24,821 nucleotides of DNA. Source: a virus. The stretch covers positions 1 through 24,821 of IMG/VR virus record IMGVR_UViG_3300024346_000478, one strand, 5' to 3'. This document shows positions 1 to 24,821 of the stretch, one piece after another. Positions within the stretch are counted from its first letter, which is position 1, and the number at the start of each line of letters is the position of its first letter. The translations under genes were made by a program, and so were the position numbers. A model generated the notes under the pieces. That model was not told the origin of the DNA. It made no database searches and saw nothing but the letters and a program-made list of their open reading frames with translations.

Positions 1-1841
1 GGATAACAGAGGAAGAAATAGCATCTAAAATATATGTTTCTGCTAGAGATTACTTGAGAAAAAACCACGGAAACTCTTTAGGAAAACCTTTATACAAAAA
101 CTCTTCACAAAACTTTATATCTATTCAGGCTAGGGGTGGAGGTAAATCATTTGCTACTGCGGGTTTAATATCCCATAACTTTTTATTTGGAGGCGCTACA
201 GATTATGACGTCTATCTGGAAAAAGCTAAAAAAGGAATGTATACTGTATCAGATACTATAGTAGGAGCTATTGATACCAAGTATACAGTTCCGCTATTAG
301 ATAAAGTAAGATACTCGTGGGCTCACATGAAAGGGGGCGAAAGTATTAGAGTCAAAGGAGATTCTGTAAAGTATCCTCCGCCCTTCTTATGCTCCTTTAG
401 AGGCTCATGGCAAGCTAATCATAACTTAACTTCTAAACATGGCTCTAAGCTATACCATCGTACCTTTAAGGATAACCCTATGGCAGGTAACGCGGGTAGA
501 CCTAACCTTGCAGCTTTAGATGAGATTGGATTCTTTACTAATATTATAGATGCCTTAGGTGCTATGATGGGATCTCAGACATCTAAAGAACATAAGAACT
601 TAGTTATATGGATGTTAGGTACAGGAGGTTTATTCCAAGGAGCAGCTGTAAAGTATGCAGAAAAAATATTTAGAAACCCTAGTGATTATAACTGCATAGA
701 GTTTGAAGATATATTTGAGCAAAGAGGTAAAATAGGATATTTTGTACCTATTGATAAAACAAGAAATGAATATAAATCAAAGCCTGAACTTATAACTGAT
801 CAAGATAAAGCTAACGTAGCTCTTCAGTATGAAAGAACAAAAGCAAAAAATAATCCAGATCCTAGGGTATATCAGTCTTTAGTAGTAAACGCACCTCGTA
901 TACCTTCTGAAGCTTTCTTAGATCCTGAAAATAACTTCTTCCCTTCTTTACTACTAAAAGATCATTTAGCAGATCTTATGTCTAACCCTCATAAAGGAAG
1001 CGACGCTAGCTATGTAGGAAGCCTTACATACACAGAAGGAAAACTAGAATGGAAAACAGATTTAGAATTAAGACCTATTAGGGAGTATCCCTTACCCCCT
1101 GGGTATTCCAAGAAGGGAGCTATAGAGTTATTTGAAAAACCACAACTCAATGACCAGAATATTATACCGTTTAATAGGTATATAATAGGAGTCGATAGTG
1201 TAGATAAAGCTTTGTCTACTACAGATTCTTTATTCTGCGCACTAGTATTTGATAGATGGACAGGTAAAGTAGTAGCAGAATTTACAGGTAGAAGAGAAGA
1301 CCCTAACGAAGCTTACGAAATATCTAGAAGATTGGCGCTATACTACAATTGCAGTATTATGTATGAACAGTCTCTACTAGGAATGTACACTTACTTTTCT
1401 AATAGAAACCAAACTCATCTATTAGCAGAAACTCCTATGGAACTTAGGAACAGAGATACCTATAGAATAAACACTAACTCATCTAAAGGACTACCTGCTA
1501 CAACTAGAGTCAATGATACTGGACGTAACTTTATTAAGTCGCATCTATTAACTATTTTAAAAGAAGGAGACTCCTTACTACAACTAAGTCAAATAAAATC
1601 ATTAGGGCTATTAGAAGAGCTGATTAAATGGAATCCTAAAGGAAACTTTGATAGGGTGTCTGCGTTTATACAGGTAATGTGGTATGACAATACGTTATAC
1701 AAAGAAGAAGAAACTACCTCTCAAAAACAACAAGAAGTTTATACTGCATCTAATTACTTTAAACAATTTGGGTTAGGGGCTGATAAATCAGAGATAGGAG
1801 TAGTAAAAACCACTATATATGATTACGGTGAAAATAAGTAA
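1..1841 (+). CDS. terL: Terminase large subunit (5' partial)
   Basis: This is the DNA-packaging motor: an ATPase that pumps DNA through the portal plus a nuclease that cuts the concatemer. The reading frame is open from base 3, so the TTG at 54 is probably internal and the true start lies upstream of the window. A Walker A motif (QARGGGKS) is encoded at 126-149 and a Walker B-like hydrophobic stretch ending in Asp-Glu (AALDEIG) has its Asp codon at 519. The C-terminal RuvC/RNase H-like nuclease shows its expected acidic residues: Asp in IIGVDSVDK (codon 1194), Glu in MYEQS (codon 1365) and Asp in FDRVSAF (codon 1650). Nearly all arginines are AGA/AGG, typical of moderately expressed genes here. 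The portal follows directly, the usual order in crAss-like phages. Family assignment is firm; the crAss-like placement rests on the neighbours. Confidence 0.96.
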   Translation, partial: ITEEEIASKIYVSARDYLRKNHGNSLGKPLYKNSSQNFISIQARGGGKSFATAGLISHNFLFGGATDYDVYLEKAKKGMYTVSDTIVGAIDTKYTVPLLDKVRYSWAHMKGGESIRVKGDSVKYPPPFLCSFRGSWQANHNLTSKHGSKLYHRTFKDNPMAGNAGRPNLAALDEIGFFTNIIDALGAMMGSQTSKEHKNLVIWMLGTGGLFQGAAVKYAEKIFRNPSDYNCIEFEDIFEQRGKIGYFVPIDKTRNEYKSKPELITDQDKANVALQYERTKAKNNPDPRVYQSLVVNAPRIPSEAFLDPENNFFPSLLLKDHLADLMSNPHKGSDASYVGSLTYTEGKLEWKTDLELRPIREYPLPPGYSKKGAIELFEKPQLNDQNIIPFNRYIIGVDSVDKALSTTDSLFCALVFDRWTGKVVAEFTGRREDPNEAYEISRRLALYYNCSIMYEQSLLGMYTYFSNRNQTHLLAETPMELRNRDTYRINTNSSKGLPATTRVNDTGRNFIKSHLLTILKEGDSLLQLSQIKSLGLLEELIKWNPKGNFDRVSAFIQVMWYDNTLYKEEETTSQKQQEVYTASNYFKQFGLGADKSEIGVVKTTIYDYGENK

Positions 1842-1858
1842 TTAATAAAACTTATACT

Positions 1859-1876
1859 TAATTTTGCCTAAATTTG
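1859..1876 (+). promoter_or_regulatory. Candidate promoter -7 elements before the portal gene
   Basis: The 40-base gap between terminase and portal holds TAATTTTG (1859-1866) and TAAATTTG (1869-1876). Both fit the Bacteroidota -7 consensus TAnnTTTG. A start of transcription 5 to 7 bases after the first copy would lie near 1872, ten bases before the ATG at 1882. No convincing -33 TTTG is visible at the expected distance, so this is a weak to moderate call. The first motif recurs exactly before two other genes (14189 and 19884). Confidence 0.4.
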
Positions 1877-1881
1877 CAAAC

Positions 1882-4254
1882 ATGTCGAATTATATTTCAA
1901 GTTTTCCTAGGCAAAAAATTCCTCAAGCTAAAAAGAATGAGAAGTGGGCAATGGAATGTGCTAAAGCAGCCGCAGAGCCTATTTTTCAAAACAATAGCAA
2001 TATTAGGAAATCAATTAGAAATAAAGTAACTAATTATAACTTAAGGATAAATAAAATTAATTTAGAAGATGTAGAAGTAATCTGCAATCCTCATAAATTA
2101 AAAGACGACACTTTCCCAGATACCTTTAAACACATTGGAAGAGGTAACGCTTATGTAAATCTATTAATAGGAGAAAAGCTTAAAAGACCTTTAAACTTTA
2201 AAGTGTTTCTTTCTTCTAAAGACAGGGATGGCATAAACAAAAAAGAAAAAGATTTAAAAAACTTGCTTATAGGTAAAGTTCAGAACATGGTAATGTCTGA
2301 GTCATTAAACGAGCAAACTGCCGAGGCAGAGTTACAGAACCTATCAAAATACTTAAAGTACGAATATCAAGACATTAGAGAGCAGACAGCCACTAAGATT
2401 TTAAAAAGAGAAGTACAGAGGAATGACCTTAAATATAAGTTTGCACAATGCTGGGAGGATGCCTTAGTATGTGGAGAAGAGGTTATGTACATAGATGTTA
2501 CAGGAAGAGACTTGCTAATAGAAAAAGTAAATCCTTTACAGTTTTATACATTAGGGTCTGGATACTCTGAAAAGGTAGAAGATTCTGATATTATAGTATG
2601 GTTTGATTATAAGTCAGTAGGACAGATAATTGACCGCTACTATGACAAACTAACTGCTAAACAAATAGACGAGTTAGAAGCAGGCTTAGACACTAAGAGT
2701 AAAGCTAGAAATCCATACAGTGCAATAGACAATAGTTTAATGTCCGCTGCAGCAGATAGTACATTGCCTAACGTAACTATAGTACCTCCTAACATTAGTC
2801 AATACGGAGGTAACTTTGTAGATAATGACGGTAACTTATTAGTTACATACATTAACTGGAGGTCTCGTAAAAAAATAGGAGAGCTTACTTACTATGATCC
2901 ATTAGATGGGTCAGAGCAAAAAATGATTATCCCAGAAGGCTACCCTGTAGATGAAAACAAGGGAGAAAAATGCAACTGGTATTGGGTAAACGAATGGTAT
3001 AAAGCTACACTCATCAAGGATGATATACTTGTAGATTGGGGCCCTATAGAGTTTCAGTCTAGATCCCCTTATCAACTTTCTGAAGGTAACCCTAATTTTG
3101 TAGGACAATATTACAATACTAACCAAGGTCAAGTTCATTCATTAATGGATGTAATAAAACCTCTTGACTACTCTTACGATATTGCTTATTGGAAAAGAGA
3201 ACAAGAGATTGCTGCTAACTTTGGAACAATGACTTTCTATAATGCATCTATGGTACCTCATGGGTGGGATGCAGAGAAGTGGCTTAACTACGCAATAAAG
3301 AAAAAACTAGCGCCTTTAGATCCTACACAAGAAATATTAAAAGGCCCATCACAAAATAAATCTGCAGGAGTATTTAATACCCTAACTGCTACTGCTATAC
3401 AATCACAGGCATATCAGGATATAAGATTATACACTGAGATTATGATGTCGCTCGAAGATCAAATGGCTAAGGTAACGGGAATTAACAGACAAAGAGAAGC
3501 CCAAATAAGTCCTTCAGAAACTGCTACTGCTACTCAAGTAGGATTCCAGCAGTCTTCAGCTATAACAGAACCTTTGTTCTATAAGCAGTCTGAGTTTGAA
3601 AAAAGAGCACTAACACTATTACTAGAAAAAGCTAAGTACTTGTATAGTAAGTATCCACAGAGTGGTCAGTATGTATTTGATGAAATAGGGCTTGAGATGA
3701 TTCAAGACTTTTCTGAGATATCAGAATCTCATATGGATATATATGTAGCAAACTCAGGCAAAGAGTTAACTCTACATGATACACTAAAACAAGTAGCAAT
3801 GGCAGCTGTACAATCAGGGCAAGCCACTATGAGTGATATGGTAGCAATACACCTTGGAGATTCTACACAAGACCTTGTTAGAAAATTAGAAACATCTTCT
3901 GAAAGAATTTCTAAACAACAACAAAAGTCTCCAGCTCGTCAAATTGAAGCAGCGTCAGAAGAAGCTGAAAAGGAAAGACTGTATAAGCAGTACAAAGATG
4001 AGATGGATTGGAATCTAAAGAATAGAGAACTAGATATTAAAGAAAATAATTTAGCAGCTAAAGACAACGATACTAATAGAAATGCTATAAAAGATGAAGT
4101 AGAATACGAAATGAAGCAGCTAGAAGTAGAAGAGAAACGAACTTCCACAGATAAAAAGCTAGCATCTAAATCAACAGAGGCAGACAAAGAAAGACAGTTA
4201 AAAAGAGATATAGAAAGAATGAGACTCTCCAATAAACTTAAAACAAGTAAATAA
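1882..4254 (+). CDS. Portal protein
   Basis: The portal is the dodecameric ring at the packaging vertex that passes DNA and carries the neck. About 790 residues, immediately downstream of terL, with features usual for podovirus portals: an early helical segment rich in basic residues, a central part with mixed hydrophobic beta segments and many Trp/Tyr (about residues 240-420), and a helical stretch with an NRQREAQISPSETATATQ motif (about residues 535-555), a position where portals of this kind carry the stem/tunnel helix region. Residues about 680-790 are a very charged, predicted coiled-coil tail with Lys/Glu/Arg heptad character. I chose ATG 1882; an in-frame TTG at 1864 would add six residues but overlaps the promoter-like motif. 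The stop TAA shares one base with the next ATG (TAATG), indicating translational coupling. Identity rests on position, size and architecture. Confidence 0.9.
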   Translation: MSNYISSFPRQKIPQAKKNEKWAMECAKAAAEPIFQNNSNIRKSIRNKVTNYNLRINKINLEDVEVICNPHKLKDDTFPDTFKHIGRGNAYVNLLIGEKLKRPLNFKVFLSSKDRDGINKKEKDLKNLLIGKVQNMVMSESLNEQTAEAELQNLSKYLKYEYQDIREQTATKILKREVQRNDLKYKFAQCWEDALVCGEEVMYIDVTGRDLLIEKVNPLQFYTLGSGYSEKVEDSDIIVWFDYKSVGQIIDRYYDKLTAKQIDELEAGLDTKSKARNPYSAIDNSLMSAAADSTLPNVTIVPPNISQYGGNFVDNDGNLLVTYINWRSRKKIGELTYYDPLDGSEQKMIIPEGYPVDENKGEKCNWYWVNEWYKATLIKDDILVDWGPIEFQSRSPYQLSEGNPNFVGQYYNTNQGQVHSLMDVIKPLDYSYDIAYWKREQEIAANFGTMTFYNASMVPHGWDAEKWLNYAIKKKLAPLDPTQEILKGPSQNKSAGVFNTLTATAIQSQAYQDIRLYTEIMMSLEDQMAKVTGINRQREAQISPSETATATQVGFQQSSAITEPLFYKQSEFEKRALTLLLEKAKYLYSKYPQSGQYVFDEIGLEMIQDFSEISESHMDIYVANSGKELTLHDTLKQVAMAAVQSGQATMSDMVAIHLGDSTQDLVRKLETSSERISKQQQKSPARQIEAASEEAEKERLYKQYKDEMDWNLKNRELDIKENNLAAKDNDTNRNAIKDEVEYEMKQLEVEEKRTSTDKKLASKSTEADKERQLKRDIERMRLSNKLKTSK

Positions 4255-6308
4255 TGACTCCTGTAGAAGCGTATAATGAATTAGAGGCTTTACTATTAAA
4301 ATTAGATCAGAACAAAAAAAAGCCATTAGAAGGTTTTAATTTTAGAGTTAATACCCTAAGACTACTTGGACTTGCTATACAAAAAGCTAATACCTCAGGC
4401 CCTGGCGGAGATTTAGAGTGGGGTGATATTGGAGGAACTTTATTAGATCAAACTGATTTAAAAAATGCATTAGACGGCAAAGCCCCTTTAACGCATACTC
4501 ACCTAGGAACACAAGTTGCGCATGACAATAATACAAGTGGCTTAACTGCGACTAATGTGCAGGCTGCAATAACAGAACTAAAAACTTTAATAAACGCAGT
4601 CCCTGCTTTGACAGATGGGGATAAAGGAGATATTACTGTAAGTTCTTCAGGAGGAACTTGGACTATTGATAATGGAGTTGTTAGCAATGCTAAACTTGGT
4701 ACAGGAATAAATTCTGAAAAATTAGCAGATGGGAGTGTAAGTAATACTGAGTTTCAATATATAAATACATTGAGCTCTAATGTACAAACTCAATTAAATG
4801 CTAAACAAGGCAGTGTTACCTTAACTACCACTGGGACATCAGGCGTAGCCACATTACTTGGTAACACGCTAAACATTCCAAACTACGCAGGCGGGCTTTC
4901 TAATCTAGTAGAAGATCTTACTCCGCAGCTGGGGGGTACATTAGATGCCAACAGCCAGATAATTGACATGGGCACTAATACCATTACCGACACTAAAGTT
5001 GGTCAATGGGATACAGCTCATGGATGGGGAAATCACTCGTCCGCAGGTTATGTTACAAGTTCTGGTGTAACAAGTGTTACAGGTACAGCTCCAGTAGTTT
5101 CTTCAGGGGGAACAACACCTGCTATATCAATGGCAGCGGCAACTACATCAGCAAATGGTTATTTAACCTCTACTGATTGGAATACATTTAATGGTAAGCA
5201 AGGAAGTATAACCTTAACGACTACTGGTTCATCGGGCGCTGCTACTTTAGTAGGTACAACTTTGAATATACCTCAATATAGCGGTGGCGGAGGTGGTACA
5301 GTAACAGAAGTCACAGCAAACGCGCCTTTATCTGTAACAAGTGGAACGACAACACCTGACTTAACGCTTGCGCAAGCCACAGCTTTAGCTAATGGATTTC
5401 TGAGTTCAACCGATTGGTCAACATTTAACACAGGTGCAGGATTAGCAGCAACAGCAAATCAAAATTCAACAGCCACAATTTTAGGAGGTAATTTAACAGG
5501 CACAGTTAATTCAGTTGCAGTTGCAACGGTTACAAGTGGCGCAGCATTAGGAGCGACGGCACAACAGCCTCCAAGTGAAGGTGCTTTTGTTGATGGAGAC
5601 AAGACTAAGCTAGACGCGATAGAAGCCTCAGCAGACGTAACTGATGCAACAAACGTTACTGCCGCGGGTGCATTGATGGATTCTGAAATGACCGATTTAG
5701 CGGGTGTAAAAGGGGTTACAATTTCAACACTACAAGTTAAACCATCAGAAGGAGCATTTGCAAACGGAGACAAAACTAAATTAGATGCTATTGAAGCAAG
5801 TGCTGATGTAACAGATGCTACCAATGTTACAGCTGCTGGCGCCCTAATGGACTCTGAAGTAACTAACCTTGCTGCTGTAAAAGCTTTTGCTACCACTGAT
5901 TATGCTACTGCAGCTCAAGGATTAACAGCCGATGCTGCATTACCAAAAGCGGGTGGGGCAATGACAGGTGCTATAACTGGCAACCAAGATATAACAGGTA
6001 AAAGACCAATAGTTACTGATACAACTCAAACTATAAATCTAACATTAGGCACACATGAAGGCAGTTTTATATATTCTAACAATGGAGCTGCTGTAACTGT
6101 AAATATTCTATTAAATACATTACAAGCGTTCCCTGTAGGTACAGAGATTGATATAATTCAAGCGGGACTAGGTCAGGTAACAATAACCCCAGCGGGGAGC
6201 GTTAATTTAAATGGTGCAAATGCAGCAATCCCAATTACAGCACAATGGGGTGGGGCAACATTAAAACAAATAACAGCGGACAACTGGATAATTGTTGGTA
6301 AAATATAA
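4254..6308 (+). CDS. Repeat-rich phage fiber protein (head or tail appendage)
   Basis: A 684-residue low-complexity, Thr/Ser/Gly/Ala-rich protein of the trimeric beta-structured fiber type. The first 60 residues are helical and charged, a plausible virion-docking part. They are followed by fiber repeats: LTTTGTSGVATLLGNTLNIP (about residue 190) and a second copy (about 320), a GWGNHSSAGYV motif (about 260), STDWNTFN/STDWSTFN copies, and a 57-residue tandem unit at residues 451-478 and 508-535. The last 100 residues match the compact C-terminal beta domain common in phage fibers (GQVTITPAGSVNL, then DNWIIVGKI). In crAss001 the gene after the portal encodes a head fiber, so a head fiber is as likely as a tail fiber. 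Start ATG overlaps the portal stop. Base use shifts inside the gene, suggesting a mosaic. Confidence 0.82.
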   Translation: MTPVEAYNELEALLLKLDQNKKKPLEGFNFRVNTLRLLGLAIQKANTSGPGGDLEWGDIGGTLLDQTDLKNALDGKAPLTHTHLGTQVAHDNNTSGLTATNVQAAITELKTLINAVPALTDGDKGDITVSSSGGTWTIDNGVVSNAKLGTGINSEKLADGSVSNTEFQYINTLSSNVQTQLNAKQGSVTLTTTGTSGVATLLGNTLNIPNYAGGLSNLVEDLTPQLGGTLDANSQIIDMGTNTITDTKVGQWDTAHGWGNHSSAGYVTSSGVTSVTGTAPVVSSGGTTPAISMAAATTSANGYLTSTDWNTFNGKQGSITLTTTGSSGAATLVGTTLNIPQYSGGGGGTVTEVTANAPLSVTSGTTTPDLTLAQATALANGFLSSTDWSTFNTGAGLAATANQNSTATILGGNLTGTVNSVAVATVTSGAALGATAQQPPSEGAFVDGDKTKLDAIEASADVTDATNVTAAGALMDSEMTDLAGVKGVTISTLQVKPSEGAFANGDKTKLDAIEASADVTDATNVTAAGALMDSEVTNLAAVKAFATTDYATAAQGLTADAALPKAGGAMTGAITGNQDITGKRPIVTDTTQTINLTLGTHEGSFIYSNNGAAVTVNILLNTLQAFPVGTEIDIIQAGLGQVTITPAGSVNLNGANAAIPITAQWGGATLKQITADNWIIVGKI
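5604..5858 (+). repeat. 57-residue tandem fiber repeat with divergent codons
   Basis: Two in-frame copies start 171 bases apart (5604-5687 and 5775-5858). Over 28 consecutive codons the encoded residues are identical (TKLDAIEASADV and onward), yet by hand count 20 of the 28 codons differ, all by synonymous change. The similarity continues upstream as PSEGAF..GDK. The copies are therefore a protein repeat but hardly a DNA repeat. Confidence 0.9.
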
Positions 6309-6311
6309 TAT

Positions 6312-8978
6312 ATGTTTGGATTAACCTTAGGAGCAACAAGTTCAAGTGGTGGTGGTGTTGCGGCTGCTTTCGACTTTGAAAATGCTTTACAACTCGATGG
6401 AGTAAATGACTATGTCAATTTCACAGAGCAAACATATGCTTCAACCGTATTCTCCGCGTCTTTTTGGATAAGATACACAAACGTCAGAAGTAACAACATA
6501 ATATTTGGCTCTGATTCTAATACTTTCAAATATTTCAGGCTCGATAGTGAAACTCAATTTAGTATGCGTACTAGGTCGTCAAGTTCAACCATTGATACAT
6601 TTACAGTTCCCGCTTTAGCTAATGGTACATGGTATCATATAGCGGTATCATTAGATAACGGAACAAATTTACTATGGTTAAATGGCACTCAATACACATC
6701 CAATTCTAGTGTAAATTACGCAGCCGAAAATATTGCTGTTGGTAGAATTGGTGGTCGTTCAAACACGACACAAATGACGGAGGCAATAATTGATGACTTT
6801 ATTATTCAAAGTACAGTATTAGACCAAACGGAGGTAGACTCTATCTACAATAGTGGCGCAGGCAATCTACCAACAACTGTCTTTTCGAATTCTGATGTTT
6901 ACTTTAAATTCGATGAATCTTCAGGAACAAGCGCGGCAGACTCAAGTGGCAACAGTAATACAGGAACGCTCAACAACTTCACAGGCGCTTATTATTTTGT
7001 GCCTCACTCTTATGCGTATCCTTTTATGAATGCTTTGCAATTCGATGGTGTAAATGACTACGTAAGCATTGGAAGTTCTGTAAGTGTGAGCGCGGAAGCC
7101 ACAGTAAATATGTGGGTTAAGTTTTCAGACCTTAATACCAGACTTGTTTCGGACACAAGTAATACGGCAGTAATATGGACGCCTACAAGTACATCTGTAA
7201 GGGTATATTGTGGGGGTGGCTTTCGGGACTTTGTAGTGCCAACTATGAGTCTCGGAACTTGGCATATGATAACAGCGACAAGGGACGCTTCTAGTGGATG
7301 GCGAGTTTATTTAAACGGTACAGAAAGCACAAGCGGATTGCAAGTACGAGCAGGCACATTTAATGTAGATAGATTAGGTAACTTAGGGAGTGTCTATTCA
7401 GATATCGTTCTTGATGAGCTATCTATACTTGATGGTACAACGGCAAGTGATATTCAAATTAAATCACTTTACAACTTTGGAGACGGGGCTGACGCTAACA
7501 CGGCGCTTGGCTCTACTTCTTTATATTATAAATTTAATGAATCATCAGGCACAAGTGTAGCAGATTCAAGCGGTAATGGTAACACAGGCACTTTAAATAA
7601 TTTCACAGGAATTTATTTTATTCTTCAGGCGATTTACAACTTTGGAAATTACATTCAACCTGATGGTGTGAATGATACAGGTGAATTAAATTCACAAATT
7701 ACACTTGGCACATCAACAGATTGGGTTGTTTCTTTTTGGGTAAAGGGTAGCGGTAGTTCTAACACAACAAATACAATACTTAGTAACAGAACAAGTAGCG
7801 GTTATTATTCGTACCTTAGAACAGGTGCAACACCTTATGTGAGGTGGTCTTTTGGCGCAAACAACACAAGGCACGATTGGAGTCAATCAGCGTTGTCAGG
7901 ATGGGATGACAATGCATGGCATCACGTTTACTTTTACAACGTGGTCGGAGCAGTACATCTTGTTTTTGACGGAGTTGATTATGGAGATGGAACGGCAACA
8001 GCAACACAAAACGGTGTTCGTATAAGAGACTTCTTTTACCGACAAGTAACAAATAGTATTCATTCAAAGGTAGCTATGGATGATTTTATTGCTCACGAAA
8101 TAACAGGTAGTGTAGCGCAAGCACAATCTCTTTATAATAGCGGTGCAGGCGAAAATCCTTTTAGTGTTTTCGGAGCAACGCCTCAATATCGGTACAAGTT
8201 TGATGTCGCAAATACAGCGACAACAACAATTCCAAATAGTGGTAGCGCAGGTTCAAACGACTTAACACTAAGCAACTTTACAGGAGCATATTTGTTAGAA
8301 CATACATTCTCACCAATCGACTTGAGTCCTTTATTTTGGATGAATGCTTCAGCAGGTGTTACAGAGTCAGGCGGTGCTGTTAGCGCGTGGGCAGATCAAA
8401 GTGGAAACAGCAATGACTTTTCACAGAGTTCAGGTTCACTACAACCAACGTATGACGCGACAGGGCTAAATGGATTACCTACTATTATCTTTAACAATAA
8501 GGAATTAGTAAGTGGTGTTTTAAGTAGTCAAATATCCAATATCACAGTTTATTGTGTGTGGAAAATGGATACCAACTACAACGGTGGAACTATAATGGGT
8601 CAAACAACAGGTGCTAACAATAAACGATTCTTTTGGTATGACCCAGAAGACAGTATCTATTATTGGGATGGCGGTACAAGTAGTAAGATATTAGCAGCAA
8701 GTAATGACCCATTAGTATCTGCTGAAGCCTTTGTAATTCGCTCTGATTCAAATGGGGATGGAGAAGGTCGAGTTAATAATGATGCTTTTAGCGCTGAAAA
8801 TAATGTTCAAGGCCTAACTACAGATGATGCGGCAATGACGATAGGTAATCGAGGAGCGGGCGCAGCAAGGCGGTTACAAGGTCGCATTTCTCAATTAATA
8901 GTTTATCAAGGCGAGCATACAGATGCTCAAGTTAATAACGTAATGAACTACTTAAACGGCATATACTCAATATGGTAA
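6312..8978 (+). CDS. Four-unit LamG/concanavalin-like adhesion protein
   Basis: An 888-residue protein built almost entirely of beta-sandwich units of the LamG/concanavalin type, which usually bind glycans. After a short head (MFGLTLGATSSSGGG) unit 1 starts near residue 24 (ALQLDGVNDYVNF), unit 2 near 239 (ALQFDGVNDYVSI), unit 3 near 445 (IQPDGVNDTGEL) and a more diverged unit 4 near 672 (SAWADQSGNSNDF). Units 1-3 contain the family's Trp-(Tyr/His)-(His/Met) strand and end with YNSGAG or YNFGDG. Units 1 and 2 are joined to the next unit by a near-identical linker (DESSGTSAADSSGN and NESSGTSVADSSGN, then TGTLNNFTG). The final segment ends with a helix VNNVMNYLNGIYSIW. It is most likely a receptor-binding appendage assembled next to the upstream fiber, three bases away. 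Codons such as CGG and CTC, scarce in neighbours, suggest a separate history. Confidence 0.8.
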   Translation: MFGLTLGATSSSGGGVAAAFDFENALQLDGVNDYVNFTEQTYASTVFSASFWIRYTNVRSNNIIFGSDSNTFKYFRLDSETQFSMRTRSSSSTIDTFTVPALANGTWYHIAVSLDNGTNLLWLNGTQYTSNSSVNYAAENIAVGRIGGRSNTTQMTEAIIDDFIIQSTVLDQTEVDSIYNSGAGNLPTTVFSNSDVYFKFDESSGTSAADSSGNSNTGTLNNFTGAYYFVPHSYAYPFMNALQFDGVNDYVSIGSSVSVSAEATVNMWVKFSDLNTRLVSDTSNTAVIWTPTSTSVRVYCGGGFRDFVVPTMSLGTWHMITATRDASSGWRVYLNGTESTSGLQVRAGTFNVDRLGNLGSVYSDIVLDELSILDGTTASDIQIKSLYNFGDGADANTALGSTSLYYKFNESSGTSVADSSGNGNTGTLNNFTGIYFILQAIYNFGNYIQPDGVNDTGELNSQITLGTSTDWVVSFWVKGSGSSNTTNTILSNRTSSGYYSYLRTGATPYVRWSFGANNTRHDWSQSALSGWDDNAWHHVYFYNVVGAVHLVFDGVDYGDGTATATQNGVRIRDFFYRQVTNSIHSKVAMDDFIAHEITGSVAQAQSLYNSGAGENPFSVFGATPQYRYKFDVANTATTTIPNSGSAGSNDLTLSNFTGAYLLEHTFSPIDLSPLFWMNASAGVTESGGAVSAWADQSGNSNDFSQSSGSLQPTYDATGLNGLPTIIFNNKELVSGVLSSQISNITVYCVWKMDTNYNGGTIMGQTTGANNKRFFWYDPEDSIYYWDGGTSSKILAASNDPLVSAEAFVIRSDSNGDGEGRVNNDAFSAENNVQGLTTDDAAMTIGNRGAGAARRLQGRISQLIVYQGEHTDAQVNNVMNYLNGIYSIW
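6900..7620 (+). repeat. Duplicated LamG linker and domain unit
   Basis: The linker encoded from 6900 (YFKFDESSGTSAADSSGN, then TGTLNNFTGAYY) recurs from 7524 (YYKFNESSGTSVADSSGN, then TGTLNNFTGIYF). The two bracket the second LamG-like unit, so one linker plus one domain, about 205-215 residues, has been duplicated. A decayed third copy is visible near residues 630-665 (YKFDVANTATTTIPNSG, then LTLSNFTGAYLL). Confidence 0.8.
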
Positions 8979-9193
8979 GCAAAGCATTTAATGAAGAGGA
9001 TTATTCAGCACTAAGGGATGAAATCAATAACGATTTAAATCTACCTAGGGTAGAAGATAATGGTTATCGGATGGAATCTTATTTGCCGCATGTTGATAAA
9101 GCAGATATACAAGAAACAGAGGATGAAAAATCTGAACCTATGTATTTAATTTACATAGACTCAATCACAGAAAATTACTTAACTGATGAATAA
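8972..9193 (+). CDS. Small acidic protein of unknown function
   Basis: A 73-residue acidic protein (many Asp and Glu, few hydrophobic clusters) that I do not recognise. Its ATG lies inside the end of the LamG gene (ATGGTAA, seven-base overlap) and its own stop overlaps the next gene, so it is translationally coupled to both. No signal peptide or membrane segment is visible. The position directly behind two fiber genes allows a role as fiber assembly chaperone or attachment partner, but this is only inference from context. Confidence 0.65.
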   Translation: MVSKAFNEEDYSALRDEINNDLNLPRVEDNGYRMESYLPHVDKADIQETEDEKSEPMYLIYIDSITENYLTDE

Positions 9194-9401
9194 ATACGGA
9201 TACATAACAGACAACACCTACGAGGTTACTAGCACAGCTATAACTTGGGACTTTGTTAAATATAACGAAGACGAATCAACAACAGATTTTGTTGGCATCG
9301 AAAGCACAATTGCAATTGATTCTGACAAGGTTGTGATGTTTGAATCACCACAGGCATTCAACGCCTGGAAATACGAATTTCAACCAGAAGAAGACGTCTA
9401 G
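9186..9401 (+). CDS. Small protein of unknown function
   Basis: A 71-residue protein, probably mostly beta: alternating polar and hydrophobic stretches such as YEVTSTAITWDFVKY and TIAIDSDKVVMFESP, then NAWKYEFQPEEDV. I do not recognise a family. The ATG overlaps the preceding gene by eight bases (ATGAATAA). It ends with TAG, one of few TAG stops here, which argues against TAG recoding as found in some crAss-like groups. Possibly an appendage accessory protein, by context only. Confidence 0.65.
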   Translation: MNKYGYITDNTYEVTSTAITWDFVKYNEDESTTDFVGIESTIAIDSDKVVMFESPQAFNAWKYEFQPEEDV

Positions 9402-9403
9402 TC

Positions 9404-9697
9404 ATGGAAAACGAAACTATTATACCAATGTTAGTTGCTCTTATAGGCGCACTCGGGCTTAAAGAAGGTTGGAATATCTGGAAGAAAAAAATAGACGCTT
9501 CTGCACAAATTAAATCTAATAAAAGAGAAGATAATAAATTTAGAATAACTGAATTAGAGGCCAGGGTGGATGAGCTCTATAAAAAGATTGAAGCTCTAAT
9601 GGAAGAAAATGCTAGCCTAAAAGCTAACATAGCTAGATTAGAAGAAAGAATATTATTAACAGCAAAAAATAGAGTTAAAAATCATAAACAAAATTAA
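9404..9697 (+). CDS. Membrane-anchored coiled-coil protein
   Basis: A 97-residue protein with an N-terminal hydrophobic segment (about residues 6-20, IIPMLVALIGALGL), a basic stretch, then a long heptad-like coiled coil (about 45-88, ITELEARVDELYKKIEAL and onward) and a basic tail. This layout is common in small proteins of Bacteroidota phages, where it is variously annotated as holin-like or hypothetical. It starts two bases after the preceding stop and ends the appendage operon; an 86-base gap follows. It could be a lysis accessory protein displaced from the cassette at 17.6-18.9 kb, or a superinfection or receptor-related membrane protein. I see nothing that decides between these. Confidence 0.7.
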   Translation: MENETIIPMLVALIGALGLKEGWNIWKKKIDASAQIKSNKREDNKFRITELEARVDELYKKIEALMEENASLKANIARLEERILLTAKNRVKNHKQN

Positions 9698-9759
9698 TAA
9701 GGCTATTAGTAAGTTAAAAATTTATATAAACAACTTACATACTTTATTTAATTACTTCA

Positions 9760-9767
9760 TAATTTTA
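9760..9767 (+). promoter_or_regulatory. Weak promoter-like motif before the scaffold/capsid genes
   Basis: The 86-base gap 9698-9783 is extremely AT-rich and holds TAATTTTA, one base off the TAATTTTG motif seen elsewhere in the window. Transcription would start near 9773, about ten bases before the ATG at 9784. A short inverted repeat AAGTT...AACTT also lies in the gap. A promoter before the scaffold-capsid pair is expected biologically, but the match is imperfect. Confidence 0.27.
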
Positions 9768-9783
9768 CAAAAAATAGATAAAA

Positions 9784-10944
9784 ATGGCAGACGATTTATT
9801 TGATGGAGTTCAAATTTTGAACCCAAGGGAGTTAAATCTCAGAAAACAAGAAGGCAATACTGAAAGTAGTATAGAGCCTAAAGAAGAAATAAAAGAAGAA
9901 CCACAGACTTCTGAAGACAATTCAGAAAATGTTTTAGAAGATGGTTTAAAAATGTTAAGTCCTCAGGAGCTAAGAGCTTCTAATAAAGGAGTTAACGAAG
10001 ATAATATAGAAGAAACAAGTGAAACTGTTTCTAATAAAAAAGTTAATGCAAATAATGTTGATATAGACATAAAGGCATTAGCAAGCGTTCTTTCAAATAA
10101 AGGATTATTAGAACTAAATGAGGAAACCTCTTTAGAGTCTGAAGAAGATCTACTTGGCTTAATGGAGCAACAAACTGCTGAAAAGGCAGACTCTATGCTA
10201 GAAGGATGGATTAAAAATCTGCCCCCAAAAGCACAAGCTTATTTAGGTCTTATAGAAGATGGAGTAGATGCTGATATGTCAGTGGGACTTGTAGAAAGTA
10301 AAGCGTTTGTAGAAAATCTATCTGCGCAAAGTCCCTCTGAAGATTTAGAATCTGCTTACAGGCTATATTTATCTAATTTAGGAATGTCGGAAGAAGAGAT
10401 TTCTGAAGAAGTAGAAGAAGCTAAAGATCTTTCTAAACTATCAGATAAAGCTTTAAAAGCAAAACCTAAACTTGTAGCTGCCATTGGCAAGGAAGAAGCA
10501 AATGCTAAAAACGTAATTGCACAGAGAGCTAGGCAAGAACAAGAACAAAGGGATGAGTATATTAAAACTTTAGAAAATAGTATAGAAACCTCTAATGAGT
10601 TAATAGCAGGAATGAAGCTTACCCCAAAGATGAAAGAAAAAATTAAAGATTCTTTTATGATAGCGGTAGAAGAAAAAGACGGAGTTCCCCTAAATCAAGT
10701 TAATGCTAATAGAACTAGAAACCCACAGGCTTTTGACATTCTATTACATTATTATACTCAACTGGGTCTTTTTAATATTAATGAAAAAGGGGTTGCAAAA
10801 CCTGATATTTCGGCATTAAGAAGAAAAGTAACTTCAGATACTACTAATAGTCTTTTAGACATCGTAACAGAAAAACAATCTAAAGGCGAAGTGAGTTCAA
10901 AGACTTCTTCGTTTATAGATAAACTAAGTAAAATAAATTCTTAA
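9784..10944 (+). CDS. Acidic protein upstream of the capsid gene, probable scaffold
   Basis: A 386-residue, strongly acidic, Glu/Lys-rich helical protein ending 19 bases before the major capsid gene. Scaffolding proteins of tailed phages are typically acidic, helical and encoded just upstream of the capsid protein, so this role is inferred from composition and place, not from a recognised domain. The first 85 residues look disordered and carry a duplicated motif: DGVQILNPREL (about residues 6-16) and DGLKMLSPQEL (about 53-63). A helical core spans about residues 105-330, with coiled-coil character near 225-275, and the C terminus is Ser/Lys-rich and may form the capsid-binding end as in other scaffolds. 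It could alternatively be an internal (cargo) virion protein. Confidence 0.62.
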   Translation: MADDLFDGVQILNPRELNLRKQEGNTESSIEPKEEIKEEPQTSEDNSENVLEDGLKMLSPQELRASNKGVNEDNIEETSETVSNKKVNANNVDIDIKALASVLSNKGLLELNEETSLESEEDLLGLMEQQTAEKADSMLEGWIKNLPPKAQAYLGLIEDGVDADMSVGLVESKAFVENLSAQSPSEDLESAYRLYLSNLGMSEEEISEEVEEAKDLSKLSDKALKAKPKLVAAIGKEEANAKNVIAQRARQEQEQRDEYIKTLENSIETSNELIAGMKLTPKMKEKIKDSFMIAVEEKDGVPLNQVNANRTRNPQAFDILLHYYTQLGLFNINEKGVAKPDISALRRKVTSDTTNSLLDIVTEKQSKGEVSSKTSSFIDKLSKINS

Positions 10945-10963
10945 TTAATTAATCTAAATTCAA

Positions 10964-12466
10964 ATGTTAAATTTACAGAAGTACCAAGCTGTTGATTACA
11001 GAGGTTTAGTGACAGACAATCACTTTCACTCTTTGTACCAGCAGAAACCACAGCTAATAAGCAATGTGATTAAGCAGATTTATGCAACTGACTTGCATAT
11101 GTCTTATCTAAATTTTTATGAAAAATTCCCTATTGAGTATGTAGACCAAGAGAATGGTTTCTACGAGTGGATGCTACAGGGACAACATGAGCGTAACTAC
11201 CCTCTATTAGATGCTGAAGATTTCTCAGGAAACACAACTTCTGCTGGAACTTTCACTGGAAGTGCAGGCGGTGGCTCAGGTCAATTCTATCTACATTTTT
11301 CTGAAGACTTTGCAGATGTGCATGATGTTCTTTTAGGTGAGCAAGAATATGTTAAAGTATTCGTACAAGAAAAAGAATCTGTAGGTTCTGGCATGCGTTA
11401 TAGAGTACAATTCTTAACAGATGACTCTGATGCGTCTATTCCTGTAACAGAAGAGTTGTTTGTAGGAGCTAAGTTCTCTCGTGATTACAACTTGCAGAAT
11501 GGAACTCTTTCTTATACTGGTTCTTCTCCTAACTTCTCTTCTCCTTTTAGAATGAGAAACCGTCCATCTATGATGCGAATGGATTATGAAGTAGCAGGTA
11601 GTACTATCAACAAAGGTGGAAATGAGCCTCTAGAGTTTGGTTTCCAATTCCCTGATGGTTCTGTAGAAAGTGCTTGGATTAACTACCAAGATATGATTGC
11701 TGATATTCAGTTCCAAAACATGTTTGCTAGAATGAACATCTACGGACAGAAGAACTGGTCAGTTGACAATCGTTACTTACTTTCTGATGAGAAGACTAAC
11801 TTCTCTGTAGAAGCAGGTGAAGGTTTGATGAATCAAATCGCTCCAGGTAATATTCACTATTACAATTCTTATGATCTTGATTGGCATGTTGATTTGCTAG
11901 TTGATATGGGAGTAGGCCGCCTTGAAAGAGGTAAGCGTATGTTAACCATCTATACTGGTGAATTTGGTGCTATCGAAATCCATAAGCAAATTCAGGCTAA
12001 AGCTAACCAATGGACTATCCTTACAATGGATCCAGGATTCTACAGGAAGACTAAGGATACTAATACAGGAAGTGATAATACTTTTGGTTTTGGTGGTCAG
12101 TGGAATGAGTATCAGTCTTACAATGGTGTTAAACTTAAAGTAGAGATTATTCCATTCTTTGATGATGATATTCGATTCAAGACTCGTCACCCAGGTGGAA
12201 ACAAAGGGGTAGTAGAATCTCACCGAATGATCGCTTTTGATTACGGAGGAGATGCTGGTATCAAGCGTATTATGCCTAAGGGTGCTCAGGAAGAGTGGGG
12301 TTATATCTCAGGTCTTCGTGATCCTTGGTCTCCAGGTGGTAAAGGTACTCCTAAGTCTATCGCTTCTGAAGTAGATGGCTACAAGGTTATCCGCGCTAAG
12401 TGGGGAGGTATTAAAGTTGAAGATCCTACAAAGATCGTAGACCTTCGATACAATTATGTTCGTTAA
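10964..12466 (+). CDS. Major capsid protein (HK97-fold candidate)
   Basis: A 500-residue protein that would form the icosahedral shell. Position right after the acidic scaffold candidate and downstream of terminase and portal is the standard one, and the size fits crAss-like capsid proteins. Codon use is the clearest support: by hand count about 17 of 24 arginine codons are CGN, whereas the terminase gene has about 3 of 28, which marks a gene tuned for very high expression. N-terminal residues 1-60 are mixed helical; a glycine-rich loop (SAGGGSGQFYL, about residue 103) and basic segments (MRNRPSMMRMDYEV, about 196-209) follow. No protease or decoration domain is seen. The leader is a palindromic TTAATTAATTAA followed by A-rich sequence, without Shine-Dalgarno. 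Confidence 0.87.
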   Translation: MLNLQKYQAVDYRGLVTDNHFHSLYQQKPQLISNVIKQIYATDLHMSYLNFYEKFPIEYVDQENGFYEWMLQGQHERNYPLLDAEDFSGNTTSAGTFTGSAGGGSGQFYLHFSEDFADVHDVLLGEQEYVKVFVQEKESVGSGMRYRVQFLTDDSDASIPVTEELFVGAKFSRDYNLQNGTLSYTGSSPNFSSPFRMRNRPSMMRMDYEVAGSTINKGGNEPLEFGFQFPDGSVESAWINYQDMIADIQFQNMFARMNIYGQKNWSVDNRYLLSDEKTNFSVEAGEGLMNQIAPGNIHYYNSYDLDWHVDLLVDMGVGRLERGKRMLTIYTGEFGAIEIHKQIQAKANQWTILTMDPGFYRKTKDTNTGSDNTFGFGGQWNEYQSYNGVKLKVEIIPFFDDDIRFKTRHPGGNKGVVESHRMIAFDYGGDAGIKRIMPKGAQEEWGYISGLRDPWSPGGKGTPKSIASEVDGYKVIRAKWGGIKVEDPTKIVDLRYNYVR

Positions 12467-12491
12467 TTTCTAAACTAAATACTTGATTAAA

Positions 12492-13433
12492 ATGGCAGGC
12501 AGTATTACAAATAAAGCAAAGGCTGGGGGACAAGATATCCCTCAGCCAACGCTTAAAAATTTCTTAATAAAAAATAAGATCGTTAAAATTAAACCCGTTA
12601 TAAGGGAAGGTAAATGGGAGACTCTTCTAGATAAAAGAAGAAGAGACGCTTTCATGTATAACTCCACAAAAAGGACTTTTACTTTACCTAACTCTTTAAG
12701 AACAGGTACTCTAGTACAAGTATTGGATGATGTAGAGCTCGTAAAGACTCCTCAATATCCAGACCTTGTAACAGAAAGACAATTTTTTGAAAAACAACTA
12801 AACAGGGATCTTTCCATTTATAATAAAAAGGGAGAGAACTTTTGGTTAGATGATAATATAACAAGAGTAGTTTTAACTAAAGACGGCGAAGAGTTAAATA
12901 TGGAGGATCCTATAGACGTAATTCGTTTTAGGATATTACTAGCAAATAGAGAAACTATTGCAACCTCTTTGACTAGCGCAAAAACTAAACCTACTTACGA
13001 ATTTTATGTAGAAGACGAAGAAGTGGAAACTTCTAGAGAATTAGATATAGCAGAAAAAGAGTCTAAGGCTTTTTCTTATTACAATGAGTATAAGGTAAGC
13101 GGCAATAAAATGCGCAACTTCCTTAAAGTTTCTAACAAAGGATTTAGCCCTGGGGCTACAGACTCTTGGTTAGCTCAAGAAGTATTTAAGAGCTTAAAAG
13201 ATGATTTAGATAAATTTTTATCTATTGTAGAAGACCCATTGTTTGACGACAAGGCATTTGTATACGATGCTGTTAGAGCAGGGGCTTTAGTAAGAAAAGG
13301 CAGAGATTCTTATGTATTAGATGATGGAAGTAAGACTGGAAGTATTTATGATACTATATCATACTTAAACAAACCAGAAAATTCTGCTCTATATAATATC
13401 ATTAAAGAAAGAATTACTAGGACAAATAAATAA
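12492..13433 (+). CDS. Conserved structural-block protein, function unknown
   Basis: A 313-residue basic-to-neutral soluble protein right after the capsid gene. The ATG at 12492 is chosen over the in-frame TTG at 12483 because it has an A-rich leader and the usual spacing. The N-terminal 110 residues contain KIKPVIREGKWETLLDKRRR and TFTLPNSLRTGTLVQVLDD, possibly a small beta domain; the C-terminal half is helical (SWLAQEVFKSLKDDLDKFLS). No signal peptide or membrane segment. Genes in this place in crAss-like phages are conserved virion or assembly proteins, so a capsid-associated or head-completion role is likely, but I recognise no specific family. Confidence 0.72.
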   Translation: MAGSITNKAKAGGQDIPQPTLKNFLIKNKIVKIKPVIREGKWETLLDKRRRDAFMYNSTKRTFTLPNSLRTGTLVQVLDDVELVKTPQYPDLVTERQFFEKQLNRDLSIYNKKGENFWLDDNITRVVLTKDGEELNMEDPIDVIRFRILLANRETIATSLTSAKTKPTYEFYVEDEEVETSRELDIAEKESKAFSYYNEYKVSGNKMRNFLKVSNKGFSPGATDSWLAQEVFKSLKDDLDKFLSIVEDPLFDDKAFVYDAVRAGALVRKGRDSYVLDDGSKTGSIYDTISYLNKPENSALYNIIKERITRTNK

Positions 13434-13439
13434 TAGAGC

Positions 13440-14177
13440 ATGACAGCAAATGAGATGGCGGACAGAGTGTTGATACAAATTGACAGAATGGCCGCTGGGT
13501 ATGAAGATTCAGAATTAAGTGCTATATTAAATAAAGCACAATACCAATTTATTAAGTCTAATCAGTCTCCTCTTACTAATCCTAAGAGAGAAGGACTAGA
13601 AGAAAGTGAAGTTCGTAATCAAGGGTTTAGTGCCCTTGTGGACTCTGTATTGTTAACTCCTGCAGGGTCTTCAACTAGCGATAACTTAAGTAATGGTGTG
13701 TTTGTGGATCTTCCTACCAATTTCATGTTGCCTATCTTTGAAGAGGTTACAGTGTCTGCTACAGATTGTGATGGTGATAACTTAGTACTTCCCGTAGATG
13801 TAATTGCACATAATCAATATAACAAGATTGTGTCTAATCCTTATAGGAGACCTTTCGTAGATAAAAGCGGAGGTTCAGTATGGAGATTACAGGTAGGAAG
13901 AGTAAGTGATGGTAATGCGCCTCTTTCTTCTGCACAAACTGCTAAAAGACATGAATTGATAACAGACGGTACCTTTACAGTATCTAACTATAAATTAAGA
14001 TACTTAAAAACTCCTCCTGAAATGGTAGTTGATTTTGCAATAACAGGAAATCAACGTAACTGCATACTAGATGAATCTACTCACGAAGCTATCGTAGGAA
14101 TAGCATCAGATTTATTAATGAGTGCAACAGGACGACAAGTAATACCTAATATTCAACCAATTCAAAACATTGAATAA
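13440..14177 (+). CDS. Neck/adaptor-type head-tail protein (candidate)
   Basis: A 245-residue protein starting MTANEMADRVLIQIDR, followed by a helical pair (LSAILNKAQYQFIKS) and a beta-rich middle (FVDLPTNFMLPIFEEV and LRYLKTPPEMVVDF), closing with HEAIVGIASDLLMSATGR. Helix-then-beta build with a final helix resembles head-tail adaptor or ring proteins that stack below the portal. The opening resembles that of the 235-residue protein at 19896 (MTGNELIYQIFEDFN, INQQRALFL), suggesting a paralogous pair. It begins six bases after the preceding gene and is followed by a candidate promoter. Ring or adaptor function is inferred from context and architecture. Confidence 0.65.
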   Translation: MTANEMADRVLIQIDRMAAGYEDSELSAILNKAQYQFIKSNQSPLTNPKREGLEESEVRNQGFSALVDSVLLTPAGSSTSDNLSNGVFVDLPTNFMLPIFEEVTVSATDCDGDNLVLPVDVIAHNQYNKIVSNPYRRPFVDKSGGSVWRLQVGRVSDGNAPLSSAQTAKRHELITDGTFTVSNYKLRYLKTPPEMVVDFAITGNQRNCILDESTHEAIVGIASDLLMSATGRQVIPNIQPIQNIE

Positions 14178-14188
14178 CTTTTTTTCTT

Positions 14189-14196
14189 TAATTTTG
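14189..14196 (+). promoter_or_regulatory. Candidate promoter for the 430-residue virion protein
   Basis: TAATTTTG fits the Bacteroidota -7 element. A TTG at 14170-14172 lies 16 bases upstream and could be a slightly close -33 element. Transcription would start near 14203, leaving a leader of roughly 25 bases before the ATG at 14227. The downstream gene has codon use typical of highly expressed genes, so a dedicated promoter is plausible. Confidence 0.45.
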
Positions 14197-14226
14197 TAAC
14201 TTATAATAATTTAAATTTATCTAACT

Positions 14227-15519
14227 ATGAACTCATCATTGCGATCTGCAAACAACCTTACAAAGGTTATTGTAGCAAAAGGAGCTGCTGCCCACGGTCT
14301 TGCCGACGGAACATCAGTTGCAGGGGGATTAGCTGACGGCATTGTTGCCACAGTTACTCCTGGTTTAAAAACATTCTCTACTCCTGCAGGAGGATTTACT
14401 GCTGTTGCAGCAGGAACTAAATTCCAAATTGTACAGGGTACAGGAGTAGGTAAGCCCCTAATCATGTCTCCTATAATGACCTCAACAAGTTATACACTTA
14501 GTCGCGCTAGATTTAAAGCAGCTACTGAGCAAGTAACATTTATTGGTTATAATGGTTCAACAGGAGCTCTTGATGCAGACACTGCGTCAACTTCTTATGT
14601 TGTTACTTTAGTAATGACTAATCCTAATGAAAAAGACAGAAGTCAGCCTACTCGTGTGTATGGACAGTATACTACACCAGCTTCAGGTATGACTAATGCT
14701 ATTTCTGCATTAGCTTTAGCTAACAGTTTAATCAAAAATTTCTCAACAAAATCAGACGATCTTGTCAAGATTGAGCGTGTAGCCTCTGGAGCAAGTGTAG
14801 CCCCTGGAACAGCTACTAACGGACATACCTTCACAAAAGGATCTAAGACAGTTTCTGTTGCAGATGTTGATGATGCTACTGGCGGAGACGCATATGCTGT
14901 AGGAGATTACATTCGTGTAGGAACTACACTTTCTGATGCTGTTTACGGTATTGCTGCTATAGACACAACAGCTAATACATTAACTCTTGATCAAGCGTTT
15001 CAAGGAGATACTGTAACATTTGCTGCTGACACTTCTGTTAAGCGAGTAGATGCTGCTGCCTTAGGAAACTTTGGTCTTAAGCTTACAGGTGTAGCTAGAG
15101 CTTTTGATGTAGCTTCAAATCGTAACTATTACAAGGTTCGCTTTGTAGTAAGTTTAGGAGAAGTATTCCTTGCAACAGGAGTAACTACTACTACTAAAGC
15201 GCATGAAGGCATCGGAACTCCTAACCAAGTGGCTATGGATTACTACGAGTCTATGGGCTTCCAAGGACAAGGTACAGATACTATCGGAGTTCCTCCAGTA
15301 GCACACCTATCAGTCCCTGCAGCACTTACAGGCGAGTATGGAGTTTTAAATCTCTCTATGAGCAACGCAGTTAGTTCTATAGTGTCTCAATCTAGTCTTA
15401 AGAGTAACTTTATTGTTTATCTTGAGTATTCTGATGGAATCGCAGGTGGAACTGACGATGATGTATCTGCTAACGGAGAAGAAATTGTAGGTAACTCTAC
15501 TCTTACTGATCTCGCGTAA
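14227..15519 (+). CDS. Probable abundant virion protein
   Basis: A 430-residue Ala/Thr/Gly/Ser-rich, beta-rich protein with no membrane segment. By hand count about 8 of 11 arginine codons are CGN, the same bias as the capsid gene, so I infer a high-copy virion component such as an auxiliary capsid or tail-forming protein. Residues about 125-180 read NEKDRSQPTRVYGQY then a helix (ALALANSLIKNFS). Residues about 199-270 look like an inserted small beta domain: KGSKTVSVADVDD, VGDYIRVGT, VYGIAAID and TLTLDQAFQGDTV, a pattern widespread in major structural proteins of Bacteroidota phages. A short Gly/Asp tail (GGTDDDVSANGEE) ends it. Own candidate promoter upstream, structured RNA candidate downstream. 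Confidence 0.65.
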   Translation: MNSSLRSANNLTKVIVAKGAAAHGLADGTSVAGGLADGIVATVTPGLKTFSTPAGGFTAVAAGTKFQIVQGTGVGKPLIMSPIMTSTSYTLSRARFKAATEQVTFIGYNGSTGALDADTASTSYVVTLVMTNPNEKDRSQPTRVYGQYTTPASGMTNAISALALANSLIKNFSTKSDDLVKIERVASGASVAPGTATNGHTFTKGSKTVSVADVDDATGGDAYAVGDYIRVGTTLSDAVYGIAAIDTTANTLTLDQAFQGDTVTFAADTSVKRVDAAALGNFGLKLTGVARAFDVASNRNYYKVRFVVSLGEVFLATGVTTTTKAHEGIGTPNQVAMDYYESMGFQGQGTDTIGVPPVAHLSVPAALTGEYGVLNLSMSNAVSSIVSQSSLKSNFIVYLEYSDGIAGGTDDDVSANGEEIVGNSTLTDLA

Positions 15520-15532
15520 TTAATAATAATTA

Positions 15533-15590
15533 ATGGTCCCCCTCTCTTTATAATCTTAAGTCTGCCAACCATATTTTTTAAGAGAGGGGG
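15533..15590 (+). other. Structured RNA element: 11-bp GC-rich stem, possible pseudoknot
   Basis: In the 100-base gap after the 430-residue gene, CCCCCTCTCTT (15538-15548) is perfectly complementary to AAGAGAGGGGG (15580-15590), giving an 11-bp stem with a 31-base loop. ATGGT just outside the left arm (15533-15537) can pair with ACCAT inside the loop (15568-15572), an H-type pseudoknot arrangement. No T-run follows the stem, so it is not a textbook intrinsic terminator, yet such a GC-rich pairing is striking in AT-only surroundings. Possible roles: terminator or attenuator, 3'-end stabiliser of an abundant mRNA, or a leader of the next gene. Confidence 0.6.
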
Positions 15591-15619
15591 CTATTAGTTA
15601 AAATTTAAAAAATTTAACT

Positions 15620-16201
15620 ATGGCCCTTTCAACTTTAGTATACAGTGCTGAATTAAATACTGCAGGAGACAGTATTTTGTTTTATGATATAACTGGGTTA
15701 TATGATGCTTCTTCCAATACCAAAGGGTATGGATCTCCTAATGAAAATCCTGGGGATGCTACTGCTGCCTCGTTAGTTGTAGTTAATTACCTAGGAGTCA
15801 CAGTAACTACAATTAACTTATTATCTGCTTTAACTGCTTTAGGATCTTCTCCTACTGCAAAAATGTTATTAGCAACAATACCTTGGTCATATGATGATGG
15901 GTATCACAAGTTCACTGTAAATATTACAATGAACACTCCACTACCTTCTTCTAGTTTTAGTACAGAAAAAATTGTACTATCTAACACTTTAACAGCGTTA
16001 AACAAGTTATGGATAAGGGCATTTACAAATGGTAAATGTAGTTGCAATAGCAAAGCATCTAGAGAAGCAATGAGAGCAGAGGTCATTTACAGATCTATAG
16101 AAGGAAATGAAGCAGAAATAACAACTTCTAATGGTGCCAAAATTTTAGAGTTAGCAACTGATGTACAAAACATAGCTAATAATCGTTGTTTAATACCATA
16201 A
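15620..16201 (+). CDS. Small structural-type protein with Ig-like N-terminal half
   Basis: A 193-residue protein: beta-rich N-terminal two thirds (residues 1-120, alternating strands such as SLVVVNYLGVTVTT and YHKFTVNITM) and a helical C-terminal third with paired cysteines (C140 and C142 in NGKCSCNSK) and another near the end (C190, NNRCLIP). A beta domain followed by a helical part with this Cys pattern recurs in Bacteroidota phages next to head-tail genes, where the function is not established. The ATG directly follows a short inverted repeat. The stop shares one base with the next ATG. I infer a virion or tail-assembly role from context only. Confidence 0.62.
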   Translation: MALSTLVYSAELNTAGDSILFYDITGLYDASSNTKGYGSPNENPGDATAASLVVVNYLGVTVTTINLLSALTALGSSPTAKMLLATIPWSYDDGYHKFTVNITMNTPLPSSSFSTEKIVLSNTLTALNKLWIRAFTNGKCSCNSKASREAMRAEVIYRSIEGNEAEITTSNGAKILELATDVQNIANNRCLIP

Positions 16202-16590
16202 TGACTTCTATCATATATAACGCAATTAGGGATCTTTCTAAAGAAGGACTTACTCAACTTACCCTTAAGTATGGGCAAAAACTGCAACAAGGTATAAAAG
16301 CTGATGAAATGCTTGATGACCTTTTTATGTATACATCAGGGTTACGAATAGTAAGGACTTTTGACAGTTCAGGACTAGATCTAACAACTGATACTAAAAA
16401 CTTAATAAAATCTAAAGAAATTAGATGGATACTAGATGCCATGAAGTGCATCAGAATAAAATATAACGTAGTATTAGACTACAATTATTACTTAAACATC
16501 TCACAAGGCGGCATAGATGCAACTGCATTATTCACAGAAGGTGGATTGCCAATTTGGACAGAAGCATCTGAATACATTTTAACTGAATAA
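16201..16590 (+). CDS. Small protein of unknown function coupled to the preceding gene
   Basis: A 129-residue protein beginning MTSIIYNAIRDLSKEG. The start is the ATG overlapping the preceding stop (TAATG); an upstream in-frame TTG at 16186 is less likely. The N-terminal 65 residues are helical, the rest mixed (MKCIRIKYNVVLDYNYYLN, then GGLPIWTEASEYIL). No membrane segment or known motif. It sits between the Cys-containing protein and a fiber gene three bases downstream, so the three may form one appendage unit. Confidence 0.6.
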   Translation: MTSIIYNAIRDLSKEGLTQLTLKYGQKLQQGIKADEMLDDLFMYTSGLRIVRTFDSSGLDLTTDTKNLIKSKEIRWILDAMKCIRIKYNVVLDYNYYLNISQGGIDATALFTEGGLPIWTEASEYILTE

Positions 16591-16592
16591 CT

Positions 16593-17531
16593 ATGTCTCA
16601 AAAAGTAAGTACACTAACAGAATTAACTAGCGGCAATGTAGCAGATGCAGATATACTGTATATTGTAGATGCCTCAGTAAGTCAATCTAAAAAAGTATTG
16701 GCTTCTAGTAATTATACTTATATACTAACTAAATTAAATACTGCAAATAGATTAGTACCTACTCTAACTACATCTGTAGACTTTTTAAATGGAGCAGGAG
16801 CATTTAGTAGCCCTTATATTACTTTCCCTACAGGTATACTAAAAGGAGCTGGTAGCACTACAGCACCTACCGCAGCAACTAGTGGAGATCTTTTAACTGT
16901 TATAGGTAATATACCAGTTACTAATCTTAATGGAGGAACTGGAGCAGGATCTACTAAATTCTGGAGAGGAGATGCTGCTTGGAGTCAAGTGGCTCTAGCA
17001 ACAGATGTTACAGGTAATTTACCAGTAGCTAATTTAGGAGGAGGATCTAGCGCAGATGCAACTACATTTTGGAGAGGGGATGGATCATGGGCACCTGTAA
17101 CTACCCTAGGCAGTGAAATAACTTCAACAAATATAGCATTAGACGAAATCTTTAATGCAAGTGGGGCAGCTCCTACGGTAGCTTCTGGTTCTCTTTTTAT
17201 ACAACAATTTTCTTCAGCAAAAGAAACAAGTCTAGAAATTTCAGGAGTAGTTGCAATTGATGCTACGGCAAATGCTAATCAAATATTTAGTTTAACATTT
17301 TCTGGACTAACTTTAGTAGCAGCAAATACTACAGGTCAATCAGGCACTTATGTAGGAAGAGGAATAATCCATGAGTCTGATATTGGCCTTGGAGGTGACC
17401 TTGTGCCTTTTACAATTACAGCAACTGCAAGTACGCTTGTTTTAAACTTTATTAAATTACCTACAGTAGTTAGTGGCTCAAAGAATTTTAAGTTTTCAGG
17501 AAGCTTACAATTTAAAATAACTGCTTCATAA
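16593..17531 (+). CDS. Second fiber/appendage protein
   Basis: A 312-residue fiber-type protein. The start (LTELTSGNVADADILYIVD, about residues 7-25, then SQSKKVL) is the typical anchoring segment of fiber proteins in this phage world. A two-copy fiber repeat follows: NIPVTNLNGGTGAGSTKFWR and NLPVANLGGGSSADATTFWR, each closing with a RGD-(A/G)-(A/S)-W motif (about residues 107-170). The last 120 residues are a beta-rich C-terminal domain without recognisable enzyme motifs. Three bases separate it from the preceding gene; it lies just before the lysis genes. It probably forms a trimeric tail or head appendage that contacts the host surface. Confidence 0.75.
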   Translation: MSQKVSTLTELTSGNVADADILYIVDASVSQSKKVLASSNYTYILTKLNTANRLVPTLTTSVDFLNGAGAFSSPYITFPTGILKGAGSTTAPTAATSGDLLTVIGNIPVTNLNGGTGAGSTKFWRGDAAWSQVALATDVTGNLPVANLGGGSSADATTFWRGDGSWAPVTTLGSEITSTNIALDEIFNASGAAPTVASGSLFIQQFSSAKETSLEISGVVAIDATANANQIFSLTFSGLTLVAANTTGQSGTYVGRGIIHESDIGLGGDLVPFTITATASTLVLNFIKLPTVVSGSKNFKFSGSLQFKITAS

Positions 17532-17557
17532 TATTTTAACTTTAAAATTATATTAAA

Positions 17558-17797
17558 ATGGGATTTTGGGATATATTTAGAACAAGGAACAGATACAACG
17601 AAAAGAACATCGTTGGCTTCTTGTCATTTGCAGTAATGTCATTATTTGCTACAGTAGATATTATCACTGGTATACTAGGTAAAGAATTAGTACACAGTGA
17701 TACTATATTTAACTCATTTGTTATAGTAACACTTGGTGCTTTTGGCATTGCTGAAGCAGGTGCTATATTTGCAGCTAAACAAGAGGCAAAGCCATAA
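17558..17797 (+). CDS. Holin-like two-TM protein
   Basis: A 79-residue protein with two hydrophobic segments, about residues 18-41 (IVGFLSFAVMSLFATVDIITG) and 52-73 (FNSFVIVTLGAFGIAEAGA), a polar N terminus and a charged C terminus, the layout of class II holins, which form the inner-membrane hole that starts lysis. Its neighbours are a small membrane protein, an M15 peptidase and a lipoprotein with a C-terminal membrane anchor, completing a lysis cassette. The leader is A/T-rich. Sequence alone does not prove pore formation. Confidence 0.7.
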   Translation: MGFWDIFRTRNRYNEKNIVGFLSFAVMSLFATVDIITGILGKELVHSDTIFNSFVIVTLGAFGIAEAGAIFAAKQEAKP

Positions 17798-17801
17798 TAT
17801 A

Positions 17802-17969
17802 ATGCCTTTAGTAAAATTGATGTATAACGAAATGAAAGTAGTGTTGATTAATATAACAACACTTGGAATATCTTTTAGTAATCTAGAAATGTCTTTAAAG
17901 ATAATACTACTATCTGTAACTATAGGGTATACACTACATAAATGGATAACCATTAAAAGTAAAAAATAA
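17802..17969 (+). CDS. Second small membrane protein of the lysis cassette
   Basis: A 55-residue protein starting MPLVKLMYNEMKVVL; the frame is open further upstream, but this ATG follows the preceding stop by four bases and is the natural start. One membrane segment lies at about residues 31-47 (LKIILLSVTIGYTLHKW), before a basic tail (ITIKSKK). A weaker hydrophobic stretch (about 12-24) precedes it. One-TM proteins with a GYTxxKW motif are common in Bacteroidota phages near lysis genes, with unknown function. It might be an antiholin or second holin component, by position. Confidence 0.58.
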   Translation: MPLVKLMYNEMKVVLINITTLGISFSNLEMSLKIILLSVTIGYTLHKWITIKSKK

Positions 17970-17972
17970 AAA

Positions 17973-18437
17973 ATGAAGGTAACTGAACACGTTTCTTATA
18001 AAGAAGTAATCAAAAGCAATACCGCTGCAAGGAAAGGCATAGAGAACATCCCTAGTGGCGAGCAAATGGAAAAGATTAAGCTACTATGTGAAAACGTATT
18101 TGAGCCTCTTAGAAAGCATGTAGGAGGTCCTATAGCTATTAACAGTGTGTTTAGAAGTCCACAACTTAATATAGCTATTGGGGGTGCAGCGTCATCACAA
18201 CACTGTGCAAATAATGGGGCAGCTATGGATATTGATGATACTTATGGTAGTATGTCAAACGCTGATATGTTTGAGTTTATAAAAGATAACCTAGATTTTG
18301 ACCAACTTATTTGGGAGTTTGGAACAGATGAAAATCCTAATTGGGTGCATGTTTCTTATAAAACAAGAGATAACAGAAAACAAATACTAAAATGCAACAA
18401 AGTAAAAGGAAAAACAGTTTACTCTATTTATTCTTAA
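17973..18437 (+). CDS. Peptidase M15-type endolysin
   Basis: A 154-residue zinc peptidase of the M15 (D-Ala-D-Ala carboxypeptidase-like) group, expected to cut peptide cross-links of peptidoglycan at lysis. Visible family features: the N-terminal SNTAARKGIENIP segment (about residues 15-27), INSVFRSPQLN (about 56-66) with the conserved Arg, the zinc-binding SSQHCANNGAAMDID motif (His77 and Asp86), and NWVHVSY with the third zinc ligand His126; Glu115 in IWEFG is a candidate catalytic acid. There is no signal peptide, so it depends on the holin for export. An A-rich leader precedes the ATG, three bases after the preceding stop. The 3' end overlaps the lipoprotein gene by 46 bases in another frame. 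Confidence 0.9.
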   Translation: MKVTEHVSYKEVIKSNTAARKGIENIPSGEQMEKIKLLCENVFEPLRKHVGGPIAINSVFRSPQLNIAIGGAASSQHCANNGAAMDIDDTYGSMSNADMFEFIKDNLDFDQLIWEFGTDENPNWVHVSYKTRDNRKQILKCNKVKGKTVYSIYS

Positions 18438-18883
18438 TACTGCTTATTTGTAGTTCTTGTTCTTTAGAAAAAAGACTAGACAATAAACAACGTAGGGCAG
18501 AAAGAAAAATAGAAAAGCTTACTATTAAATACCCGCAGCTTTTAAGGCGGGATACAGTTAAAGATACATTTAATATTATAACTCCTTTAGTAAAACATGA
18601 TACATCGTTTATTGACACAACTTCAGATACAACTTATATTTATAAGGATAAACTTAGAATTAAGTATATTAGAATTGGTGATACAACATATATTGAGGGC
18701 GAGTGTAAAAGTGACACGATTGTACAAACGATTGAGATACCTGTTGAAAGAATAGTAGTACGAAAACAAAGTATTGCAGAGCAATTAAGTAAGAATTTAA
18801 AAAGGATTCTTATCTACTTGTTCCTACTAGTTATACTAGTGGTAGGCATAAAAATAGCCTGGAAGTTTATAAAACCTTTTTAA
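18392..18883 (+). CDS. Candidate unimolecular spanin (lipoprotein with C-terminal TM)
   Basis: A 163-residue protein with a type II signal sequence (about residues 5-22: basic start, hydrophobic core LLYLFLILLI, then CSSC with Cys23 as likely lipid-bearing residue) and a strong C-terminal membrane segment (about 138-157, ILIYLFLLVILVVGIKIAW). Between lie a basic coil (RAERKIEKLTIKYPQLL) and a beta-rich periplasmic part with DTxxIDTTSDTTYIY, KLRIKYIRIGDTTYIEG and DTIVQTIEIPVERIV. A lipoprotein anchored in the outer membrane and also in the inner membrane is the defining layout of u-spanins such as phage T1 gp11, which fuse the two membranes in the last step of lysis. Overlap with the endolysin gene fits spanin gene placement. 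The -3 residue of the lipobox is Cys instead of Leu, slightly unusual. Confidence 0.7.
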   Translation: MQQSKRKNSLLYLFLILLICSSCSLEKRLDNKQRRAERKIEKLTIKYPQLLRRDTVKDTFNIITPLVKHDTSFIDTTSDTTYIYKDKLRIKYIRIGDTTYIEGECKSDTIVQTIEIPVERIVVRKQSIAEQLSKNLKRILIYLFLLVILVVGIKIAWKFIKPF

Positions 18884-18892
18884 AATAAAAAC

Positions 18893-19879
18893 ATGGCAGA
18901 CTCTAAAATTAAAGCCGTCGTAAAAGACGCTATAAAAAAGTATTCTAAATTAAATAATACTGATCTAGGAAAACTGTTAGCAAAAAAATACCCTAAGATA
19001 TTTTCTAACCCAGAGGCAGCAAGAACATCTATTAGGTACTATAAAGGAGCAAGTGGTCCTAGCAGTAGAATACATTCCTCTGTGGAGTATTCTAAATTAA
19101 GCAATGCTAAGATCTTAGTATTTGATATAGAAACTGCGCCACTTATATCGTATCATTGGAGAAGATGGCAACAAGATATTCATGGAGGACAAGTAATTGC
19201 AGATAACTGGCCTATACTAACATGGTCAGCTAAGTGGTTATTTGACAATAAAATCCATTCTATGAAGATGACGCCTAAAGAGGCTATTAATAGAAATGAT
19301 AAAAGGGTAGTACAAGGGCTGTGGAACATGATAGATGAGGCAGACATACTTATAGCCCACAATGGAATTAAGTTTGACGTAAGAATGATGAATGGTAGAT
19401 TTTTCTTAAATGGAATAACGCCTCCTTCTTCTTATCAAATTATAGATACTCTAAGAGCTGCAAGGAAAGCTATAGCAGTGCCTTCGTATAAGTTAGACGA
19501 CCTTGCTAAGTACTTAGGACTAGAGACAAAGATTAAAACTGACTTCTCTTGGTGGAAGAAATTTATGGAAGGAGATCAGGATGCTATAGACAAAATGCAA
19601 ATTTATAACGACAAAGACGTTGAAATACTAGAGGAAGTTTATTTTGCCCTAAGACCTTGGATTAGGCCTCATCCTAATTTAGGATTATTTGTACCTCATG
19701 GAGACTCTGTATGTCCTGCATGTGCAAGTACAGAATTATCTATAATAGGGGAATACGCAACCTATGTAAATTTATACGACGAGTATAAGTGCGGCAACTG
19801 TGGACACACTTCAAGAAGAAGACAGTCTACTACCCCTGTACGTTCAAATAAACAAATAACAGTTTCTATTCCTAAATAA
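18893..19879 (+). CDS. DEDDy 3'-5' exonuclease with C-terminal zinc ribbon
   Basis: A 328-residue nuclease of the DnaQ/RNase H-like DEDD superfamily, which removes nucleotides from 3' ends using two metal ions. Exo I is FDIET (Asp78, Glu80), Exo II is AHNGIKFD (Asp162) and Exo III is YNDKD (Tyr238, Asp242), the DEDDy form. The N-terminal 65 residues look like a small helical nucleic-acid-binding module (DLGKLLAKKYPKIF, then PEAARTSIRYYKGASG). The C terminus has two Cys pairs, C274-x2-C277 and C300-x2-C303, typical of a zinc ribbon, and a basic tail. It most resembles stand-alone YprB-type exonucleases, not a polymerase proofreading domain. All metal ligands are present, so it should be active. 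Nine bases separate it from the spanin gene; its place among virion genes is odd. Confidence 0.85.
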   Translation: MADSKIKAVVKDAIKKYSKLNNTDLGKLLAKKYPKIFSNPEAARTSIRYYKGASGPSSRIHSSVEYSKLSNAKILVFDIETAPLISYHWRRWQQDIHGGQVIADNWPILTWSAKWLFDNKIHSMKMTPKEAINRNDKRVVQGLWNMIDEADILIAHNGIKFDVRMMNGRFFLNGITPPSSYQIIDTLRAARKAIAVPSYKLDDLAKYLGLETKIKTDFSWWKKFMEGDQDAIDKMQIYNDKDVEILEEVYFALRPWIRPHPNLGLFVPHGDSVCPACASTELSIIGEYATYVNLYDEYKCGNCGHTSRRRQSTTPVRSNKQITVSIPK

Positions 19880-19883
19880 TAAG

Positions 19884-19891
19884 TAATTTTG
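19884..19891 (+). promoter_or_regulatory. Candidate promoter motif before the 235-residue neck gene
   Basis: Exact TAATTTTG in the 16-base gap after the exonuclease gene, five bases before the ATG at 19896. If this is a -7 element, transcription would start at or within a base or two of the ATG, giving a leaderless message; a TTTC at 19863-19866 is a poor -33 candidate. The short distance could also mean that the motif has a translational role. Confidence 0.35.
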
Positions 19892-19895
19892 TAAT

Positions 19896-20603
19896 ATGAC
19901 TGGAAATGAATTAATATATCAGATTTTTGAAGATTTTAATATTGATTCTGATGATAGTAATATTTCAGAAAAATATATTATCCAGCTCATTAACCAGCAA
20001 AGAGCTTTATTCTTAACTAACGAGGGCAATAAAAGAGGACATACACTTGACAGTAAGTTAATACAAACTCTTAAGCCTTCTAATATAGAAAAAGTATCTA
20101 CTGTATTATCTAATGATTTAGGATTAACTTCTGAATGTTTTTTTGTAAGAACTACAGATAAAATACCTAGAGCCATAGAGACTCACAAAGGGCAACTATA
20201 TACTAGGATAGGACCATTAGATTTAATGGCTAAAGAGTTCCCATTAAAAGAACTAGTAGAAGTTACTTTTGCAGGTAATGGTAGATTTAACGAAAATGTT
20301 ATTTCTGCATTCTGGTTAGATGATAGAATTTACTTAGTGTCTAAAGCAGAAGACTTTCAATTTGTCAAAGCAATTTCTATAAGAGGAATATTTGAAGACC
20401 CTATAGAGGCCGCTAACTATAACTTACCTAGTTCTGAATGTTGGACATTAGATGATGAATATCCTCTGTCAGACAGACTCTTCAACTATATAAAAGCACA
20501 GATACTACAACAACTTTCTTACAAATATTCAATACCATCAGATACTACTAATGATGCTAGCGATGTAATTAAACAACCTGCACAGGCGCCTCAAAGACAA
20601 TGA
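19896..20603 (+). CDS. Neck/ring-type structural protein (candidate)
   Basis: A 235-residue protein starting MTGNELIYQIFEDFNIDSDD with a helical hairpin (KYIIQLINQQRALFLTNEG), then a beta-rich middle (IERAI-like strands around ECFFVRTTDKIPRAIETHKG, and LVEVTFAGNGRF), an EDPIEAANYNLPSSECW segment and a final helix pair (LSDRLFNYIKAQILQQLSYK). Its place directly before the HU/IHF-like gene and close to the muzzle gene matches a conserved ring or tail-tube-like gene of crAss-like phages. The opening resembles that of the protein at 13440. The stop overlaps the next start (ATGA). No enzyme motif is seen. Confidence 0.65.
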   Translation: MTGNELIYQIFEDFNIDSDDSNISEKYIIQLINQQRALFLTNEGNKRGHTLDSKLIQTLKPSNIEKVSTVLSNDLGLTSECFFVRTTDKIPRAIETHKGQLYTRIGPLDLMAKEFPLKELVEVTFAGNGRFNENVISAFWLDDRIYLVSKAEDFQFVKAISIRGIFEDPIEAANYNLPSSECWTLDDEYPLSDRLFNYIKAQILQQLSYKYSIPSDTTNDASDVIKQPAQAPQRQ

Positions 20604-21109
20604 AAGATAAACTAACTGCGGATTATAGAGTAAAAGATATATATAAGGACCTAACTACGGATGTTCCTTATATTACCTTCAGTGCGTTTATACAAGAGGC
20701 TAATGACTCTTTGTTAAAAGAGGTCATATATAACAATATGCAGATTAAACTTCCAGGTATGGGGCATATTGAAATAAGGAAAAGACGGCCTAGGATATTA
20801 GATAAAGCAGGTAATATTAAAAAGAGAGCTTTAAAGATAGATTACAAAGCCACTAAAGACTTGTGGAAAGAATTATATCCTGATAAGTCCAAAGAAGAAA
20901 TAAAAGAGCTTAGGGATAAGCCAGTAGTATACCACACTAACAAACACAGTGATGGGTATATCTATAAATTTGTGTGGGACAAGTTGACTTGTAATATGCC
21001 ATTTAAAAGTTTTTATAGATTTAAAGCAGCAAGAGGGTATACTAGATTGTTAGCTAAAGAGCTAAAAAAAGAAAACTGTAAGTTAGATTTTTATGAAATT
21101 AGAAAGTAA
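20600..21109 (+). CDS. HU/IHF-like protein of the crAss structural block
   Basis: A 169-residue basic protein with a segment matching the HU/IHF beta-arm entry: helices ITFSAFIQEANDSLLKEVIY then NNMQIKLPGMGHIEIRKRRPR (LPGMGHIEIR at residues 51-60), like the LPGxGxFxxRxR pattern of DNA-bending HU proteins. It is about 80 residues longer than bacterial HU, with a second part (about 70-169) rich in Lys, Tyr and Trp (DLWKELYPDKSKEEIKEL, FVWDKLTCNMPFKSFYRFKA). IHF-like genes are a known conserved member of crAss-like structural gene blocks, so this protein may be a virion ring or tail component as well as or instead of a DNA binder. ATGA overlap with the previous gene indicates coupling. Confidence 0.75.
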   Translation: MKDKLTADYRVKDIYKDLTTDVPYITFSAFIQEANDSLLKEVIYNNMQIKLPGMGHIEIRKRRPRILDKAGNIKKRALKIDYKATKDLWKELYPDKSKEEIKELRDKPVVYHTNKHSDGYIYKFVWDKLTCNMPFKSFYRFKAARGYTRLLAKELKKENCKLDFYEIRK

Positions 21110-21113
21110 CAAC

Positions 21114-21410
21114 ATGATGATGGAAATAGGAGAATACGGAAAACCTAGATGGAAAAAAGAGTTCTATACTCCAGATGGTACAAAAGAATGTATGTATGTG
21201 GAAGAAGTGGACTATAAAGCCAAGAAAGTATTTTTAGTTACTGAGGTAAAGTCAGGTAAGAAAAAAGACAAGAAAGGTAAAGAAGAAAAAGAAATGGATG
21301 AATTTGAAAGATACTTTAAAGAGACGAAGTATATTTCTGACTCTAATCCACTAGATAATAAATCTTCTATGTTGACTAAACTAGCTAACTACACAGGACA
21401 CCGTGAATAA
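21114..21410 (+). CDS. Small highly charged protein, function unknown
   Basis: A 98-residue (or 105 if it starts at ATG 21093) charged protein. I prefer the ATG cluster 21114/21117/21120, just after the preceding stop, because the alternative lies 17 bases inside the HU-like gene. The N-terminal half is beta-like (GEYGKPRWKKEFYTPDG, YVEEVDYKAKKVFLVTEV), the middle is a Lys-rich loop (KSGKKKDKKGKEEKEMDEFE), and the end is polar. No family recognised. Its fixed place between two structural genes suggests an assembly factor or minor virion component. The next gene's GTG overlaps its stop. Confidence 0.62.
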   Translation: MMMEIGEYGKPRWKKEFYTPDGTKECMYVEEVDYKAKKVFLVTEVKSGKKKDKKGKEEKEMDEFERYFKETKYISDSNPLDNKSSMLTKLANYTGHRE

Positions 21411-22251
21411 TGGTAAATACATATCAGTAAAGCGTATACTAGAAAACGTATATAGGAATTTTGGACTACAAGAAGAAGTAAACTTTTATGATGCTTTGGA
21501 ATGGGTAGGGGGATTGCTATCTATTATAGGATCGCATGCAAGACTTGAGAAGTATATCAGAGTAATACAAATAGAAGACGGTAGAGGTAAATTACCTTGT
21601 GACTTACATACTATCATTCAGTGTGGTAAAAGAGTGCAATCAGGTAGTTCACTTGGTAATGTGCCTAGGACCTTTTTTGTAGAAAACTCTGTAGTGGCAG
21701 AAGGAGAAGAATACCTTCCAGACGTATCAGATACTTATATAGAAAGCTCTGCAAGCAAGAGTAGTTATTACTTGGAGCCTATGCTATATAGTGCTGACAA
21801 TATGTATATGAGATATCACTGCTGTGATATTGATCTAAATACTAATCCTAGTTGCGGCAATACTTATCAGGTAAATAAAAACTTTATATATACAAACTTT
21901 GACGAAGGTCTTGTGGAAATGGCTTATATGAGAATACCTTTAGATGATGAAGGTTACCCATTGATTCCAGATAACGAGTCTTGGATAAAAGCATGTGAGT
22001 TTGAAGTTGCTTATAGAGTATTCTATAGGGACTTTATAGCAGGCAGAATGCCTCAGGGTATCTTCATGACTATTGAAAGAGATAGGGATTGGTATTTAGC
22101 GCAAGCAGGTAATACAGATAAAATACCTACTCAAGATGAAGCACATACTTGGCTTAACAATGCATTAAACCCTCTAAGAGACGCTAATTCATTTAAGACT
22201 TTCTTTCAACATGTACATCAGCCTTCTGGCTATAAAAATGTAAGAAATTGA
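21403..22251 (+). CDS. Conserved ring/tail protein preceding the muzzle gene
   Basis: A 282-residue protein that would start with GTG inside the end of the previous gene (eight-base overlap). The N-terminal part is helical with VNFYDALEWVGGLLSIIGSH (about residues 23-42), followed by beta segments (YIRVIQIEDGRGKLP, LHTIIQCG), a Ser/Tyr-rich middle with many short strands (YYLEPMLYSADNMYMRY) and a helical end (DRDWYLAQAGNTDKIP, NNALNPLRD). In crAss001 the gene directly before the muzzle protein encodes a ring protein of the tail barrel; size, place and coupling agree. It shares a TTGA overlap with the next gene. Specific ring identity cannot be set without structure comparison. Confidence 0.68.
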   Translation: MNNGKYISVKRILENVYRNFGLQEEVNFYDALEWVGGLLSIIGSHARLEKYIRVIQIEDGRGKLPCDLHTIIQCGKRVQSGSSLGNVPRTFFVENSVVAEGEEYLPDVSDTYIESSASKSSYYLEPMLYSADNMYMRYHCCDIDLNTNPSCGNTYQVNKNFIYTNFDEGLVEMAYMRIPLDDEGYPLIPDNESWIKACEFEVAYRVFYRDFIAGRMPQGIFMTIERDRDWYLAQAGNTDKIPTQDEAHTWLNNALNPLRDANSFKTFFQHVHQPSGYKNVRN

Positions 22252-24821
22252 TAAAGGCAGGTGGTATTTCTTTTGGTGGCATGAATCAAGACATGAGCGC
22301 CCAAGATCCTCGTAGAAATCAATTCTATTATGAGGCCCAAAATATTACGCTTATTTTTAATGGAGAGTTGTCTCAGAATGTAATAAAAAACGAAACAGGT
22401 AACAAACTCCTAGTGAGTCTTCCTAACATAGCGCTTGCAAACAGTACAGGAAGCACTAATCCTATATGGAAATCTAATCCTGACGACGATTTATTATTTA
22501 CAGAAGATACTACATTAACTTCACTGCCTACAGGGGCCCAAGGAAGGATACTAACACATCCTACTTTATCTGATTTTAATAGTATAATAGGAGATATAGG
22601 CAACACTACTATACAGCACTCTTACTACGGAACTGAGTTTGACGAGTATTATAGCGGAAGTACAACTTCTATACTAGGAACTTCCCAAGTAATACTAGGA
22701 GGGTCTTTTATAAAAGATAGTTTAGTAGTAATATCAATGTCAGAAAGTAATGTTTCTGGTAATGGTCATTTATGTGTGTGGGAAATATCTTACGACAACG
22801 AATACAATACAACGACTTACTTAAAGTTTTTTGGCCCTTACGCTAATATGGATAAATCATATCCAGTTACTAAAATTGAAACTTTTTATGAAAGTGATCT
22901 AATACAAAAGGTATATTGGACAGATGCTAGAAACCAACTAAGAACAGTAAATATAAAACATAACTTACCTTTTTTTAGAGATACTACCGTAATAGATAGT
23001 TCTCCTGAAATAGATTTAAGTCCCATTAAGATTACTCAAAGTATTAATGGCGGGGGAAATTGGGCTGAAGGTGCAGGTATGGTACAATATGGTTACAGAC
23101 TATATACTAAAAATGGACCTACTACTAAGTTGTCTCCATTGTCAGGTATAGCTCCTATAGTAAAAGATCTTCACGGAGTTCCTCAGGGGGAAGCTGGAGA
23201 TATTTTATTTAAAGTAGCTATAGATGGTGTGGATAGTTCTTTTGAGTGGATAGAGGTATACAGATTTAGGATAGATGATTCAGGAGCAGTTGTAGCGTAT
23301 TTAATTCATGAGGCGGAAATAGGGCCTAGAGAAAGTACTACAGAGTCTGTAAATATATTATTGTTTGATAAAGGAGACAGTTCTGTAATAAGAATACAGA
23401 GTGATTTAGCTGCTTTAAGATTTGGAGTATCAGGTCCTTACATTCCTAGAACATTTGAAATAAAAGATAACAGAATATTTTTAGGCAATATAGAAGAAAC
23501 TGTATTTAATGTTGACTATGATACTAGGGCGTATTCTTTTACTAGCAATGCTGAAGCAGGGTTTACTGAAGCAGGTTCTCAAATATCAAAATTAAGATCT
23601 GCAGAGGGAGGATTTGAACATACTATAGATGGAACTGCTTCTACTATTGACTGGCCTACTAAGACTAACTTGGATGCTATAAATAAATCAGTACTTGCAT
23701 TGCCTGATGCTGATTACTTTGAAAGGTATCAATATAAAGCAAATGGAACAACTCAAGGAGGACAAGGGCCTAATGTATCTTTTACGTTTGACTTTGATGA
23801 TGAGCCTCAATCAACATATTTTAAATACCCAGAGTTTTACTCAAAAGGAGCATATAAACTAGGAGAACCTTATAGGTTTGGGGTACAGTTTTTTGATAAG
23901 TATGGTAATGGATCTTTTGTCAACTGGATAGCAGATGTCAGAATGCCTGAATTAAAAAGAATAGGGACCAGCGTTTTGTATTCTGCAGCTACAAATAAGT
24001 TCAAGTTAGCTTACCCTAAATTTACTTTATCTAATCTAGCAAACTTACCAGACGATATACATTCCTTTAGAATAGTAAGGGCAATTAAAGATTCTAGCGA
24101 CAGATTACTATTGTCTCAAGGATATCTGAATCATACCTTTTTCTCAAATTCAGGAGGAGAGTATGCTAATACCACTAGAGTTAACTATCATGATAGTAAG
24201 TATATGCCTTATTATGGATTAGGGTATTACAATGGACAGACTAGGTCTAAAGGAGGGTGCTTAACTACCCCTGGAGATATATATGATGCTGGCAACGCTA
24301 ATATCTCAGAGGCGTTTACAGGGGGCGCTGGTAGATATAAAAAAAAGTCTTCTTACTTAGCTTTATACCTACCAGAAATAACTTACGGTCTTTCTACTAT
24401 TGAACCTAGTACTAATAACACAATGAGGGTCGTAGCAGGGTCTGCTTGGGCAGCCAACACTGCAGGAACTTCTACTGTAAGGTCACAAGGGTATAGTTAT
24501 GAAAAAGTAAGTGGCGGGGAAGGGGCATATCTTACATTAGCTAATTGGAGAGATGTTTACAATCCACCAGATAATGTAGGGGCAGTTCCTCTAAGAATTG
24601 CGCCTTGGGATGATAGTGACTTGGCGCGTGCAGGTATAGCCACTAATCACAAATTTACTTGGCATAGAGCAAATGAATACCATACTACTCCAGTAGCAGT
24701 TGGTACTAGAAATACAGCAGATGGATTTAATGGGTACACTTCTATAAGTACTATGGTTCAAACTACTGCAATGGGTACTCCTATTGCGTCAGATATAATT
24801 AACTTACAAGGAGGTAATGAT
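22248..24821 (+). CDS. Muzzle/tail stabilisation protein, P22 gp10-like (3' partial)
   Basis: A frame open for 858 codons to the window end. I infer a TTG start at 22248, overlapping the preceding TGA as TTGA; it keeps the conserved opening AGGISFGGMNQDMSAQDPRR, which an ATG start at 22281 would cut. The opening GG-(L/M)-N-x-D is typical of P22 gp10-like tail proteins. Beta-rich throughout, with hallmarks seen in crAss-like stabilisation proteins: VQYGYRLYTKNGPTTKLSP, WIEVYRFRIDDSG, IKDNRIFLGNIEE, PYRFGVQFFDKYGNGSFVNW and HSFRIVRAIKD. These look like repeated beta-barrel or fibronectin-like units. The product should form the end of the short tail that touches the cell surface. No signal peptide or catalytic motif is visible. 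Confidence 0.85.
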   Translation, partial: MIKAGGISFGGMNQDMSAQDPRRNQFYYEAQNITLIFNGELSQNVIKNETGNKLLVSLPNIALANSTGSTNPIWKSNPDDDLLFTEDTTLTSLPTGAQGRILTHPTLSDFNSIIGDIGNTTIQHSYYGTEFDEYYSGSTTSILGTSQVILGGSFIKDSLVVISMSESNVSGNGHLCVWEISYDNEYNTTTYLKFFGPYANMDKSYPVTKIETFYESDLIQKVYWTDARNQLRTVNIKHNLPFFRDTTVIDSSPEIDLSPIKITQSINGGGNWAEGAGMVQYGYRLYTKNGPTTKLSPLSGIAPIVKDLHGVPQGEAGDILFKVAIDGVDSSFEWIEVYRFRIDDSGAVVAYLIHEAEIGPRESTTESVNILLFDKGDSSVIRIQSDLAALRFGVSGPYIPRTFEIKDNRIFLGNIEETVFNVDYDTRAYSFTSNAEAGFTEAGSQISKLRSAEGGFEHTIDGTASTIDWPTKTNLDAINKSVLALPDADYFERYQYKANGTTQGGQGPNVSFTFDFDDEPQSTYFKYPEFYSKGAYKLGEPYRFGVQFFDKYGNGSFVNWIADVRMPELKRIGTSVLYSAATNKFKLAYPKFTLSNLANLPDDIHSFRIVRAIKDSSDRLLLSQGYLNHTFFSNSGGEYANTTRVNYHDSKYMPYYGLGYYNGQTRSKGGCLTTPGDIYDAGNANISEAFTGGAGRYKKKSSYLALYLPEITYGLSTIEPSTNNTMRVVAGSAWAANTAGTSTVRSQGYSYEKVSGGEGAYLTLANWRDVYNPPDNVGAVPLRIAPWDDSDLARAGIATNHKFTWHRANEYHTTPVAVGTRNTADGFNGYTSISTMVQTTAMGTPIASDIINLQGGND

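Follow-up and report, generated by a model that had tools for sequence, protein, structure and literature searches.

A conserved RNA hairpin that closes the head-gene block of an aquatic crAss-like phage probably acts as an internal antisense brake on helper proteins of capsid assembly, as suggested by the complementarity of its loop to the starts of two genes of the same block. With good confidence, we regard a 3'-end antisense RNA that represses two assembly genes and spares the capsid gene as the best explanation of the data. We also think it rather probable that the hairpin belongs to an undescribed family of phage regulatory RNAs, in which the terminator hairpin of the virion block would also serve as an antisense RNA with two target sites, adjusting during assembly how much scaffold and gp33 is made relative to capsid protein, the loop and its targets co-evolving across an aquatic crassvirus lineage.

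The hairpin, its genomic context and its conservation

The whole analyzed stretch, hereafter the window, comprises 24,821 nt and corresponds to positions 1 to 24,821 of the IMG/VR virus record IMGVR_UViG_3300024346_000478. It is a fragment of a crAss-like phage, as judged from the Crass_capsid major capsid protein (MCP; Pfam E 5e-84; gene 10964..12466, plus strand), the crAss ring protein 3/4 and the weak crAss_AuxCP match (E 0.0059, under the Pfam cut-off) that it encodes. Gene positions were assigned by synteny with crAss001 and from the structural atlas (PMC10172136). The MCP gene is immediately preceded by a putative scaffold gene at the gp31 position (9784..10944, plus strand), a name inferred from gene position and acidic composition, and immediately followed by a gp33-like gene (12492..13433, plus strand). 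The gene with the sub-threshold crAss_AuxCP match (14227..15519, plus strand) is, also by crAss001 synteny, the putative auxiliary capsid gene of the gp36 position. By the same synteny, the next gene is the tail-hub gene (gp38 position), and the hairpin lies between the two, within the intergenic segment 15520-15619 and thus in the auxiliary capsid 3' untranslated region. The MCP was the sole match to named phages, which showed no DNA or protein similarity to the genes flanking the hairpin, and no relative was found in the bacterial genomes searched. The window is densely coding, apart from two stretches of more than 400 nt without a clear gene (8979-9403 and 17532-17972).

The first-pass annotation had described a perfect 11-bp stem with a 31-base loop at this site, and both the letters and the folding bear this out. 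The sequence CCCCCTCTCTT (15538-15548) and its perfect complement (15580-15590) are separated by 31 nt, and these arms are the sole sites of that sequence in the window with one mismatch allowed. The region 15500-15620 folds at -29.2 kcal/mol, compared with -16.5 +/- 3.2 kcal/mol for its dinucleotide shuffles (z -4.0; 0/200 as stable). The helix is actually longer than had been noted: beyond a bulged U15537, a lower stem pairs TAATTAATGG (15527-15536) with CTATTAGTTA (15591-15600), and the whole hairpin comprises about 21 pairs (15527-15548/15580-15600) with that one bulge. On the plus strand it thus consists of a 5' arm (15527..15548), a 31-nt loop (15549..15579) that is unpaired in the fold and forms a conserved alignment block, and a 3' arm (15580..15600). 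No T-run follows the 3' arm, as had been correctly stated for the window. The GC-rich stem directly followed by a U-run that defines an intrinsic terminator is lacking in the window and in its nearest relative, L004, and the location at the end of a gene block is that of a terminator. Rfam 15, searched at gathering and relaxed thresholds, returned no credible family for the hairpin.

Two further sequence features adjoin or overlap the hairpin. An AT-rich second inverted repeat (TAGTTAAAATTT / AAAATTTAACTA, 15595-15620) comes immediately after the hairpin, reaches the start codon of the gene at 15620 and is not conserved in L004. In addition, GGCTATTAGT with an AT-rich tail occurs both at 15589-15611, in the hairpin 3' arm, and at about 9700-9730, some 80 nt upstream of the scaffold start, and may be a shared promoter-like or processing motif.

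L004 is syntenic with the window (MCP 74% identical) and retains the hairpin stem. In the lower stem, both bases of one pair have changed (U-A to C-G), whilst pairing in the upper stem is preserved despite alterations in its sequence and length; this covariation count, coming from two sequences, proves little alone. The loop motifs UUAAGUCUGCC(A/G)AC and AUUUUU are identical between the two phages. This comparison also bears on the second stem proposed initially, which would turn the hairpin into an H-type pseudoknot between ATGGT (15533-15537) and ACCAT (15568-15572). The letters are indeed present and complementary in the window; however, ATGG is already engaged as the top of the lower stem, and L004 has neither ACCAT nor a matching partner, whereas it keeps the competing lower stem with one pair altered on both sides. 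On these grounds the pseudoknot was rejected, and we consider it highly improbable.

At the gp36 site, the hairpin found in crAss001, phi14:2 and Fpv1, and in the majority of some 30 additional loci (MCP 28-34% identical), is compact, has a short unconserved loop and is usually followed by a U-run; it stands just after the same gene and is, in most other Crassvirales examined, an ordinary intrinsic terminator. A different hairpin occupies this site in the aquatic lineage to which the window belongs (MCP 50-75% identical), sampled here as 29 non-redundant loci. The conserved loop letters of this lineage are GCUGUC in a sister clade and CUGCC in the window clade, which is formed by the window, L004, L101 (= L022) and L102 (= L025). 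Sister-clade hairpins have a stem of the type AGUAGCCUGYCAC/GUGRYRGGCUACU, a loop with UUUGCUGUC and a U-run after the hairpin, and a single-stranded element, e.g. UAAUUCUCCAACCC, lies just upstream (the 5' element). Window-clade loops are longer, and the U-run is present in L102, weak in L101 and absent from the window and L004. L174 is intermediate, with GCUGUC within a 7-nt loop. A second terminator-like hairpin is found between the MCP and gp33 genes in the sister clade (L107, L110, L134, L155, L161 and others), and none in the window. A scan of viral contigs for the loop motif returned no genuine element beyond those of L004 and of the phage of the window itself (L012, contig 3300009086_000055); six other matches were rejected, there being no such hairpin at those places.

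Selection on the structure was evident in the sister clade, where 98% of the cells in 16 distinct hairpins pair. The compensatory changes that the first-pass annotation had proposed to look for in homologues were found in the main stem of these hairpins, 7/13 pairs being altered on both sides (18 cells), a result equaled by 0/500 shuffles, and slid structures failed the same covariation test. A covariance model trained on the 16 sequences gave one sense-strand match per locus in 42 loci (the 16 are among them and match by construction), in each case immediately downstream of the auxiliary capsid gene. Across 796 kb, its remaining matches were confined to the mirror strand of these hairpins. 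As judged from this covariation, the hairpin with which the head-gene block ends is, in this lineage, a conserved structured RNA. The functions suggested at the outset, i.e. an attenuator, a 3'-end element or a structured small RNA, thus pointed in the right direction with regard to a late-block terminator site and a conserved structured RNA; what they overlooked is that the loop is complementary to the start regions of genes from its own block.

Complementarity of the loop to translation starts

When exact complements of the intergenic region were scanned against its own locus, the loop complement fell on gene starts. The scaffold leader of the sister clade reads (A)GACAGCAAA-AUG, as does the gp33 leader in many genomes, and the window-clade complement coincides with the start codon region, i.e. 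AUGGCAGAC in the window and L004, AUGGCAGAA in L101 and CGAUGGCAGA in L102. The complementarity is 8-12 nt long, and the hairpin and its targets are on the same strand. In the window, the anti-start core GUCUGCCA (15560..15567, plus strand) is complementary to UGGCAGAC at the scaffold start (9785-9792), these 8 nt lying within a predicted duplex of -16.1 kcal/mol with the start region AUGGCAGACG, which ranks this first predicted target 2/21 among the starts. The start region of the gp33-like gene, AUGGCAGGCAG, is the second predicted target (-15.2 kcal/mol; rank 3 of 21), and the MCP gene between both targets reaches just -3.9 kcal/mol, with no pairing predicted. The strongest start for the loop in the window is that of a DNA-polymerase-type exonuclease gene (18893..19879, plus strand; start AUGGCAGACUC; -16.9 kcal/mol), a possible third target that is predicted from this single window. 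A GACAGCAAAAAT site after AT (ATGACAGC) recurs in homologous genes of L181 (G004 near 48923) and L182 (G005 near 33399), where it might represent one more target or else an internal methionine.

The same preference was observed along the lineage when a fixed 20-nt loop core was ranked by RNA duplex energy against all the starts of each locus (7-21 starts). The scaffold start was among the top 3 in 26/27 non-redundant loci and the gp33 start in 22/27, and the MCP start was usually low-ranked. In the five loci that missed gp33, the 5' element pairs with the gp33 leader instead (rank 1-2). Such element and leader pairs are UUUUUCUCUCG with CGAGAGAAAAA in L155 and UUUUUCUCCA with UGGAGAAAAA in L160. 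Local compensation was also detected, the loop AAUUGCUGUCU of L138, L139 and L143 being accompanied by the leader AGACAGCAAUU. According to these duplex predictions, the loop is complementary to the scaffold and gp33-like translation starts and not to the intervening MCP gene. The large loop of L102 contains a second stretch (12270-12289) complementary to early gp33 codons (duplex -23.8 kcal/mol), as if an anti-gp33 element had moved into the loop.

Several controls were applied to this matching. Shuffling each loop 400 times per genome and summing the energy over the scaffold and gp33 starts gave 0/400 shuffled loops as strong as the native one for the window, L004 and L102; the test reached p < 0.05 in 24/27 loci, with L125, L155 and L174 falling short. 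When loops were swapped between clades, those of the window clade scored -14.9 kcal/mol with their own scaffold starts versus -5.8 kcal/mol with sister-clade starts, and those of the sister clade -14.2 kcal/mol with their own versus -9.2 kcal/mol with window-clade starts. The MCP and auxiliary capsid leaders were weak in every combination. These values indicate that the loop and its targets, as read from duplex energies, change together between clades.

Permuting the partners among genomes gave a comparable picture, although the genomes are related and the figures are therefore guides rather than exact probabilities. The loop scored -14.70 kcal/mol with its own scaffold leader versus -12.18 +/- 0.45 kcal/mol with permuted ones (0/20,000), and in the sister clade the 5' element scored -12.97 kcal/mol with its own gp33 leader versus -10.92 +/- 0.41 kcal/mol (0/20,000), its values with other gene leaders ranging from -3.8 to -6.9 kcal/mol. 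Inside the sister clade, where the loop is nearly uniform, own and permuted loop values were about equal (1.3% for scaffold, 46% for gp33). The sequence GACAGCAA is rare genome-wide: ten long contigs contain 37 occurrences, about half of which belong to the loop or to the leaders of scaffold and gp33, and the others are mostly inside coding sequence. The window-clade complementarity is weaker proof than that of the sister clade, because its target overlaps AUG-GCA, a common start, and the pairing in the window, taken alone, is suggestive only. The antisense proposal rests on the lineage and above all on the sister clade, most targets of which are untranslated leader.

These data bear on the simplest alternative, namely that the hairpin is an ordinary intrinsic terminator, or a stabilizer of the auxiliary capsid mRNA at its 3' end, that has degenerated in the window and whose complementarity to starts is accidental. 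The same site carries a terminator in most other Crassvirales examined, and the U-runs of the sister-clade hairpins fit this function, which may well be true in addition to an antisense role. A terminator, however, has no need of a conserved loop, and here the loop is the most conserved part and the stem is variable; moreover, the window and L004 have lost the U-run yet retained the hairpin and its loop, and neither the pairing statistics nor the switch of the loop between clades would be expected. As a complete explanation we therefore judge it unlikely.

A stable stem with a conserved loop is also typical of protein-binding hairpins, and GACAGCAAA stands in the leaders and, inverted, in the loop, as would befit a double-stranded DNA site (an operator or a recombination core) used in both orientations. 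Nevertheless, a fixed site for a phage or host protein, or a fixed DNA site, would not switch from GCUGUC to CUGCC along with two separate gene starts, and it offers no reason for a 5' element that covaries with the gp33 leader, so that a binding or DNA site appears very unlikely.

The proposed antisense brake and its relation to known systems

In the antisense mechanism that we propose, the hairpin RNA would be made once transcription has run through the auxiliary capsid gene, and it would then be freed by termination or processing or act while still within the mRNA. Its loop would pair with the scaffold and gp33 start regions and block ribosome loading, and the outcome would be a lower synthesis of scaffold and gp33 relative to the capsid protein. 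In the sister clade, the hairpin with its U-run would be terminator-like and carry the antisense loop as well, and the 5' element would provide a second antisense site complementary to the gp33 leader. As no U-run follows the hairpin in the window and L004, there is no clear sign of a free RNA in this branch, where the loop might act from a processed 3' end or inside a longer transcript. The text of the crAss001 virion atlas makes no mention of gp31 or gp33 (PMC10172136), which is compatible with both being assembly factors that need to be limited.

The same complementarity data could also be explained if the pairing is real but takes place inside one long mRNA, from the 3' hairpin to starts 3-6 kb upstream, or if it serves mRNA stability or activation instead of repression. 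The missing U-run of the window and L004 agrees with a loop that stays in a longer transcript. On the other hand, the terminator-like hairpin between the sister-clade MCP and gp33 genes implies that scaffold and later genes need not share a transcript, and pairing at a start codon normally represses. We consider these variants possible, though less than probable, and retain repression by a 3'-end antisense RNA as the preferred reading.

The proportion of scaffold to capsid protein in lytic phages is mostly credited to promoters, to the strength of translation and to feedback by proteins. In the present case, which concerns an abundant phage order, this proportion appears to be set by an RNA that closes the head-gene block. 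The antisense reading predicts exact base-pair changes, and it suggests searching further phage terminators for loops that could pair with start codons in the operon they belong to. Antisense regulation from operon ends is already known; in the openly accessible literature, it is apparently undescribed for phage head operons, and no earlier report of antisense or small RNAs of crassviruses was found there.

The scaffolding protein of phage P22 is autoregulated post-transcriptionally, the protein itself being the regulator. The two cases share a post-transcriptional limit on the scaffold, exerted by a protein in P22 and, as proposed, by an RNA here. The gp36 terminators of crAss001, phi14:2 and Fpv1 occupy the same genomic position, and the sister-clade hairpins also have a U-run; those terminators, however, are compact with short unconserved loops, whereas the lineage of the window has a long stem or a conserved antisense loop. 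OOP and sar of lambdoid phages are likewise phage antisense RNAs against phage genes, but they come from the strand opposite their targets and match them perfectly over a long stretch (PMC12197685); the hairpin, on the same strand as its targets and with about 8-12 nt of complementarity, does not belong with them. The C4 RNA of phages P1 and P7 also derives from the transcript region of its target and uses short separate loop elements that pair near the ribosome-binding site, but it folds into three stem-loops, undergoes cleavage by RNase P and governs immunity (PMC5320573). The element described here is a single hairpin directed at head genes, gave no Rfam match to C4 and was not assigned to that class.

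The closest working analogue of the hairpin would be OppZ of Vibrio cholerae, an operon-end (3') RNA that base-pairs at the start of oppB without affecting oppA, and for which RNase E processing and Hfq dependence were established by experiment (PMC7398697). As with OppZ and CarZ, an RNA from an operon 3' end would act on the translation start of a gene located earlier in that operon, only some genes being affected (PMC7398697); the hairpin lies in the 3' untranslated region of its own block and is, by prediction and covariation, complementary to starts of that block. The differences are that the present system is known from sequence alone, that its anti-start letters are placed in a hairpin loop, and that its predicted targets are virion-assembly genes of a phage.
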